From assembly GCF_009834915.1 (NCBI RefSeq), contig NZ_WVHS01000002.1, positions 124,001 through 188,000 on the forward strand: DNA of 64,000 bases, in the 5' to 3' direction. The first letter of the stretch is position 1. Each line of letters starts with the position of its first letter. Position numbers and translations under genes: made by a program. This stretch comes from Hufsiella ginkgonis (lineage in GTDB: Bacteria > Bacteroidota > Bacteroidia > Sphingobacteriales > Sphingobacteriaceae). This document shows positions 1 to 64,000 of the stretch, in pieces. The notes beneath the pieces are model-generated. The model was not told where the DNA came from. It did not search any database and worked only from the letters and a program-made list of their open reading frames with translations.

Positions 1-447
1 ACATGCCTCGCTCTGGATGGTGGTATTCATGATAAAGTCGGCTTGTTTGGCGAGGGTCGATTCCAGGTCGCCCACCATCGCCACCAGCGTATTGCCGGAC
101 TGTCTTAAGAAGGGAATAAGTACCTTAATTTCAGGGGTGTTGCCGCTATTGGAAATGCAGATTACCAGGTCGTCCCGCTGGATAATGCCTAAATCGCCAT
201 GAATGGCATCTCCGGCATGCATGTAAACGGAAGGTGTGCCAGTGGAATTTAAGGTAGCGACGATCTTTTGGGCGATGATGGCACTTTTGCCGACACCGGT
301 AATGATCACCCTTCCTTTAAGATCCAGGATCGTTTCAACGATCACTGCAAAGTCATTTTTTAAGAGGGGAATAAGGCCGGAAATTCCGTCGGCCTCTATA
401 CGAAGCGTATTATGGGCGATCGCTAGAATTTCAAAGGAGCTCTTCAA
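1..447 (-). CDS. kdsD: Arabinose-5-phosphate isomerase (KdsD/KpsF family), 3' part cut off by window edge
   Basis: Interconverts ribulose 5-phosphate and arabinose 5-phosphate, the first step of Kdo synthesis for lipopolysaccharide. The 149 visible codons hold a SIS sugar-isomerase domain: a GVGKSAIIAQKIVATL phosphate-binding stretch, an HGDLG segment and the SNSGNTPE motif. The C-terminal part (rest of SIS and CBS domains) lies outside the window. The reading frame runs back to a TTG at 447. An ATG at 469 is out of frame by one base in a run of eight A (453-460), so the true start is uncertain. kdsA, for a later step of the same pathway, lies 2.4 kb away on the other strand. Family assignment is firm; the start is not. 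Confidence 0.85.
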   Translation of the reverse strand, partial: MKSSFEILAIAHNTLRIEADGISGLIPLLKNDFAVIVETILDLKGRVIITGVGKSAIIAQKIVATLNSTGTPSVYMHAGDAIHGDLGIIQRDDLVICISNSGNTPEIKVLIPFLRQSGNTLVAMVGDLESTLAKQADFIMNTTIQSEAC

Positions 448-452
448 CCAGA

Positions 453-460
453 TTTTTTTT
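453..460 (-). other. Poly-A run that separates an ATG from the kdsD frame
   Basis: Eight consecutive A on the minus strand. With seven A, the ATG at 469-467 would read M-N-L-K-K-I-W-L straight into the kdsD frame; with eight it hits TGA after 12 codons. It is either a sequencing or slippage error, or the gene really starts at TTG 447. Confidence 0.5.
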
Positions 461-542
461 AAGATTCATACTAAATCACGGCAAAAATATGTTATTTTGA
501 AACTTTATTTACCCTTTTTCTACAATTTTTCCAGTTACACAC

Positions 543-2732
543 ATGGAGATTAAAAAGTCCTTATTCGATAACTTACAAAATTTCTTTGGGTTCGATAACT
601 TCAAAGGAGAACAGGAAGCTATCATCACCAGCATATTACAGAAAAAAGATACGTTCGTTATAATGCCCACGGGAGGGGGCAAATCCATTTGTTACCAGCT
701 TCCCGCGTTGATGAGCGACGGCACCGCCATCGTCATTTCTCCGCTTATCGCTTTAATGAAAAACCAGGTAGACCAGTTAAGAGCATTTGGTGGTACGGAA
801 AGCATCGCACATTTTCTTAACTCTTCGCTAAATAAGGCAGAGATAACAAAAGTCAGGCAAGATGTACTGAGCGGAGAAACCAAGCTTCTGTACGTAGCGC
901 CCGAATCACTGACGAAAACCGAAAACGTAGATTTTTTAAGGCTCATCAAAGTTTCATTTGTAGCGGTAGACGAAGCGCATTGTATTTCGGAGTGGGGCCA
1001 TGATTTCAGGCCCGAGTACCGGAAGATCCGGCAGGTGATCAATAACATCGGGGATAACATCCCGATCATTGCCCTCACCGCAACCGCAACGCCGAAAGTT
1101 CAGCAGGATATCCAGAAGAACCTGCAAATGAACAATGCCACCTTGTTTAAATCTTCCTTTAACCGCCCGAACTTATATTACGAAGTACGTCCCAAGCGGA
1201 ACGTGCTGAAGGAGATCATTAAGTTCATTAAAGGGAATATGGGCAAATCCGGGATCGTGTATTGCCTCAGCCGGAAAAAGGTAGAAGAAGTAGCAGAAGC
1301 GCTGAACCTGAACGGCATCAAGGCCCTGCCTTACCACGCCGGGTTGGACGCAAAAGTGCGCGCCGATACGCAGGACGCTTTCCTGATGGAGGATGTGGAA
1401 GTGATCGTTGCCACCATCGCCTTCGGAATGGGCATCGACAAGCCGGATGTCCGTTACGTGATCCACCACGATATCCCCAAAAGCATGGAAGGCTATTACC
1501 AGGAAACCGGTCGCGCCGGCAGGGACGGCGGCGAAGGTATTTGCCTGGCGTTCTACTCTGAAAAAGACATTGAAAAGCTGACGAAATTTATGAAGGACAA
1601 ACCGGTCTCTGAACGCGAGATCGGTACGCAGATCCTGAAAGAAGTGATCGACTACGCCGAGTCGTCCGTTTGCCGGAGAAAACAGATCCTGCATTATTTT
1701 GGCGAAAACTTTAACGAAGCAGGCTGCAACAGCATGTGCGACAATTGTTCGCATCCGAAAACATATTTTGATGCCACGGAAAAGCTTCGCACTACCTTGT
1801 CGCTGATCGATGTTCTGGGAGAGAAATTCGACGATCACTACTTTATCAACATCTTGATAGGGGTAGACAACCAGCAGATCTCTTCGTACGAGCACGATAA
1901 GCTGCGGGAGTTTGGAAGTGGGAAACAGGATGGTATCGACCTGTGGAAATCATTGATGAGGCAGGCACTTCTTAACAATTATATCGCCAAAGACACTGAT
2001 AATTACGGTTTACTGAAGCTTACCCGCTCTGGCAAAAACTTTGTGGAAAACCCGCATAATATCCGCTTCATTATGAACAAGCCGATCGAGGCGGGCGACG
2101 ATGAGGCCGATGACGGACCATCGCAGGGGGGTACCGCTTTGGATACCCAGTTGCTCCAGATGTTGAAGGAGCTGCGTAAAAAGATCGCTAAGCAAAAGAA
2201 TTTGCCGCCGTTCGTTATTTTCCAGGACCCTTCATTAGAGGAAATGTGTACGCATTACCCGGTGAACGTGGAAGAACTGAAGCAGATCCATGGCGTAGGC
2301 TCGGGGAAGGCGCTTAAATTTGGTGGCCCGTTCGTTCAGCTGATCTCAAAATACGTGGAAGAAAACGACATCGACCGCCCGGTCGACCTTGTGATCAAAA
2401 GCGCTGCCAATAAGTCGGCATTGAAAGTATCGATCATCCAGAACATCGACCGGCACATCGCCCTCGAGGACATCGCATCAGCCAAGGGGATCACTTACGA
2501 AGACATCCTGCGCGAGGTGGAATCTATTGTGAACTCGGGCACTAAGCTGAACCTGAATTACTATATCGACGAAATGATCGACGAAGACCGCCAGGATGAA
2601 GTGTTCGATTATTTCCGCGGAAGCGAGATCGACTCGGTGGACGATGCATTGCGTGAGTTGGGAAGCGATGATTATACCCGGGAAGAAGTACAGCTGATGC
2701 GTATTAAGTTTTTATCGGAATTAGGAAACTGA
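543..2732 (+). CDS. recQ: ATP-dependent DNA helicase RecQ
   Basis: 3'-5' DNA helicase of recombination and replication-fork repair. The 729-residue protein has the full RecQ layout: Walker A PTGGGKS (about 42-48), DEAH box at 143-146, motif VI QETGRAGRDG at 320-329, a zinc-binding subdomain with Cys 377, 395, 399 and 402, a winged-helix RQC region, and an HRDC domain near 530-610. The C-terminal extension beyond HRDC, which makes it longer than the E. coli protein (about 610), is rich in acidic residues and is usual for this phylum as I recall. It is divergent from kdsD across about 95 bp. A hairpin followed by a T-rich stretch lies just after the stop. Confidence 0.97.
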   Translation: MEIKKSLFDNLQNFFGFDNFKGEQEAIITSILQKKDTFVIMPTGGGKSICYQLPALMSDGTAIVISPLIALMKNQVDQLRAFGGTESIAHFLNSSLNKAEITKVRQDVLSGETKLLYVAPESLTKTENVDFLRLIKVSFVAVDEAHCISEWGHDFRPEYRKIRQVINNIGDNIPIIALTATATPKVQQDIQKNLQMNNATLFKSSFNRPNLYYEVRPKRNVLKEIIKFIKGNMGKSGIVYCLSRKKVEEVAEALNLNGIKALPYHAGLDAKVRADTQDAFLMEDVEVIVATIAFGMGIDKPDVRYVIHHDIPKSMEGYYQETGRAGRDGGEGICLAFYSEKDIEKLTKFMKDKPVSEREIGTQILKEVIDYAESSVCRRKQILHYFGENFNEAGCNSMCDNCSHPKTYFDATEKLRTTLSLIDVLGEKFDDHYFINILIGVDNQQISSYEHDKLREFGSGKQDGIDLWKSLMRQALLNNYIAKDTDNYGLLKLTRSGKNFVENPHNIRFIMNKPIEAGDDEADDGPSQGGTALDTQLLQMLKELRKKIAKQKNLPPFVIFQDPSLEEMCTHYPVNVEELKQIHGVGSGKALKFGGPFVQLISKYVEENDIDRPVDLVIKSAANKSALKVSIIQNIDRHIALEDIASAKGITYEDILREVESIVNSGTKLNLNYYIDEMIDEDRQDEVFDYFRGSEIDSVDDALRELGSDDYTREEVQLMRIKFLSELGN

Positions 2733-2749
2733 TGTTTCGTAACAAGCCT

Positions 2750-2773
2750 ACAGGCGAGCCTGTTAATATTTTT
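2750..2773 (+). terminator. Probable intrinsic terminator after recQ
   Basis: ACAGG-CGAG-CCTGT forms a 5-bp stem with a four-base loop at 2750-2763. Flanking bases partly extend it, and the T-rich stretch TAATATTTTTAT follows. It lies 18 bp after the recQ stop and before kdsA. Confidence 0.5.
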
Positions 2774-2826
2774 ATCTGCTGTACCAGGTGCAGCAGCGCT
2801 TTCAATTAGTTTAATTTATCGTAAAA

Positions 2827-3645
2827 ATGAGTTCACTACCGGGTCTTTTCAACTTAAAGTATACCCCTGGCAAAAACTTCTTCCTGATGGCCGGTCCCTG
2901 TGCCATTGAAGGAGAGGAGATCGCCCTTCGCATAGCCGAAAAGATCGTCACCATTACGGATAAACTGGAGATCCCTTACATCTTTAAAGGATCGTACCGG
3001 AAAGCCAATCGCTCGCGCCTGGATTCTTTTACCGGCATCGGCGACGAAAAAGCCCTGAAGATACTTGAGAAAGTGAATAAAACTTTTGGCGTTCCTACGG
3101 TAACGGATATCCACGAAAGCGACGAAGCTGCTATGGCAGCCGCTTATGCTGATGTGTTACAAATCCCCGCATTTCTTTGCCGCCAAACTGACCTGCTCAT
3201 CGCGGCAGCAAAAACCGGGAAAGTGGTGAACGTAAAAAAAGGCCAGTTCCTTTCTGCGGGATCGATGAAATATGCGGTAGATAAGATCGTTGAATCCGGG
3301 AATGATAAAGTGATATTAACAGACAGGGGGAATACCTTCGGTTACCAGGACCTGATCGTAGACTATCGCGGAATTCCCGAAATGCGGTCCTTCGGCGTAC
3401 CGGTGGTAATGGATTGCACCCACTCGCTGCAGCAGCCCAACCAGAGCGGCGGCGTTACCGGCGGCAAGCCTGCGCTGATCGAAACGATCGCGAAAGCGGC
3501 GATCGCCGTTGGCGCCGACGGCTTGTTTATCGAAACCCACCCAGATCCGGCACATGCAAGATCCGATGGGGCAAACATGCTGCACCTCGACTTATTGGAG
3601 GAGTTGCTGGTTAAACTGGTAAGGATAAGAGAAGCCATACTCTAG
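2827..3645 (+). CDS. kdsA: 3-deoxy-8-phosphooctulonate synthase (Kdo-8-P synthase)
   Basis: Condenses phosphoenolpyruvate with arabinose 5-phosphate to Kdo 8-phosphate for lipid A-core assembly in the cytoplasm. The 272-residue TIM barrel shows FKGSYRKANRS substrate-binding residues, the IPAFLCRQTDLL segment and DCTHSLQQPN. Residue 25 is Cys in AGPCAIE, the position held by Asn in the E. coli enzyme. By family knowledge this Cys marks the metal-dependent class (as in Aquifex). The product of the neighbouring kdsD is its substrate. It ends 49 bp before gatB and has its own upstream gap of 94 bp. Confidence 0.96.
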   Translation: MSSLPGLFNLKYTPGKNFFLMAGPCAIEGEEIALRIAEKIVTITDKLEIPYIFKGSYRKANRSRLDSFTGIGDEKALKILEKVNKTFGVPTVTDIHESDEAAMAAAYADVLQIPAFLCRQTDLLIAAAKTGKVVNVKKGQFLSAGSMKYAVDKIVESGNDKVILTDRGNTFGYQDLIVDYRGIPEMRSFGVPVVMDCTHSLQQPNQSGGVTGGKPALIETIAKAAIAVGADGLFIETHPDPAHARSDGANMLHLDLLEELLVKLVRIREAIL

Positions 3646-3656
3646 TAACTTAATAG

Positions 3657-3664
3657 TATATTTG
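3657..3664 (+). promoter_or_regulatory. Candidate -7 box (TATATTTG) before gatB
   Basis: Exact match to the Bacteroidota -7 consensus TAnnTTTG, 30 bp before the gatB ATG. No clear TTG -33 element was found 18-21 bp upstream, so confidence is modest. Confidence 0.4.
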
Positions 3665-3694
3665 AGGCAACCGACAAATTGATTTTCCTTGATA

Positions 3695-5164
3695 ATGAGT
3701 ACTCCTGATACTCCTTTTGAAAAGTACGAGCTGGTGGTGGGCCTCGAGATCCACGCACAGTTATCCACAAATTCGAAGATATTCTCCTCAGATTCAGCGG
3801 CTTTTGGAGCAGGTCCGAATGAACATACAAGCCCGGTTTCCCTGGGGCTGCCCGGTACATTGCCGCGCATCAACCGGCAAGTGGTGGCGTCGGCCGTAAA
3901 AATGGGCCTGGCAACCAATTGCCGGATAAACCTCGCCAACCGGTTCGACCGCAAGAATTATTTTTATGCCGATCTGCCGAAGGGTTACCAGGTTACCCAG
4001 GATGCGCTGCCGGTTTGCCAGCAGGGATATGTGCACCTGAAGCTGAAGGGCCAGGCACAGCGCACCGTTCGCATCAACCGGATCCATATGGAAGAGGATG
4101 CAGGCAAAAGCATGCACGACAAAGACAATCGCTATTCGCTGATCGACCTCAACCGTGCCGGTGTTCCGCTCGTGGAGATCGTGTCGGAACCCGATATCCG
4201 CTCCGCGGAAGAAGCCGCTGCGTATCTTTCCGAGATCCGCAAGATCGCCCGGTACCTGGGCGTTTGCGACGGCAATATGGAAGAGGGCAGCCTGCGGTGC
4301 GACGCTAATATCTCGGTCCGTCTCCGTGGCGCGGAAACTTATGGTAACCGGTGCGAGGTGAAAAATCTCAATTCGATCCGCAACCTGCAGCGGGCCATTA
4401 ATTACGAATTTAAGAGACAGGTAGCGCTGCTCGAGAAAGGAGAGACCATTGGCCAGAATACACTGAACTTTGATGCGGGAACCGGCGAAACGTCGGTATT
4501 ACGCTCAAAAGAGATGGCCTATGATTACCGCTATTTTCCCGAGCCCGACCTGCAGCCGCTTGAGCTGAGCCAGGAATGGGTGGAGGAGATACATCACAGC
4601 CTGCCGGAACTGCCAGAGGACCGCGCGAACCGTTACACCAGGCAATTCTCACTCTCTGGCTATGATGCAAGCCTGCTTACCGCTGAGCGGGCCGTAGCCG
4701 ATTTTTTTGAAGAGCTGGTAAAATTTACCGGGAATTATAAGTCGGCGGCAAACTGGATCAACGGTCCCATCCAATCCTACCTCAACGAAAACAACCTCGA
4801 AATAGCGGAATTACCGCTTCCGGCGAATATTTTTGGCGACATTATCGAGCTCGTAGATTCGGGGAAGATCAACCACACTGCGGCCGTTAAACAGCTGTTC
4901 CCGGCGATGCTGGCCGATCCCCGCAAGAACATCATCGAGCTGGTGGCCGGGCTCGACCTCCTGATAGATACCTGCACCGACGACCTTGACCACTATATCG
5001 CTACTGTGCTCGCCCGCTATCCCGACAAAGTGTCAGAATACCATAAAGGTAAAAAAGGTGTGTTAGGGCTCTTTATGGGTGACGTAATGCGGCTTAGCGG
5101 CGGTAAGATAGACCCAGGCAAGACAAACAAATTAATTATACAAAAACTAGAAGCACTCAAGTGA
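3695..5164 (+). CDS. gatB: Aspartyl/glutamyl-tRNA(Asn/Gln) amidotransferase subunit B
   Basis: Subunit of the GatCAB amidotransferase, which turns Glu-tRNA(Gln) or Asp-tRNA(Asn) into the amidated form. GatB binds the tRNA and activates the carboxylate with ATP. The 489-residue protein begins near YELVVGLEIHAQL, carries the GatB family core (HMEEDAGKSMHD, EIVSEPDI, CDANISVR, YRYFPEPDL) and ends in a YqeY-like tail domain (residues about 340-489). The ATG at 3695 is preferred over an in-frame TTG at 3689. gatA and gatC are not in this window, so the complex is encoded at scattered loci. Its stop overlaps the GTG start of the next gene (GTGA), which implies translational coupling. Confidence 0.96.
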   Translation: MSTPDTPFEKYELVVGLEIHAQLSTNSKIFSSDSAAFGAGPNEHTSPVSLGLPGTLPRINRQVVASAVKMGLATNCRINLANRFDRKNYFYADLPKGYQVTQDALPVCQQGYVHLKLKGQAQRTVRINRIHMEEDAGKSMHDKDNRYSLIDLNRAGVPLVEIVSEPDIRSAEEAAAYLSEIRKIARYLGVCDGNMEEGSLRCDANISVRLRGAETYGNRCEVKNLNSIRNLQRAINYEFKRQVALLEKGETIGQNTLNFDAGTGETSVLRSKEMAYDYRYFPEPDLQPLELSQEWVEEIHHSLPELPEDRANRYTRQFSLSGYDASLLTAERAVADFFEELVKFTGNYKSAANWINGPIQSYLNENNLEIAELPLPANIFGDIIELVDSGKINHTAAVKQLFPAMLADPRKNIIELVAGLDLLIDTCTDDLDHYIATVLARYPDKVSEYHKGKKGVLGLFMGDVMRLSGGKIDPGKTNKLIIQKLEALK

Positions 5165-6255
5165 AGAAGATCGTAATTGCAGTGATGGCCGTATTGGTTA
5201 TCGCTTCCTGTAAAAATAAAAATCAATTCACCATTAACGGCAAGATCGAAAATGGCACCGGCTTAAACAAAGTGATGCTGATGAAAGCCGACCAGGTGAT
5301 CGACTCGGCCATCCTTAACGAAAAACAGGAATTCAGGTTTACGCGCAACGAACCTGAACCCGACTTTTACGTGATCTCCATTGGCGAGAAGAACTTCCAG
5401 GTAATCGCCCAGAACGGCGATGTGATCGATTTCAAAACCAATATGACCGACACCACCGGCAATTATTCGATAGAAGGATCGGAAGCCTCCGCACAGATCA
5501 GGGAATTCAACCAGCTGAGTGTTAAATACGGGAAAGTTTATACACGCCTCCAAAAGGAGTTTGAGCGTGTGGTTACCGCAAATCCCGCAGCCAAAGATTC
5601 AGTTTATAATGCCTTAATGCCGGAATTCCAGGCCAACATGGATGCGTTTGCTAAAGAGGCGCTGGCATTTGGTGATAAAAATAAGAATAACCTCGCCGGT
5701 TTTTACGCGGTGGGCAGCCTGAATGCGGAGGTTTACGAGCAGGAAATGATCCGCTATGCGGAGGAGATCAAGCCATTGTTCCCCGGTAATAAAGCGGTAC
5801 AAAGTTTCGTGGAAAAAATGCTGGAGGTAAAGTCTGTATCCGTTGGTCAGCATGCACCGGCATTCGAGATCCCCGGCGTTAACGGGAAACCTGTTAAGCT
5901 TAGTGACTTTAAAGGCAAATACGTATTGGTGGATTTCTGGGCTTCCTGGTGCGTTCCGTGCAGGCAGGAGAATCCTAACGTGGTAAAAACGTATAACCTG
6001 TATAAGGACAAGGGATTTACCGTATTTGGCGTATCGCTCGATGAAGATAAAGCAGCGTGGCAAAAAGCCATCAGCGACGATCAGCTAACGTGGACCCATG
6101 CTTCTGACCTCAAGGGCTGGAAAAGCGCGCCTGCCGCGTTATATAAGGTAAGCGGAATCCCCGCTTCGTTCGTACTTAACCCTGAGGGAGTGATCGTCGC
6201 TAAAAACCTTCGCGGGGAGCAATTGGAAGAATTTTTAAAGAAAACGTTGAAATAA
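5161..6255 (+). CDS. TlpA-like thiol-disulfide lipoprotein with N-terminal DUF4369-type domain
   Basis: Predicted periplasmic lipoprotein: the start MKKIVIAVMAVLVIASC gives a lipobox Cys at 17. An N-terminal beta-rich region (about 22-130, SAILNEKQEFRFT style) matches the DUF4369 domain common in this phylum. A helical linker follows, then a thioredoxin/AhpC-TSA fold from about 225 with the redox motif WCVPC (Cys 264 and 267) and a cis-Pro segment SGIPASFVLNP. Such proteins reduce or isomerise disulfides of exported proteins. Its GTG start overlaps the gatB stop, so the two are likely co-transcribed although unrelated in role. 364 residues is a usual length. The exact substrate is unknown. 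Confidence 0.9.
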   Translation: MKKIVIAVMAVLVIASCKNKNQFTINGKIENGTGLNKVMLMKADQVIDSAILNEKQEFRFTRNEPEPDFYVISIGEKNFQVIAQNGDVIDFKTNMTDTTGNYSIEGSEASAQIREFNQLSVKYGKVYTRLQKEFERVVTANPAAKDSVYNALMPEFQANMDAFAKEALAFGDKNKNNLAGFYAVGSLNAEVYEQEMIRYAEEIKPLFPGNKAVQSFVEKMLEVKSVSVGQHAPAFEIPGVNGKPVKLSDFKGKYVLVDFWASWCVPCRQENPNVVKTYNLYKDKGFTVFGVSLDEDKAAWQKAISDDQLTWTHASDLKGWKSAPAALYKVSGIPASFVLNPEGVIVAKNLRGEQLEEFLKKTLK

Positions 6256-6263
6256 ACTGACCT

Positions 6264-6294
6264 AATTGTTAAGGAATTACCCGGATTAACAATT
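6264..6294. promoter_or_regulatory. Inverted repeat upstream of response regulator
   Basis: AATTGTTAA (6264-6272) and TTAACAATT (6286-6294) form perfect 9-base arms with a 13-base spacer. It lies 70 bp before the regulator gene and just after the thioredoxin gene. Arm spacing and A+T richness suit a dimeric regulator site, perhaps autoregulation, but a weak terminator hairpin for the upstream gene is also possible. Confidence 0.4.
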
Positions 6295-6363
6295 TATTAA
6301 TATGTGCTTAACCTTATGATGCAGCGGGGCATCTTACTTTAGCGGTATAATTTGAAGAACACT

Positions 6364-7050
6364 ATGAGTAATGCCAGGCAAAAGATCCTAATTGTTGATG
6401 ACGAACCAGATATCCTAGAGCTTATTGAGTACAATCTTAAGAAAGAGGGATATCATGTTTTCACGGCACGTAACGGACAGGAAGCCGTTGCAGAAGCCAA
6501 GCGTTCACATCCTGAGCTGATCATCCTCGACATTATGATGCCTAAAATGGATGGCATCGAGGCCTGCCGGATCATGCGCGGAATGCCTGAGTTTAAAAAT
6601 ACCTTCATGGTATTCCTCACCGCCAGGAGCGAAGAGTACTCGGAGATTGCGGGCTTTAACGTTGGGGCCGACGACTATATCGCTAAGCCTATTAAACCGC
6701 GTGCGCTGGTAAGTCGTATTAACGCCATACTGAGGAGAAACAGCCAGGCGGAAGAGATTACCGATAATAAGCTGGAGATCTCAGACCTGGTGATCGACCG
6801 CGAACGTTTCCTGGTTTACCGTGCCGGTGAAAAGATCGTACTGGCTAAAAAGGAATTTGAACTGCTCTACCTGCTGGCCTCCAAACCGGGCAAAGTGTAC
6901 ACACGTGAGGTGATCCTGAAGAATATATGGGAAGATTCCGTAGTGGTAACCAATCGCACCATCGATGTGCACATCCGCAAGCTTCGTGAGAAGCTGGGCG
7001 ACACCTACGTAAGCACCGTAAAAGGGGTAGGTTATAAGTTCGAAGCATAA
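6364..7050 (+). CDS. OmpR/PhoB-family DNA-binding response regulator
   Basis: Two-component regulator of 228 residues. The receiver domain shows the acidic pair D12-D13, phospho-acceptor D56 (ILDIMMP) and K108 in DDYIAKP. The C-terminal winged helix (about 135-228) ends in VSTVKGVGYKFEA, typical of the OmpR class. The ATG at 6364 is chosen over a TTG at 6352. No histidine kinase is adjacent, which is common for PhoB/RprY-like regulators in Bacteroidota. The gene stands alone between an inverted repeat and a strong terminator. Targets cannot be read from the sequence. Confidence 0.93.
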   Translation: MSNARQKILIVDDEPDILELIEYNLKKEGYHVFTARNGQEAVAEAKRSHPELIILDIMMPKMDGIEACRIMRGMPEFKNTFMVFLTARSEEYSEIAGFNVGADDYIAKPIKPRALVSRINAILRRNSQAEEITDNKLEISDLVIDRERFLVYRAGEKIVLAKKEFELLYLLASKPGKVYTREVILKNIWEDSVVVTNRTIDVHIRKLREKLGDTYVSTVKGVGYKFEA

Positions 7051-7086
7051 AAAATCCCGGTAGCAAAACTACCGGGATCTTTTTTT
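7051..7086. terminator. Bidirectional intrinsic terminator
   Basis: ATCCCGGTAG-CAAAA-CTACCGGGAT is a perfect 10-bp stem, followed by CTTTTTTT on the plus strand and preceded by an A-run, so T-run on the minus strand. It sits between convergent genes and should serve both. Confidence 0.9.
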
Positions 7087-7098
7087 AGCACGAAAAGC

Positions 7099-7365
7099 TT
7101 AATAAGCTTCGTTTACTTCAGACTTTACATTTCCTGCATAAGTATTTGCCTGGCTTGCATATTTATCGGCCTTGCCGGCAAGTTGCGCGATTGTATCGGC
7201 GGCTTTGGATTTAAGGTCTTTTAACGAATCCCCGGCGTTTTTCAGGGAGTCTACCCATTTATCAGCAGTTTCTTTGCCTTTGTCTGTCGTAAAAAAATAC
7301 CATGCTGCTGCACCCACTGCCAGCCCTGCCAGCACCGCGGTTGCTACTTTTGTTTTACCGTCCAT
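7099..7365 (-). CDS. YtxH-domain small envelope protein
   Basis: An 88-residue protein with one N-terminal hydrophobic segment (about 5-26, VATAVLAGLAVGAAAWYFF) and a Lys/Ala/Asp-rich helical tail. This is the form of YtxH-family proteins, short membrane-anchored proteins often linked to general stress responses in other bacteria. The sequence FTTDKGKETADKW matches the family's TPxSGKETR-like junction. It is monocistronic, convergent with the response regulator and sharing its terminator. The biochemical role is unknown. Confidence 0.75.
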   Translation of the reverse strand: MDGKTKVATAVLAGLAVGAAAWYFFTTDKGKETADKWVDSLKNAGDSLKDLKSKAADTIAQLAGKADKYASQANTYAGNVKSEVNEAY

Positions 7366-7531
7366 ATCTGCTATTATATTTTATTAAAGTTCAATTAATT
7401 ACTTATTAAAGGTCCGGATAGCAGTAATTGTTTCAGAAAAAAAGAAATAATGGCATTCGTAACAATTGTGAAATTATCCTGTTATTGGAAAACTCGTCTC
7501 CCATTTAATTGTACTGTGATGAAATTTATAA

Positions 7532-8587
7532 ATGGAGAAGAAGAACTACGCCTTTGTCGACCGGATCCGCGGGATATCAATGTTTTTTATCGTTTTTGAA
7601 CACAGCAGTTGGTGCGGGGAATTGCCCCAGGCCAGTCAGTCTGTGCTAACCGTATATTCCCTGCTTATCCAGTTCAGTAAATTTGGCACGATCTGTTTTT
7701 TCCTGCTGGCGGGGTTTCTAATCGGGGATAAGATGTTCACTTATACACCGGCGCAATATTTTAAAAGACGCGTGTCGACCGTAGCCAAGCCCTGGTTCAT
7801 ATGGACACTCATTTTCCTTTTCGTGCTCCTGCTTGATGAAATTCCCCGTTACTTCAGGTTTCATTCCGATCGCATGACCGCGCATTTTACCGAAACCATG
7901 GCCGGCCACCTGAAGCTGATCTACTTCTTTTCAAGCTATTGGTTCATCCTTAATTTTATTATTTGTATCGGGATCCTGCTATTGTTTAAAAAACACCTCT
8001 ATAACATCAGGCTTGGGCTGTTCCTGTTCCTGCTCACCGTGTTTTACTGTGTAAATGTGTATTATGAATGGGTTCCGCCGCAGCACAGCGTAGCGTTATT
8101 TGGTTTCGTTTTTTTCCTGTGGCTGGGCGCGCAGCTCTTTAATCATTGGGAGAAAGCGGAGGCCCGGGCCAGAAGCATCGCGATCCCGGTTTACCTCGCC
8201 GCTATAGCGCTTTCGCTTACAGGCTGTCTCTTCGAGATCAATCATCTCAGGGACATGGCGAGTACCGACCCCTATAATTCGCTTAGGGTGACCAGCATCC
8301 TTTTTTCTATGGTGATGTTTTTCTTCCTGGTAAGGCTTAGGAGCATCAGCTTTATCGACAAGCTGAAACCGCGTGAAACGACCTTTGGTATCTACCTGAT
8401 CCATTTTATCCTGGTTTATAGCGGCCTCCCGCTGATCTTCAGACCGCTAAAGGTAAACCCGGAAAATTTAACACTTTTACCATTAATTGGTTATCAATTG
8501 ATTAGATTTGCAATCGTTTATTTTACTACCTTATGGCTGGTAAAAATTATTAACGATTCTCGGTATAAATGGCTGATTGGAAGGTAG
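7532..8587 (+). CDS. Acyltransferase family 3 (O-acyltransferase), integral membrane
   Basis: A 351-residue multi-pass membrane protein of the acyltransferase-3 family, which transfers acetyl or other acyl groups to extracytoplasmic sugars. The N terminus has the family signature DRIRGISMFFIVFEH with the conserved Arg pair and catalytic-type His24. About ten hydrophobic helices follow, with YLIHFILVY near the C terminus. Its last 19 bases overlap the start of the GDSL-type hydrolase downstream, so the two are translated together. Pairing of a membrane acyltransferase with an SGNH esterase suggests acylation and deacylation of the same surface glycan (inference). Confidence 0.88.
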   Translation: MEKKNYAFVDRIRGISMFFIVFEHSSWCGELPQASQSVLTVYSLLIQFSKFGTICFFLLAGFLIGDKMFTYTPAQYFKRRVSTVAKPWFIWTLIFLFVLLLDEIPRYFRFHSDRMTAHFTETMAGHLKLIYFFSSYWFILNFIICIGILLLFKKHLYNIRLGLFLFLLTVFYCVNVYYEWVPPQHSVALFGFVFFLWLGAQLFNHWEKAEARARSIAIPVYLAAIALSLTGCLFEINHLRDMASTDPYNSLRVTSILFSMVMFFFLVRLRSISFIDKLKPRETTFGIYLIHFILVYSGLPLIFRPLKVNPENLTLLPLIGYQLIRFAIVYFTTLWLVKIINDSRYKWLIGR

Positions 8588-9522
8588 CGTTAAACGTCGT
8601 AATTTTCTTCTTTCTTTTCCCCTTGTCACTGGTTGCCCAGCAGCCTAACTGCAGCCAGGCTTCCCAGTTCTATACGAAAGACAGCATTTCGATCGTCACC
8701 TTTGGCGCCAGTACAGTGGCAGGTGTCGGTGGTGCAGGTTTCCAGGGATACCTCCAGAAACAAATAGCGTATTGTTACACCGGCAAGACTATCCAGATCG
8801 ATAACTTTGCCGTCCCCGGCGAAACTACGGTCCAGGGGCTTTCCCGCATCGATGCGGCCATCGCAGGTCATTCTGGTTTCTTTTTTATCCTCATGGGGGC
8901 CAACGATGCACTTCGGATCACCGACGGGAAAATGAAGCTGGCCGAAACCGAATCGAGCATGCGCAAGATCATCCAAAAATGCCTTGCTTCAAATCTTACC
9001 GTAGTGCTCGGTACCATACAGAACTTTAACGATACCAAATCTGAATATTATAAGCGGGCGAATGCCAACGTGATCAGGATCAATGGCATCTACCGCAGAC
9101 TGGCCGCAGAATATAAGCTCGATATCGCGGATATCAACAATACCTTGCGGCGGGATTTCAGGTTATACCACGACGATATACATCCCAATAACCGCGGTTA
9201 TATGGTGATCAGCTATGTGTGGTTTGATGCGCTGAACAATGCCATCGAGAAACATTTTCTCGAGATGTACATCAGCCAGAACTTTCCCAACCCGGCGATA
9301 GGTTCCGCCTCGTTCCTGTACACGGTACCTGCGGCAGGGGAGGTTACGCTCACGATCTACGACCTGAACGGGCGACCGGTGAAATACCTGCTGAAAGAAT
9401 ACTTAAGCTCGGGGGTTTACCAGCGGGAGTTTTTCTTTAACGAACTTTCTCCCGGCATCTATGTGTATAGCTACCAGACGGGTGGAAAAAGAATTGTCCG
9501 CAAGATGCTCGTTGGGAGGTAG
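8569..9522 (+). CDS. Secreted SGNH/GDSL hydrolase with type IX secretion sorting domain
   Basis: A 317-residue exported esterase-like protein. A signal peptide spans about 1-24 (ends LSLVAQ). The hydrolase core shows a block I variant FGASTV (Ser48, GAS instead of GDS), block III GANDAL and block V DDIHPNNRGY with the catalytic Asp/His pair. Residues from about 232 (MYISQNFPNPAIG) to the end (GKRIVRKMLVGR) form a beta-sandwich Por-secretion C-terminal domain, the signal for type IX secretion and cell-surface attachment. The start overlaps the upstream acyltransferase gene by 19 bases. The likely substrate is an acylated glycan; no T9SS machinery is in this window. Confidence 0.9.
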   Translation: MADWKVALNVVIFFFLFPLSLVAQQPNCSQASQFYTKDSISIVTFGASTVAGVGGAGFQGYLQKQIAYCYTGKTIQIDNFAVPGETTVQGLSRIDAAIAGHSGFFFILMGANDALRITDGKMKLAETESSMRKIIQKCLASNLTVVLGTIQNFNDTKSEYYKRANANVIRINGIYRRLAAEYKLDIADINNTLRRDFRLYHDDIHPNNRGYMVISYVWFDALNNAIEKHFLEMYISQNFPNPAIGSASFLYTVPAAGEVTLTIYDLNGRPVKYLLKEYLSSGVYQREFFFNELSPGIYVYSYQTGGKRIVRKMLVGR

Positions 9523-9563
9523 CGTCTTACGGACAAGCCGGTGATCGTTTTTGCGGGTCGTTT

Positions 9564-11309
9564 TTACACTTCCAGGTCCTGCATGATCGTGTCGACCTTC
9601 GCATCCAGCTCCCGCTCGCTTTCGTAGAAAGCGCCGGCGTCATTCAATTCCTTTTTAACGCTGCAATAGAACTTGATCTTGGGTTCCGTACCCGATGGAC
9701 GTGCTGAAATAATACAGCCGTCGGCGGTAAAGAACTGCAGTACGTCCGAGGGCGGGAAATCAAGCGTGGTGGATTTGCCGGTCAGCAGGTCGGTTTCCTT
9801 GCCGAGTGCATAATCTTTCAGGGTAACTACTTTCGATCCGCCGAGTGCGGCAGGCGGTGCCGAGCGGAAACGCTCCATCATCGCTTTGATCTCTTCTGCG
9901 CCAGTTTTACCTTTCTTGGTGATGGAAACGAGTTTCTCTTTATAGTGACCATACCGGGTGTACATGGTCAGCATGGCTTCGAACAGGCTGCTGCCCTTAT
10001 CTTTATAATAAGCGGTCATCTCGGCGATGAACGCTGCCGAAACCACCGCATCTTTATCCCGTACCAGTTCGCCGATCAGGTAGCCGTAGCTTTCCTCACC
10101 GCCGCCGATAAAGGTGCTCTTGCCTTCGAACCGGGTCATTAGTTCGCCGATGTATTTAAAGCCGGTAAGCGTATTGTAGCAGGTTACATTTTTGGCGGCG
10201 GCGATGGCGTCGATCAGGTAAGTGGTAACGATCGTTTTTACGATGTACTCATTGCCGGTGAGCTTACCTTTTTCTTCCCACGAAGTGAGGAGATAGTTAA
10301 TCAGCAGGCTGCCGGTCTGGTTACCGTTCAGCAGTACGAATTCGCCTTTATCGTTCTTAATAGCGATCCCTACGCGGTCGGCATCCGGGTCGGTAGCCAG
10401 CACCAGGTCGGCATCTGTTTCTTTCGCCCTGACAAGGGCAAGGGTCAGCGCTTCCTTTTCTTCGGGGTTTGGATACACCACTGTAGGAAAATTCCCGTCG
10501 GGAGTGGTCTGCTCGTCAACCAGGATCACGTTTTCGAAGCCGAACTGTTTCAACGCTTTGGGTACCAGCGTGATCCCGGTTCCGTGAATGGGCGAGTAAA
10601 CGATCTTCAGGTCTTTCTGACGGCTGATGGCATCGGGCGACACAGAAAGCGCCGTGATCTTATCCAGGTACAGCCGGTCGATTTCTTCGCCGATCTCTTC
10701 GATGTTTTCGTCCTTGCGGGTAAATTTCACCTCTTCCACACGGGTGATCCGGGTCACTTCTTCCATTACGTGTTTGTCGTAAGGCGATACAAACTGGCCG
10801 CCATCGGTCCCGTAAGCCTTATACCCGTTATATTCTTTGGGATTATGCGAGGCGGTGAGCATTACCCCGCTCCGGCAGCCCAGGTGGCGAATGGCGAAAG
10901 AAAGCTCCGGCGTAGGCCTCAGCTCGCTGAAGAAGTAAACGTGAATATCGTTGGCCGAAAATACTTCCGCAGTGATGCGGGCAAAAAGATCCGAATTGTT
11001 GCGGCTGTCGTGCGCCACGGCTACCTTAATTTTTTCACCGGGGTAGGTGTTCTTCAGGAAATTGGCGAGCCCCTGCGTGGCTGCGCCGATAGTGTACTTA
11101 TTGATACGGTTCGAGCCGGGTCCCATGATACCCCGAAGTCCTCCGGTACCGAACTCCAGGTCGCGGTAAAAAGAATCGGTCAGCTCCGTTGAAGCGCCGC
11201 TGTCAAGTAATTGCTGTATCTGTGCTTTGGTATCGGCGTCATAACCGCCATCAAGCCATTGGTTAATTTTCTGTAAAACGGAAGGTTCAAGTTCGGGTGA
11301 TATAGCCAT
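9564..11309 (-). CDS. Phospho-sugar mutase (phosphoglucomutase/phosphomannomutase)
   Basis: Alpha-D-phosphohexomutase of 581 residues that moves phosphate between C1 and C6 of glucose or mannose phosphates, feeding glycogen, nucleotide-sugar and envelope synthesis. All four signatures are present: GTGGLRG early, the catalytic TASHNPKEYNGYK serine loop, metal-binding DPDADR, sugar-binding GGEESYGY, and the phosphate-binding RPSGTEPKIKFY near the C terminus. The length fits the long PGM2/PgcA-like branch. The ATG at 11309 (MAISPEL) is preferred over one eight codons upstream. It is divergent from the aspartate kinase gene and converges on the GDSL gene with no clear terminator. Confidence 0.95.
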   Translation of the reverse strand: MAISPELEPSVLQKINQWLDGGYDADTKAQIQQLLDSGASTELTDSFYRDLEFGTGGLRGIMGPGSNRINKYTIGAATQGLANFLKNTYPGEKIKVAVAHDSRNNSDLFARITAEVFSANDIHVYFFSELRPTPELSFAIRHLGCRSGVMLTASHNPKEYNGYKAYGTDGGQFVSPYDKHVMEEVTRITRVEEVKFTRKDENIEEIGEEIDRLYLDKITALSVSPDAISRQKDLKIVYSPIHGTGITLVPKALKQFGFENVILVDEQTTPDGNFPTVVYPNPEEKEALTLALVRAKETDADLVLATDPDADRVGIAIKNDKGEFVLLNGNQTGSLLINYLLTSWEEKGKLTGNEYIVKTIVTTYLIDAIAAAKNVTCYNTLTGFKYIGELMTRFEGKSTFIGGGEESYGYLIGELVRDKDAVVSAAFIAEMTAYYKDKGSSLFEAMLTMYTRYGHYKEKLVSITKKGKTGAEEIKAMMERFRSAPPAALGGSKVVTLKDYALGKETDLLTGKSTTLDFPPSDVLQFFTADGCIISARPSGTEPKIKFYCSVKKELNDAGAFYESERELDAKVDTIMQDLEV

Positions 11310-11412
11310 TTGCTGAATTTTTAAGGATCGCAAAATACAACAAAGAAACAGCAGTAAAGTTAATTCAAAACTAAAAAATTGAAAATCGCCCGCTAAGATC
11401 GCCTGCTTTTTA

Positions 11413-11423
11413 CCTAATTTAGG
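11413..11423. promoter_or_regulatory. Short palindrome before aspartate kinase
   Basis: CCTAA-T-TTAGG, a perfect 11-base palindrome, 39 bp before the kinase ATG in the divergent spacer. It includes TAATTTAG, one base from the -7 consensus TAnnTTTG. It may be promoter, operator or chance. Confidence 0.3.
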
Positions 11424-11461
11424 CGGCTATTTAAACATCAAAAGTTTTACAAAAAACGTTA

Positions 11462-12772
11462 ATGAAGATTCTAAAATTTGGCGGGACTTCAGTCGGAAGT
11501 CCTGAGCGGATGAAAAAGTTACTCGACATCATCCGTCCCGGGGAGCAACAGATCGTCGTATTATCTGCCGTAGCAGGTACAACCAATAGCCTGGTGGAGA
11601 TTTCACAGGCGTATTTAAACGGGGATAAGCGAAAGGCGAAGGAACTGGCCAAATCACTTCACGATAAGTACCTGGTTTTTATCCGCGAGCTCTTCGCTAC
11701 AGACCAGGGATATAACCACGGGAAAGACCTCGTAGACTACCATTTTAACCTGGTTACGTCTTTTGCCAACGAACTGTTCACGCCGATAGAGGAGAAGATC
11801 ATTCTCGCGCAGGGCGAGTTGCTGTCGACCACCTTATATCATTTCTATCTTGCGGAGATCGGCGTACCGTCTGTTTTGCTGCCCGCGCTCGATTTTATGA
11901 AGATCGACGAGGATAACGAACCGGTAATACCTTATATCGGGCAGCACCTGCAGCCGTTGATTGACAAATATCCCGGTAAGATGCTGTTCATTACCCAGGG
12001 ATATATCTGCCGCAATGCTTTTGGCGAGATCGACAACCTTCGCCGGGGCGGCAGCGATTATACGGCTTCGCTCATCGGCGCCGCCATTCTCGCGGAAGAG
12101 GTACAGATCTGGACCGACATCGACGGTATGCATAACAATGATCCCCGCATCGTGAAAGGCACAAAACCCATCGCCCGGCTGTCTTTTGACGAGGCGGCGG
12201 AGCTGGCCTATTTCGGGGCCAAGATCTTGCATCCGCAGAGCGTGTTCCCTGCTCATAAATATAAGATCCCCGTCAGGCTGCTCAACACCATGGAGCCCTC
12301 GGCCGCCGGTACGCTGATCACTGCGGAGAGCGATAAAGGCAGCATCAAGTCAATTGCCGCAAAAGACGGTATCACCGCCATTAAGGTCCAGTCGAGCCGG
12401 ATGCTGCTTGCCTACGGGTTCCTGCGCCGCGTATTCGAGATCTTTGAGCGGTATAAAACACCGATCGATATGATCACCACTTCGGAAGTGGCGGTATCGG
12501 TAACCATCGATGATACCCGTAACCTCGACGAGATCGTTAAAGAACTGAATGACTTCGGGTCGGTGGAGATCGACTACGACCAGACCATCATCTGCGTAGT
12601 AGGCGATTTTGGCGCCGAGAAACACGGGTATGCCGCACGCGTACTTGAAGCGGTGAAACACATCCCGCTGAGGATGATCTCCTACGGAGGAAGTAATTAT
12701 AATATCTCCCTGTTGGTAAGCAACGAAGAAAAAACGGAAGCGTTAAGGAGTTTGCACAACAGGATCTTTTAG
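11462..12772 (+). CDS. lysC: Aspartate kinase
   Basis: Phosphorylates aspartate, the first step towards lysine, threonine and methionine. The 436-residue protein is monofunctional: an amino-acid kinase domain starting MKILKFGGTSVGSPERM, with IGRGGSDYTASLIGA-type aspartate/ATP residues (here LRRGGSDYTASLIGA) and WTDIDGMHNNDPR, followed by ACT regulatory domains from about 300 (SSRMLLAYGFLRRVFEIF). There is no homoserine dehydrogenase domain, so this is not the ThrA-type fusion. lysA lies 99 bp downstream on the same strand, which points to the lysine branch. No lysine riboswitch was recognised upstream. The symbol lysC is inferred from context. Confidence 0.93.
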   Translation: MKILKFGGTSVGSPERMKKLLDIIRPGEQQIVVLSAVAGTTNSLVEISQAYLNGDKRKAKELAKSLHDKYLVFIRELFATDQGYNHGKDLVDYHFNLVTSFANELFTPIEEKIILAQGELLSTTLYHFYLAEIGVPSVLLPALDFMKIDEDNEPVIPYIGQHLQPLIDKYPGKMLFITQGYICRNAFGEIDNLRRGGSDYTASLIGAAILAEEVQIWTDIDGMHNNDPRIVKGTKPIARLSFDEAAELAYFGAKILHPQSVFPAHKYKIPVRLLNTMEPSAAGTLITAESDKGSIKSIAAKDGITAIKVQSSRMLLAYGFLRRVFEIFERYKTPIDMITTSEVAVSVTIDDTRNLDEIVKELNDFGSVEIDYDQTIICVVGDFGAEKHGYAARVLEAVKHIPLRMISYGGSNYNISLLVSNEEKTEALRSLHNRIF

Positions 12773-12775
12773 GTT

Positions 12776-12851
12776 GGACGTTTGACGTTCCGCGTCGTAC
12801 GGTTCCGGCATTGTGCCATATGGACGTATATAACAGAACATCAAACGTATA
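12776..12851. repeat. Intergenic dispersed repeat, ACGTTTGACGTTC family, copy 1
   Basis: Between the aspartate kinase gene and lysA. The left part is GACGTTTGACGTTCC; the right part is GAACATCAAACGTATA (12836-12851), complementary to the left at 12 of 13 bases. The 16-base right part recurs exactly at 27770-27785. The two arms could pair across the spacer in RNA. Confidence 0.6.
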
Positions 12852-12871
12852 GCCCCTAACTACAGCATCAC

Positions 12872-14041
12872 ATGTTCAACCATCAGGATATTTCCCGTTT
12901 CGAATCCATCGAAACCCCGTTCTATTATTACGATCTTGACCTGCTTAGGCGGACGCTCGCAGCGTGCAAAATGGCGGCCGATCAGTACGGCTTTCATGTG
13001 CACTATGCCATGAAGGCGAACTTTAACCCACGCGTGCTCGACGCAGTCAGGAACTCGGGAATCGGGGCCGACTGCGTAAGCGGCAATGAAGTAAAGAAGG
13101 CTGCCGAAATTGGGTTCGACCCGGGTAATATCGTATTTGCCGGTGTAGGTAAGTCAGACAGGGAGATCAACGATGCGCTCGGTCTCGATATATTTTCCTT
13201 TAATGTAGAATCCATCCAGGAGCTGGGAGTCCTTAACGGGCTCGCCGCTGCAAGAAATAAGATTGCGCGGGTGGCCATTCGCATTAATCCCAACGTGGAT
13301 GCGCATACCCACCACAACATCACAACGGGGCTGGAAGAAAATAAGTTCGGTATAAATACCTGGGAATTAGCTGAATGTGTAAAAGAACTTAAACAATCAC
13401 CTAATCTCGAGTTTATCGGTATTCACTTTCATATAGGTTCGCAGGTAACGGACCTGGAAGTATTTAAAAGCCTTTGCCTTCGGGTAAACGACATCCGCAA
13501 CTGGTTCGAAGATCACCAGCTGCACATACGTGTGCTTAATGTAGGTGGCGGCCTTGGCATCGATTATCACCACCCAGACGAAAAGGCCATCGTAGATTTT
13601 GAAGCTTATTTTAAGGTTTTCGACCAATTCCTGGAGCGCAGGCATGGCCAGGAGGTTCATTTCGAGCTCGGCAGAGCGCTGGTAGCGCAATGCGGGAACC
13701 TGGTAAGCCGGGTATTATACGTTAAAAACGGGCAGAAAAAGAATTTCCTCGTACTGGATGCCGGCATGACGGAGCTGATCAGGCCTATGCTATACCAGGC
13801 GTATCACCAGATGGAGAATTTATCGGTGCTTAAATTAGCCGGCAACGAGCGGAACACTACGCGGTACGACGTGGTGGGGCCGATCTGCGAGTCGACGGAT
13901 TGTTTTGGTAAGGAAGTGGAGATGCCGGTAGCGAGACGCAACGACCTGATCGTTATCAGGAGCGCCGGGGCTTATGGCGAAGTAATGGCGTCGGGCTACA
14001 ATCTTCGGGATAGAGTGACCTCCGTTTATAGCGAATCCTAA
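12872..14041 (+). CDS. lysA: Diaminopimelate decarboxylase
   Basis: PLP enzyme that decarboxylates meso-diaminopimelate to lysine, the last step of the pathway. The 389-residue fold-type III decarboxylase has the PLP lysine in HYAMKANFN, GIHFHIGSQ, the glycine loop NVGGGLGIDY, PLP-phosphate residues in ELGRALVAQCGN, the active-site Cys in GPICESTD, and SAGAYGEVMASGYN near the end. It follows aspartate kinase on the same strand and shares the pathway. Its last four bases overlap the last four of the convergent receiver gene, so there is no room for a terminator between them. Confidence 0.96.
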   Translation: MFNHQDISRFESIETPFYYYDLDLLRRTLAACKMAADQYGFHVHYAMKANFNPRVLDAVRNSGIGADCVSGNEVKKAAEIGFDPGNIVFAGVGKSDREINDALGLDIFSFNVESIQELGVLNGLAAARNKIARVAIRINPNVDAHTHHNITTGLEENKFGINTWELAECVKELKQSPNLEFIGIHFHIGSQVTDLEVFKSLCLRVNDIRNWFEDHQLHIRVLNVGGGLGIDYHHPDEKAIVDFEAYFKVFDQFLERRHGQEVHFELGRALVAQCGNLVSRVLYVKNGQKKNFLVLDAGMTELIRPMLYQAYHQMENLSVLKLAGNERNTTRYDVVGPICESTDCFGKEVEMPVARRNDLIVIRSAGAYGEVMASGYNLRDRVTSVYSES

Positions 14042-14412
14042 GCGGCAAGCTGTTTGTCGATCTTCTCCAGCAGGTAATAGATATCAAAAGGTTTGGCGAT
14101 GAAATCGTCGGGAGCGCCGGGTTTGTTGAGCGATTCCTCGAGGTTATGGGAGGCAGAGATAAGGATCACCGGTATGTTGCGGGTTTTCCAGTATTCTTTG
14201 ATGGATTTACAGATCACCCGGCCGTCCAGGTCCGCCAGCATCACGTCCAGCAGGATCAGGTCAGGGTGGATGTCTTCGATGATCTGGAAGATATCGCCGC
14301 CATCAGAAAGCGTTACCACATGGTAGCCCTCGAGCGCCAGTATTTCGTTCAGTACCTCCAGGATCATGAGGTTATCGTCTACAGCGAGTATCGTTTTAGA
14401 TTTGTCTTCCAT
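14038..14412 (-). CDS. Stand-alone receiver-domain (CheY-like) response regulator
   Basis: A 124-residue single receiver domain with acidic pair in AVDDN (12-13), phospho-acceptor Asp in LILLDVMLADLDG (about 56), a Ser switch residue in ILISASH, and Lys in DDFIAKPF. There is no output domain and no adjacent kinase, so it must act by protein contact or phosphotransfer. The ATG at 14412 follows an in-frame GTG at 14415. Its 3' end overlaps that of lysA by four bases (convergent). Partner and output cannot be inferred. Confidence 0.9.
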   Translation of the reverse strand: MEDKSKTILAVDDNLMILEVLNEILALEGYHVVTLSDGGDIFQIIEDIHPDLILLDVMLADLDGRVICKSIKEYWKTRNIPVILISASHNLEESLNKPGAPDDFIAKPFDIYYLLEKIDKQLAA

Positions 14413-14540
14413 CACAGTTCTTCTTTCGCTTATGGTTAACCAATAGTTATGCCATATACTCTCAATAGGTGATTTCCGTAACGCAGGCTACTGGTTGTCT
14501 GTAAATCAATACAACGAGCTTTGTTAACAGGTCATAATTA

Positions 14541-17018
14541 ATGATATTGCATCAGATATTTCTTATGCGCGTTTTTCGACCCCTGTATTGGCTCTTGTTA
14601 ATGGCGGCATTTACCGTTACGGCATTTGTAATTCCGGAGAATCCATACGAAAAGCTAAAGCGGCAGCTTCTTGCTTACCAAAAGCAAAATCCCACTACCT
14701 GCCTGTTCTTGCATACCGACAAAAACCGGTATGCACCCAACGAAGACGTGTGGTTTAAGGCCTATATTTTATCCGGTAACGTGATCGATAACGAGGTGCT
14801 GTACGTTCGCCTTACCGACCAGCACCGCCGGATCATTCTCACGGAGCAGTTCCCGGTGTATGATATCCGCGCGCATGGGGATATTTTGCTGCCCGACACG
14901 CTGAAAGACGGTAATTACTACCTGTTTGCGTATACAGACCGGATGATCAACTTCAGCGAGGAAGACGTGTTTATGCAGCCCATCACCGTAACACGGAACA
15001 GTTACGGTCGCCTGGAAGCCGAGGCGTCAGTGATCGATACTACCAGGATGCAGCGCGGCGAAAAGATCGATATCCTCGTGAAAGTACGCCAGGGAGAAGA
15101 GCTCCAGCGGAAGGTGCGTGGCCAATATTATCTTATGAATGGTGATAAGGAGATTAAAAACGGGCGCATCACCACGAATGACCTCGGTGAAGCTACCATC
15201 TCGTTTGTTTACCCGCCGTTGCCCGACGATAAAAGCCTCCAGGTCAGGATCCGCTTCGACCGCGAAGGTGAACAGGCGAATCTCGACCTGAACCTGCGTC
15301 ACGAATCCAACCCTGTGAAGTTACAGGCTTTCCCGGAAGGCGGCCATTTAATAGCGGGTGCCCATAATCGCCTGGTGGTAACCGCCATGGATATTAACCG
15401 GGTCCCGGTAAGCACTACCGTAAAGCTTATGAACAACGGACAGGAAATGGCTGCCGTAACAACGGATAAATACGGGCTCGGCAGCATCGACCTGGTGCCT
15501 GCGCTGAACGCGGTTTATAGTTTATCCGAAGATCCGCATAAGTTGATCACACCCGTTTCCATCCCGGTAGAACCCTCGGGCTATGCCCTGGTGATGCAGC
15601 AGGACGAAGACGCCACCGACGCTATGATCTATAACCGGGGGGCGCAGGCGGAGGCCTTGCTCGTGATACGCACGTATGACAGCCTGGCCTGGAAAATGCC
15701 CGTTACAATTCCTCCCGGGAAGGCCTTAAAGGTAAATATGCCGCTGGAGGATCTCCCGAAGGGGATGCTGAGCCTGGCCATTTTTGACGGCTCCGGGAGG
15801 GCAGTGGCCGAACGCCTGTTTATGAATAAACGGAACGAGGATGACTATCATGTGGTGATGAAGACCGATCAGCCCTCCTACGGCGTCCGTAAAAAAGTGA
15901 CGGTATCATTAAACATTACCAACCGGGAGAAAGAGCCCGTGGCCGGTAACGTCTCTATTGCGGTGATCGAGCGCGGGCGGCTCGACCAGGCCGCTTACCG
16001 CACCATTCTCGATTACTACGATTCCCGGTTCCTCGATAAAGAAGTACCTTTCGGCGTATTGGCTGCCATGAGCGACAAAACCAGGGACGAATTACTCATC
16101 GCGAAAAGCTGGCAGCGAAACAGCTGGAACGACATCACCTCCTTCGTGCCGGGCGAACCGGCCACCCTGCTCAGGAATACCGGCGGCATTAACGGTTACC
16201 TCGAGCCGCTTACCCGCCGTAAAAAGAAGGAGAAACTGAAGGACCTGGTGATCTACTCAAAAGGGAGAATTGGTACCGTACCGGTAAACGGCGATTATAC
16301 ATTCTCTATTTCCGCCCAGAGCCTGCTTTCGTACCGGGGTAACGAGTTCACCATGGTCCAGGGTGAGGAATTTCTCTCTAAGTACAAGGTGCATTTCGAC
16401 GATTACGACCTCGCCTATGACAAAAAGATCCTCGAAGGCGCTACGCTGCGGGTACCGCAGGCATTTAGCTCACTGGCCCGGAATAAGCTGCCGCCCGCAC
16501 TCAGGTCGTCGCTTAGTAAAGGAATCCAGCTGGCCGAGATCCGGATCAATGCCGGTGCGGAATCGGGCGGACTAAAGATCTTCCGTTCCACTACCTGTAA
16601 CGACTATGTTTGCGCGAATAACATCCTTAACTGCAGCAACCATATCAATGCCTATGGCAATTTTTTGCCAAGGGAGGGGGCCATCTACAGTTATAGAAGG
16701 AGTGCATTCGGTTCAGGTACCCCTACGGAACACGTGGTTTACCGGGGTTGCGGAAGGACCGGCAATACCTCGGTGATCAAGAACATCAGTATTCCCAAAC
16801 AATTTTTCCTGCCGGATTATGAAAAACAGCCCTCTTACGAGCCCGAGCTCCGTACCACGATCTACTGGAACCCTAATTCGGGCACTACCCGGGCAGGAGT
16901 GAACGCTTTCAGTTTTTTTACGTCAGACATCAGGGGCGATTTTATCGTAGTAGCGCAGGGGCTCGACGTAAATACACTTGCACCGCTTTATGGCACGGCG
17001 GCCTTCACGGTAAAATAA
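14541..17018 (+). CDS. Large exported protein with MG2-like (macroglobulin-type) domain
   Basis: An 825-residue exported protein. A hydrophobic signal or anchor spans about 11-30 (an alternative ATG at 14565 gives a shorter leader). The segment CLFLHTDKNRYAPNEDVWFKAYIL resembles the MG2 domain of alpha-2-macroglobulins. Further beta-sandwich repeats (LQAFPEGGHLIAGAHNRLVVTAMD, VSLNITNREKEPVAGNVSIAV) resemble family members often fused to, or found near, TonB-dependent receptors in Bacteroidota. No thioester motif and no TonB plug domain were seen. There are cysteines near the C terminus (STTCNDYVCANNILNC), possibly disulfide-bonded. Function unknown; probably outer-membrane or periplasmic. Confidence 0.7.
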   Translation: MILHQIFLMRVFRPLYWLLLMAAFTVTAFVIPENPYEKLKRQLLAYQKQNPTTCLFLHTDKNRYAPNEDVWFKAYILSGNVIDNEVLYVRLTDQHRRIILTEQFPVYDIRAHGDILLPDTLKDGNYYLFAYTDRMINFSEEDVFMQPITVTRNSYGRLEAEASVIDTTRMQRGEKIDILVKVRQGEELQRKVRGQYYLMNGDKEIKNGRITTNDLGEATISFVYPPLPDDKSLQVRIRFDREGEQANLDLNLRHESNPVKLQAFPEGGHLIAGAHNRLVVTAMDINRVPVSTTVKLMNNGQEMAAVTTDKYGLGSIDLVPALNAVYSLSEDPHKLITPVSIPVEPSGYALVMQQDEDATDAMIYNRGAQAEALLVIRTYDSLAWKMPVTIPPGKALKVNMPLEDLPKGMLSLAIFDGSGRAVAERLFMNKRNEDDYHVVMKTDQPSYGVRKKVTVSLNITNREKEPVAGNVSIAVIERGRLDQAAYRTILDYYDSRFLDKEVPFGVLAAMSDKTRDELLIAKSWQRNSWNDITSFVPGEPATLLRNTGGINGYLEPLTRRKKKEKLKDLVIYSKGRIGTVPVNGDYTFSISAQSLLSYRGNEFTMVQGEEFLSKYKVHFDDYDLAYDKKILEGATLRVPQAFSSLARNKLPPALRSSLSKGIQLAEIRINAGAESGGLKIFRSTTCNDYVCANNILNCSNHINAYGNFLPREGAIYSYRRSAFGSGTPTEHVVYRGCGRTGNTSVIKNISIPKQFFLPDYEKQPSYEPELRTTIYWNPNSGTTRAGVNAFSFFTSDIRGDFIVVAQGLDVNTLAPLYGTAAFTVK

Positions 17019-17076
17019 TACCCGCGTTTGAAAGATTGATTTATATTCCCATCTTTATTTTTCTCAATTAACCTGA

Positions 17077-19515
17077 ATGAAAGTCTTCCTGGCCGTTTTG
17101 TTTACCGTACTTGGCCTGTCCCTGGTCCTGCTATTGAATATGAAGCTGGGGCAGGCGCCTCCGTTGGGCAAGTTCCTCGATCCCTTTCATGGTTTTTGGG
17201 CGAATGCCGAGAGCGCCTCACCCGGCGATAAGGAAACGGGGCTCGACGTGCCGGGCCTTACCGGGAAGGTCACCGTGGTGTTCGACGATAAGATGATCCC
17301 TCATATTTTCGCCGGTAATGATCACGACGTGTATTTCGCCCAGGGTTACATCACCGCTAAAGACCGGCTCTGGCAGATGGATTTCCAGACGAGATTTGCC
17401 TCGGGAAGATTATCTGAAGTGGTGGGCAATAAGGCCGTCGAGCTCGACCGGTTCCAGCGGCGCATGGGCATGACCTACGGCGCGGAGCAGATGATAAAAG
17501 AAGTAGCTAAATACCCCCGGTTAAAAGCGGTAATGGAGGCTTACCGCGATGGGATCAACGCCTACATCCATTCGCTTAAGCCGGGCGATTACCCCATCGA
17601 ATTTAAGATCCTGGACTATAAACCGGAGGATTGGCAGGTGCTTAACACCGGGCTGCTGCTTAAGCTGATGTCGGCTACCCTGGCAGGCGGCTCAAACGAG
17701 TTTTATATGAGCAATATCCTGGCTAAGTTCGGGCCGGATATTACCCGCGACCTTTTCCCGGATTATCCCGGGCTCGAAGATCCCATCATTCCCAAAGGGA
17801 CGCCCTGGAACTTCAAACCGGTCAGCATTCCGCAGGTTCCCAAAAGTTACTCGGCCATCGCCACGGCAGGCATCCGTACCAAAGAGCTGGAAGAGGGCAT
17901 AGGCAGCAATAATTGGGCGATATCAGGAAAAAAGTCGGCGAGCGGTTACCCCATCCTGGCCAACGATCCGCATCTCGACCTCACACTTCCCGCTATCTGG
18001 TACCAGCTGCAGCTCTCGGCGCCGGGGTTAAATGTATACGGCGTGTCTATTCCCGGTTCGCCATGCGTGGTGATCGGCTACAATAAAGACGTAGCCTGGG
18101 GAGTAACCAACGTGGGCTCTGACGTGCTGGACTGGTATCAAGTGAATTTCCGCGATACTAAAAAGGACGCCTACTTTTACGATAACGCCTGGAAACCCAC
18201 GCGGCGGCGTATCGAACACATCGCGATTCGCGGCGGAAAACAACTGGACGATACGGTGATCTATACGCACCAGGGCCCGGTGGTTTACCTCGATAACCAG
18301 AAGCCGGCGTTCGCGAAGGCGGCGAATATTCCTTCAGGACATGCGTTACGCTGGATCGCCCACGAGCCTTCTGCGGATATCTGGGCATTTTACCTGCTTA
18401 ACCGCGCTAAAAATTACGACGATTACCGAAAAGCGATCACCTGGTTCGCAGCTCCTGCGCAGAACTTCGCCTTCGCGAGCGCAACCAACGACATAGCCAT
18501 CACGCCGAACGGCCGTTTCCCGTTAAAATGGCGGGAGCAGGGTAAGTTCCTGATGGACGGCAGTAAACCGGAAAACGATTGGCAGGGGTGGATCCCGACC
18601 GAACAGAACCCAACGGTAAAAAATCCGCCCCGGGGATTTATCAGCTCCGCCAACCAGTCGCCGGCAGATCAATCGTATCCTTATTACCTGAGCTGGGAAT
18701 TTCATTCTTACGACAGGGCACGACGCATCAATTCCCGTTTAGCGGTGATGGAACATGCTACCGTAGACAGTATCCGTGCCCTGCAAAACGACACCTACAG
18801 CATTCTGGCAGAAAATATTCTCCCCGTACTACTCAAATCGCTGGAACCCGGCAGGCTGTCAGGAGAAGCCAAAGCGGCCTACTCCATCATGGCGGGCTGG
18901 AATAAACAATATGATGCCGGCGAGAAAGGCGCATCGATATTTGAGCTCTGGCATAATACCCTGGCCAGGATGACCTGGGATGAGTTTCTCGACGCGGAGC
19001 ACCCCATGCGTTTTCCTCCCCGCGAAAGGCTGGTGAGGATGCTGCGTGATGAGCCGCTATCTCCCTGGTTCGACGATAAAAACACGCCGGCGAAAGAAAC
19101 CAGCCGGAAGATCATTCGTAAATCCTTCGCGTTTACGATCGACAGCCTGGCACGTAAGCTCGGGCCTATCGGCGACAAGTGGGAGTGGGGACGGGTAAAA
19201 GGCAGCCATGTACCGCATCTCGCGGCCATTCCGGGATTTGGCTCCGCCACGCTGTTTGCCGGCGGCGGGAAGAACATTGTTAATGCGCTTTCTGAAAGTA
19301 ACGGTCCTTCATGGCGGATGATCGTAGCCCTGGGAAAACCCAATAAAGGGTACGGCGTTTTCCCGGGCGGCGAATCGGGTAACCCGGGGAGCTTTTACTA
19401 CGATAACATGATCGAGACCTGGGCGGGAGGCAAACTGAACGAGCTGCTGTTCCTGCAGTCGCCCACCGAAACCAATAAACGCATCATTAAACGCATCCTG
19501 CTAACTAACCATTAA
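17077..19515 (+). CDS. Penicillin acylase family protein (Ntn-hydrolase)
   Basis: An 812-residue homologue of penicillin G and acyl-homoserine-lactone acylases. An N-terminal hydrophobic segment (1-22) directs export. The precursor is expected to cleave itself before Ser277 in GIGSNNWAISG, making that serine the N-terminal nucleophile of the beta chain. Supporting residues are NDPHLDL, the GVSIPGSPCVVIGYN loop, AWGVTN and the late beta-chain segment RMIVALG. Family members hydrolyse amides of aromatic or fatty acids, so the substrate could be a beta-lactam side chain, an AHL or a peptide; the sequence alone does not decide. It is followed after 12 bp by a small membrane-protein gene. Confidence 0.92.
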   Translation: MKVFLAVLFTVLGLSLVLLLNMKLGQAPPLGKFLDPFHGFWANAESASPGDKETGLDVPGLTGKVTVVFDDKMIPHIFAGNDHDVYFAQGYITAKDRLWQMDFQTRFASGRLSEVVGNKAVELDRFQRRMGMTYGAEQMIKEVAKYPRLKAVMEAYRDGINAYIHSLKPGDYPIEFKILDYKPEDWQVLNTGLLLKLMSATLAGGSNEFYMSNILAKFGPDITRDLFPDYPGLEDPIIPKGTPWNFKPVSIPQVPKSYSAIATAGIRTKELEEGIGSNNWAISGKKSASGYPILANDPHLDLTLPAIWYQLQLSAPGLNVYGVSIPGSPCVVIGYNKDVAWGVTNVGSDVLDWYQVNFRDTKKDAYFYDNAWKPTRRRIEHIAIRGGKQLDDTVIYTHQGPVVYLDNQKPAFAKAANIPSGHALRWIAHEPSADIWAFYLLNRAKNYDDYRKAITWFAAPAQNFAFASATNDIAITPNGRFPLKWREQGKFLMDGSKPENDWQGWIPTEQNPTVKNPPRGFISSANQSPADQSYPYYLSWEFHSYDRARRINSRLAVMEHATVDSIRALQNDTYSILAENILPVLLKSLEPGRLSGEAKAAYSIMAGWNKQYDAGEKGASIFELWHNTLARMTWDEFLDAEHPMRFPPRERLVRMLRDEPLSPWFDDKNTPAKETSRKIIRKSFAFTIDSLARKLGPIGDKWEWGRVKGSHVPHLAAIPGFGSATLFAGGGKNIVNALSESNGPSWRMIVALGKPNKGYGVFPGGESGNPGSFYYDNMIETWAGGKLNELLFLQSPTETNKRIIKRILLTNH

Positions 19516-19527
19516 CCGCCCACGCTC

Positions 19528-19878
19528 ATGTTATTTATCCTGATTGCCGTTTTTAGCCTCCTGCTGCAGTTTTTTTTACCGTGGTGGATCATTGCGCCGG
19601 TTTCGGCCGTCCTGGCTGCCCTGGTTGGCGGAACTGCGCGTAATGCTTTTTTTTCGTCGTTCATGGCAATTTTTGTAATGTGGATCGGAGTAAGCCTCTC
19701 AAAAAGTATCCCGAACCAACACTTGCTTTCCGGCAAAGTAGCAGTAATGCTTGGGTTGCCGCAGTCGCCGTCCAGCTGGATCATCGTGCTGCTGGCCACA
19801 GGGATAATCGGCGGCCTTACCGCTTCCGTTTCCGCCCTGGCGGGATATTACTGGCGGGCCGCGCTGAAGAAGAAATAA
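19528..19878 (+). CDS. Small multi-pass membrane protein, unknown function
   Basis: 116 residues with three to four hydrophobic helices (about 1-20, 22-52, 80-108) and a basic C-terminal tail WRAALKKK. It starts 12 bp after the penicillin acylase stop and is probably co-transcribed. I recognise no family; similar short proteins are scattered in this phylum. Its stop lies 20 bp before the LuxE-like gene. Confidence 0.65.
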   Translation: MLFILIAVFSLLLQFFLPWWIIAPVSAVLAALVGGTARNAFFSSFMAIFVMWIGVSLSKSIPNQHLLSGKVAVMLGLPQSPSSWIIVLLATGIIGGLTASVSALAGYYWRAALKKK

Positions 19879-19886
19879 GCTTTCTT

Positions 19887-19894
19887 TATCTTTG
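19887..19894 (+). promoter_or_regulatory. -7 box TATCTTTG four bases before a GTG start
   Basis: Exact TAnnTTTG match ending at 19894; the GTG of the LuxE-like gene is at 19899. In this phylum transcription starts a few bases after this box, so the transcript could be leaderless. No good -33 TTG was seen. Confidence 0.4.
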
Positions 19895-19898
19895 CCGC

Positions 19899-20882
19899 GT
19901 GAGTATCAATCCGCAACGCATTTTCGACATCAGTAACGAACAGGATTTCGAGACCGTAGCGCTGGAAGTGTTCCGATACCAGGCATCCTGCGTACCGGTT
20001 TACCGCGATTTTATCAGCTACCTGGGCGTCGACCCCGCCGGCGTAACGCACACCTCGCAGGTTCCGTTTATGCCGGTTGAGTTCTTTAAATCGCATCCCG
20101 TAACGGTCGCTGGCTATCAGCCGGAAATTACTTTTACCAGTTCCGGAACCACGGGAATGGTGCAAAGCAGGCACCTGGTGACCGACGTTTCACTGTATGT
20201 GCAAAGTTTCAGGAAAGCGTTCGGGTTGTTCTACGGAGATATTGCTGAATATGCATTCCTGGCGCTGCTACCGGCTTACCAGGAACGGGAAGGTTCCTCG
20301 CTGATCTATATGGTCGACGATCTCATCGCGCGCAGCGGACATCCTTTCAGCGGGTACGTGCTCAGCGACCCTGCTTCACTGGCGGAAAAGCTGGAATTAT
20401 TACGGCAACAACGGGTTCCTGTTATCCTTATCGGCGTAACGTATGCACTGCTCGATTTCGTAGAAGCTTACCGGCTTGATTTTCCAGGGCTCATCGTGAT
20501 GGAAACCGGCGGCATGAAAGGCCGCAGGAAAGAAATGGTGCGCGAGGAACTACACCAGCGGCTTTGCCGGGGATTTGGGGTGCCGGCTATCCATTCGGAA
20601 TACGGGATGACGGAATTGCTTTCACAAGGGTATTCGGCGGGAGGAGGCCTGTTCCGGTGCCCGCCATGGATGAAGATACTCCTGCGGGATATTAACGATC
20701 CCCTTACATTGCTGGAAAACGGTAAAACCGGCGGAATCAACGTGATCGACCTGGCCAACGTTCACTCGTGCGCGTTCATTGCTACGCAAGACCTGGGGAG
20801 AATGCACCCGGATACCGGTTTCGAAGTGCTGGGCAGGTTCGATAACAGCGATATCCGGGGTTGTAACTTGCTGGTACAGTAA
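19899..20882 (+). CDS. LuxE-like acyl-protein synthetase / acyl-activating ligase
   Basis: A 327-residue adenylate-forming enzyme of the LuxE/PaaK type. It has the phosphate-binding loop SSGTTG at 81-86 preceded by EITFT, SRHLVTD, and the adenine-binding-like segment IHSEYGMTELLSQGYS. LuxE activates fatty acids as acyl-AMP and passes the acyl group to a Cys for reduction by LuxC. A LuxC-like reductase is encoded 2.8 kb away. The GTG at 19899 is chosen because homologues begin near NPQRIFDI; the open frame extends upstream to 19680 but overlaps the preceding gene. No luciferase genes are present, so the product is probably a fatty aldehyde or alcohol for lipid synthesis (inference). Confidence 0.8.
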   Translation: MSINPQRIFDISNEQDFETVALEVFRYQASCVPVYRDFISYLGVDPAGVTHTSQVPFMPVEFFKSHPVTVAGYQPEITFTSSGTTGMVQSRHLVTDVSLYVQSFRKAFGLFYGDIAEYAFLALLPAYQEREGSSLIYMVDDLIARSGHPFSGYVLSDPASLAEKLELLRQQRVPVILIGVTYALLDFVEAYRLDFPGLIVMETGGMKGRRKEMVREELHQRLCRGFGVPAIHSEYGMTELLSQGYSAGGGLFRCPPWMKILLRDINDPLTLLENGKTGGINVIDLANVHSCAFIATQDLGRMHPDTGFEVLGRFDNSDIRGCNLLVQ

Positions 20883-20914
20883 GCGTTTTGGCACTCATCG
20901 GTACGATAACTTTA

Positions 20915-22072
20915 TTATTCGAAATATTCTTTCATCCGCTCAAAAAAGCTCTTTTCATTTTTACCCGGTTGCGGTTTAAAGTTCGGAGAAGCCTGCAATT
21001 TTTCGAGCAGGGTGCGTTCTTCAGCCGATAGCGCTTTAGGTGTCCAGATGTTAACGTAGATCAGCTGGTCGCCGCGGTGATACGAGTTCACTTCCGGAAC
21101 GCCTTTGCCTTTTAACCTCAGGATCTTTCCGCCCTGTGTACCTGGTTCGATCTTGATCTTTGCTTTGCCGTCTATGGTTGGCACTTCAACGGAAGCGCCC
21201 ACGGCAGCCTCGATAAAGCTGATGTGAAGATCGTACACTACGTTATTTCCTTCGCGCTTAAGGGTTTCGTGCGGGATCTCTTCAATAAGGATGATGAGGT
21301 CTCCCGGAACGCCTCCGCGCGGCGCCGCGTTGCCTTTGCCGCTCATCGAAAGCTGCATTCCTTCGCTAACACCTGCCGGGATATTGATCGAGATCGTTTC
21401 TTCGCCACGTACCACGCCGTCGCCATGGCAATTATTACATTTATTGGTGATGGTGGTACCTTCACCGTTACAGGTAGGGCAGGTACTGGTGGTTTGCATC
21501 TGTCCCAGGATGGTATTGGTTACCCGGCGTACAGAACCATTTCCGCCGCAGGTGCTGCAGGTATGGAACGAAGATTTATCTTTTGCGCCGGTGCCATCGC
21601 ATACCTTACAAATCACCTGTTTATTTACCTTGATCTTTTTCTCTGCACCTTTGGCAACTTCGTCGAGGCTGAGCCGCACTTTAATCCGGAGATTGCTTCC
21701 GCGTGCTACACGCCGGCCGCCGCGGGATTGACCGCCGCCGCCGCCAAAGAAGCTTTCGAAAGGGCTTCCGCCGCCGAACACATCGCCAAACTGGCTGAAG
21801 ATATCTTCCATGTTCATGCCTCCGCTGCCGTAACCCCCGGCGCTTCCGGCATTGGCCGCGTGGCCATACTGATCGTAACGCTGTTTCTTCTCCGGACTGC
21901 TCAGCACTTCATAGGCTTCCGCAGCCTCTTTGAACTTCTCCTCCGCCGCTTTGTCACCCTGGTTTTTGTCGGGGTGGTACTTGATGGCCAGCTTGCGGTA
22001 TGCCTTTTTTATTTCATCGGCGGTGGAATTCCGGGTAACGCCCAGTACGTCGTAATAATCTCTTTTTGCCAT
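20915..22072 (-). CDS. dnaJ: Chaperone protein DnaJ
   Basis: Hsp40 co-chaperone that delivers substrates to DnaK and stimulates its ATPase. The 385-residue type I protein has an N-terminal J domain with HPD (IKYHPDKNQ), a Gly/Phe-rich linker (about 75-125), four CxxCxGxG zinc repeats ([32 protein letters not shown]), and the C-terminal substrate-binding beta domains. It starts two bases after the grpE stop, so grpE-dnaJ is an operon. dnaK is not in the window. Confidence 0.97.
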
Positions 22073-22074
22073 AA

Positions 22075-22623
22075 TTATGCGCCAACTAATACTTTAGCAA
22101 AGCGGATCACTTTGTCGTTCAGGTAATAACCTTTCTCCACTTCGTCTATTACTTTGCCCTTCAGGTCGTCGGTAGGGGCAGGAATATTGGTGATCGCCTC
22201 GTGCAGGTCGGGATCGAAAGTTTCGCCTTTGGAAACCATTTCTTTCAGCCCTTTTTGCTGCAACACGTTTTTCAGTTTGTTATTTACCAGGTTAACGCCC
22301 TCCACCACGGGTGTAATATCGGTCGCGTTTTCCATGGCACGCAGGGCGCGCTCAAAATCATCGACTACCGGAAGCATGGATACGATCACTTCTTTACCTG
22401 CGGTTTGAAGTAATTCAACGCGCTCCTTGGTGGTGCGGCGTTTAAAGTTATCGAATTCTGCATACAGGCGCAGGTAGCGGTCGTTGGCGTCTGCGGCGTC
22501 TGCCTTCGCTTTTTCAAGTTCAGCAGTGAGTTTGCTAAGCTCGTCCTGGTTTACGGTTTCGGCGGCCGGTTCGGTGCCTTCGATGGGTGCTTGTTCTTCC
22601 TGGTTCTTTTTTTTCTTCAACAT
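22075..22623 (-). CDS. grpE: Nucleotide exchange factor GrpE
   Basis: ADP-release factor for DnaK. The 182-residue protein has an acidic, Gln-rich N-terminal tail, a long coiled-coil (about 30-75, [31 protein letters not shown]) and the C-terminal beta domain with the family signature ending [17 protein letters not shown]. It is the first gene of the grpE-dnaJ pair, with no HrcA gene and no CIRCE element seen upstream. A GTCAG-C-CTGAC palindrome lies about 60 bp upstream. Confidence 0.96.
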
Positions 22624-22758
22624 ACCTGGTAATAATTGTCAACGATGCCGCTCAAATTCATTGCCATGATTAAAAATACGTCAGGCTGACAGGCATGCGA
22701 AGGCAAAATGGTTCTTTTGGCCGGATTTAAACTAAATTTCTCTGAAGTGCTGACAGCG

Positions 22759-23442
22759 TCAGATGGTGGCATCTTCGTGCACCACGCCGTTTTCGCACTT
22801 GATAATGCGTGAAGGGAAGGTGCGAATGATGTGATAATCGTGGGTTGCCATAAGCACCGCGGTGCCCGACTGGCTAATCTGGCGCAGCAGCATCACGATC
22901 TCTTCCGAAGTGTCGGGGTCGAGGTTTCCGGTAGGTTCGTCGGCAAGGATGATCTCCGGGTCGTTTAACAGGGCACGTGCAATTACGATACGCTGCTGCT
23001 CGCCGCCCGAGAGCTCGTGCGGCATTTTACGGATCTTTGACCGTAAGCCTACTTTATCCAGTACGTCGCGGATACGCTCGGCGATCAGGGCCTTGTCCTT
23101 CCATCCGGTGGCCTGCATCACAAATTGCAGGTTCTGTTCTACGGTGCGGTCTGTTAGCAGCTGGAAATCCTGGAACACGATCCCCAGTTTGCGGCGCAGG
23201 AAAGGGACTTGCGTATCGCTGAGCTTTTTGAGGTCGAAATCTGCGGCCCTTCCTTCGCCGCTGGCGATATGAAGATCTCCGTAGATCACCTTAAGCAAGC
23301 TGCTTTTTCCCGACCCGGTGCTGCCGATCAGGAACACAAATTCGCCTTTGTCTATATGAAGTACTACGTTTGAAAGCACCAGGTGCTTTTGCTGGTAAAT
23401 ATCTACGTTCTCTAGTTTTATAACGGTATTGGTACCACTCAT
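22759..23442 (-). CDS. ftsE: Cell-division ABC ATPase FtsE-like
   Basis: A 227-residue ABC ATPase with Walker A GSTGSGKSS, Q-loop FQDFQLL, signature LSGGEQQR, Walker B IILADEPTGNLD and the switch His in MATHD. The FtsE-type segments (KVIYGDL, LRRKLGIVFQDFQLLTDRTVEQNL) separate it from LolD or MacB ATPases. FtsEX regulates peptidoglycan hydrolases at the septum. The ftsX gene is not adjacent here. The gene starts two bases after a small conserved-looking gene and is probably translated with it. Confidence 0.85.
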   Translation of the reverse strand: MSGTNTVIKLENVDIYQQKHLVLSNVVLHIDKGEFVFLIGSTGSGKSSLLKVIYGDLHIASGEGRAADFDLKKLSDTQVPFLRRKLGIVFQDFQLLTDRTVEQNLQFVMQATGWKDKALIAERIRDVLDKVGLRSKIRKMPHELSGGEQQRIVIARALLNDPEIILADEPTGNLDPDTSEEIVMLLRQISQSGTAVLMATHDYHIIRTFPSRIIKCENGVVHEDATI

Positions 23443-23444
23443 AA

Positions 23445-23648
23445 TCAGATTTCGAGTTTGAGGATCTGCCCGAAGGGAAGATCTTTAATTTTATCCATAA
23501 TCCATTCCGTTTTATCGCCAAGCCCTATTTTCTCGAGCGATTTGTCGGGACGGTCCACCCTGAAGTAAGCCAGCAACGTAAATTTTTCATCCCGTAACTG
23601 AACGTAATCGGGAATTTTCGCAGCACCTTTTACCTTAATGATGTACAT
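23445..23648 (-). CDS. Small hypothetical protein upstream of ftsE
   Basis: 67 residues starting MYIIKVKGAAKIPDYVQLRDEKFTLLAY, basic in the first half, with no signal peptide or membrane segment. It is probably a single beta-rich domain. The ATG at 23648 is chosen over an upstream in-frame ATG because a TACCTTTG box ends three bases before it. Two bases separate it from ftsE, which implies coupling. I do not recognise the family. Confidence 0.65.
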   Translation of the reverse strand: MYIIKVKGAAKIPDYVQLRDEKFTLLAYFRVDRPDKSLEKIGLGDKTEWIMDKIKDLPFGQILKLEI

Positions 23649-23651
23649 GTT

Positions 23652-23659
23652 CAAAGGTA
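23652..23659 (-). promoter_or_regulatory. -7 box TACCTTTG three bases before an ATG
   Basis: Exact TAnnTTTG match on the minus strand, followed by AAC and the ATG of the small gene upstream of ftsE. If used, the mRNA would be leaderless or nearly so. Confidence 0.4.
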
Positions 23660-23699
23660 GCAATTAATGAATAATGAACATATTGATCGCTCATTATAA

Positions 23700-24761
23700 T
23701 TACCCGTCGTTCATCACCGGCAGGAGCTGGCGGAGGAATTCGATGATGTTGCGGCCATCCGCATAGTCCCAAAGCCTGGGCTGCTGGCTTTCGCCGAACG
23801 TAACCGTTTGAACAGGTAACGATAGCGGGAGGCTGGTTACGATCACCTGCAGCTCCCCGGCTATGCCGCCCAGCTTTTGCACCAGGCCGTCCGCGTGGTC
23901 GTATTCTTCATAATGGATCACCGCCAGCGGAGAATTGAGTGCGGGCGACTCCCTCACCAGGAGAAACCCGTTATCGAAATGCTTGTCGCCGTTTACCAGC
24001 ATGATCGACTTGTTATATTCGTAGTTGTTATGGTATTTGTGATGATCGCCGATGGTGTTAAATGGTTCTACGGGCAGGAAAAAAGCGGCCAGGTCATAAC
24101 CCGCCGGCACATAGATCTTGGAAACGTTGCGGCAGCCAAGCCCGAAATAATCAAATACGTCATGTCCGAGCGCGAAGAGCTGCGCTGGGCTCTCTGTACC
24201 GTCGAGCACAGCCACGCTGGTACGGTTTTTCCGGATGATGTTCGGTACTTTACTGAAGTAATAATCGAAATAGCGGGAGGTATTGCCGCTGCCGGTAGCG
24301 ATCACTGCGTCGAAGTCAACCAGCCGATCGATAAACACGAAAGATCCCGAAAATGCAGGCTCGATCCCTACCAGCTTTTCGAGCAGGAAGGGCAGGAGGC
24401 GTTTATCATTCGAAGACAGCTTGATGAGCGCTTTATACCCGAAGGCAAGTACAGACAACACATCGTGAAAACCCACGAGTGGGATATTGCCCGCAAGTAT
24501 CAGCCCCACTTTCTTGGGAGCTGGCAGATCCGACCCTTCACCGGGAGGGAAGTCCCGTAAGAACCATTCTTCCAGCTGCTCTTTTTCCAGCATCGAGGCG
24601 ATGGCGCGCAACGCCCTGCCCGTTTCTTCGGGGGTAAACCAGGCGTTGTCATATTGCGCAGAAAGTACGAATGCCTGGAGCCGTTCGTCGTCGCTCCGCA
24701 TAAATTCGCCCCAACGGGCAAAGGCTTCAATTCGTTGGCTGTATGTCAAAATTGGGGTCAT
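23700..24761 (-). CDS. LuxC-like acyl-CoA/acyl-protein reductase
   Basis: A 353-residue protein of the aldehyde-dehydrogenase-like LuxC family, which reduces activated fatty acids to aldehydes with NADPH. Visible parts are the cofactor-fold segment VGLILAGNIPLVGFHDVLSVL (85-105), FDAVIATGSGNTSRYF (150-165) and GLGCRNVSKIYVP with candidate nucleophile Cys210. LuxC is normally longer (about 480), so this is the short Bacteroidota form. It is divergent from a 2x[4Fe-4S] ferredoxin gene across 109 bp, and a LuxE-like ligase is 2.8 kb away. No luxAB is present, so a role in light emission is unlikely; lipid aldehyde formation is the better guess. Confidence 0.85.
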   Translation of the reverse strand: MTPILTYSQRIEAFARWGEFMRSDDERLQAFVLSAQYDNAWFTPEETGRALRAIASMLEKEQLEEWFLRDFPPGEGSDLPAPKKVGLILAGNIPLVGFHDVLSVLAFGYKALIKLSSNDKRLLPFLLEKLVGIEPAFSGSFVFIDRLVDFDAVIATGSGNTSRYFDYYFSKVPNIIRKNRTSVAVLDGTESPAQLFALGHDVFDYFGLGCRNVSKIYVPAGYDLAAFFLPVEPFNTIGDHHKYHNNYEYNKSIMLVNGDKHFDNGFLLVRESPALNSPLAVIHYEEYDHADGLVQKLGGIAGELQVIVTSLPLSLPVQTVTFGESQQPRLWDYADGRNIIEFLRQLLPVMNDG

Positions 24762-24786
24762 TTAACTTAAATTGCGCGAAAATTAT

Positions 24787-24794
24787 TATATTTG
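24787..24794 (+). promoter_or_regulatory. Candidate -7 box (TATATTTG) for the ferredoxin gene
   Basis: Exact TAnnTTTG match in the divergent spacer, 76 bp before the ferredoxin ATG, leaving an untranslated leader of about 70 bases. The nearest TTG upstream is too close (12 bp) for a standard -33 element. Confidence 0.5.
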
Positions 24795-24870
24795 CGTCGT
24801 TTTTACAGGAGAATAGTGTTCCTTAAGAATGCGTACAAAACTACTATTTAGAGACAGATAACAGACAGCG

Positions 24871-25221
24871 ATGGCGATAAAAATAACGGACGAATGTATT
24901 AATTGCGGCGCATGTGAGCCGGAATGCCCGAATAATGCCATATATGACGCAGGAGCGGCCTGGAGATTTTCTGACGGCACCGCCCTGCGCGGGGTGATCG
25001 ATTTCGGTGACGGCACCACCCTGGATGCCAGCGAAGCTCAAGCGGCCATTTCAGATGAAGTTTACTATATCGTACCCGATAAATGTACCGAATGCGTAGG
25101 CTTCCACGATGAGCCGCAATGCGCTGCCGTATGCCCGGTAGATTGTTGCGTAGACGACGAGGATATCCGTGAATCTAAGGAAGAGCTGCTGGCGAAAAAA
25201 GCATGGCTGCATGTAGAGTAG
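24871..25221 (+). CDS. Ferredoxin with two [4Fe-4S] clusters
   Basis: A 116-residue electron carrier. The first cluster motif is CINCGACEPECP (residues 10-21); the second is CTECVGFHDEPQCAAVCP (about 73-90), with a longer gap between the second and third Cys, as in Allochromatium/YfhL-type ferredoxins. A 45-residue insert between the motifs, rich in Gly/Asp/Thr, is usual for Bacteroidota versions as I recall. The helical C terminus is charged. It sits divergent from the LuxC-like reductase and may serve a nearby redox step (inference). Confidence 0.92.
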   Translation: MAIKITDECINCGACEPECPNNAIYDAGAAWRFSDGTALRGVIDFGDGTTLDASEAQAAISDEVYYIVPDKCTECVGFHDEPQCAAVCPVDCCVDDEDIRESKEELLAKKAWLHVE

Positions 25222-25250
25222 GAGGTTAGACGTTTAACGTTACACGTTCC
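25222..25250. repeat. Intergenic dispersed repeat, ACGTTTGACGTTC family, copy 2 (short)
   Basis: GGTTAGACGTTTAACGTTAC then ACGTTCC. It resembles the left part of the copy after the aspartate kinase gene (GGTTGGACGTTTGACGTTCC). It directly follows the ferredoxin stop and has no matching right arm. Confidence 0.4.
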
Positions 25251-25269
25251 TGCACAGCGCCGGGTATAG

Positions 25270-25307
25270 AACAAAAAAGCGATTTGAACACTCAAATCGC
25301 TTTTTTT
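25270..25307. terminator. Bidirectional intrinsic terminator
   Basis: AAAAAAGCGATTTGA-ACAC-TCAAATCGCTTTTTTTTT: a 15-bp stem with A-run and T-run flanks, between the convergent ferredoxin and universal stress protein genes. Confidence 0.92.
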
Positions 25308-25342
25308 TTGCACCCGGACGTCCAGCTTCGGGCGTATAAACG

Positions 25343-25810
25343 CTACTTCGGATTCGGTACCACCAATACCGCACATTTCGCTTTGCGGCATACGCCCTCG
25401 GCTACGCTGCCGGTAATAAAGTGGTCGAGGCCTGTTCTGCCGTGCGTGCCCAGGATGATCAGGTCGGCACGCCACTCTTCCGCGGTGGCTAGTATTTCGT
25501 CGGTGGGATTTCCAACTTTGTTAAACGTAAATATGGTGGTTTCGCTGCTGAAATGGTCGCTGATGCGGTCGAGCAGTTTTTTGCCCGCCTGCTCCTGGAT
25601 CTCCATCATATCGGGAATGAGTAACTGGGGCTCGGCAATGAGCGGATCGCCCACATAACTGGTGGCTATAGCTACGTCGCTTACATGGACCAGTGCCACT
25701 TCCGACTTCATTTTACCGGCCAGCATTACGCCATAAGCACTGGCTTTGTCAGAATAAGGACTGTCTTCTACGGCGATCAATATCCTGTTTATTTGAAGGT
25801 TCGTTTCCAT
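25343..25810 (-). CDS. Universal stress protein (UspA family)
   Basis: A 155-residue single Usp domain. It begins INRILIAVEDSPYSDKA, with Asp at the usual ATP-contact position, and ends with the nucleotide-binding signature GTHGRTGLDHFITGSVAEGV followed by CAVLVVPNPK. The GxxGxxG...GS pattern suggests an ATP-binding member. Such proteins are induced by starvation or stress. It is monocistronic: a strong terminator lies downstream, and the upstream spacer to the NlpC gene is 61 bp. Confidence 0.92.
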   Translation of the reverse strand: METNLQINRILIAVEDSPYSDKASAYGVMLAGKMKSEVALVHVSDVAIATSYVGDPLIAEPQLLIPDMMEIQEQAGKKLLDRISDHFSSETTIFTFNKVGNPTDEILATAEEWRADLIILGTHGRTGLDHFITGSVAEGVCRKAKCAVLVVPNPK

Positions 25811-25871
25811 TTGTACAGAACCCGGTGCGGCCGGAAAGTGTTTTAAATTCTTTTTTGTTTATTTGCCTGGG

Positions 25872-26660
25872 ATGGAACATTCATTCGGGATATGCAATTT
25901 ATCGGTTGTGCCTATGCGGGCGGAACCTTCGGACAGGAGCGAGCTTACTAACCAGCTTTTATTTGGCGACCGGCTTAGGGTCGTAAACAAGGAAAATAAC
26001 TGGACCCTGGTACAAAGCGTGTACGATAATTACATGGGCTGGATCGATTTTAAGCAGTATGCGCCGGTAACCCTCGAGGAGTTTATAAACTGGGAAGACC
26101 ATAGTTTCGTGACAGGGATCCATGGCAGTTTCCCGCTTGACAAAACTTCAGCAGGGCAAAAACTTGCGCTGGTTCCGGGATCGAGCATCCCGGTTTCCCC
26201 GGGCGCCGCCTTTTCGATAAACAACGATCAATACCTGGCTCCCGCCGGCCTGTTGGTCCCGGGACAAGCCAATTTTAAGAGTGAAATAGCACAAACAGCC
26301 CGTTTTTACCTCAATGCACCTTATCTCTGGGGTGGCCGAAGCCCGTATGGGATCGATTGCTCCGGTTTTTGCCAGGTGGTATTTAAGCTTTTCGGGATTC
26401 CGCTTAAACGCGATGCCGCACAGCAGGCCCTGCAGGGCGAAACCGTGCATTTCCTGCCGGAGGCCACGGCGGGCGATCTTGCGTTCTTTGACAACGAGGA
26501 CGGCAAGATCATTCATGTAGGGATCCTGCTCGACCAATCGACCCTTATCCACGCCTCAGGGAGGGTGAAGATAGACGCAATAGATGACCAGGGCATCTAC
26601 AGCGATGAACTGCGTCGATATACGCATAAATTAAGGATCATCAGGCGGTTTGTTTCATAA
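25872..26660 (+). CDS. NlpC/P60 cell-wall hydrolase with N-terminal SH3 domain
   Basis: A 262-residue peptidase of the C40 family that cleaves D-Glu-gamma-diaminopimelate-type links in peptidoglycan stem peptides. A bacterial SH3-like region spans about 5-60 (CNLSVVPMRAEPSDRSELTNQLLFGD), then a linker, then the NlpC/P60 domain with Cys163 (GIDCSGF), His215 (IHVGI) and His227 (LIHASG). There is no clear signal peptide, as with YkfC-like recycling enzymes, so it may act in the cytoplasm on imported muropeptides. The ATG at 25872 is chosen; TTG at 25863 is an alternative. Confidence 0.92.
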   Translation: MEHSFGICNLSVVPMRAEPSDRSELTNQLLFGDRLRVVNKENNWTLVQSVYDNYMGWIDFKQYAPVTLEEFINWEDHSFVTGIHGSFPLDKTSAGQKLALVPGSSIPVSPGAAFSINNDQYLAPAGLLVPGQANFKSEIAQTARFYLNAPYLWGGRSPYGIDCSGFCQVVFKLFGIPLKRDAAQQALQGETVHFLPEATAGDLAFFDNEDGKIIHVGILLDQSTLIHASGRVKIDAIDDQGIYSDELRRYTHKLRIIRRFVS

Positions 26661-26769
26661 GACATGGAAGTAAACTGGGTGACGGGCGCACAATCCCGCG
26701 CCGCAAAAAGGCGAGTAAGGCTTTACCGTGATGTTTGTATGATAGTAAAAGCTACGAGGTAATGATAGC

Positions 26770-26797
26770 GGAATGATCGCCGGTTGAGGATCATTCC
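26770..26797. terminator. Inverted repeat at convergent junction, possible terminator
   Basis: GGAATGATC (26770-26778) and GATCATTCC (26789-26797) are perfect 9-base arms around a 10-base loop. The right arm overlaps the last codons of the WD40 gene. There is no T-run, so termination is unproven. Confidence 0.4.
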
Positions 26798-27705
26798 TCC
26801 GGGTCGATCTCCCAGGTCATTACCAGTTTATCATCCCCAACAGACACGAGGTATCCCCGGGCGGGGTCCCAGGCTATTTTGTTGATCGACAAGCGGTGGA
26901 TATCGTACCCTTTTTCCCGGCTGATGGTTCTCCGCAGTTTAAAATCCTCCGCGCTCCAAAGCTTGATAGACTTGTCGCGGCTTGCCGTGGCAAAAAACGG
27001 GAGCGTGGGGTGGAACTTGATATCGTAAATGGTAAACAAATGAGCGGGGATGGACTCGTGCAGGTTCATACCTGCTACGTTCCATATTTTCAGCTGCGCA
27101 TCACGGCTTCCCGAGAGCAGGTAGCGCTCATCGGGTGAAAACTGCAGCGAGGTGACCGGAAGCGTATGACCCGGTAACCGGCATACCAACGTATAATCCA
27201 GCAAGTTATATACCGATATCATACTGTCCTTACAGCCGAAAGCCACCAGGTTCGTGGTTGGCGCTACCGCAATCACCCGCACCGTGTCCGCCGCCACCGG
27301 GAACCGGTAAACAAGCTTAAAGTCAGAGAGGCTCCATACCGATACCGTACCATCTTCGGAAGCGGCCAGCAGTTCATCCTTTTCGGGAGCCGATTTAAGA
27401 TCGAACACCGGGAGCTGGTGATGCTGAAGCCTTGCGATGATCTTCTGCTCCAGGAAATCGAAAATACCGATCTCGCCGCTTCGCTCGCCAACGGCCATCA
27501 ACGGTTTCCCGGGCACACAATGCAGCGCATAAACAGAGGTCCTTACCGGGAACATTACCTTAATGAACTCCATTCGTGCCAGGCTCCATTCTACCACGCC
27601 TTTGTCGTTACCAGCCGTGAAAATGATGCCTGCCTTCTGCGACGGCTCGATCGTAAAAATCGGGTTCTGGTGGCCGGGAAGTTCTGAGATCTTGGTAACT
27701 AACAT
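26791..27705 (-). CDS. WD40-repeat beta-propeller protein
   Basis: 304 residues with about seven WD40-type repeats. The clearest are KLVYRFPVAADTVRVIAVAPTTNLVAFGCKDSMISVY, LPVTSLQFSPDERYLLSGSRDAQLKIWN and FTIYDIKFHPTLPFFATASRDKSIKLWS, and the chain ends at VSVGDDKLVMTWEID. It has no signal peptide, so it is a cytoplasmic scaffold. It lies 87 bp downstream of hisIE on the same strand, separated by a dispersed repeat, so it may get some read-through from the his operon. Partners are unknown. Confidence 0.88.
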   Translation of the reverse strand: MLVTKISELPGHQNPIFTIEPSQKAGIIFTAGNDKGVVEWSLARMEFIKVMFPVRTSVYALHCVPGKPLMAVGERSGEIGIFDFLEQKIIARLQHHQLPVFDLKSAPEKDELLAASEDGTVSVWSLSDFKLVYRFPVAADTVRVIAVAPTTNLVAFGCKDSMISVYNLLDYTLVCRLPGHTLPVTSLQFSPDERYLLSGSRDAQLKIWNVAGMNLHESIPAHLFTIYDIKFHPTLPFFATASRDKSIKLWSAEDFKLRRTISREKGYDIHRLSINKIAWDPARGYLVSVGDDKLVMTWEIDPEE

Positions 27706-27718
27706 GCTTGAAAAAGTT

Positions 27719-27790
27719 AAACGTTATGCGTTTCGGTGTTTAGCTGCGCAGGTGAAGAACGAGCGATAGGAACATCAAACGTATAACGTC
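27719..27790. repeat. Intergenic dispersed repeat, ACGTTTGACGTTC family, copy 3
   Basis: Between hisIE and the WD40 gene. It contains GAACATCAAACGTATA (27770-27785), identical over 16 bases to 12836-12851, followed by ACGTC. The left part AAACGTTATGCGTTTCGG is a degenerate version of the opposite arm. Confidence 0.55.
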
Positions 27791-27792
27791 TT

Positions 27793-28380
27793 TTATCGGT
27801 GTCTCGCCTCCAGGTTTCCCGCGATTGTTTTCAGATCGAGATTTTTCTCCCTGAGCAGCACCATTAAATGGAATACCAGGTCTGACGCCTCGTTAATGAG
27901 GTCGTGTTCCGTTTCCGCCAATGCGGCAATTACGGTTTCAACGCCTTCTTCGCCCACTTTCTGGGCGATCTTATTCAGCCCCTTGTGGCGCAATTTATTG
28001 ATGTATGAGCCTTCCACCGGGTTTTCATACCTGTCGGCGATAATGTTTTCCAGTTGGAACAGGAAGTTCTGGTTATAATCCGTATTAAAGCAGCTACGCG
28101 ACCCGGTATGGCAGGTTGGACCAACCGGGTTTACCTGGATCAGCAGCGTATCATTGTCGCAGTCGTGACGGATACTTTTAACGAACAGGAAGTTCCCGCT
28201 CTCTTCGCCTTTGGTCCACAGCCGGTTTTTTGTGCGCGAAAAAAAAGTAACCTTCCGGTTGGATGTAGTTATGGCAAGCGCCTCTTCATTCATGTAACCG
28301 AGCATCAGTACCTCCAGGGTTTGTTCGTCCTGGATGATCACCGGCACGAGGCCGCCCGATTTGGAAAAGTCTATTTCCAT
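27793..28380 (-). CDS. hisIE: Bifunctional phosphoribosyl-AMP cyclohydrolase / phosphoribosyl-ATP pyrophosphatase
   Basis: Histidine synthesis steps 2 and 3. The 195-residue fusion has HisI (about 1-105), with zinc-site motifs SIRHDCDNDTLLIQV and the late Cys pair in PTCHTGSRSC, and HisE (about 110-195), an all-helical pyrophosphohydrolase domain with EEGVETVIAAL and NEASDLVFHLMVLL. It is the last his gene. Its ATG shares the A of the hisF stop (TGATG), so translation is coupled. Confidence 0.97.
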   Translation of the reverse strand: MEIDFSKSGGLVPVIIQDEQTLEVLMLGYMNEEALAITTSNRKVTFFSRTKNRLWTKGEESGNFLFVKSIRHDCDNDTLLIQVNPVGPTCHTGSRSCFNTDYNQNFLFQLENIIADRYENPVEGSYINKLRHKGLNKIAQKVGEEGVETVIAALAETEHDLINEASDLVFHLMVLLREKNLDLKTIAGNLEARHR

Positions 28381-29135
28381 CAGATCCTTACATTTATGTG
28401 GTTGTTCTTAAGTAGTTGTTTCAGCTCCGGGATCAGGATCTCACCGTAGTGAAAAACAGAAGCCGCCAGCGCCGCATCGGCATCCGATTGCTGGAATACA
28501 TCGATAAAATGCTGTGTATTCCCGGCTCCGCCGGAAGCGATCAAAGGTATGGAAATGTGATCGTTTATTTGTTTCAGCAGCACATTGTCGAAACCTGACT
28601 TGGTGCCGTCGTGGTCCATGGAAGTAAGAAGGATCTCGCCCGCACCGCGTTCTTCGGCTTCTTTTATCCAGGCCGCCGTTTCTAAATGAGTAGCTACGCG
28701 ACCGCCGTTCAGGTGAACGAGATTACGTTCGCCTGCCGCTTTAGTGTCGACCGCTACCACCACGAACTGCTTGCCAAATGCGTCCGCCAGCTGGTTGATC
28801 AGTTCCGGGTTGCGTACGGCCGCAGAATTAATGGAGATCTTATCGGCGCCCGCGTTCAGCAGGATGTCGGCATCAGCCAGCTCGTTGATGCCGCCGCCGA
28901 TGGTAAAGGGGATATTCACCTGGCGGGCGACGGCTTTCACCAGCTCCACCATGGTTTTACGGCGCTCGTGGGTAGCGGTGATGTCCAGGAACACTAATTC
29001 GTCGGCCCCCTGCCGCGAATATTGCCAGGCAAGCTCAACCGGATCGCCGGCATCGCGCAGATCGACGAAATTCACGCCCTTCACTGTTCGGCCGTCCTTG
29101 ACGTCGAGACAGGGAATGATACGTTTGCAAACCAT
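28380..29135 (-). CDS. hisF: Imidazole glycerol phosphate synthase, cyclase subunit
   Basis: Takes ammonia from HisH to turn PRFAR into imidazole-glycerol phosphate and AICAR. It is a 251-residue TIM barrel with catalytic Asp in CLDVKDG (residue 11), the second catalytic Asp in VVAVDTKA (about 130), and phosphate-binding loops IGGGI and ASGGAGN. It lies between hisA (five bases upstream) and hisIE (one-base overlap). Confidence 0.97.
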
Positions 29136-29140
29136 GGGAT

Positions 29141-29890
29141 TTAGAGAGAGATCAGCGCTTTGAGGTTCCAGTCTTTGATATCCTCGATAGATATCCTGCC
29201 TTCGTAGATCGCCTTGCCAACCACGCAGGATTCCACTTTGATATCCTGCAACCCTTCAATATCGTCCATCGAGCTGATGCCGCCTGAGGCGATAAGCTTA
29301 ATAAAGGGGGAGTGGTCGAGCAGCTTGCGGTAAAGGCCGATTCCTGCGCCGCCAAGCTTCCCGTCTTTATTGATATCGGTACATAGAAAGCGGAAGAAAC
29401 CCAGGCGAAGGCAACGATCAACGTAATCCATCAGCTTGATCGGCGAGCTTTCCATCCAGCCGGAGTATTTGATCACCTCGTCGAGCACGTCGATGGCTAC
29501 CACGATATGGTCGGAATACCGGTAGCTGCCTGAAACCGCTACGCTCAGTTCGTCGAGGAACTCGGGGTTGGTAATGGCTTGTGTACCCACGATCACGCGG
29601 TGAACACCTGAATCGATCAGTTCTTTCACTTTCGCGATACTGCGCACTCCGCCGCCGTATTGTACTTTCATATCCGTTTTGCGGATAATGTCGAACAGGT
29701 ATTTCTGGTTGCTGAAATCGCCTTTAGCGCCGTTCAGGTCGATGATGTGAACGAACTCCGTTCCGTTCGACTGGTATTTCTCCACCATCTCTTCGAGCGT
29801 AACATCATAGAAGGTCGCATCGTCGTAGCTGCCTTCACGCAGCCTGACTACTTTTCCGTCAAGAATATCAATTGCAGGAATAATGTACAT
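29141..29890 (-). CDS. hisA: ProFAR isomerase (phosphoribosylformimino-AICAR-P isomerase)
   Basis: Amadori isomerase of histidine synthesis. It is a 249-residue half-barrel repeat protein with the general base Asp in [14 protein letters not shown], phosphate loops QYGGGVRS and ASGGISS, and an acid in CTDINKDG. It starts three bases after the hisH stop. It is a homologue of hisF, as usual. Confidence 0.97.
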
Positions 29891-29893
29891 CGT

Positions 29894-30490
29894 CTATGTC
29901 GCTAAAAGTGAAAAATTCTTTAATATGTGTTCGCCGGCTTCGCCAGACTTCTCAGGATGGAACTGTACCCCGTAAAAGAACCCTTTTTGAATCGCCGCTG
30001 AGAACCTGATCTCATAGCCCGCCGAAGCTAAGGTAAATTCCGGATTAAACTCTATAAAATATGAATGTACAAAATAAAAATACGTTCCGTCATCAATTCC
30101 ATCGAATAAAGACGTCCTTTTTTCGATCGTGATATTGTTCCAGCCGGTATGCGGCACCTTAAGCTTTATTTTGCCCGAAAAATGAAGCGTGTTGATGGGA
30201 ACGATGCCGGTTAACTGCGAGTTTCCTTCCTCGGAAAAGGAAGTCAGCAATTGCATTCCCACGCAAATACCAAGTACCGGCTTAGTTAAATTCCGGATCA
30301 CCGGTACCAAACCCGTTTCGTTCAGCTTGTGCATGGCAGCGCCCGCGTGCCCCACCCCGGGAATGATATACCGGTCGTATCCGTCAATATCCTCCGGAGA
30401 ATGGATCATGCCATAGGGGATTTTTAACCGTTCCAGCGCCGCTGTGAGCGAGAAAATGTTGCCGGCACCGTAGTTGATTATTCCGATCAT
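29894..30490 (-). CDS. hisH: Imidazole glycerol phosphate synthase, glutaminase subunit
   Basis: Class I glutamine amidotransferase of 198 residues that supplies ammonia to HisF. It shows the nucleophile Cys in LGICVGMQLL, the oxyanion strand IPGVGHAG, and the His/Glu pair in VQFHPEKSGEAG. A 148-bp spacer with repeats and a large inverted repeat separates it from hisB, the widest gap in the operon apart from the leader. Confidence 0.97.
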   Translation of the reverse strand: MIGIINYGAGNIFSLTAALERLKIPYGMIHSPEDIDGYDRYIIPGVGHAGAAMHKLNETGLVPVIRNLTKPVLGICVGMQLLTSFSEEGNSQLTGIVPINTLHFSGKIKLKVPHTGWNNITIEKRTSLFDGIDDGTYFYFVHSYFIEFNPEFTLASAGYEIRFSAAIQKGFFYGVQFHPEKSGEAGEHILKNFSLLAT

Positions 30491-30500
30491 GGAGTTGTGG

Positions 30501-30618
30501 GTTTTCAGTTTTCAGTTTTCAGTGATCAGTTGTCAGTTTTCAGTGATCAGTTTTTAGTTTTCAGGGATCAGTTCGGCGGGCGTAACACGGGACTGACGAC
30601 TGACAACTGATCACTGAC
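30501..30618. repeat. GATCAGTT-family intergenic repeat with 17-bp inverted repeat, inside his operon
   Basis: In the hisB-hisH gap. TTTTCAGT-type units repeat in tandem (30502-30565), with two copies of CAGTGATCAGT. CAGTGATCAGTTGTCAG (30520-30536) has an exact complement CTGACAACTGATCACTG (30600-30616), so the transcript can fold into a 17-bp stem with a 63-base loop. Related sequences lie at 34855-34915 and 46157-46172. Confidence 0.8.
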
Positions 30619-30638
30619 AACTCATAACCGACCGCTCC

Positions 30639-31805
30639 CTATAATACGCCCTTCGTACTGGGGAGCGCCATATTATTTACGTTCCGTTTTACGGCGATCT
30701 TCATCGCCTTTGCGAAGGCTTTAAAGATCGCTTCTATTTTATGATGCTCATTCTGGCCTTCCGCTTTGATGTTCAGGTTTGAGCGTGAGGCGTCGGAAAA
30801 CGACTTAAAGAAATGGTAAAACATCTCCGTAGGCATTTCGCCGATCTTTTCGCGCTTAAACTCCGCTTCCCAAACGATCCAGTTGCGTCCGCCGAAATCA
30901 AGCGCTACCTGCGCCAGGCAATCGTCCATAGGAAGGCAAAAACCGTACCTTTCTATTCCGCGTTTATCGCTGAGCGCCAGTGCGAAAGCTTCGCCGAGCG
31001 CGATCCCGGTGTCTTCGATGGTATGATGTTCGTCGATGTGGAGGTCGCCCTGCGTTTTAATGCTGAGGTCGATACCGCCATGCCGGGCGATCTGGTCGAG
31101 CATGTGATCGAAGAAATGGATGCCGGTGGAGATATCGGCTTCACCCGTTCCGTCGAGGTTCAGGTCGATGCTGATCTTTGTTTCCCTGGTGTTCCGTGTA
31201 TGCGACACGGTACGGTGACCGACCTTTAAAAATTCGTAGATCTTTTTCCAGTCGGTACTTTCCAGGGCCACCGTATCTTTAATGCTCTCCAGCTGTTCCC
31301 GGCTGAATTCCCTGCCGCCCAGGTGTGATTGGTTGTTTAACCAGATCGCCTTTGCGCCGAGGTTCTTCGCCAGGATCACATCGTTCAGCCTGTCGCCAAT
31401 TACGAACGAGCCCGCCAGGTCATACGATGCCGTGTCGAAAAACTTTGTTAACATTCCCGTTCCCGGTTTTCGGGTAGGGGCCTGTTCATGTGGAAAAGTT
31501 TTGTCGATAAAAACCTCCGTAAATTTTGCGCCTTCGTTTTCGAACGTCTGCAGGATAAAGTTGTGCACAGGCCAGAAATTCTCGTCGGGATTGGCAGGCG
31601 TGCCCAAGCCGTCCTGGTTGGTCACCATCACGAGCTCGTAGTCCAGCTCGGTAGCGATCCTGGCAAGGTACAGAATGGAGCCCGGGTAAAAGATCAGCTT
31701 ATCAAACGAATCGACCTGTTCATCGGCCGGTTCTTTAACCAGTGTACCGTCGCGGTCTACGAACAGCACCTTGCGTATAGGGTTGATTTCCGGTGTATTA
31801 TCCAT
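30639..31805 (-). CDS. hisB: Bifunctional histidinol-phosphatase / imidazoleglycerol-phosphate dehydratase
   Basis: Fusion of 388 residues. The N-terminal HAD phosphatase (about 1-170) has DRDGTLV, VTNQDG and [10 protein letters not shown] and removes phosphate from histidinol phosphate. The C-terminal dehydratase (about 195-388) has the two manganese-binding repeats [16 protein letters not shown] and [17 protein letters not shown] plus [14 protein letters not shown]. This fused form is shared by Bacteroidota and enterobacteria. Its start overlaps the hisC stop by eight bases. Confidence 0.97.
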
Positions 31806-32853
31806 TGTTAAATGTTGCTAGTGCCTTAATTAATTGTTCGTTTTCTGCGGGCGTACCAATGGTGATGCGGAGGCTGCCTTCGCAGAGCGCTATTTTAGAG
31901 CGGTCGCGGACAATGATCCCGCTCTTTACCAGGTGTTGATAGATCTCTTTCGCATCGGTCGTTTTTACGAGAATGAAGTTCGCATCTGATGGATATACTT
32001 TCAGCACGAAAGGAAATGCGGTTAACTCTCTCGCTACTTTTTCGCGCGCTGTTACCGCCTCCCTGATCCAGTGATTCACCTGTTCAATGTTGTCGAGCGC
32101 CTTCGACGCCAACCGCTGCGATGCGTCATTCATGTTATAAGGCGGCTTCACTTTGTTGAAAACTTCGATAATTTCTTCACTTGCGAAAGCCATTCCAACG
32201 CGCAGCCCTGCCAGTCCCCATGCTTTCGAAAGCGTTTGAATAACTACCAGGTTGGCGTATTCCGTGAGTTCCCGGATGAAAGTTTTCTGACGTGAATAAT
32301 TGATATAGGCTTCGTCGATCACCACGATGCCGTCAAAATTGGCTATGACCGTTTCAATATCTTCCCGGTTGATCGAATTGCCGGTGGGGTTATTCGGCGA
32401 GCAGATAAAGATCAGCCTGGTATTGGGATCTATCGCTTCGGCGATCCCTTCCAGGTCAAGCTGGTAATCTTCGGTTAGCTTTACCCGTTTCAGGCGGACG
32501 TCGTTGATATTTGCCGATACCTCGTACATTCCATAAGTCGGCGGCACGATGATCACGTTATCGGTGCCCGGGCGGCAAAAGGCGCGGAACAGGATATCGA
32601 TCGCCTCGTCGCTACCATTTCCAACGAAAATATTCCGGGGAGGAACACCTTTTATTTTGCTCAGCTTCTCTTTTACGAGGGCTTGCAAAGGGTCCGGGTA
32701 GCGGTTATAGGGCTCCGGAAGAGGAGAGCCATAGCTGTTTTCATTCGCATCTAGGTAAACGGATGCTTCGCCCTTAAATTCGTCCCGGGCAGAGGAGTAG
32801 GGAACAAGGTTTTTTATATTTTCCCGTAGGAGGTTGTTGAGATCGAAGCTCAT
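31798..32853 (-). CDS. hisC: Histidinol-phosphate aminotransferase
   Basis: PLP transaminase giving histidinol phosphate, 351 residues, fold type I. Visible features are [12 protein letters not shown], the NPTGN turn, the VIDEAYI Asp, the Schiff-base Lys in [14 protein letters not shown], and the C-terminal Arg in SLRITIG. It lies 10 bases after the lipoprotein gene inserted behind hisD and overlaps hisB by eight bases, so the operon continues through it. Confidence 0.97.
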
Positions 32854-32863
32854 CGTTTAAATA

Positions 32864-33550
32864 TTAGGGTAACGGGTTAAACCCGCTGTTAAATTTCCAT
32901 GTTTGTTTTTCGTCGAATGCGAAAATCACCTGGTTATTCTCCAGGTAAGGCGTACTAAAATAGCCGCTGTAATCGGTGCCTGCATCGTTTTTCATCAGGA
33001 ACCGGCTGGTGGTTTTACGGGTAGCGATGTCAAATTCCGCTGCGTGGACGTCGAACGGGCCATGCTCACCGCGGGAAAGCAGCTGCCAGTAATAAAGTTT
33101 GTCGTTTATCACTGCCGGTGATGAAAAGTAATCGTTGAGGTTCTCCGCAACGCTGCTGAGCTTCGTCGCTTTGTTCTGTGCATCGAGCAATAAATAGGTG
33201 CCGTGACTGGCAATCATGGTATCTCCGTTCCACAGCGAATCGGCAAAGGTGTCCGGCTTCTGGTAGACATAGTATTTACCCAAACGCTGAAGGCCAAACC
33301 AGCCGCTAATGGTATCAACAAAATCTTTATCACGGGAGATTACGTAGTAAGTACCGTCTTCCAACTCATTACTATAGGTACCCGTATCGATCACGGTAAA
33401 ACTCGTAAGCAGTTTAAAAGGCTTGAACGATCCGTTGCCGGCAAGCTCCCCGCCTTTTATGGTTTCGGCCGCATCAGCGGTGTCGATTTTTGGCGCCCGT
33501 GTACACGACCATACAGCGGCCACAAAACATAAAAAGACTACAGCTTTCAT
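32864..33550 (-). CDS. Lipoprotein of unknown function inserted in the his operon
   Basis: A 228-residue protein with a lipoprotein signal (MKAVVFLCFVAAVWSC, Cys16). The mature part alternates beta strands and reads like a small propeller or beta-sandwich (DGTYYVISRDKDFVDTISGWFGL, HGTYLLLDAQNKATKLSSV). No histidine-pathway domain is visible. It starts one base after the hisD stop and ends 10 bases before hisC, so it must be transcribed with the operon. I do not recognise the family. A surface role under histidine control, or a recent insertion, are both open. Confidence 0.8.
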   Translation of the reverse strand: MKAVVFLCFVAAVWSCTRAPKIDTADAAETIKGGELAGNGSFKPFKLLTSFTVIDTGTYSNELEDGTYYVISRDKDFVDTISGWFGLQRLGKYYVYQKPDTFADSLWNGDTMIASHGTYLLLDAQNKATKLSSVAENLNDYFSSPAVINDKLYYWQLLSRGEHGPFDVHAAEFDIATRKTTSRFLMKNDAGTDYSGYFSTPYLENNQVIFAFDEKQTWKFNSGFNPLP

Positions 33551-33551
33551 A

Positions 33552-34844
33552 TTAGTCCTTTTTTAACCGTACGGTGACCGCATTTTTATGTGCCTGAAGC
33601 CCTTCCAGCTCAGCCAGGATCTCTACAGCTGGACCAATGTTTTTAATTCCCTTTTCGGAGATTTCCTGGAAAGTGATCTTTTTCACGAAAGAATCAACCG
33701 ATACGCCTGAATATGAACGCGCATAACCGCTTGTCGGCAAGGTGTGATTGGTTCCTGACGCATAGTCGCCCGCACTTTCCGGTGTCAGGCTCCCGATAAA
33801 AACGGAACCGGCGCTGGTTACTTTTTTTGCAAGCCCGCGGCTGTATTTCGTTTGAATGATCAGGTGCTCCGGCGCATAACGGTTGCTGAATTCCATGGCC
33901 TGGTCTGCACTTGACACGATAACTGCGAAGGAATTGTTCAACGCCATCCTGGCGATCTCTGCCCGTGGCAAAGCCCGGAGCTGTTTTTCGACCTCTTTTA
34001 ACGTGTCCGTCACAAAATCCGCCGATGCGGAAACCAATATCGCCTGGCTATCCGCGCCATGTTCGGCCTGTGCCAGCAGATCTGCGGCTGCAAAAACCGG
34101 GTTGGCCGTTTCATCGGCGATGATCAGTACTTCAGACGGGCCGGCGGGCATATCGATCGCTGTTTGCGTGTCGCCCTGTACCATGGTCTTTGCTTTGGTA
34201 ACATACTGGTTGCCAGGGCCAAATATCTTGTCCACCTTCGGGATACTTTGCGTACCATAAGCCATTGCGGCCACGGCTTGCGCGCCTCCGGCCAGGTAAA
34301 CGCGCTCGATGCCAAGCAATACCGCACAATAAGCCAGGAACGCGTTGACCATCCCGTTCTTTTGCGGTGGCGAACAAACGACGATCTCACCGCATCCCGC
34401 AAGTTTTGCCGGAATTCCCAGCATCAGGAAAGTACTGGGGAGTACCGCGGTTCCTCCCGGGATGTATAAGCCCACCCGTTCTATTGCCCGGATCTCGCGC
34501 CAGCAGGTAACGCCAGGCATAGTTTCCACCGGTTCCTCCTGCTGCAACTGTCCCTTATGAAAAGCATGGATGTTGCGGTAAGCGATCTCTAAAGCTTGTT
34601 TTTGTTCCGGACCGATGGTCGCGGCAAGTGCCTGGATTTCTTCTTTGCCTATAAAAAGCTCACGGAGCAGCACGCCGTCAAATCGTTCCGCGTAGCTGAA
34701 AAGCGCCGCATCGCCATGCGACTTTACGTTCTCTATAATATCCTGCACCCGCTCGCGGATCTCGTTCCCGTCGTCTGTATTTCTCCGGGTGAGCTCGTTT
34801 ATTGCACTGTCTGTAAGAGTGTCGTAGTGGTATATTTTTAACAT
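33552..34844 (-). CDS. hisD: Histidinol dehydrogenase
   Basis: Zinc enzyme that oxidises histidinol to histidine in two NAD-dependent steps. It has 430 residues with IPGGTAVLPSTFLM, the long FGPGNQYVTKAK signature, DMPAGPSEVLIIAD, EHGADSQA zinc ligands, APEHL, and the catalytic His region TNHTLPTSGYARSYSGVSVDSF. It is the second gene of the operon, about 80 bp after hisG. That gap holds a GATCAGTT-type repeat. Confidence 0.97.
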   Translation of the reverse strand: MLKIYHYDTLTDSAINELTRRNTDDGNEIRERVQDIIENVKSHGDAALFSYAERFDGVLLRELFIGKEEIQALAATIGPEQKQALEIAYRNIHAFHKGQLQQEEPVETMPGVTCWREIRAIERVGLYIPGGTAVLPSTFLMLGIPAKLAGCGEIVVCSPPQKNGMVNAFLAYCAVLLGIERVYLAGGAQAVAAMAYGTQSIPKVDKIFGPGNQYVTKAKTMVQGDTQTAIDMPAGPSEVLIIADETANPVFAAADLLAQAEHGADSQAILVSASADFVTDTLKEVEKQLRALPRAEIARMALNNSFAVIVSSADQAMEFSNRYAPEHLIIQTKYSRGLAKKVTSAGSVFIGSLTPESAGDYASGTNHTLPTSGYARSYSGVSVDSFVKKITFQEISEKGIKNIGPAVEILAELEGLQAHKNAVTVRLKKD

Positions 34845-34859
34845 AAGTGTCGGTTGAGT

Positions 34860-34915
34860 GATCAGCAGGCAGCTATCAGTTCCTTTGAAAGGTCGTAACA
34901 GAACTGATCCCTGAC
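34860..34915. repeat. GATCAGTT-family intergenic repeat between hisG and hisD
   Basis: TGATCAGCAGG, then ATCAGTTC (34875-34882) and GAACTGAT (34901-34908) as 8-base inverted arms around 18 bases, then CCCTGACCACTG. It resembles the longer copy at 30501-30618 and could form a small hairpin in the his transcript. Confidence 0.5.
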
Positions 34916-34924
34916 CACTGGTTA

Positions 34925-35776
34925 CTACAAGATAATCTTCTCAATCGGTAATACCACGATCCCTTCCGCGCCTGCGGCTTTTAGCTCGCTGATCTTTTCC
35001 CAGAAATCGCGCTCCGGGATGACCGTATGAATAGCGATCCAGCCTTCCTCGGCCAGCGGCACCACGGTAGGGCTTTTAATGCCGGGAAGCAATTCTTTCA
35101 CCCGTTCGAGGTTTTTCTTTTCGATGTTCAACACCACGTACTTGGTTTCGCGGGCCCTTAAAACAGATTGTACGCGCTGGATAAGTTCGCTGATCAGCAG
35201 GTTGTCTTCATCGCCTTTACGGCCGATGAGGACCGCTTCCGAAGCCATCACATCTGTAAACGATTGCAAGCCATTGCTTTTCAGCGTACCGCCGGTAGAT
35301 ACCAGGTCACAGATGGCGTCGCTCATGCCGAGACCGGGAGAGATCTCCACGGAGCCCGAAATTGTGCGGATGTCCGCTTTCAGCTTATGCTCATCAAGAA
35401 ACCGTTTAAGGATAACCGGGTAGGAGGTGGCAATCGCTTTGCCGTTGAGGTCGCCGATAGACCGGATGGTGCTGGTGTGGGGAATGGCGATCTTGAGCGA
35501 ACATTTTCCAAATCCCAGCCGCTGTAGGTACGCTACGTCGGCCCCGGTTTCGCTGATCACGTTTTCGCCGACGATACCCAGGTCGGCGATGCCGTCCTGT
35601 ACATATTCGGGGATGTCGTCGTCGCGGAGAAATAAGATCTCCAGCGGGAAGTTAGAAACAGGAGAGATGAGGGAGCTTTTGTAATTGTCGAAACTAAGGC
35701 CGCAATTCTTCAGAAGTTCTACAGATTTTTCATTTAATCTGCCCGATTTCTGGATAGCTATTTTGAGTGTTTTCAA
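34925..35776 (-). CDS. hisG: ATP phosphoribosyltransferase, long form
   Basis: First committed step of histidine synthesis, feedback-inhibited by histidine. The 283-residue protein is the long form: a periplasmic-binding-like catalytic domain with LKIAIQKSGRLNEKS and DLGIVGENVI plus a C-terminal ACT-like regulatory domain (from about 215, LLPGIKSPTVVPLAEEGWIAIHTVIPE). No HisZ is needed. The start is TTG at 35776: upstream in-frame codons reach a TGA without an ATG, and the homologue-like start MKTLKIAIQKSG fits. It is preceded by a His-rich leader reading frame 69 bases upstream. Confidence 0.95.
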   Translation of the reverse strand: MKTLKIAIQKSGRLNEKSVELLKNCGLSFDNYKSSLISPVSNFPLEILFLRDDDIPEYVQDGIADLGIVGENVISETGADVAYLQRLGFGKCSLKIAIPHTSTIRSIGDLNGKAIATSYPVILKRFLDEHKLKADIRTISGSVEISPGLGMSDAICDLVSTGGTLKSNGLQSFTDVMASEAVLIGRKGDEDNLLISELIQRVQSVLRARETKYVVLNIEKKNLERVKELLPGIKSPTVVPLAEEGWIAIHTVIPERDFWEKISELKAAGAEGIVVLPIEKIIL

Positions 35777-35821
35777 GTTTATGTTGTTTAATCAGACCAA
35801 TGGTTACAGTTGCCAACTATG

Positions 35822-35868
35822 CGTTTCACGTAGAAACGTACTATTTTATCTATCGCCGCAATGGCGAT
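35822..35868 (-). promoter_or_regulatory. Hairpins between his leader and hisG, candidate attenuator
   Basis: In the his leader RNA, ATCGCC-ATTGC-GGCGAT (35868-35852) folds over the end of the leader reading frame. CGTTTC-TACGT-GAAACG (35838-35822) folds just after it. Both stems are 6 bp and perfect. No T-run follows the second, so a simple intrinsic terminator is not evident; control may act on translation of hisG or through Rho. Confidence 0.5.
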
Positions 35869-35905
35869 GATGGAAATGTACGTGGTGGGTGAAAACTACT
35901 GGCAT
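35846..35905 (-). CDS. hisL: Histidine operon leader peptide (His-rich, 19 residues)
   Basis: Short reading frame ATG...TAA encoding MPVVFTHHVHFHHRHCGDR: six His in 19 residues, at positions 7, 8, 10, 12, 13 and 15. It is preceded by AGGAG 11 bases before the ATG, one of the few good Shine-Dalgarno sites in this window, and lies 34 bases after a complete promoter. It sits between the promoter and hisG on the operon strand. This is the classic layout of a regulatory leader peptide, where ribosome stalling at His codons under histidine shortage changes RNA folding. Presence of the frame is seen; its role is inferred. Confidence 0.85.
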   Translation of the reverse strand: MPVVFTHHVHFHHRHCGDR

Positions 35906-35938
35906 TGTATTTGGTTCTCCTGATTAAATCGGGGAGCG

Positions 35939-35969
35939 CAAATATAGTGGTTCACCTGGAAAAAACAAA
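35939..35969 (-). promoter_or_regulatory. Promoter of the his operon
   Basis: On the minus strand: TTTG (35969-35966), 19-base spacer, TATATTTG (35946-35939). Both elements and the spacing match the Bacteroidota consensus. Transcription should begin near 35933, giving a leader of about 28 bases before the His-rich reading frame. Confidence 0.85.
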
Positions 35970-36038
35970 AATAAATGATGCGAAGCGCGCCCGATGCCGG
36001 AAGGCCCGGGCACGGATGCAGGTAATTAAACAAACAAA

Positions 36039-37556
36039 ATGAAAAGGATCACTTACTCATGTATTTTATTAATTCTCGTCGGACTGACGCTGGGGTCCTG
36101 TAAGAAACCCCGGTCTGATATCGGCGCAATCCTGTTCAAGGAAACCAAAAACAAGGTGTTTAAAAAGGTGGATTCCGTAGCTTATTACAAAGTTTTCAAA
36201 GAGTTACTGGCCGCTGAAAAAGACAACCTGAGCAACTCGTCCCTTATACAGGAGTTCTATACCACCAATGGTTATGAGCCCTATTTTATCGTGAATTTCA
36301 CTAAAGACAAGCAGCTGCTGAATGTGGTCGACCATTATGCCCAGGCGCCTGCACATGGTCTTAGTCCTGAGCTGTTTAACCATGCGGAGCTTGCGCCGCT
36401 GGTAGCAAAGCTCTATGGTAAAAAGGATATCAAAACGGTGGACGAAGCCTATAAAGTAATTGCACGAACCGAGCTGCTGACAGCCAACTCGCTAATAAAG
36501 TATGCTACCGCGATGCAGTATGGTATCGTAAACCCCCGCAAGATCTTTGCGCGCTACTATATGAAAACAGCCAAGCCCGACAGTGCTTTTATGCAAAAAG
36601 TGTTTGCTATAACAGACATAAAATCGTTCCTGGATACTATTCAGCCCAGCGGCGACCAATATAAAAAGCTGCAGGCGGCGCTTGCCTCAAATTATATTTA
36701 TACTGGCATGACCGCCGAAGAAACCAAAAAAGTGATCGGCCTTAACCTCGAGCGCCTTCGCTGGAAAAACAAACCCACCACCGACCGTTATGTATGGGTG
36801 AATATCCCGGACTATATGCTTACTTACGTGGAAAACGGCAAACCGGCACTTACTATGAAAGTATGCGTGGGAAAAGGCCCGGAGCAGTCGCAGGCTGACG
36901 CAGATTTCGATGAATCGGAAGAATCCGTTCGTCCGCATAATCACACGACGCCCCAACTGAGCAGCGCCATCAACAATGCGCAGGTAAACCCTGTCTGGAA
37001 CATCCCGGAGAGCATCGCCAAAAACGAGATCTATGCACACGTAATGAAAGACCCGTATTACCTGGTGAACAACAGCATTAATGTATACACCAAAAGCGGC
37101 TCGCAGGTCGACGCCGACGACATCGATTGGTCTGATGTAGATAAAAATAACATTCCTTACAGCTTTAAGCAGGCGCCCGGAGATGATAACTCACTGGGAA
37201 AAATTAAGTTCCAGTTCCCAAATTCCAGTTCGGTATACCTGCATGACACTCCCGCGCAAAAGCCCTTCGCGTTACCCGTGCGTGCCGTGAGCCATGGATG
37301 TGTGCGTGTGGAGAAGCCGCTTGAGCTGGCACACGCCCTGTTTGGTGATGGTGAAAAGTACAACCTCGTAAAAGAAGAAATGACCGAAAGCAATCCGTCA
37401 GCGAGAGATATTTCCCTGTCGCAGCCTGTTCCCGTTTTTCTTGATTACATGACCGCCTTCGCAGACGCCGCCGGCCAGGTACAGATCCGCCCGGACGTAT
37501 ATAAGCTGGATGATGTGTTATACCGCAGGATCAGGAAGGCGCTTGCGTATAAGTAG
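36039..37556 (+). CDS. L,D-transpeptidase (YkuD domain) lipoprotein
   Basis: Peptidoglycan 3-3 cross-linking or lipoprotein-anchoring enzyme acting in the periplasm. The 505-residue protein begins with a lipoprotein signal (VGLTLGSC, Cys21) and has an N-terminal helical and peptidoglycan-binding-like region as in YcbB (LSPELFNHAEL). The YkuD catalytic domain (about 255-450) shows HDTPAQKPF and the nucleophile motif SHGCVRV with Cys421. An acidic insert (DADFDESEESVRPHNHTTPQLSSA) interrupts the domain, as in LdtD/YcbB-type enzymes. It is convergent with the isomerase gene, with a large hairpin between. Confidence 0.92.
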   Translation: MKRITYSCILLILVGLTLGSCKKPRSDIGAILFKETKNKVFKKVDSVAYYKVFKELLAAEKDNLSNSSLIQEFYTTNGYEPYFIVNFTKDKQLLNVVDHYAQAPAHGLSPELFNHAELAPLVAKLYGKKDIKTVDEAYKVIARTELLTANSLIKYATAMQYGIVNPRKIFARYYMKTAKPDSAFMQKVFAITDIKSFLDTIQPSGDQYKKLQAALASNYIYTGMTAEETKKVIGLNLERLRWKNKPTTDRYVWVNIPDYMLTYVENGKPALTMKVCVGKGPEQSQADADFDESEESVRPHNHTTPQLSSAINNAQVNPVWNIPESIAKNEIYAHVMKDPYYLVNNSINVYTKSGSQVDADDIDWSDVDKNNIPYSFKQAPGDDNSLGKIKFQFPNSSSVYLHDTPAQKPFALPVRAVSHGCVRVEKPLELAHALFGDGEKYNLVKEEMTESNPSARDISLSQPVPVFLDYMTAFADAAGQVQIRPDVYKLDDVLYRRIRKALAYK

Positions 37557-37563
37557 TAAGCAC

Positions 37564-37604
37564 GTTTTACGCAGTACGTTTGCCTCGAACGTACTGCGTA
37601 AAAC
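37564..37604. terminator. 17-bp perfect inverted repeat between convergent genes
   Basis: GTTTTACGCAGTACGTT (37564-37580), loop TGCCTCG, AACGTACTGCGTAAAAC (37588-37604). It lies seven bases after one stop and two bases before the other gene's end. It lacks a clean T-run, though the stem base is T-rich on one side. It is probably a shared transcript-end hairpin. Confidence 0.65.
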
Positions 37605-37606
37605 GG

Positions 37607-38458
37607 TTACAGGCTTTTCAAATACGCAATCGACTGCGGCACCTGCGTGCTGATGTGCGTACTTTCATCTTCGATATAATAATGTTTAATGCCTGCCTTT
37701 TTCGCTGCTTTCAGTATTGCCGGGATGTTCATCTGGCCGGTGCCGAGCGCCACGTCATTGTCTACCGGTGTTCCGCCTGAAAAATCCCCTACTACACCTT
37801 TTTTAAGGTCTTTGAGGTGCATCAAATGAAAACGCTTGCCGTATTTTTCGAGTAGGGAAACGGGGTCTTTACCTGGATGTACCACCCAAAGGATATCCAT
37901 TTCAAAGCTCACGTATTCGGGATCGGTATTTTTAACGATATAATCGAAGAGCGTTCCGTCTTCATAATCCCTGAATTCGAAACCATGATTATGATACACC
38001 AGGGTAAGATTATATTTTTCTTTCAGGATCTTACCCGCCGCGTTAAAATCATTCGCGGCTTTTTTCGCTTCCTCTACCGTGAAAGGAGTTTTATTGTTCC
38101 GCGGTATCCCGGAGATGCGTACATACGATGCACCGAGGGCTTTCGCATCTGCGGCTACGGCATCCGTTTTGGTAGTGGCATCGGGGTAGCTCACACCGAA
38201 CGACGAGCATATCATACCGCGTTCATCAAGCAGTTTTCGCAGCTCGGCGGCGGTTTTACCGAAAAGGTTCGAGAATTCCATATCAGTAACGCCGAGGCTC
38301 CTGATAGTGTCCAGCGTGGCGGCCACATTTGTCTTGAAACTGTTCCGGTAAGTATAAGATACCATACCGGGTTTCTGCGGGAACAAAGGTTTATCTTTCT
38401 GGGCAAAACACCCGCTAACCGTTAAGAGGAGTACAATGGAGAGATATTTCAATTTCAT
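37607..38458 (-). CDS. Sugar phosphate isomerase/epimerase-like exported TIM-barrel protein
   Basis: 283 residues: a lipoprotein-type signal (LLLTVSGC, Cys17), then a xylose-isomerase-like (AP endonuclease 2) barrel with metal-ligand segments LVYHNHGFEF, VSFEMDILWV, FHLMHLKDL and HYYIEDE. Many Bacteroidota enzymes of this type act on keto- or inosose-sugars in the periplasm. It lies 108 bases downstream of an exported Gfo/Idh oxidoreductase on the same strand, and such pairs are often found in one sugar-oxidation pathway. The substrate is unknown. Confidence 0.88.
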   Translation of the reverse strand: MKLKYLSIVLLLTVSGCFAQKDKPLFPQKPGMVSYTYRNSFKTNVAATLDTIRSLGVTDMEFSNLFGKTAAELRKLLDERGMICSSFGVSYPDATTKTDAVAADAKALGASYVRISGIPRNNKTPFTVEEAKKAANDFNAAGKILKEKYNLTLVYHNHGFEFRDYEDGTLFDYIVKNTDPEYVSFEMDILWVVHPGKDPVSLLEKYGKRFHLMHLKDLKKGVVGDFSGGTPVDNDVALGTGQMNIPAILKAAKKAGIKHYYIEDESTHISTQVPQSIAYLKSL

Positions 38459-38566
38459 TTCTGTTGGTTTTCTAAAATTTATTCTTCGTTACATTGCATA
38501 AGCTTCGTGCCCTTCGCTGAACTAAAAAACACGGGTCACGCAAGTTACGCAAAGACTGAAAAAAGA

Positions 38567-39907
38567 TCAGATCTTAATTTCCCAGCCTTTTTCGTACTCG
38601 CGGCCCCAGAGCTTCATGGCTTCCTTATCGTTAAGGATACGGCCGTTTGAAGGGTCGCATTTTAATGTCCTTCCCACCCGGTAAGCAATATTTCCGAGTT
38701 GGGGCAGCAAGGTCGATTTATGCCCTTCGGCGATCGGTGCGTTGATCGGTTCCGTACCGCGAATGGCGGCGCAGAAGTTCTGGAGATGCAAGCCGTCTAA
38801 CTGTTCTGTCGGGCTCACTTTATTCGCCGGGTCGAAGGGCGTGTTGTCTTTAGCTTCATAGATCACTTTGTTATTGGCGTCAACCACCTGGTAACTGTTC
38901 GCGCCGGGATACACGATCGTGCCTTTATCACCATAAAAGATCACGCCGCGTCCGCTGCCTTCCGAATTGAAATTATTACAGCTGCGTCCTTCCCAGGTAG
39001 CGCCTTTATTCCCCGGGAAATTGTAGGTGATGGTTTGCGTATCCGGGGTTTCCCAGTCGTCCTGGAAATGATAGCGGCCGCCTGCAGAAACCACTTCGGT
39101 GGGGAAATCTACGCCGAGGCCCCAACGGATCACGTCTAGTTCGTGTGTGCCGTTATTGAGGGCCTCACCGGTGCCCCAGTTCCAGAACCAATGCCAGTTA
39201 TAGTGCACCAGGTTATCACGATACCCGCGGCGCGGGGCAGGTCCCTGCCAGAGATCAAAGTTCAGGTTCGCCGGAGCCGGAACGGTTTTGCCTTTCCCGA
39301 TCGACTTCCGGTTGTTCACGTACCAGCCCCTGGCGAAATAAACCCGGCCGATCGCGCCGTCGTGCAGCTTTCCGATCATTTCCTTTACATTGCTGAACGT
39401 ACGGCGCTGGCTGCCCATCTGGACCTTCCTGCCATATTTTAAGGATGCCTGCACCAGCAGCTCGCCCTCGCGGGGATTGTGGCTGCAGGGTTTTTCAACA
39501 TACACATTTTTGCCCGCCTGCAGCGCCATAATGGCTGCCGGGGTGTGCCAATGGTCGGGCGCGGAAACCGCCAGGCCATCGAAGTCGTTTACCTCCAGCA
39601 TTTTTCGGATATCGGTGAATCCCTTCGGGCGCTTACCGGTGATCTTCTCTATATCGGCAATGGACCTTTCAAGCACCGTCGCATCCACATCGCAGATATA
39701 CCCTACTTCCACATTCGGCAAGCGGGCGAACGTTTTCGAAAGGAACGATCCGCGGCTGTTCGTACCCATCACGCCCAGGACCACTTTATCGGCCGGCGAA
39801 CCGGAAAAAAGGCTATGGGCATAAGAGAGCGATGGCGAAAGCAGCATGGTAGTGCCCGTGATCCCAGCTTGCTGGAGAAAATGGCGGCGATTGATTGTAA
39901 GGGTCAT
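38567..39907 (-). CDS. Gfo/Idh/MocA-family oxidoreductase with Tat signal
   Basis: A 446-residue NAD(P)-dependent sugar oxidoreductase. The N terminus has a twin-arginine signal (NRRHFLQQAGITG), so the protein should be exported folded with its cofactor. A Rossmann segment VVLGVMGTNSRGS follows, then the EKPCSHNPREG lysine motif of the family. Its C-terminal domain resembles glucose-fructose oxidoreductase (NWHWFWNWGTGEALNNGTHELDVIRWGLG). It probably works with the downstream exported isomerase-like protein. The substrate cannot be read from sequence. Confidence 0.92.
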   Translation of the reverse strand: MTLTINRRHFLQQAGITGTTMLLSPSLSYAHSLFSGSPADKVVLGVMGTNSRGSFLSKTFARLPNVEVGYICDVDATVLERSIADIEKITGKRPKGFTDIRKMLEVNDFDGLAVSAPDHWHTPAAIMALQAGKNVYVEKPCSHNPREGELLVQASLKYGRKVQMGSQRRTFSNVKEMIGKLHDGAIGRVYFARGWYVNNRKSIGKGKTVPAPANLNFDLWQGPAPRRGYRDNLVHYNWHWFWNWGTGEALNNGTHELDVIRWGLGVDFPTEVVSAGGRYHFQDDWETPDTQTITYNFPGNKGATWEGRSCNNFNSEGSGRGVIFYGDKGTIVYPGANSYQVVDANNKVIYEAKDNTPFDPANKVSPTEQLDGLHLQNFCAAIRGTEPINAPIAEGHKSTLLPQLGNIAYRVGRTLKCDPSNGRILNDKEAMKLWGREYEKGWEIKI

Positions 39908-39963
39908 GGAAGTTAAATTGGTTGCGATAAATGTAGGAAACTTTTATCAAATAAATAGTTGTA

Positions 39964-39984
39964 ATTGCTAATATTATTAGTAAT
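39964..39984. promoter_or_regulatory. Imperfect palindrome before the dinB-dnaE pair
   Basis: ATTGCTAAT-ATT-ATTAGTAAT, 9-base arms with one mismatch, centred 36 bp before the dinB ATG. The size and position suit a dimeric repressor operator, for example a damage-response regulator, but no match to a known LexA box was recognised. Confidence 0.45.
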
Positions 39985-40009
39985 TTTATTCCATGTAACG
40001 GCTTCTCAC

Positions 40010-41197
40010 ATGATCACTTCAAACAGCCATCGGCATATCGCCCATTTCGACCTGGACAGTTTCTTTGTCAGTGTTGCCCGGTTGGATAACAGCGATCTTT
40101 TAAATAAGCCGATCCTCATAGGAGGATCGAGCGACCGTGGCGTGGTTGCGGCATGCAGCTACGAGGCCCGGAAATTCGGCGTACACAGCGCGATGCCCAT
40201 GAAGCTGGCGATGCGTCTTTGCCCGGAGGCCCGGATCGTTAAAGGGGATTACGATAGCTACAGCAAATATTCCCGGGTGGTGACCGAGATCATAAAAGGA
40301 GAGGTGCCGGTGCTTGAAAAAGCGAGCATCGACGAGTTTTACATGGACCTTACCGGGATGGATAAATTCTTTGGCTGCAGCAGGTTCACCCTTGAGCTGA
40401 AGCAAAAGGTGATGAAAGAAACGGGGCTGCCGATCTCCTATGCGCTCGCCTCCAACAAGCTGATATCGAAGGTCGGCACGAATGAAGCAAAGCCCGACGG
40501 GCAGATCGACATCGGCTTCGGCATGGAGCGTGCGTATCTCGCGCCGCTGAAGATCGATAAGATGCCCGGCATCGGGGCGAAGACATCGACTTTGCTGAGA
40601 CAAATGGGCGTAGAAACGATCCGGATCCTCAGCGAGATCCCTTTGCCGATGATGGAAAGCAAATTCGGCAAAAGCGGCATCGAACTCTCGAGAAAAGCGA
40701 AAGGGATCGACACGTCGCCCGTGATCCCTTATTCCGAACAGAAAAGTATCGGCAAGGAAGAAACATTTGGCAATGACACCATCGATGTGCATTACCTGCA
40801 TAGCGAGTTGGTACGGATGGTAGAGAACGTGGTGTACCAGCTGCGTAGCCAGCGGAAATTATGCGGGTGTGTTACGGTTAAGCTCCGGTATTCGAATTTC
40901 GACACCTATACGCGCCAGGCAGCCATCCCTTATACGGCTTCGGATAACGACATCCTGCAGGCAGCCAAAGATCTTTTCAGGAAACTGTACGATAAGCGAT
41001 TGCTGGTACGGCTGCTTGGCGTGAGGGTAAGCGATCTTGTTTACGGGCAGCAGCAGATCAACCTGTTTACAGATACCGATGAAAGTGTTCGCCTGTACCA
41101 GGCGATGGACCATATCCGGACACGCTTTGGCGAAAATATGGTATTCAGGGGTACCGCAGATCATTTACGTTCACCTAAATACCAGCATGTACGTTAA
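40010..41197 (+). CDS. dinB: DNA polymerase IV (Y family)
   Basis: Translesion polymerase of 395 residues. Catalytic carboxylates are intact: Asp14 in HFDLDSFFVS and Asp108-Glu109 in SIDEFYMDL. The YEARKFGVHSAMP steric-gate region, the HhH segment KMPGIGAKTSTLL and the little-finger domain follow. A beta-clamp motif QQINLF lies near the C terminus. The ATG at 40010 (MITSNSH) is preferred over an upstream start that adds a hydrophobic stretch. Its last 11 bases overlap the start of a DnaE-type gene, so both polymerases are made together. Because the active site is intact, it is Pol IV and not the inactive ImuB. Confidence 0.93.
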   Translation: MITSNSHRHIAHFDLDSFFVSVARLDNSDLLNKPILIGGSSDRGVVAACSYEARKFGVHSAMPMKLAMRLCPEARIVKGDYDSYSKYSRVVTEIIKGEVPVLEKASIDEFYMDLTGMDKFFGCSRFTLELKQKVMKETGLPISYALASNKLISKVGTNEAKPDGQIDIGFGMERAYLAPLKIDKMPGIGAKTSTLLRQMGVETIRILSEIPLPMMESKFGKSGIELSRKAKGIDTSPVIPYSEQKSIGKEETFGNDTIDVHYLHSELVRMVENVVYQLRSQRKLCGCVTVKLRYSNFDTYTRQAAIPYTASDNDILQAAKDLFRKLYDKRLLVRLLGVRVSDLVYGQQQINLFTDTDESVRLYQAMDHIRTRFGENMVFRGTADHLRSPKYQHVR

Positions 41198-44117
41198 CTG
41201 CAAAACATATTTTAGCTACCGCTACGGAACGTACGATACGAAGGAGCTGGTAAAAGAGGCGGCAGCACTTGGTGTGCGGGCGATGGCGCTGACAAATATT
41301 AACGGATCGCCGGATGCGTGGGATTTTGTCGATTTCTGCCGCGAATACGGTGTAAAGCCCATTCTTGGATGCGAAATAAGGAATGGCCATACGCTCTGCT
41401 ATGTGCTGCTGGCCAGGAACGCCGTGGGGTTTGCCGTGATCAACCGTTTCATTTCCGTATATAAACAAAACGGGCAGCCATTCCCGGGGCGGTTTGAAGG
41501 GCATAGGTCGGTGTATGTGATCTATCCGTTAGGCAGGTTTCAGCCGGACGAGTTGGGGGAGAATGACCTGATCGGGGTGAAGCCCTCGGAGGTCAACAAA
41601 CTGATCACCCTGCCGATGGCCGCCCACCCGGAGAAATATGTGATCAGGCAGCCCGTTACGTTCCAGGACAAACAGCGGTTTAACCTCCATCGCCTGCTTC
41701 GTGCCATCGACCTGAATACGCTCTGTTCCAAGCTTATGCCGCAAGACGTAGCCGGACCGGAAGAGTGCTTCCTGCCGGAAACCGAACTGATCACGCGGTT
41801 CCGGGAATATGCGGCGATGATTTGCCGTACCAACAGGCTGATCGAAGACTGCGGCATCGAAACGGAGCTGAAGAGCGATAAGAATAAAAAAACGTTTAGC
41901 GAATCTGCGGAAGATGACCGGCGCTTACTGAGGAAACTGGCGTACGACGGGATCTCCCGCCGCTACCCTAAACGAACAAAGGAGATCACAGACCGCATCG
42001 AGAAGGAGCTGGACGTGATCAATAAGATGAATTTTAATGCCTGCTACCTGATCGTAAACGACGTGATCCAGTATGCCCGAAGTCGTAATTTCTTTTATGT
42101 GGGTCGCGGGAGCGGGGCGAATTCTATCGTGGCTTATCTTATGGGCATTACCGACGTCGACCCGATCCGTTTCGACCTGTATTTCGAACGTTTCCTGAAC
42201 ACGTTCCGGGTAAGCCCGCCGGACTTTGATATTGACTTTAGTCACCGGGACCGGGATGAGGTGATCGACTATATTTTTACCAGGTACGGCAATGACCGGG
42301 TTTCGTTACTGGGGATGTACAGCAAGTTCAAGTACCGCGCTACCATACGCGAACTAGGTAAAGTAGTGGGGCTCCCTAAATCGGAGATCGACCAGCTGGC
42401 CGCACAACGGCCAGGGAATGTGCCCGACGACCGTCTTCACCGGGCAGTGCTCAAATACGGCCTGCTGCTGAAGAATTTCCCGAATTACCACAGCATTCAT
42501 GCCGGCGGGATACTGGTATCCGAAGAGCCCATTTATACGTATACGGCTCTTGAAATGCCGCCAAAGGGATTTGCTACTTCACAGGTGGATATGTTCCTTG
42601 CCGAAAAAGTGGGGCTGCATAAGCTGGATATCCTAAGTCAGCGTGGGTTGGGGCATATAAAGGATACCATTCAGCTGGTGAAGCAAAACCGGGGAATCAG
42701 CATCGACATTACCCGTGTGGATGACTTTATGACGGATGAGAAGGTTGCTTTCAATATCCGGAACGGGAATACCATCGGTTGTTTTTATATCGAGAGCCCG
42801 GCGATGCGCCAGCTGCTCACGAAGTTAAGATGCAGCGATTATCTCACGCTGGTAGCGGCGAGCTCGATCATCCGCCCGGGCGTATCCCAATCTGGAATGA
42901 TGAAGCAGTATATCTATAACTACCATCATCGCGACCAGGTGAAGTACCTCCATCCCAAAATGGAAGAGTTATTGAAAGAGACTTACGGGATCATGGTTTA
43001 CCAGGAGGATGTGATCAAGGTGGGCCACCACTTCGGCGGATTGAACATGGCGGAATCGGACGTATTGCGCAGAACGATGTCGGGTAAGTACCGCGACAGC
43101 GAGGAAATGGACAAGCTCGAATTGAAGTTCTTTGGCAATTGCCGGAAACAAGGGTACCCCGAACACACCATCCGCGAGGTATGGCGGCAAATGGCAAGTT
43201 TTGCGGGCTTTTCGTTCAGCAAGGCGCATTCGGCGAGCTTTGCCGTAGAAAGCTACCAGAGCCTCTATCTTAAAACCTACTACCCGATGGAGTTTATGGT
43301 AGGGGTGATCAATAACTTCGGAGGGTTTTACCGCACGCCTTTTTACTTCCACGAGCTCAAGCGCACCGGAGCAACGCTGCATGGCCCGTGCGTGAACCGG
43401 AGCCATTTGTATACTACCATTAACGGTAAAGATGTTTTTACCGGCTTTATTCATATTGAAAAACTTACCGATACGCTCAAGGAAAAGATCGTGCAGGAAC
43501 GCGAAGCACACGGGGCTTATCTTACGCTGCAGGATTTCATCGGGCGTGTACAGCCGGGGCAGGAATTACTGAATATCCTGATCAGGGCCGGGGCGCTTCG
43601 GTTCACCGGGATCCATAAGAAGGAACTGCTGTGGAAAGCCAATTTCACACAGCACAGGTTAAAAGCGCAGCCGGCGATGGCCGCGTTGTTCGATGAACCT
43701 GAAATGGAATTTACACTGCCTGAGTTCAAAAAATATCCCCTTGAGGATGCGCTGGACGAGCTGGAGCTGCTCGGTTTTACTATCGGCAATTCCTTCGACC
43801 TGGTGGATGACGACCTTTCCGGGCTCTCATATGCGCGGGAACTCCCGTTGCTGGAAGGGAAGGAAGTGAACCTCCTCGGCGAGCTGGTGATCACCAAAGA
43901 GTCCTGGACCCGCAAGAATGAATACATGGTTTTTGGCACCTTCCTGGATCCGCACGGCGACTGGATGGATACGGTCCACTGGCCGGCTTCGATCAACGCA
44001 TACCCCTTTTCGGGAAGCGGGTTTTACAGGATGAAGGGGAAGGTGATCGCTGATTTTGGCGTGTATGCGGTTGAAGTGACGGAGATGAGCAAAGTGGGAC
44101 GGAAAGCCGTGTATTAA
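41187..44117 (+). CDS. DNA polymerase III alpha-type subunit, error-prone DnaE2-like, degenerate PHP
   Basis: A 976-residue C-family polymerase, shorter than the replicative DnaE (about 1160). The palm has YVGRGSGANSIVAYLMGIT and the catalytic pair in PPDFDIDFSH (Asp346, Asp348), with a later acid in HKLDILSQRG; then YGIMVYQEDVI, helix-hairpin-helix segments and a C-terminal OB-fold (about 900-976). The C-terminal tau-binding region is missing. In the N-terminal PHP domain the usual HxHS motif is replaced by CKTYFSYR, so metal binding there is probably lost. The ATG at 41187 overlaps dinB by 11 bases. The pairing suggests a mutagenic translesion cassette, as for ImuB-DnaE2 elsewhere. Confidence 0.9.
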   Translation: MYVNCKTYFSYRYGTYDTKELVKEAAALGVRAMALTNINGSPDAWDFVDFCREYGVKPILGCEIRNGHTLCYVLLARNAVGFAVINRFISVYKQNGQPFPGRFEGHRSVYVIYPLGRFQPDELGENDLIGVKPSEVNKLITLPMAAHPEKYVIRQPVTFQDKQRFNLHRLLRAIDLNTLCSKLMPQDVAGPEECFLPETELITRFREYAAMICRTNRLIEDCGIETELKSDKNKKTFSESAEDDRRLLRKLAYDGISRRYPKRTKEITDRIEKELDVINKMNFNACYLIVNDVIQYARSRNFFYVGRGSGANSIVAYLMGITDVDPIRFDLYFERFLNTFRVSPPDFDIDFSHRDRDEVIDYIFTRYGNDRVSLLGMYSKFKYRATIRELGKVVGLPKSEIDQLAAQRPGNVPDDRLHRAVLKYGLLLKNFPNYHSIHAGGILVSEEPIYTYTALEMPPKGFATSQVDMFLAEKVGLHKLDILSQRGLGHIKDTIQLVKQNRGISIDITRVDDFMTDEKVAFNIRNGNTIGCFYIESPAMRQLLTKLRCSDYLTLVAASSIIRPGVSQSGMMKQYIYNYHHRDQVKYLHPKMEELLKETYGIMVYQEDVIKVGHHFGGLNMAESDVLRRTMSGKYRDSEEMDKLELKFFGNCRKQGYPEHTIREVWRQMASFAGFSFSKAHSASFAVESYQSLYLKTYYPMEFMVGVINNFGGFYRTPFYFHELKRTGATLHGPCVNRSHLYTTINGKDVFTGFIHIEKLTDTLKEKIVQEREAHGAYLTLQDFIGRVQPGQELLNILIRAGALRFTGIHKKELLWKANFTQHRLKAQPAMAALFDEPEMEFTLPEFKKYPLEDALDELELLGFTIGNSFDLVDDDLSGLSYARELPLLEGKEVNLLGELVITKESWTRKNEYMVFGTFLDPHGDWMDTVHWPASINAYPFSGSGFYRMKGKVIADFGVYAVEVTEMSKVGRKAVY

Positions 44118-44121
44118 CACT

Positions 44122-44129
44122 TATATTTG
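44122..44129 (+). promoter_or_regulatory. Candidate -7 box (TATATTTG) for alginate-lyase-family gene
   Basis: Exact TAnnTTTG match 17 bp before the ATG at 44147 and five bases after the polymerase stop. No TTG was found at -33. Confidence 0.4.
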
Positions 44130-44146
44130 ACCGAAAGCCAATTATT

Positions 44147-45232
44147 ATGAAGACGATCCGCCTCTTTATTTTTTTTCTGCTTGCCGGCTTTTCTGCGAAT
44201 GGCCAGGTCATCAGCCTTAATAAAAAAGAAATATCCGTGTTAAAACGGCTGGTAAAAAATGACCCGGGTGTTAAAAACCGTTATGTCCGTTATGAGAAAG
44301 CTGCTAACGCCGCACTTGCGGACACCCCGGACCCTGCCGACACGGTGTTCTCTGAAGGCAGGCTGGCCAGCGATCCGAAAAAGATCGTTACCGCCTACTC
44401 ACTGCTTGATCTCGACAAGATCTACGCCCTGGCACTTGCGTACCGGATCACCGGGGATAAAAAGTACCTGCATAAAGCGGCGCTGTTTCTTACTGCGTGG
44501 GGCAAGCGGAACCAGCCTAACGGCAACCCCATCAACGATACCAAGTTCGAGCATGTATTTGAAGCATTCGACCTGGTAAAAGACGCGCTGACGCCTGCCG
44601 ACCGCAGGATCGTGAGCACCTGGTTCAGTAAAATGGCGGATGCGGAGATCAATAATCCCCGCTTTAACGGCACGGGAGCAACAGGCCGCAACAATTGGAA
44701 TTCACACCGGTTAATGGTTATCGGCCTGATCGGTTATGCCGTCAACGATCGCCGATACCAGCAATATGCACTGGCCGAGCTACCCAAACATATCGAAAAG
44801 AACCTGTATGCGGATGGATCGGGGCTTGATTTCCACGACAGGGATGCGCTGCACTACCATGTCTATTCGCTTGAGCCCCTGCTTTCGCTTGTCACTACCC
44901 TGAAGCGTGCCGGCGAAACCGACTATTATTCTTTTATCTCTGCCTCAGGCTCGTCGATCAGGGGATCGGTTAAGTTCCTGGAACCGTTTGTTACCGGTGA
45001 GAAAACCCATGAAGAATTCGTAAACAGCAAAACGGATTTCGACCGCGCCAGGGCCAACAACAATGAGCCCAACTTTAAGATCGGCGCTCTTTTTAAGCCC
45101 GATCATGGCGCACGCGTATTTTCACAAGCCGCATTTTTTGATCCTGCACTCTTCGCGATCGCCAAAAAAGGATATGCCAACGAAGAAGCTTACCCCGACT
45201 GGCAATCCGTTTTGGCTAAAGTAAAGCGGTAA
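44147..45232 (+). CDS. Alginate lyase family protein (exported)
   Basis: 361 residues with a signal peptide (1-20, ends FSANGQ) and an alpha/alpha-barrel lyase domain of the alginate-lyase superfamily: YRITGDKKYLHKAALFLTAWG, FEHVFEAFDLVKDAL, the active-site-like NNWNSHRLMV, and YADGSGLDFHDRDALHYHVYSLEPLL. Such proteins cleave uronate polymers by beta-elimination. It stands alone, not in a PUL, next to the polymerase pair and convergent with an SDR gene. Substrate specificity (alginate or other polyuronate) is not decided. Confidence 0.85.
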   Translation: MKTIRLFIFFLLAGFSANGQVISLNKKEISVLKRLVKNDPGVKNRYVRYEKAANAALADTPDPADTVFSEGRLASDPKKIVTAYSLLDLDKIYALALAYRITGDKKYLHKAALFLTAWGKRNQPNGNPINDTKFEHVFEAFDLVKDALTPADRRIVSTWFSKMADAEINNPRFNGTGATGRNNWNSHRLMVIGLIGYAVNDRRYQQYALAELPKHIEKNLYADGSGLDFHDRDALHYHVYSLEPLLSLVTTLKRAGETDYYSFISASGSSIRGSVKFLEPFVTGEKTHEEFVNSKTDFDRARANNNEPNFKIGALFKPDHGARVFSQAAFFDPALFAIAKKGYANEEAYPDWQSVLAKVKR

Positions 45233-45259
45233 CCCGTATCCCGAAGCTGCAACCGCAGG

Positions 45260-46105
45260 CTATTCCCCTGGTGGAAAATCCGCTCCTACGGTAGTTTCCT
45301 CCCACGCATCAAAATCCTTTTTGAGCACTTCTAATTTCGCCCTTCCTCCTTTCATGGCGTTTGCACCAAGCAGGAGGTATAAGGGAGGCTCCGGCGACTC
45401 GACAGCGGCGATGATCGCTTTTGCCGCGCGTACCGGGTCTCCCGGCTGTTTGCCGCTATAGCCGCGGATGGTACGGATATTTGCCCCTGCAGTGGTATCG
45501 TAGTCTTCGATCCCTTTATGCGTTTCGTTGGCCGAACGCCCCGCCCAGTCGGTGCGAAAACCGCTTGGCGCGATCACGGTTACCTTGATGCCCAGCGGCG
45601 CTACTTCTTTGGAAAGCGATTCCGAAAGCCCCACCACCGCAAATTTGGTCGCGTTATAGAAGCTGATCCCGGGGAACGCCACCAAACCTCCGATCGAAGC
45701 CACATTCAGGATATGACCGCTGCGCCGGGCCCGCATGGCAGGGAGTACCTTTTGTGTTAAACTTGCCAGTCCGAACACATTCACCTCGAACATCCTGCGG
45801 ACCTCGTGCTCGTCACTTTCTTCCAGCGACGCGAAGTAGCCGATCCCGGCGTTGTTCACGAGCACGTCGATTTGGCCAAACTTAGTTTGAACAGCTTCTA
45901 CCGAAGATACGATCTCTTCCGCTTTCGTCACGTCGAGCTTCACCGGGAAAGCCGTGTCCGGGTAAGCACTGATAATGTCGGCTATATCCGCGGTGTTCCG
46001 CGCAGCCACCGCCGCTTTATAGCCCTTGCTGAGCACTTCTGTTGCCAGCTCCCGGCCAAACCCGGTAGAGCAGCCGGTAATAAACCATACTTGTTCTGAT
46101 GCCAT
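45260..46105 (-). CDS. Short-chain dehydrogenase/reductase
   Basis: A 281-residue classical SDR. It has the cofactor motif TGCSTGFGRELA, an Arg/Asn pattern that favours NADP(H) (AARNTAD), NNAG, and the catalytic Ser-Tyr-Lys in VASIGG...SFYNATKFA (Tyr and Lys four apart). It resembles the oxidoreductases/retinol-dehydrogenase-like group of unknown substrate. It is convergent with the lyase gene, and a TAACTTTG promoter box lies 20 bp upstream. Confidence 0.92.
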   Translation of the reverse strand: MASEQVWFITGCSTGFGRELATEVLSKGYKAAVAARNTADIADIISAYPDTAFPVKLDVTKAEEIVSSVEAVQTKFGQIDVLVNNAGIGYFASLEESDEHEVRRMFEVNVFGLASLTQKVLPAMRARRSGHILNVASIGGLVAFPGISFYNATKFAVVGLSESLSKEVAPLGIKVTVIAPSGFRTDWAGRSANETHKGIEDYDTTAGANIRTIRGYSGKQPGDPVRAAKAIIAAVESPEPPLYLLLGANAMKGGRAKLEVLKKDFDAWEETTVGADFPPGE

Positions 46106-46124
46106 GATAGTTGTTGCTTTGCTG

Positions 46125-46132
46125 CAAAGTTA
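46125..46132 (-). promoter_or_regulatory. Candidate -7 box (TAACTTTG) for the SDR gene
   Basis: Exact TAnnTTTG match on the minus strand, 19 bp before the SDR ATG. No clear -33 element. Confidence 0.4.
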
Positions 46133-46138
46133 GCAGGT

Positions 46139-46172
46139 AGTTGTGAGTTATCGGTGTCAGTGATCAGTTTTA
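46139..46172. repeat. GATCAGTT-family intergenic repeat, short copy
   Basis: AGTTGTGAGTTATCGGTGTCAGTGATCAGTTTTA. It shares GTCAGTGATCAGTT with the complement of 30600-30618 in the his operon. Confidence 0.45.
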
Positions 46173-46196
46173 ACTCTGACCATGATATCAGTATCC

Positions 46197-46227
46197 TTGC
46201 TATTCCCCTCTAAAAGTCTTACCTTTG
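46197..46227 (+). promoter_or_regulatory. Promoter of the J-KTSC gene
   Basis: TTG (46197-46199), 20-base spacer, TACCTTTG (46220-46227). Both elements and spacing match the phylum consensus. The ATG follows at 46284, leaving a leader of about 50 bases. Confidence 0.6.
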
Positions 46228-46283
46228 CCGGAAATTATCAGCCCCTTGCCAGCAAGTTTCGGTGATAGCGCAAAGTATTAAGT

Positions 46284-46733
46284 ATGAAGAAGATAGTAGA
46301 TTACCGCAAATTGTTGGGCGTAACTGAATCGGCGGAGTTGCAGGAATTAAAAACCGTGTACCGCAGTTTAATGAAAACCTGGCATCCCGACAAGTTTACA
46401 GAAAGTGTGGAAGCCCGCACGGAGGCGGAAGAAAAGAGCAAAACGATCATCGAAGCTTATCACTTCCTGGTGAGCATTGCGCCCGAAACACGCAGCCAGT
46501 CGCTGGCGGAATATACCGCTACCACCACTACTTCAAACATTGCGGATTACGATTATAAAGGACAGGTGCTTACCATTACGTTCCTGGATGGCAGTGAATA
46601 CGAATATTTCGACGTGCCGCGTGCCGTGTATATCAAGTTCATCAATGCCGACTCCCCGGGGCGTTTTGCACGCCGCCATATTTACAACTCCTTTGTTTAC
46701 AGGAGCGTAAATAAACTCGTCGCATCAGCTTAG
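46284..46733 (+). CDS. J-domain protein fused to a KTSC domain
   Basis: 149 residues. The N-terminal J domain (about 3-70) has YRKLLGVTESAEL and the HPD tripeptide in KTWHPDKF. The C-terminal KTSC domain (about 90-145) has YDYKGQVLTITFLDGSEYEYFDVPRAVYIKFINADSPGRF. KTSC, first noted at the end of some lysyl-tRNA synthetases, is usually found alone. The J domain should recruit DnaK, so the protein may be a specialised co-chaperone whose KTSC part picks the client (inference). The stop overlaps the end of the convergent SWIM gene by four bases. Confidence 0.85.
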   Translation: MKKIVDYRKLLGVTESAELQELKTVYRSLMKTWHPDKFTESVEARTEAEEKSKTIIEAYHFLVSIAPETRSQSLAEYTATTTTSNIADYDYKGQVLTITFLDGSEYEYFDVPRAVYIKFINADSPGRFARRHIYNSFVYRSVNKLVASA

Positions 46734-46999
46734 GCGTTCACGGCTGTCCTGACCGCATAGATGGCTGCAACGATGTGTTTGCAATGTTCCACTTTATGCG
46801 GGCAATTACAGATCGCCCCGGTGATCCTTCCTGCGGTGAGCTGGATCCTGACCTGGTAAGCGGCCGAACCGGTAACTTCCGCCAGCCAGGTTCCCCCGTC
46901 CGTTTCCCGGAGCGAGGTCACCATTCCCCCGGTAAAATAATCGTAACCCTTTTCGAGCAGGTACGGTGTAAGGTATTGTTCAAAGTCGGTGAGTTTCAT
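46730..46999 (-). CDS. SWIM zinc-finger protein, small
   Basis: 89 residues with a SWIM motif CxCx(n)CxH near the C terminus (CNCPHKVEHCKHIVAA), preceded by a domain like the N-terminal part of SWIM proteins linked to Swi2/Snf2 helicases (FEQYLTPYLLEKGYDYFTGGMV). SWIM domains bind DNA or proteins. It is stand-alone here, convergent and overlapping by four bases with the J-KTSC gene. The partner is unknown. Confidence 0.85.
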   Translation of the reverse strand: MKLTDFEQYLTPYLLEKGYDYFTGGMVTSLRETDGGTWLAEVTGSAAYQVRIQLTAGRITGAICNCPHKVEHCKHIVAAIYAVRTAVNA

Positions 47000-47076
47000 G
47001 GTAGCGATATTGGTTTAGGGGTAAAATAGCGTTTCTTTGAAAATAATCTTTAACCAGGTTTGAAAAGAGCACATCA

Positions 47077-47442
47077 TCAGGCAATGGACTGATGCGAATC
47101 CTGCCATTGCTCCTGTGTGTGAGAAATATGCCCGGTTGTGTAGTGACTTTTTCTCCTGTCGGCAATGGACAATACCACGCAGCCTGTTATGGTCACGAAG
47201 AGATTACTGCCAGGTACACATAATCGTACGTGGTGTCGCCGCTCCCATTGGTAAAAGTCGTGATTTCGCGGGGGAGAGATGCAGTATATGTTTTGCAATC
47301 CATGGAATTGCCACCCGGGCGGGCGAGTCAAAGAATGTTAACGCAAGCGCACGGCGACCAGAATAAAAAACAGGAAAACAAACCTGAATAGCAATTTCTC
47401 CCAAAAAGTCCAGGCGGGTTGTTCCTGATGTTGTACATCCAT
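47077..47442 (-). pseudogene. Frameshifted remnant of a multi-pass membrane protein (DoxX-like)
   Basis: Three minus-strand frames join into one recognisable protein. The first frame starts at ATG 47442 (MDVQHQEQPAWTFWEKLLFRF) and stops after 34 codons. A second holds IPWIAKHILHLSP; a third continues REITTFTNGSGDTTYDYVYL; a fourth gives FVTITGCVVLSIADRRKSHY. I recall this order of motifs (WTFWEKLLFR, KHxxHL, NGSGDTxYDYV, DRKRxxY) from intact Bacteroidota membrane proteins related to DoxX. At least three shifts and loss of the C-terminal half indicate decay. The rest of the 47000-47518 gap holds no other gene I can see. Confidence 0.7.
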
Positions 47443-47518
47443 GCGATAAGTTTACGAAAAGATTTATATTTAGCCGCCCGGAAACCACCTTTCGGCGCCA
47501 TGCTTAAAACCTAATTAT

Positions 47519-50161
47519 ATGTACAAAATCGCTTTTAGCCTGTTCTCTTTGCTGCTCTTTTTCGTTGGAACCGATAAACAACGTCACGAAACGGGGCAGG
47601 CTGAAAATACCCCGCGGGTAGATTCGCTCAGCAGCGCCGTTAAGTGGCCGGATGAACTGCAGCTTACCTATTTCGCGGGACCCAGCCTTACGCCGAGTCC
47701 TGCCTGTATCGCGGTATCGCCCACCGGCGAAGTGTTTGTAGGCGTAGACCAGATCGGCTCACTCGGTAAGAAGCCCGGAAAGGGAAGTATCGTAAAGCTT
47801 ACGGACAACGACAACGACGGCAAAGCAGATAAAAGTTCCGTTTTTGCCATGGTAGATAACCCGCGGGGCATCCTGCCGATAGGCGATAAGGTGTATGTGC
47901 TGCACACCACCTTTTCCAAACAAACGGGAATCGCTACCGGTATGGACCTGGTGGTATTTGAAGATAAGAACAACGATGGCCTGGCAGATGGCGAGCCTAA
48001 GCCATTGATCCAGAATATCAGCTCGCCGAAGTTCATCCAGAGCCGCGGCACCGACCACGCCACCAACGGTATCCGGATGGGGATCGATGGCTGGATCTAC
48101 ATTGCCTGCGGCGATTTCGGCTTTTCCAATGCCGTCGACCGCTCCGGGAAGAAGATGACCATGCTGGGTGGCGGGATAGTGCGCGTGAGGCCTGACGGTA
48201 CCGGCATGGAGCTGTACACCCACGGTACCCGTAACATTTACGATGTGGCCATCGATCCTTTTATGAACATTTTTACCCGCGACAATACCAACGACGGCGG
48301 CGGCTGGAACATTCGCTTCAGTCATCACATCCAATCGGGGGAATATGGTTACCCGCTGTTATTTAAGCATTTTACGGAAGAGATCCTGCCCGGCCTGGTG
48401 GATGTTGGCGGAGGTTCGGGCACCGGATCTTTTTACATGAACGAACCTACCTGGCCGGAAAAGTACAACCATGTACCCATGATGGCCGACTGGGGCAACA
48501 GCTTCCTGTACCTGCACCGGGTGACCCCCGATGGTGCGAGCTTCACGCAAAAGGATGAAACATTTATCAAACTTCCGCAGATCACCGATCTTGACGTGGA
48601 TGGTTCAGGCCGGATGTTTATGTCGGCCTGGGATGGTGCGGGTTATTCCGGCAGCCCCAGCAAGGGATTTATCGTACGGGTGATCCCCAAAGGGTGGAAG
48701 TATAAACCTTTTGCCGACCCGAAAAAAGCTTCGGTGAAGAAATTGGCAGAAATGCTGAAATCGGCGAGCGCCGTAGCCCGTCTCAGCGCGCAACAGGAAA
48801 TGCTTACACGCGATGCAGCTGATGTATCAAAGATCACCTGGAAGATCGCGGCCGACAGCAAACTGCCGCTGGAAGTACGTGCCGCAGGGATCTTTACTTA
48901 TACCCAGGCAGCCGGCGCAAGCGGCATTGCTAACCTGGTTAAATTAACCGAAGATGCGATGGTCCGTGAGTTCGCCCTGCGGGCACTTACCGACCGTAAA
49001 GAGCATTTGGCTTCGGTGCCGCTGGAACCCTTTATAGCCGGCCTGGATGATGCATCGCCACGTGTACAAACAACGGCGATCATCGGGTTGGGACGCTTAG
49101 GGCGCCCGGAAGCCATTCCTGCATTACTGAAAATAAAAGTTCCTTCTTCTTTCGTGGCGCCTCCAAAGAACGTGGAAGGACCGCATGCCACACCTAATTC
49201 GGCCATGATCCCGGCACATCTCGCGGTGCGCGCACTGGTAAGCCTGGGGGCTTCCGACGCCTGCGTGAGAGCGATCGGTACTGAAAGCTCGACCATCGCC
49301 TTATGGGCCTTGCGCTATATGCACGACCCGGTAGCGGTGAATGGCCTGATCGCCGCCTATGCAAAAACAAGCGATCCTGCATTGAAAAACCAGTTACTTA
49401 CCACCCTGGCACGCCTCTATAAAAAAGAAGCGCCTTACGAAGGACAATACTGGTGGAGCACTCGTCCCGATGGACACGGTCCATATTATAATGCCGTTAC
49501 CTGGGAGCTGTCGCCTGCCATAAAAACGGTGCTGATGGGTGTGTTTACCGCCAGTAATGCGACCGAGAAGTTGTTTTTCGCCGACCTGAACGATAAGTTC
49601 CAGATGGAGATCAACGAATTTGGCGGCGAAACGGCCGTGGTAGCCAGGGAAGAACCGAAGGTCGACCTCGAAGCCATTAAGAACAAGAAGGGACAGGTTG
49701 GTGCTTCTTCGATCGAAGATGTGATGCTTGCCATGGCTAAGATCCCTGGCGACCCGTTGATTGGCAAGGCGGTGTTCCTGCGCCAGGGATGTGTGGCTTG
49801 TCACAGTATTAATAAAGGTGAAACGTTAAAAGGGCCCTTTATGGGCCAGATCGGCTCGATCATGAACCGCGAGCAGATCGCCGAATCGATCCTGAAACCG
49901 AACGCCTCCATTTCGCAAGGGTTTGCCACGGTATTGGTCACCCTTAAGGGCAATAAAAGCGTAATGGGATTTGTGACCGCTGAATCAGCCGATAAGATCT
50001 CTATGAGGGATATCACAGGCCAGGTTACCGTGGTTAAAACGGCGGATATCATCACCCGGAAGGAAATGGAGACCTCCATGATGCCGGTGGGGTTAGCCAA
50101 CGCACTCTCTTATGAAGAATTTGCGGGATTGATCACCTACCTTTCTAACCAGAAAAAGTAG
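47519..50161 (+). CDS. PQQ-dehydrogenase-like propeller protein with HEAT repeats and cytochrome c domain
   Basis: An 880-residue exported protein. A short signal is at 1-18. A beta-propeller of the soluble glucose dehydrogenase/membrane-bound dehydrogenase type follows (about 50-400: LTDNDNDGKADKSSVFA, NGIRMGIDGWIYIACGD, HGTRNIYDVAIDPFMNIFTRDN). Helical HEAT-like repeats span about 410-640. A C-terminal haem domain has CVACH (Cys758, Cys761, His762). The same layout is common in planctomycetes and Bacteroidota and is thought to oxidise sugars or polyols and pass electrons to a respiratory chain. The substrate is unknown. Its 3' end overlaps the convergent MOSC gene by 17 bases. Confidence 0.88.
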   Translation: MYKIAFSLFSLLLFFVGTDKQRHETGQAENTPRVDSLSSAVKWPDELQLTYFAGPSLTPSPACIAVSPTGEVFVGVDQIGSLGKKPGKGSIVKLTDNDNDGKADKSSVFAMVDNPRGILPIGDKVYVLHTTFSKQTGIATGMDLVVFEDKNNDGLADGEPKPLIQNISSPKFIQSRGTDHATNGIRMGIDGWIYIACGDFGFSNAVDRSGKKMTMLGGGIVRVRPDGTGMELYTHGTRNIYDVAIDPFMNIFTRDNTNDGGGWNIRFSHHIQSGEYGYPLLFKHFTEEILPGLVDVGGGSGTGSFYMNEPTWPEKYNHVPMMADWGNSFLYLHRVTPDGASFTQKDETFIKLPQITDLDVDGSGRMFMSAWDGAGYSGSPSKGFIVRVIPKGWKYKPFADPKKASVKKLAEMLKSASAVARLSAQQEMLTRDAADVSKITWKIAADSKLPLEVRAAGIFTYTQAAGASGIANLVKLTEDAMVREFALRALTDRKEHLASVPLEPFIAGLDDASPRVQTTAIIGLGRLGRPEAIPALLKIKVPSSFVAPPKNVEGPHATPNSAMIPAHLAVRALVSLGASDACVRAIGTESSTIALWALRYMHDPVAVNGLIAAYAKTSDPALKNQLLTTLARLYKKEAPYEGQYWWSTRPDGHGPYYNAVTWELSPAIKTVLMGVFTASNATEKLFFADLNDKFQMEINEFGGETAVVAREEPKVDLEAIKNKKGQVGASSIEDVMLAMAKIPGDPLIGKAVFLRQGCVACHSINKGETLKGPFMGQIGSIMNREQIAESILKPNASISQGFATVLVTLKGNKSVMGFVTAESADKISMRDITGQVTVVKTADIITRKEMETSMMPVGLANALSYEEFAGLITYLSNQKK

Positions 50162-50972
50162 CAGCCGTTTCCAGTATTTCGATCCGGTCGCCGCGCCTGA
50201 TCGTACCGGCACTCCTCGGGACCAGTGTAATGCCAAAGCTTACACCGCCCCGGGGATGTTTTTTATACGCCGCGAGCGTTTTCAGCGGTTCTTTATCCGC
50301 GCGTTTCTGGTGTGTTTCCGGGTCGATCAGGGTAAATACGCAGCGCTTGCAGGTTTCGTTCGCCTCAAGTATCACATCGCCGATACGCACTAGTTTCCAG
50401 GACTCTTCTTCCTGGGGCAGGCAACCGCTAACAACCACGTTCGGACGGAAATGATGAACAGATACCGGTTGTGCCAGCTTCCCGTTCAGCTCGGCTACCG
50501 ACTCTTCAGAGAGGATCATAACAGGAGAGGTGTCGGCATAACTTACTTTATCTGTTGCACGCGCATTGTATTTCGGCGGGATAATGCGGCCACGGGTATC
50601 GTCCATAAAAATCAGGCGGCAATCGGTTCCCAGGTGATCCGAGATCAGCTGATCGGCAAGAGAGCCAACCCGGATCCCGCTCACTTCATTGCTAAATAAA
50701 GTCGCCGGTACCAATTCTTCCGGCGGAGGATTAAGCGTAACCGAAATACCGGCGCCATCGGGGGTACTTATTTCAAGCGCGTGGCCTGACAGCCTGGTAC
50801 GTATGCCAAGCATTGCCGGGTACTCGCGGGCGGTAAGCACGGTATGATCACGGTCGATAATCGCCCAGCGCCTGTCATAAGCCAATCCCTCCGGCAATAC
50901 GGCACTTTCGGTAACGCTTAACCGGTAGGTAGATTTAACGGGGTAGAGAAAAATGTCGGAAATACGCAGCAT
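50145..50972 (-). CDS. MOSC domain protein (molybdenum-cofactor-binding, YcbX/mARC-like)
   Basis: 275 residues: an N-terminal MOSC beta-barrel domain (IFLYPVKSTYRLSVTESAVLPEGLAYDRRWAII) and a C-terminal MOSC domain with VHHFRPNVVV and the cofactor Cys region in ANETCKRCVF. Related enzymes (YcbX, mARC) reduce N-hydroxylated compounds. Here there is no 2Fe-2S ferredoxin domain, so an outside electron donor is needed. The gene starts immediately after the DUF4342 stop, and its end overlaps the convergent cytochrome-containing gene by 17 bases. Confidence 0.9.
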   Translation of the reverse strand: MLRISDIFLYPVKSTYRLSVTESAVLPEGLAYDRRWAIIDRDHTVLTAREYPAMLGIRTRLSGHALEISTPDGAGISVTLNPPPEELVPATLFSNEVSGIRVGSLADQLISDHLGTDCRLIFMDDTRGRIIPPKYNARATDKVSYADTSPVMILSEESVAELNGKLAQPVSVHHFRPNVVVSGCLPQEEESWKLVRIGDVILEANETCKRCVFTLIDPETHQKRADKEPLKTLAAYKKHPRGGVSFGITLVPRSAGTIRRGDRIEILETAATFSG

Positions 50973-51230
50973 CTACTCTTTCGTATCAGTTACCTCGCGT
51001 TCCACCGTGATGGTGCAATCGCCGATGAGGGCTGCCATCGCGCCAACGGCGGCCAATACAGGGGCAAAGATCACGCCTGCCAGGCCAACGTTCAGCGGGA
51101 AGTTCATCAGCTCTTTCCCTGATTTATCGCTCACCGTGATCTTACGGACATTGCCTTCTTCGATAAGCTCTTTGATCTTCTTTAAAAGATTTTCGCCGGC
51201 TACGGCAAAGGTTTCTTTGTTGATTTTCAT
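50973..51230 (-). CDS. DUF4342 small protein
   Basis: 85 residues: KINKETFAVAGENLLKKIKELIEEGNVRKITVSDKSGKEL then a hydrophobic segment (about 46-70, NVGLAGVIFAPVLAAVGAMAALI) and a short beta end (DCTITVEREV). This is the DUF4342 pattern, with one membrane-associated stretch. It is directly adjacent to the MOSC gene (no gap) and likely co-transcribed. Function unknown. Confidence 0.82.
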   Translation of the reverse strand: MKINKETFAVAGENLLKKIKELIEEGNVRKITVSDKSGKELMNFPLNVGLAGVIFAPVLAAVGAMAALIGDCTITVEREVTDTKE

Positions 51231-51317
51231 GTTGTTCGGATTATAATCGTACCGGGTGAAATAACCGGCTACCGTGATTTAGAGTCGATTGAAACTGGTT
51301 TGTTACCAAAAGTACCT

Positions 51318-51325
51318 TATCTTTG
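51318..51325 (+). promoter_or_regulatory. Candidate -7 box (TATCTTTG) for small membrane protein
   Basis: Exact TAnnTTTG match 22 bp before the ATG at 51348. A TTTG lies upstream with a short 15-base spacer. Confidence 0.45.
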
Positions 51326-51347
51326 TCTGCATTATCACCTACCTGCA

Positions 51348-51677
51348 ATGACGGAATATTTCATCTTTCTTAAAGAATGGCTCCTGGACCTCGGCGAAGA
51401 CCATAATGTAAACCCCTTTGTTTTCGGTGGCCTGTATTTAACCAGCAAGGTCTTTTTCTTTTCGCTGCTGGGTTGGACCATTAAATGCTTCCGTGCACAA
51501 AAGCCTTTCATGATCATCCTTGCGCTGGCTTTCCTGAGCTTCAGCCTTCCTTACTTATACCTGATCATCGCCGGTGAGAACATTTCGGTGTGGATCTACG
51601 TGTTCATCGCCAGCGTGCTTTCTTACGGGGCGTTTACCATCTGGAAGAAATTAAACGGGAAACCTGTAGTGGGTTAG
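51348..51677 (+). CDS. Small three-helix membrane protein, unknown function
   Basis: 109 residues starting MTEYFIFLKEWLLDLGEDHNVNP. Hydrophobic helices lie at about 24-43, 49-70 and 75-97, with a basic tail (KKLNGKPVVG). The ATG at 51348 is chosen over an in-frame TTG at 51300, because a promoter box lies between them. It ends one base before the convergent ABC transporter gene. I recognise no family. Confidence 0.7.
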   Translation: MTEYFIFLKEWLLDLGEDHNVNPFVFGGLYLTSKVFFFSLLGWTIKCFRAQKPFMIILALAFLSFSLPYLYLIIAGENISVWIYVFIASVLSYGAFTIWKKLNGKPVVG

Positions 51678-53441
51678 TCAGCTGCTTTGTCTTTTTTGTT
51701 TCAGCAGCAGGTCTATCGCGTCATTTAGTGATCCCGCGCGGATCACTTCCCCGGAGTTCACAAAAAAGATCTCATCGGCATTTTCGATCGTGTTTAGCCG
51801 GTGTGCGATGATCACCCGCGTAGTGGTTTCAGGAAGTTTGCCGAGGATCTCACCCAACAGTTTCTCGGTAATGGTGTCGATGTTCGCTGTGGCTTCATCA
51901 AGGATCAGCAGGCTGGGGTCCCGCAATACCGCGCGCATAAAGGCGATGAGTTGTTTCTGGCCGAGACTAATGCTGTCGCCACCCGATGCTACTTTGGTGT
52001 CGAGCCCGCTTTCGAAAATGGCGAGCAGGCTTCCAAGCCCTGCATCCAGGATCACCTGTTCCAACTCCTTGTTGCTAAGGTCCTCGTAGCGGTTGTTCCC
52101 GTACAGGATGTTATCTTTCACGGTCCCGGTAAACAGGAACGGTTCTTGTAAAATAAACCCGATCTCGTGGCTTCGTGCTGCGGGCGAGTAAGTGCGTATG
52201 TCTGTTCCGTTTAATAAGACTTGTCCTTTCGACGGATCATACAATCGTGCAATAAGCGAAGCCGTAGTGGTTTTCCCACCGCCGGTAGGGCCCACCAACG
52301 CATATGTTTTGCCGCGTTCAAGCTTAAAGCTGATATTATGGAGGATCTCCCGGTTTTCGTCATAGCCAAAATGTACGTTACGGAACTCCAGCAGCGGCGC
52401 TCCCGTTTCGGGTGTGGCTGCGGGTAGTTGCGGAAGATCCGGTTCCAGGGAAAGTATTTGCGAGATACGGTCCCAACCGGCCATCGCCACCTGGAAGTTG
52501 GTCCACAGTGCCGCCAACTGCCTGAGCGGGTTGTAAAAATTATTGGCGTAGGATAAGTAACTGATCAGAAGACCGATAGAAAATTCACCTATCGTGATTA
52601 AGTAGATCCCGAACGCCAGTACGATCAATTGCGCCACGCTGGCGAAGAAACCATAAACGGGGACGAACACGTTATTGGCAAGCCCTGAGCCAATGGCGGT
52701 GCGGTAATTTTCGCGGTTGGCGGCATCAAAGCGTTTCCTGAAATAATCGCGGCGGTTAAAGGCGATGATCACTTTAAAATTATTCAGGCTTTCCTGGATC
52801 TCGGCGCTCATATTACCGGTACTTTTCAGGTTTAGCGCGTTTTTTCTCTTGATCCAGGGAGAAAGCGCCAGTGTAAGCAGCAAGATCAGTACCGCGGGGA
52901 CCAGGGTGGCCGCACCGAGTCTGGTATTGATGATCAGCAGGAAGATCCCGGCTCCGATCATGATGGAAATGTTGCCGATAAACTGCATCAGCGACTGCGA
53001 GAAGAACTGGTTCAGTTTATCCGTATCGTTGTTAACGCGCGAGATCAGGTCCCCTGCCTTGTTCTGGTTAAAAAAACCGACAGGCAATTGCTGGAGCTTG
53101 TTAAATATCGAGTTCCGCAACGTAAACAGCATGCGCTGACCAACACCGCCCATCAGCGTTGTTTGCATATAACTTGTAAAGAGTGCGGCAAGGAACATGC
53201 AAAGCAATATCGCAGCGTTGTGCAGCACACCTGTGAAATTCTTTTGCTGTACATAGCTGTCAATGGTATGGCCGATGATCAGCGGGATGAGCAGGCTCAG
53301 CGTGGAGTTAACCAAAATGGCTGCCAGCGCAAAAAACAGGATGCGTTTTTCGTGTGCGATAAGCTGCAGCAGCTTTTTGACTCCCGCGAGCGTAGATGTT
53401 TTCTGTTGCGCCGCGCCCAGCTTATTGAGGTTGTAATTCAT
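51678..53441 (-). CDS. ABC exporter half-transporter B (canonical catalytic Glu, atypical signature)
   Basis: A 587-residue fused permease-ATPase with six transmembrane helices (about 20-325) and a nucleotide-binding domain (about 350-580): Walker A GPTGGGKTT, Walker B LLILDEATANID with the catalytic Glu, H-loop IIAHRL. The signature motif is ISLGQKQ rather than LSGGQ. It lies 15 bases after its partner gene. Together they form a heterodimer with one working and one degenerate ATP site. It probably exports lipids, peptides or drugs; the substrate cannot be told. Confidence 0.92.
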   Translation of the reverse strand: MNYNLNKLGAAQQKTSTLAGVKKLLQLIAHEKRILFFALAAILVNSTLSLLIPLIIGHTIDSYVQQKNFTGVLHNAAILLCMFLAALFTSYMQTTLMGGVGQRMLFTLRNSIFNKLQQLPVGFFNQNKAGDLISRVNNDTDKLNQFFSQSLMQFIGNISIMIGAGIFLLIINTRLGAATLVPAVLILLLTLALSPWIKRKNALNLKSTGNMSAEIQESLNNFKVIIAFNRRDYFRKRFDAANRENYRTAIGSGLANNVFVPVYGFFASVAQLIVLAFGIYLITIGEFSIGLLISYLSYANNFYNPLRQLAALWTNFQVAMAGWDRISQILSLEPDLPQLPAATPETGAPLLEFRNVHFGYDENREILHNISFKLERGKTYALVGPTGGGKTTTASLIARLYDPSKGQVLLNGTDIRTYSPAARSHEIGFILQEPFLFTGTVKDNILYGNNRYEDLSNKELEQVILDAGLGSLLAIFESGLDTKVASGGDSISLGQKQLIAFMRAVLRDPSLLILDEATANIDTITEKLLGEILGKLPETTTRVIIAHRLNTIENADEIFFVNSGEVIRAGSLNDAIDLLLKQKRQSS

Positions 53442-53456
53442 GTATGGATCGGTAGG

Positions 53457-55211
53457 TTAGCGGGCGATGCCGGGTTCATAGTTACTGGTACTTTGCTGTG
53501 AGTCGAGGATCTGGACGTATTCGGTGCTCGTTCTTAACAGGTCTTCGTGCACGCCGCTGGCCACGATCTCGCCCTGCATCAGCAACACGATCTGGTCATA
53601 GTGCGCTACCGACGCGATCTTTTGTGTAACCGAAAGCAGCGTAAGCCCGGGGTAGTTACGCTGGATATTGTCCAGGATCTTTCGTTCCGTCTCCTGGTCT
53701 ACACGGGCGGTAAAATCATCAAGCAGCAATACTTTCGGGTTAATTGCAAGCGCCCGTGCCAGCATGATGCGTTGTTTTTGTCCGCCGGAGAGGCTCGATC
53801 CGCGTTCGGAGACGATGGTGCTTAAACCGTCAGGCAAACTTTCGATAAAGCCGGTGAGCTCGGCGGTTTCGATGGCTTTGGCCAGGGATTCATCCGTGAT
53901 GGTATCGCTAAAGGCGATGTTTTCCCGAATGCTCATGTTAAAAATGATGCTGTCCTGGAACACGAAGCCCACCTGGCTATGGAATGAATCGCTGTCATAT
54001 TCGGTTATGGCATGTCCGTCGAACAGTATCTCGCCGGATGAGGGACGGATCAGGTTGGTGAGCAGGAATAGCAGCTGCGTTTTACCTGCGGCCGTAGGAC
54101 CGATCACGGCGATCTTCGAGCCCGCCGGCACCGATAAGGAGAGGTCTTTTAACACGGGTTTCTGGTCGTAGATCACCGAAACGTCTGTCAGCACGATATC
54201 GCCGCGAAGGACCTCTTTTCGCTTCCCCGCGCCGGTATTCTCCGGTGCATTGAGCACCATGCTGATGCGCTGGAAGGAAGCGGTGGCCTGCGCGATCAGG
54301 TTGCTCATAAAACCGAGAATAAAAATAGGAAAGATGATCAGCGAGAGGTAACTGCTGAAGGCTGCGTAGTTACCCAGCGTCATCGTTCCGCTGATCACGA
54401 AATGGCCGCCCATCACCAGGATGGTAAGTGCCGCCAGGTTGGCAGTAAAAGTGACGATCGGGATCAGCCCGGCGAAAAAGCCAAGGATCCGTAAGCCGTA
54501 GTTTTTTGCCTCCGTATTGGCCCTCAGGAATTTATCGTATTCAAGCTGCTGCGAGTTAATGACACGGATAAGCGCCGATCCCAGGATGCTCTCGTTAATG
54601 ACTTTATTCAGCTGATCGATAACGCCGCGGCTCTTGATGAATAATGCGCGGACATTCTTTAAAACGTAAAAGAACGTACCCCCGATGATGGGGATGATCG
54701 CGATGATAGCCAGCCCCAGTTTCCAGTTGATGGTAAGGAGCAAAATACTTCCCCCGACGATGATGAAAAGCGACGATACGATAGACACCAGCGCCTGTGA
54801 TACGAAAAGCTTGATCGAATCGACGTCGGCCGTAAGGTTAGTGAGTAACTTCGACGGGTTGGCTTTCTCGATAAAGGCGTAACTCTGTTTGGAAATTTTA
54901 TCCGAAAGGCGCTGCCGCAGATCACGCGCCACTTTCTCCGAAGCGTACGTCTGGATAATACTTTGCAGGTAGCCGAAAACAAAGACCAGCAGTACTGCTG
55001 CCGAAAATTGCCGGATCACCCGTGTAAACACGAATCGCTGTTTAGCGTAGTCGTCGATACCGCCCGCAATGATCTTAGGCAGCCACAGGTTAATGCCATT
55101 GCTCACAAGGGCAAACAGCAGGAGCAGGGATATTACACCAACATAGGGTTTTAAAAGGCTTGAAAGTCCGGGTGGCTTCGCACCGCCTTGCGGAGATTTG
55201 GGAGACTGCAT
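53457..55211 (-). CDS. ABC exporter half-transporter A (canonical signature, Asp in place of catalytic Glu)
   Basis: 584 residues with the same fold as its neighbour: six transmembrane helices, then Walker A GPTAAGKTQ, signature LSGGQKQR, Walker B VLLLDDFTARVD. The residue after the Walker B Asp is Asp instead of the catalytic Glu, and the switch His appears replaced (LLSVTQKIASV). These changes fall in the same composite site as the odd signature of the partner, the usual asymmetry of heterodimeric exporters such as TM287/288. It is the first gene of the pair. Confidence 0.92.
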   Translation of the reverse strand: MQSPKSPQGGAKPPGLSSLLKPYVGVISLLLLFALVSNGINLWLPKIIAGGIDDYAKQRFVFTRVIRQFSAAVLLVFVFGYLQSIIQTYASEKVARDLRQRLSDKISKQSYAFIEKANPSKLLTNLTADVDSIKLFVSQALVSIVSSLFIIVGGSILLLTINWKLGLAIIAIIPIIGGTFFYVLKNVRALFIKSRGVIDQLNKVINESILGSALIRVINSQQLEYDKFLRANTEAKNYGLRILGFFAGLIPIVTFTANLAALTILVMGGHFVISGTMTLGNYAAFSSYLSLIIFPIFILGFMSNLIAQATASFQRISMVLNAPENTGAGKRKEVLRGDIVLTDVSVIYDQKPVLKDLSLSVPAGSKIAVIGPTAAGKTQLLFLLTNLIRPSSGEILFDGHAITEYDSDSFHSQVGFVFQDSIIFNMSIRENIAFSDTITDESLAKAIETAELTGFIESLPDGLSTIVSERGSSLSGGQKQRIMLARALAINPKVLLLDDFTARVDQETERKILDNIQRNYPGLTLLSVTQKIASVAHYDQIVLLMQGEIVASGVHEDLLRTSTEYVQILDSQQSTSNYEPGIAR

Positions 55212-55383
55212 GTTAGGTATACGACGAGCAAAGTAACGGAATATTTTAAAAGGATGCCTTTAAAGAATGTTTATCCCCGCTTTCGCGGATAAATGGCCGG
55301 CTGGTGATCAAACCTCACCATTGCGACGTAGAATATAACAAAACAATGATAGCTTGTAACGAAAAAGATAAAAGTCAGTGATA

Positions 55384-55413
55384 TTTGTTATTAAATTGTA
55401 AAAATTATATTTG
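55384..55413 (+). promoter_or_regulatory. Promoter of the zinc metalloprotease gene
   Basis: TTTG (55384-55387), 18-base spacer, TATATTTG (55406-55413), 58 bp before the ATG. It matches the Bacteroidota consensus. The 260-bp spacer holds nothing else clear apart from a small hairpin near 55269-55292 (TTTATCC, CCGC-TTTC-GCGG, ATAAA). Confidence 0.75.
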
Positions 55414-55471
55414 CTTATTAGCGAAATCGTAAAACGATCCCTTTACACCTTTTCACAATAAACTAAGTTAT

Positions 55472-58015
55472 ATGAAATCTTATTTACTTGCCTCTATGGT
55501 ATTGCTTGCCGCAGGTTCAACGGCATTGGCGCAGAATTTTCCCGCAGGCGGGGGCGGGGGACGACCGGCGGGCGCCGTTGCCGGACCGGCCGCCAGCATC
55601 GCCGCGGTTACGCAGGGCTTTAAAAAGTTCGAGGGTTATTTCAACTTTTATTATGATGAGAAAACCGGGAAGATCCTGCTGGAAGTAGATAAGTTCGACC
55701 AGGATTTCCTGTACTTCAGCTCGCTGACGGATGGCGCAGGCAGGAACGCAGAACGTGGCCAGGCATCTGCCGATGTGGCCCGGTTTGTGAAGATGGGCCC
55801 TAAGCTTTTCCTGGTAGAACCAAACTTGTCTTATCGTGCCGGTAACGGCAACCCCGACGAGGTAAAAACCGTTGAAGGCTCTTTTGCCAAATCGGTGATC
55901 TGGGGATTTTCGCCGGTCGCAATAGAAGGTGAAAAAGTCCTGGTCGATCTTACGCCATTTATTGTTCGCGACGCATTGGGCATCGGCGCCCGGCTGGGTG
56001 CACCCGCTACTTCCGGGGGACCGGGAGGCAGGGGCAATGCCGCAGGCGGCGCAGGCGGTGCTTACCGGGTGGATGATACGCGTTCTGCCGTTTATCTTCC
56101 TACCACTAAGAATTTTCCTAAGAACACCGAGTTCGAGGCCATGCTTACATTTACAGGCGGCGGTGGCGGCGGACGCGGATTTGGTGGCGGCGGTCTTGCG
56201 CCGGATCCTTCGGCGGTGACCATCCGCATGCACCAATCGTTCGTGGAACTCCCCGATGGCAATTTTAAGCAGCGCAAGTTTGATCCGCGTACCAGCTTTA
56301 ACTCGTTCAGCTATACAGATTTCTCGGCGCCGATGAACGAGCCCCAGGTAAAGCGGTTCACCCGTCGTCACCGGCTCGAAAAGAAAGACCCGAACGCGAA
56401 AGTGAGCGAAGCCGTAAAACCGATCGTTTACTATATCGACAGGGGAGCACCGGCCCCTATCAAAAAAGCGCTTATCGAAGGCGGCGCCTTCTGGAACGAG
56501 GCATTTGAAGCTGCCGGATTTAAGAACGCGTTCCAGGTAAAAGAGCTTCCCGAAGGTGCCGACCCGATGGATATCCGTTATAACGTGGTGAACTGGATCA
56601 CCCGTGCCGGAAGCCCGCGGGCATTTTCGTACGGTTCATCATACAGCGATCCGCGTACGGGGGAGATCATTAAGGGCGTGGTTACGCTGGGGTCAGACCG
56701 TCACCGCCAGGATTACATGATCGCCGAAGGCTTGCTTCAGCCGTATATTGACGGCAAGCCTGTACCGAAGATCATGGAGGAAATGGCACTTGCCAGGATC
56801 CGCCAGCTGTCGGCCCACGAGATCGGACATACGCTTGGGTTTACTCATAATTTTGCAGCCAGTCCGAAAGACCGTGCATCGGTGATGGATTACCCGTTCC
56901 CAAGGATCGCGCTTAAAGCTGATGGTACCATCGACCTCTCTAACGCCTATGCGAAGGGGATCGGCGAATGGGATAAGCGTGCCGTAATGTGGGGATATTC
57001 CGTATTTCCGAAAGGAACAGACGAGAACGCCGCCCTTGATAAGATCATGGACGAAACCATAAAAATGGGTTTCCAATATATCCCGGATATCGGCGGGTAC
57101 GTGCATCCTGCATCTCACCAGTGGGACGACGGCGCCAACCCGATCGATGAACTGGATAAACTGATGAAGGTTCGCCGGCAGGTGCTGGACAATTTCTCAG
57201 AAAAAGCGATCGTTGCAGGTGCGCCAATGGCTACGCTCGAAGAAGTACTGGTACCGATGTACCTGCTGCACCGATACCAGATCGAAGCGGTAGCGAAATC
57301 GATCGGCGGCCTGTACTTCACCCATGCAGTAAAGAACGACGGCCAGGCGCCTACCAAAATGGTTGATCCTGTGCAGCAATGGCGTGCATTCGACGCGCTG
57401 ATGGCCACCGTTTCGCCGGATGCGCTGGCGTTGCCTGATGCGCTGATCTCGAAGATCCCGCCGCGGCCTACCGGTTTCCCGGCTTCGACGGAGACGTTTT
57501 CGGGTTATACCGGCCCCACGTTCGACCCGATCGCTACGGCGGAAAGCGCGGCGAACGAAACCATCTCCTCGATCCTGAACCCGGCGAGAGCGGCGCGCCT
57601 GATCGAATACAACGCCCGTGATGCCAAACAGCCGGGTTTTATGGCCGTTGCCGACAAACTGATCGCACAAACATGGAAAGCGACCCCGGTAACAGGATAT
57701 AAAGGGGAACTACAGACCATGGTGAATAACCTTACACTTAAGTTCCTGCTCCAACTGGCCGCTAACACCGATGCGGCAGAAAACGTACGCGGTGAATCGA
57801 TGCTTAAAGTCGAAGAGCTAAGGCAGTGGATGACCTCGGCCATGGCCGGCGCATCGCCCAAGCAAAAGGCAAATATGATGTTCGGCTTATCGCAGATCGA
57901 AGAGTTTAAACAATCGCCCGGCAAGTTCCAGCCGACGGCGCCGCAGGTGATGCCCCCGGGCGCACCGATCGGTATGCCCGGAATGGACTTCCTGAACGAT
58001 GACATCCTGAATTAA
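55472..58015 (+). CDS. Exported zinc-dependent metalloprotease (DUF5117/DUF5118 type)
   Basis: An 847-residue protein with a signal peptide (1-20, ends TALAQ) and a Gly-rich stretch after it. The DUF5118/5117-like beta region (about 45-330: FKKFEGYFNFYYDEKTGKILLEVDKFDQDFLYFSSL) has two more Gly-rich loops. The metzincin-type motif HEIGHTLGFTHN (His449, Glu450, His453, His459) follows, then an extended helical C-terminal domain (VMDYPFPRI). Homologues are widespread in Bacteroidota and are taken to be periplasmic or surface proteases. It has its own promoter and a hairpin after the stop, so it is monocistronic. Confidence 0.9.
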   Translation: MKSYLLASMVLLAAGSTALAQNFPAGGGGGRPAGAVAGPAASIAAVTQGFKKFEGYFNFYYDEKTGKILLEVDKFDQDFLYFSSLTDGAGRNAERGQASADVARFVKMGPKLFLVEPNLSYRAGNGNPDEVKTVEGSFAKSVIWGFSPVAIEGEKVLVDLTPFIVRDALGIGARLGAPATSGGPGGRGNAAGGAGGAYRVDDTRSAVYLPTTKNFPKNTEFEAMLTFTGGGGGGRGFGGGGLAPDPSAVTIRMHQSFVELPDGNFKQRKFDPRTSFNSFSYTDFSAPMNEPQVKRFTRRHRLEKKDPNAKVSEAVKPIVYYIDRGAPAPIKKALIEGGAFWNEAFEAAGFKNAFQVKELPEGADPMDIRYNVVNWITRAGSPRAFSYGSSYSDPRTGEIIKGVVTLGSDRHRQDYMIAEGLLQPYIDGKPVPKIMEEMALARIRQLSAHEIGHTLGFTHNFAASPKDRASVMDYPFPRIALKADGTIDLSNAYAKGIGEWDKRAVMWGYSVFPKGTDENAALDKIMDETIKMGFQYIPDIGGYVHPASHQWDDGANPIDELDKLMKVRRQVLDNFSEKAIVAGAPMATLEEVLVPMYLLHRYQIEAVAKSIGGLYFTHAVKNDGQAPTKMVDPVQQWRAFDALMATVSPDALALPDALISKIPPRPTGFPASTETFSGYTGPTFDPIATAESAANETISSILNPARAARLIEYNARDAKQPGFMAVADKLIAQTWKATPVTGYKGELQTMVNNLTLKFLLQLAANTDAAENVRGESMLKVEELRQWMTSAMAGASPKQKANMMFGLSQIEEFKQSPGKFQPTAPQVMPPGAPIGMPGMDFLNDDILN

Positions 58016-58082
58016 TACCGGTTATTGCCCCGGAATACGTGTCATACCGGTTATTATCACATTACAACAAAACTTATTAATA

Positions 58083-58111
58083 AACACGGAGGGCCAACGG
58101 TCCTCCGTGTT
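58083..58111 (+). terminator. Hairpin after metalloprotease gene
   Basis: AACACGGAGG (58083-58092) and CCTCCGTGTT (58102-58111): a perfect 10-bp stem with a 9-base loop, followed by CGTTTGT rather than a full T-run. Probable terminator. Two copies of TACCGGTTATT (58016-58026 and 58045-58055) lie just before it. Confidence 0.65.
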
Positions 58112-58206
58112 CGTTTGTCGGGAGATGTGACAAAACGCCCGTAATGTATCCGGATTGTTAGCTAGTATACAGGTCGGTGCAGGATGGTATCGTGCGGACG
58201 ATATGT

Positions 58207-58214
58207 TAGTTTTG
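58207..58214 (+). promoter_or_regulatory. Candidate -7 box (TAGTTTTG) before the CE15-CE12-GH106 genes
   Basis: Match to TAnnTTTG, 20 bp before the ATG of the CE15-like gene. No -33 TTG at proper spacing was seen. Confidence 0.35.
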
Positions 58215-58234
58215 GTTACCTGCTAACCAATTGT

Positions 58235-59560
58235 ATGACACTGATTACCGCCCCCAGAAACGCCGTTTTCGCGTTGTTATTATTGAGTTCACCTGTGCTC
58301 GCTAGGCAACAGACGCCTTCGCAACAAGTCACCCGCCGTGCACCTGCCGCCGAAGTTGCCGGGATCCCGGTCAACTATGACGATGCCAAAGCAGGCGCCT
58401 ATACACTTCCGGATGTACTGACCCTTAAAAACGGGAAAAAGGTAACCGACGCTAAAACGTGGACCAATAAAAGAAGACCGGAGCTGATTGCGCTTTACGA
58501 AACCGAGCAGTTTGGTAAGGCTCCTGCAAAACCGGCCGCACTGCGCTGGGAGGTATTCGACAAGGGCACGCCCGCGCTGAACGGCACGGCCATCCGCAGA
58601 CAGGTTACCCTCTATTTCGACCAGGACACTTCGAAACATAAAGTCGAGCTGCTTATTTACTTCCCTGTTGGCGCTTCAAAACCTTCGCCCTTATTTATGG
58701 AAGTGAATTTCTCGGCCAACTCCGCGGCAGTGAACGATCCCGGGATAAAGCCATCGCTGTCGTGGAGCAAGGAAGGCAAGCGGGTTCCGGTGGCGGCCCG
58801 GCCAGGTTTCGGCAGACTGGCGGTGGACAAGTTCCTTTCGGAGGGTTTTGCCGTTGCCACGGTTTGCTACACGGATCTCGAGCCCGACGCGCTCAATGCC
58901 GCTACCTGGGGCATTCGTGGGAAATACCTTAAAGCCGGGGAAACAAAACCTGCCCCCGACGAGTGGGGCGCCATTGCGGCTTGGTCATGGGGCATCAGCT
59001 GCATCATGGATTATCTCGTAACAGATAAACAGGTGGATGCCAAACGTGTCGCCATTCACGGTTCTTCCCGGTTGGGAAAAACAGCATTATGGGCTGGGGC
59101 GAAGGACCCGCGCATTGCCCTGGTCATAGCCAGTGCTTCCGGGGAAGGGGGCGCTGCGCTGAGCCGCAGGAATTACGGGGAGACCATCGCTCATATGGTG
59201 GCGCCCACCCGCTACGATTACCAGTTCGCGGGCAATCGCGCCAAATATGCGGCCGATCCCGCCACCTCACCGATCGATGCACATATGCTCGTTGCCCTGA
59301 TGGCGCCCAGACCGGTATTGCTGCAAACGGGTGATGACGATGGCTGGTCGGACCCCAAAGGCGAGTTTCTCGCGGCCGTAGCCGCTGAGCCCGTGTTTAA
59401 GCTGTTCGGGAAAACAGGACCCGGAACCACGATCATGCCGCCTCCGGCGGACCAAAGCCTGCTGCTGAACACACTCGGCTACTACGAACACATCGGCGGA
59501 CATGGACCGATCCCTGCTGATTGGGGCCTCTTTGTGACGTACTTAAAGAAATTTTTATAA
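58235..59560 (+). CDS. Glucuronoyl esterase-like hydrolase (CE15 family)
   Basis: A 441-residue exported alpha/beta hydrolase. The signal peptide ends near PVLARQQ. It has the CE15 nucleophile motif GSSRLGKTALWAG (catalytic Ser278, bacterial variant of GCSRxGK), ASASGEGGAAL and a late His in YYEHIGGHGP. CE15 enzymes cleave esters between glucuronic acid and lignin alcohols or methyl groups, releasing acidic xylan or pectic side chains. The ATG at 58235 (MTLITAPRN) gives a proper signal peptide. The next gene starts 14 bases after the stop. It is the first of three polysaccharide genes. Confidence 0.88.
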   Translation: MTLITAPRNAVFALLLLSSPVLARQQTPSQQVTRRAPAAEVAGIPVNYDDAKAGAYTLPDVLTLKNGKKVTDAKTWTNKRRPELIALYETEQFGKAPAKPAALRWEVFDKGTPALNGTAIRRQVTLYFDQDTSKHKVELLIYFPVGASKPSPLFMEVNFSANSAAVNDPGIKPSLSWSKEGKRVPVAARPGFGRLAVDKFLSEGFAVATVCYTDLEPDALNAATWGIRGKYLKAGETKPAPDEWGAIAAWSWGISCIMDYLVTDKQVDAKRVAIHGSSRLGKTALWAGAKDPRIALVIASASGEGGAALSRRNYGETIAHMVAPTRYDYQFAGNRAKYAADPATSPIDAHMLVALMAPRPVLLQTGDDDGWSDPKGEFLAAVAAEPVFKLFGKTGPGTTIMPPPADQSLLLNTLGYYEHIGGHGPIPADWGLFVTYLKKFL

Positions 59561-59574
59561 TACATACTTGCCGC

Positions 59575-60390
59575 ATGAAAAAAGCCCGCCTCATTATTCT
59601 TTTCCTGTTGATGATCACCGGTTCTGCCTTTATTGCGCAGAAACCTAAACCCACACTTTTCCTGATAGGTGATTCTACCGTGCGCAACGGAACGCTCGGG
59701 AACGGCGGGGGCGGTTTATGGGGGTGGGGAAGTTTCCTGCATAACCTGTTAGACACCACGCGGATCTCCGTTCAGAACCGCGCCCTTGGCGGAACCAGCA
59801 GCCGCAGTTATGTAACAGGCGGGCTCTGGAACAAGGTACTGGCAGAACTGAAGCCCGGCGATATCGTGATAATGCAGTTTGGCCATAACGACAACGGGAA
59901 GACCTCGGTAAAAGGAAATGGCGAAGATACCATCCACGCGCTTAACCCGAAGACCGCGGAAATGGAAGTTATTCATTCCTTCGGTTGGAATATGCGGAAG
60001 TTCATCCGCGAAGCGAAGGAAAAGGGCGCTACCCCGATCGTATGCTCCCTGGTACCGCGTAACCGCTGGACGGACGGCAAAGTGAATCGCGACGACCATA
60101 GTCACGGCGAGTGGGCAAAGCAGGCCGCAGTGCAGGAAGGCGTGGCTTTTATCGACCTGAACACTCTTGTCGCCGATCATTACGACCAGGTAGGGCAGCA
60201 ACACGTACAGGGCACCTACTTCGATAAAGACCCGGTGCATACCATCGCGGGAGGCGCCAAGATGAGTGCGATGCTGGTAGTATATGGGCTCCGGAACCTG
60301 CAAAACAACCCGCTGAAAGAATACCTGCTAAAAACGCCGGCAGCTATGCAGACGTGGACCTACGCGCCAAGCAAAGATCCCCGCCTGTAG
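59575..60390 (+). CDS. Rhamnogalacturonan acetylesterase-like SGNH hydrolase (CE12)
   Basis: A 271-residue exported esterase with a signal peptide (about 1-22). SGNH blocks: IGDST (Ser34), ALGGTSSR, FGHNDN, and the late Asp-His pair in DKDPVHTIAGG. This is the CE12 pattern of enzymes that remove acetyl groups from rhamnogalacturonan I. It lies 14 bases after the CE15-like gene and 46 bases before a GH106 gene, all on one strand. The gene set points to pectin or acidic plant glycan use. Confidence 0.9.
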   Translation: MKKARLIILFLLMITGSAFIAQKPKPTLFLIGDSTVRNGTLGNGGGGLWGWGSFLHNLLDTTRISVQNRALGGTSSRSYVTGGLWNKVLAELKPGDIVIMQFGHNDNGKTSVKGNGEDTIHALNPKTAEMEVIHSFGWNMRKFIREAKEKGATPIVCSLVPRNRWTDGKVNRDDHSHGEWAKQAAVQEGVAFIDLNTLVADHYDQVGQQHVQGTYFDKDPVHTIAGGAKMSAMLVVYGLRNLQNNPLKEYLLKTPAAMQTWTYAPSKDPRL

Positions 60391-60436
60391 CGCCGGGGGA
60401 AACGAACGACCAATTAGCTCCCGACCATAATTCCCT

Positions 60437-63400
60437 ATGAGCAACCGCCGGTTTTTGCCCGCTATGGGCTTGTTAATTTCATTGATCTATCCAGGGATCA
60501 ATCTCTTTGCCCAGGAGAATCAGCTTAGTAAAGAATTTAAGAACCCGCCGCCGGCCGCCCGGCCGCGTGTTTGGTGGCATTGGGCAAACAGTAACGTAAC
60601 TAAAGAAGGCATCACGAAAGATTTCGAGTGGATGAAACGCGTCGGCATACAGGGAATGCAGTTGGGGGATGTGGCCTCCGGTGGCGGACAAACGGTTGAA
60701 AAGAAACTGGTGTTTGGCACCCCGGAATGGCTCGATGCCGTAAAACACGCGGCCGCCGAGGCAGACCGGCTCGGGCTGGAAATGGCCATGTTCACTTCCG
60801 GTGGATGGAGCCTCACCGGCGGCCCATGGGTAAAACCTGAAATGGCCATGAAGAAACTGGTTTGGAGCGAAACACAACTGGAAGGCGGTAAGACGCTGAC
60901 TGAAAAACTATCGCAGCCGCCATCGGCGGAGGGAGCGGGACCACTCCTCCGGAACGGGAACCGCCCGAATGGATATTATAAGGATTATGCAGTGGTGGCC
61001 TACCGTACGCCCGCCGCTGAGCTTGCCGGAACCGCGGGTAATGTGAAGGCGAGCACTTCGCGGGGCGCAGTACATTTCGTAAGCCTCGCAGATGAAGACT
61101 TATCTACAGGGATCTCCGTTCCTGCCGACCCGTCGACAAAAAAGGCCGTGATCAGCTGGACCTATGATCTGCCTTTCAAAGCGAAGGCGATCACCATTGC
61201 GGGAAGGACGGGGATCCCTTTTGGCCGCGTACAGGCTAGCGCCGACGGCGTGAACTTTAAAACACTCACCACTACTCCCGGGAAGTCTGGCTACCGCGGC
61301 GGAAACATTCGCACCTATGCTTTCCCGGAGGTAACGGCCAGGTATTTCCGGTTCGAGATGACCAACGCACCGGTACGGCCTGCAGATGTGATCTCGGAGG
61401 CGACCACGCTTGCCGATACCGCTTACCGACTTACCGAGCTTCGCCTGGTGACGGGTGCGCGGGTAAATCGCTGGGAAGATAAGGCAGGGTTCAATTTCCT
61501 GTTCGAATATGATGGAACGGCTACGCCCGATTATCCCCGCACATCCGTGATCAGGAAAGAGGACGTGATTGATCTCACATCCTTAATGGCCGCAGATGGA
61601 ACGCTGCGCTGGAATGCCCCGGCCGGCAACTGGACCATCCTCCGCCTTGGTTATGCATTAACCGGTGCTAAGAACCGTCCCGCAGTGCCTGCCGCCCTCG
61701 GTTACGAAGTAGATAAGATGGATAAGGAATATGTGACCGAATACATGAACGGTTACACCTCGCCCCTGGTCAAGGCACTTGGACCTTTGTACGGCAAAAG
61801 TATGCAATACATGGTGATGGATAGCTGGGAAGCCGGCATCCAGAACTGGACCGATAAAATGCCGGAAGAGTTTATGAAGCGCCGCGCCTACGCGATCCTG
61901 CCATACCTGCCCGCGCTTACGGGCCGGGTAGTAGAAAGCGGGGAGATGAGCGACCGCTTCCTGTGGGATTTCAGGAGAACGCTGGTTGACCTGATCGCGG
62001 AGAATCACTACGGTACCGTAACCAGTTACCTGAACAAGCAGGGTGTAAAAACCTATAGCGAAGCAGGCGGCGTATCGCTGGAATCGATCGAAGATGCACT
62101 GCTAAACAAGAAATATGTCGACATCCCGATGGGGGAGTTCTGGGTAAGGGACCTTCATCCTTCGTCCATGTATTACGAGGATGTGAGGGGAGCTGCCTCC
62201 GCATCACACGTATATGGCAAAGGATTGGTTGCGGCCGAGGCATTTACCGGGGGGAATTACGAATCGCCGGCCAGGCTGAAATCCATCGCCGACTACTGGT
62301 TTACACAGGGAGTGAACAGGCTGGTATTTCATACTTCCGCCCATCAGCCGCTGGATAGCAAACCCGGTAACACGATGGTGGGAACGCATATTAACCGCAA
62401 CATCACCTGGGCAGAGCTGGCGAAGCCGTTTATGACCTACTTGTCGCGAAACGCATATATGCTGCAGCGGGGCAGGTATGCCGCCGATATTCTTTACCTG
62501 CTGAACGAGGGTGCGCCCTCCACCATGCCATTCTGGGGACCGGGCATTCAGCCGGCCACGCCGGAAGGATACTCTTTTGACTACATCAACGCCGATGCAC
62601 TGCTTAGCCGGGTATCCGGCGGGCCGGATGGGAAACTGGTACTTCCTGACGGGCTTACTTATTCGGTGCTCGTGCTGCCGGAGACACAGGAAATGAGCCT
62701 GCCCGTAGCCCGTAAGATCAGGCAACTGGTACAAGCCGGCGCCGTCGTGGTAGGCCCGAAGCCCGTAAAGGTACCCGGATTAACAGCCTTCCCGGCATCG
62801 GACGACGAGCTGCGTGAGATCGGCAGCGAAGTATGGGGCGATGTGAATGGAGCCAGCCGCACGGTGAAAACCTACGGGAACGGGAAGATCTACTGGAACC
62901 AGCCGCTGCAAAAGGTATTGATGAACGCCGGCGTACCACCCGATGTGGATAATCACCGGTCGATTGCCGAGGTGTCATTTATTCACCGTATCGACGGCGA
63001 TACCGACATTTACCTGCTGGTTAACCGCACCGGCGAAATACAGGACCTCGACGTAAAATTCCGCGTAAGCGGTAAACAGCCTGAGCTTTGGCATGCCACC
63101 GACGGCAGCAGCGAACCGGCGTCGTATCGCCTGATGGATAAGCTTACGGCCGTGAACTTGCGGCTGTTGCCCGGTGAGTCGGTGTACGTGGTCTTCAACG
63201 GGAAGGCCACGGCCCCCTTCCGTACGGTTGTCCGTAAAACAGGGTCGCTGGTTACCACGGTCGGCGGTCCCTGGCAGCTTGCTTTTCCGAAAGGCTGGGG
63301 AGCTACGGATGCAGCCATGCAAGTCGACAGCCTTCAATCATGGACCATGCATGAGGACCCGGGCATCAAATTCTTCTCCGGAACGGCCACCTATACCAAG

Positions 63401-63751
63401 GTAATCGACTTAAAGAAAAAATGGACCAGGGGCAGCGCCTTGTGGCTCGACCTGGGGAAAGTAGGCGACCTGGCCGTAGTATCTGTGAACGGACACGTGA
63501 CCGACACACTGTGGCATGCCCCTTACCGCACCCTGATCGGCGGCTTCCTGAAACCCGGGAAGAACACCGTGGAAGTAAAAGTGACCAATAAGTGGACCAA
63601 CCGGATCGCGGGCGACATGGCGCTGCCTGCCGATCAAAAGATCCTTTCCCCGGGTCCGCCACCGTTTGGCGGCGGCGGACGGGCAGTAACTACCGGTCCG
63701 CCGCCGGCTGGTTTAATGGGCCCCGTGAGGTTGCTGCGGGAAGACTGGTAG
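60437..63751 (+). CDS. Alpha-L-rhamnosidase, GH106-like
   Basis: A 1104-residue exported glycosidase. The signal peptide ends near NLFAQE. The catalytic (beta/alpha)8 region begins RPRVWWHWANSNVTKEGITKDFEWMKRVGIQGMQLGD, a typical GH106 start, and continues with MFTSGGWSLTGGPWV, YMVMDSWEAGIQNW and YSEAGGVSLESIED, where catalytic acids are expected. Carbohydrate-binding-like beta domains sit inside (about 200-330) and at the end (TWKVIDLKKKW-like region, 980-1060). A Pro/Gly-rich tail (PPPFGGGGRAVTTGPPPAG) precedes the C terminus. GH106 enzymes remove rhamnose from pectins such as RG-I and RG-II. It follows the CE12 gene closely. Confidence 0.9.
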   Translation: MSNRRFLPAMGLLISLIYPGINLFAQENQLSKEFKNPPPAARPRVWWHWANSNVTKEGITKDFEWMKRVGIQGMQLGDVASGGGQTVEKKLVFGTPEWLDAVKHAAAEADRLGLEMAMFTSGGWSLTGGPWVKPEMAMKKLVWSETQLEGGKTLTEKLSQPPSAEGAGPLLRNGNRPNGYYKDYAVVAYRTPAAELAGTAGNVKASTSRGAVHFVSLADEDLSTGISVPADPSTKKAVISWTYDLPFKAKAITIAGRTGIPFGRVQASADGVNFKTLTTTPGKSGYRGGNIRTYAFPEVTARYFRFEMTNAPVRPADVISEATTLADTAYRLTELRLVTGARVNRWEDKAGFNFLFEYDGTATPDYPRTSVIRKEDVIDLTSLMAADGTLRWNAPAGNWTILRLGYALTGAKNRPAVPAALGYEVDKMDKEYVTEYMNGYTSPLVKALGPLYGKSMQYMVMDSWEAGIQNWTDKMPEEFMKRRAYAILPYLPALTGRVVESGEMSDRFLWDFRRTLVDLIAENHYGTVTSYLNKQGVKTYSEAGGVSLESIEDALLNKKYVDIPMGEFWVRDLHPSSMYYEDVRGAASASHVYGKGLVAAEAFTGGNYESPARLKSIADYWFTQGVNRLVFHTSAHQPLDSKPGNTMVGTHINRNITWAELAKPFMTYLSRNAYMLQRGRYAADILYLLNEGAPSTMPFWGPGIQPATPEGYSFDYINADALLSRVSGGPDGKLVLPDGLTYSVLVLPETQEMSLPVARKIRQLVQAGAVVVGPKPVKVPGLTAFPASDDELREIGSEVWGDVNGASRTVKTYGNGKIYWNQPLQKVLMNAGVPPDVDNHRSIAEVSFIHRIDGDTDIYLLVNRTGEIQDLDVKFRVSGKQPELWHATDGSSEPASYRLMDKLTAVNLRLLPGESVYVVFNGKATAPFRTVVRKTGSLVTTVGGPWQLAFPKGWGATDAAMQVDSLQSWTMHEDPGIKFFSGTATYTKVIDLKKKWTRGSALWLDLGKVGDLAVVSVNGHVTDTLWHAPYRTLIGGFLKPGKNTVEVKVTNKWTNRIAGDMALPADQKILSPGPPPFGGGGRAVTTGPPPAGLMGPVRLLREDW

Positions 63752-63819
63752 GCAGGAGCGCCCGAGTTTAACGGGATCTGTTCATTTTGTTCACTTTTTA
63801 CCGCTAATTCATCTTTATT

Positions 63820-63840
63820 ATAGAACCTTTTGGTTTCTAT
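63820..63840. promoter_or_regulatory. Small inverted repeat upstream of the right-edge gene
   Basis: ATAGAACC-TTTT-GGTTTCTAT, arms pairing over eight bases with one bulge, 40 bp before the ATG at 63881. It could be an operator or a hairpin at the end of the rhamnosidase transcript. Confidence 0.3.
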
Positions 63841-63880
63841 CGCGTTAGGAAAATACAAACGCTACCTTTTCCTGACGTGC

Positions 63881-64000
63881 ATGATAAAGACTGCCTACAA
63901 AATTCCCGTATTACGCTACGGCCTGGTTGTTTCGCTGATTGCATTTTTGTTTATCGGATCATTTTACCTCTATCTTCACTATACGCGGGCACAGAAACTT
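63881..64000 (+). CDS. Start of a membrane protein, cut by window edge
   Basis: 40 codons from ATG 63881, open to the end of the window: MIKTAYKIPVLRYGLVVSLI then a hydrophobic helix (about 13-34, GLVVSLIAFLFIGSFYLYL) and a charged stretch (HYTRAQKL). A single N-terminal membrane helix after a short basic segment fits a sensor kinase or other membrane-anchored protein, but nothing more can be said from 40 residues. Confidence 0.5.
   Translation, partial: MIKTAYKIPVLRYGLVVSLIAFLFIGSFYLYLHYTRAQKL

Follow-up and report, generated by a model that had tools for sequence, protein, structure and literature searches.

A conserved histidine leader peptide without a terminator upstream of hisG in Sphingobacteriaceae, with a possible output at translation initiation

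Attenuation by leader peptides is textbook transcription control. In the enterobacterial his operon, a short leader gene rich in consecutive His codons lies between the promoter and hisG, and the leaders of erm genes sense ribosomes stalled by drugs. Transcription attenuation upstream of the enterobacterial hisG is described in the passages cited (PMC8305728), and erm-type translational attenuation is treated in the abstract cited (PMC8274638). For Actinobacteria, the sections cited on the LEU element (PMC1262725) present a leader peptide without a terminator and with a base stem formed with the downstream start region, in which the run of Leu codons pairs with the SD sequence of leuA and a pseudoknot was proposed. 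Within Bacteroidota, strong clues for leader peptide attenuation upstream of amino acid operons are given for Flavobacterium psychrophilum in the passages cited (PMC9723704), and leader-like short ORFs are mentioned in the excerpt cited for B. thetaiotaomicron (PMC7366714). According to the sections cited on hisS and hisZ, the sensor located before the terminator switched from a T-box to a leader peptide (PMC2965389).

In the present work, the region upstream of hisG was analysed in a stretch of 64,000 nucleotides (the window) from the 5.2 Mb genome of Hufsiella ginkgonis, whose nearest named relatives belong to Sphingobacteriaceae, among them Paradesertivirga, Daejeonella, Arcticibacter, Mucilaginibacter and Pedobacter. 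With a confidence slightly above even, the element is considered a histidine-sensing leader peptide whose output in this family would lie at translation initiation of hisG and not at transcription termination.

The leader gene and its conservation

As read from the sequence, the leader gene lay on the operon strand between a predicted promoter and the first structural gene (Table 1), and its placement on the minus strand agreed with the preliminary description. The consensus promoter reported there was also recovered. Its TTTG was located at -33 in the window, and the -7 box TAnnTTTG, which was scored alone, preceded the leader ATG by 10 to 70 nt in 146 of 150 family loci, compared to 6.0 expected from shuffling. 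The hisG TTG stood 69 nt 3' of the leader gene. The last ORFs of the operon are probably hisA, hisF and hisIE by position, and the his genes after hisG would all share one transcript with it. The ORF between hisD and hisC encoded 228 residues with a lipoprotein-like N-terminus. At 39965-44117 on the plus strand, a Y-family polymerase gene adjoined a DNA polymerase III alpha-like gene, a pair which we take to resemble an error-prone polymerase cassette.

Table 1. Position of the leader elements and his genes in the window
Feature	Position	Strand	Details and basis
Bacteroidota-type promoter (predicted)	35939-35969	minus	TTTG 35966-35969 and TATATTTG 35939-35946; sequence
P0, 5' arm	35911-35928	minus	TTTAATCAG-gaga-ACCAA, just 5' of leader ATG; MFE and permutation
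Leader peptide gene	35846-35905	minus	MPVVFTHHVHFHHRHCGDR, stop included; 19 codons; ATG 35903-35905, stop 35846-35848
Hairpin H1	35852-35868	minus	ATCGCC-ATTGC-GGCGAT; 5' arm overlaps last His codons; compensated stems, permutation
Hairpin H2	35822-35838	minus	C-GTTTC-TACGT-GAAAC-G; directly after leader stop, no U-run behind; permutation
P0, 3' arm	35787-35800	minus	TTGGTCTGATTAAA, 11-24 nt 5' of hisG start codon; MFE and permutation
hisG (ATP phosphoribosyltransferase)	34925-35776	minus	TTG start 35774-35776; Pfam HisG 4.5e-49, HisG_C 9.6e-28
hisD	33552-34844	minus	Pfam domain
ORF between hisD and hisC	32864-33550	minus	no Pfam match
hisC	31798-32853	minus	Pfam aminotransferase domain
hisB	30639-31805	minus	Pfam domain
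hisH	29894-30490	minus	Pfam glutamine amidotransferase domain
Further ORFs, putative hisA/hisF/hisIE	27793-29890	same strand as his operon	position

A 19-codon frame with six His codons between positions 7 and 15 had been called improbable by chance. Its coordinates were confirmed, with His at codons 7, 8, 10, 12, 13 and 15 (six in nine codons). When the 200 bases before hisG were shuffled by mononucleotides 20,000 times, six His in ten codons were never reached, and five His in ten codons were reached four times.

The conservation of the leader was then assessed in related genomes. Among the matches listed, hisG was found in at least 232 of 251 family genomes, from which 80 further stretches were taken. 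The family set comprised 155 distinct regions upstream of hisG, each of at least 200 bases, and the outside set 68 loci from other Bacteroidota families. With three His in ten codons as the criterion for a His-rich leader, 153 of the 155 Sphingobacteriaceae loci passed, and as the frame of locus L014 was unrelated, a leader was assigned to 152. Loci L137 and L164 both carried a His leader, and the leaders of L143 and L146 contained three His only. In L144 and L186 a His-rich leader was absent from the sequence read, and in these two loci, as in L014, hisG started with TTG. A His-rich frame was also located 5' of hisG in 60 of the 68 outside loci, a count which is less certain because several of these frames were longer and less regular. 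The last His codon was codon 13 to 16 in 140 of 151 leaders. Relatives which keep the promoter and lack the frame, named beforehand as the finding that would speak against a leader, were looked for, and the frame was instead retained in the proportion given above. These counts inside and outside the family strongly supported control of the his operon by a leader peptide.

RNA structures, terminators and the start of hisG

The leader region of the window had an MFE of -50.8 kcal/mol (z -3.6), and none of 200 dinucleotide shuffles was as stable, which confirmed the hairpins seen earlier behind the leader frame. Across 151 loci, the stem of H1 occurred as ATCGCC/GGCGAT, ATCACCAC/GTGGTGAT and CATCACC/GGTGATG, and that of H2 as GTTTC/GAAAC, GTTTTG/CAAAAC and GCTTC/GGAGC. 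No structure was detected by RNAalifold in 99 loci aligned with MAFFT, and two further alignments, of 27 hand-picked and of 64 loci, served for visual inspection alone. As the stems slide by 1-2 bases between genera, the arms were permuted instead of folding an alignment. None of 10,000 arm permutations was as good as the cognate arms for H1 (z -5.5) or H2 (z -6.0), based on 36-40 distinct arm pairs from 46 of the 54 loci (among 71) which fitted a hand-made pattern; two control combinations gave z +3.9, in the opposite direction, and z -1.2, which is little. The comparison of related upstream regions, which had been proposed as a check, thus revealed compensatory changes in both stems besides the conserved frame.

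The 3' arm of H1 was read in two frames according to genus, GGC-GAT (CGDR) versus G-GTG-AT or G-GCG-AT (VVIR, FAAM), so that conservation at this position concerns the RNA and not the peptide. In the MFE structure of the window, the 3' arm of H2 paired with leader codons instead. The same structure contained a pairing of the middle His codons with the stretch before H2, which was dropped as a general feature since no covariation was found (z +0.4). The covariance model R1, covering H1 and H2, detected one copy in each of eight family genomes (8/8), 35-60 nt upstream of hisG when the positions were compared, and none in a further 288 genomes of the phylum, searched with filters under which weak matches are lost. 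No Rfam family matched the whole window at the gathering threshold, or the region 35740-36040 at E up to 1.

In addition to the two hairpins, a long-range helix designated P0 was predicted between the leader start and the region before hisG. In the MFE structure of the window, TTTAATCAG..ACCAA paired with TTGGT and CTGATTAAA. The arms differed by genus yet remained complementary, for example TTATTAAAAAGAC/GTCTTTTAATAA in one Pedobacter group and ACTATA/TATAGT in Mucilaginibacter, where P0 was weak in many loci. P0 was tested in 136 of the 155 loci, namely those in which the leader was at most 150 nt from hisG and preceded by 75 nt or more of sequence, and in which the match began at a start codon. 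The cognate arms paired at about -7.9 kcal/mol and the permuted arms at about -5.2 kcal/mol, and none of 5000 permutations was as good at each of three clusterings (z -10.7 with 71 loci, -8.5 with 51 and -7.0 with 34); as for H1 and H2, the permutation models no tree, and the clustering is its only guard. The test windows had been narrowed after a weaker first test with wider windows, in which cognate pairs reached -9.7 and non-cognate pairs -7.0 kcal/mol, z fell below -2 against shuffled downstream sequence in 24% of 99 loci, and only 34 percent of these 99 loci had their cognate arm among the best tenth. As controls, two windows further upstream and the middle of the leader (nt 24-48) showed no covariation with the hisG start region, whereas the leader's first 24 nt covaried with it as P0 did (0/5000), so that P0 reaches past the leader start codon. 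The H2 region gave a weak signal with the hisG start region (z -1.3 to -2.7).

The preliminary description had found no U-run terminator, and this was confirmed by an independent pattern scan of the window region on the minus strand and by a script searching for a hairpin followed by at least five T between leader and hisG. The script called a terminator in none of the 155 Sphingobacteriaceae loci (3.0 expected from shuffling) versus 50 of the 68 outside loci (0.8 expected); among the 60 outside loci that bear a leader, 49 had a hairpin followed by a U-run. The requirement of five T misses some terminators, such as the hairpin with four T seen by eye in locus L201. An antiterminator exclusive with a terminator had nothing to exclude, no terminator having been found in the pattern scan of the window region or by the script in the 155 family loci. 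The departure from classical attenuation which had been suspected therefore holds, and the family would have lost the terminator rather than never having had it. Seven outside loci (L231, L242, L245, L249, L251 and L252 of family f38, and L244 of f57) carried His-rich leaders before hisG in which a terminator was undetected. The region 3' of the leader in the f38 and f57 loci was C-rich and G-poor (C 0.263, G 0.101; four loci measured). The terminator was perhaps lost a second time in these loci, or they may be of a Rho type.

Other amino acid leaders of the same genome were also inspected. Upstream of trpE (L267), a Trp leader MTNALHTSNIWWWPAQLRREIVVL was followed by a hairpin with seven T in both the script and the pattern scan. 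Upstream of thrA (L277), a Thr/Ile leader MHLNQSIITTIITTIGKSPEEG and the terminator AAAAAGCCTTCCTCCGAAATGAGGAAGGCTTTTTTG were recognised by eye; the script missed this terminator because the thrA start was placed inside the hairpin, and in the pattern scan this almost symmetrical hairpin is listed solely for the opposite strand. No clear leader was found before ilvD of this genome. In four other family genomes, the script identified terminators before trpE in 4/4 and before thrA in 3/4. The genome of the window thus seems to use the classical form of leader and terminator for other amino acids (Trp and Thr/Ile), which argues against a general loss of terminators in the family.

The start codon of hisG also distinguished the family. 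With the leader within 150 nt, hisG started with TTG in 85 loci, GTG in 50 and ATG in one (135/136 non-ATG; 136 of 139 rows tallied, as three rows begin inside hisG). Outside the family, the nearest in-frame start was ATG in 57 of 67 loci and TTG or GTG in 10, one of the 68 rows being without an assigned start. The Fisher value for this difference in start codons is nominal, since related loci were treated as independent. The AGGAG site described as clear before the leader was present in the window, and most of it lay in an internal loop of P0 in the MFE structure. Its function is doubtful, because SD-like motifs occurred in only 8 of 150 family leaders and the ribosomes of Bacteroidia are reported, in the passages cited, not to recognise SD sequences (PMC9976891). 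For F. johnsoniae, the same source and the portion cited of a second one describe how RNA structure near the start codon and A residues upstream of it tune initiation (PMC6847099, PMC9976891). In view of these reports, the weak start together with a helix at -11 to -24 is plausible as a control point for hisG.

Twelve of the 155 loci differed in arrangement, as their leader and hisG were separated by more than 150 nt and hisG then started with ATG (L015, L016, L021, L148, L151, L156, L162, L164, L167, L170, L172 and L179). Ten of them, without L021 and L164, were used for the tests, and in these the distance from H2 to hisG was 78-297 nt. The leader start region showed no pairing signal with the hisG start region in these ten loci (2521 of 5000 permutations as good), so that a conserved helix pairing the downstream start region was found for the 136 eligible loci and not for these ten far ones. 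The leader start region of the ten loci paired instead near H2 (198 of 5000 permutations as good), clearly in L016, L156, L170, L172 and L179. In five of the ten, a post hoc search identified a frame which begins with ATG, has 10 or more codons and ends at most 4 nt from the hisG ATG (1.0 expected from shuffling), and such a short ORF could relay control by translational coupling. In L016, L156, L162, L167, L170, L172 and L179, the distance between H2 and the ATG-started hisG was 118-297 nt, and a TTGAAACC-like stretch recurred in six of these seven (not in L172) where hisG of the relatives would start.

Possible readout and alternatives

The comparison between loci shows that the leader, H1, H2, P0 and the non-ATG start are conserved, with no terminator. 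Leaders of this kind are established to work by stalling on codons of the sensed amino acid, and the sensing of histidyl-tRNA by a ribosome stalling on the His codons is well supported by anatomy and conservation. A readout at translation initiation of hisG stands at about an even chance, and it is preferred because P0 extends to where hisG starts and a different start codon accompanies it. During transcription, a ribosome would load on the 19-codon leader. With ample His-tRNA it would complete the leader and depart, H1 and H2 would fold, and P0 would join the leader start region to the stretch 11-24 nt before the hisG start, leaving few initiations on the weak TTG. With scarce His-tRNA the ribosome would stall on the His codons and block H1, whose 5' arm overlaps the last of them; this ribosome and a second one held at the leader start would keep the 5' arm of P0 occupied, and hisG, and the operon with it, would be translated. 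We infer the stalling, the queued second ribosome and the direction of control; with a last His codon at 13-16, a second ribosome would fit at the leader start.

When 71 loci were folded under ribosome constraints, one stalled ribosome barely shifted the accessibility of P0 (mean +0.01 to +0.07), which is a point against a translational readout. P0 opened only with a ribosome at the leader start, by +0.16 to +0.17, and the region around the hisG start then gained only 0.07. Further points against it are the 12 of 155 loci with far leaders, the weak P0 of many Mucilaginibacter loci, and L144 and L186, in which hisG starts with TTG without a leader, as it also does in L014.

The preliminary description had offered translational control of the TTG-started hisG and Rho as possible mechanisms, and the covarying P0 and the start codons favoured the former, although the readout itself is deduced. 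In a Rho-dependent attenuator, the stalled or released ribosome would set Rho loading between leader and hisG, and H1, H2 and P0 would shape access. Such a mechanism agrees with the lack of an intrinsic terminator in the family, and also with the base composition from leader stop to hisG, which was C 0.174 vs G 0.108 in the family (145 loci) and 0.179 vs 0.176 outside (52 loci); as Rho would act at any distance to hisG, the far-leader group would fit as well. However, the stretch between leader and hisG is partly structured and, in loci whose leader is within 150 nt, has a median length of only 67 nt, and the conserved TTG/GTG starts and the reach of P0 to the hisG start region are left without a reason. 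Rho-dependent attenuation is therefore rated unlikely, while keeping some weight.

Transcription attenuation without a U-run, with H2 or P0 acting as a non-canonical terminator or pause, is less probable still and regarded as a doubtful account. By their anatomy, the leaders of related families and the other leaders in this genome are transcription attenuators, and H2 stands directly after the leader, as a terminator might. But H2 is AU-rich, a U-run terminator was scored in none of the 155 family loci, trp in the same genome has an ordinary U-run terminator, as has thr when judged by eye, and the non-ATG start of hisG would be unexplained. It is very improbable that the arms of P0 are half-sites of a DNA-looping regulator with the leader peptide separate or a relic, since inverted copies changing together would suit a dimeric regulator too, but the arms vary widely between genera, lie about 110 nt apart in presumably transcribed sequence and are accompanied by two hairpins which covary independently. 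A decaying relic, in which the his leader persists and regulation is lost, is equally remote, for it accords with the missing terminator across the family sample and conflicts with H1, H2 and P0 being kept by compensatory change and with the leader being kept in nearly all loci.

Returning to a readout at hisG initiation, a tentative history falling somewhat short of an even chance can be proposed. An ancestral His transcription attenuator would have become translational in one family: the terminator would have been lost, hisG would have gained a weak TTG or GTG, a new helix P0 with the leader start region would mask the hisG start region, and a ribosome queue would open the operon. The far ATG subgroup may relay control via a short ORF ending at hisG.

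Comparison with described systems

Leader peptide attenuation, and signs of it in this phylum, are already in print. Among the matches listed, no published title or abstract described a terminator-free his leader or P0 in Bacteroidota, and the terminator-free his form with P0 is apparently new. One kind of sensor at one gene is coupled to a terminator in much of the phylum sample and to a conserved RNA fold without a terminator in the whole family. The family thus offers a natural test of how an attenuator output changes from transcription to translation, with ordinary terminators for other amino acids in the same genome. With ribosomes reported to be SD-blind, regulation by a structure that masks the start region would be instructive.

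Similar to the enterobacterial his leader, the family has a short gene with a His run between promoter and hisG, and RNA structures controlled by the ribosome are expected. It differs in having no terminator or U-run, a helix between leader start and hisG start, a non-ATG hisG and no Rfam match. Other Bacteroidota families share the same gene, the same place and the same kind of His-rich leader; they differ in the hairpin and U-run of most of their leader loci and the mostly ATG start of hisG, and the terminator-bearing His leader is perhaps the ancestral form. The leaders of F. psychrophilum represent the same idea in the same phylum, and neither a his operon nor a form without terminator is named in the passages cited (PMC9723704).

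As in erm, a ribosome on the leader peptide is proposed to control access to the start of the next gene. Unlike erm, the sensor here would be a run of His codons, and the partner in the helix is the leader's own start region. The LEU element, the closest terminator-free precedent found in the portions of the literature cited here, likewise has an amino acid leader that lacks a terminator, and its base stem includes the start region of the downstream gene, but in the family it is the sequence 5' of the leader ATG that pairs with the sequence 5' of hisG. Finally, hisS and hisZ likewise combine a His leader peptide with an attenuator type that changes at one gene between lineages; there the sensor was exchanged, whereas in the present family the sensor is retained and it is the output part that differs.
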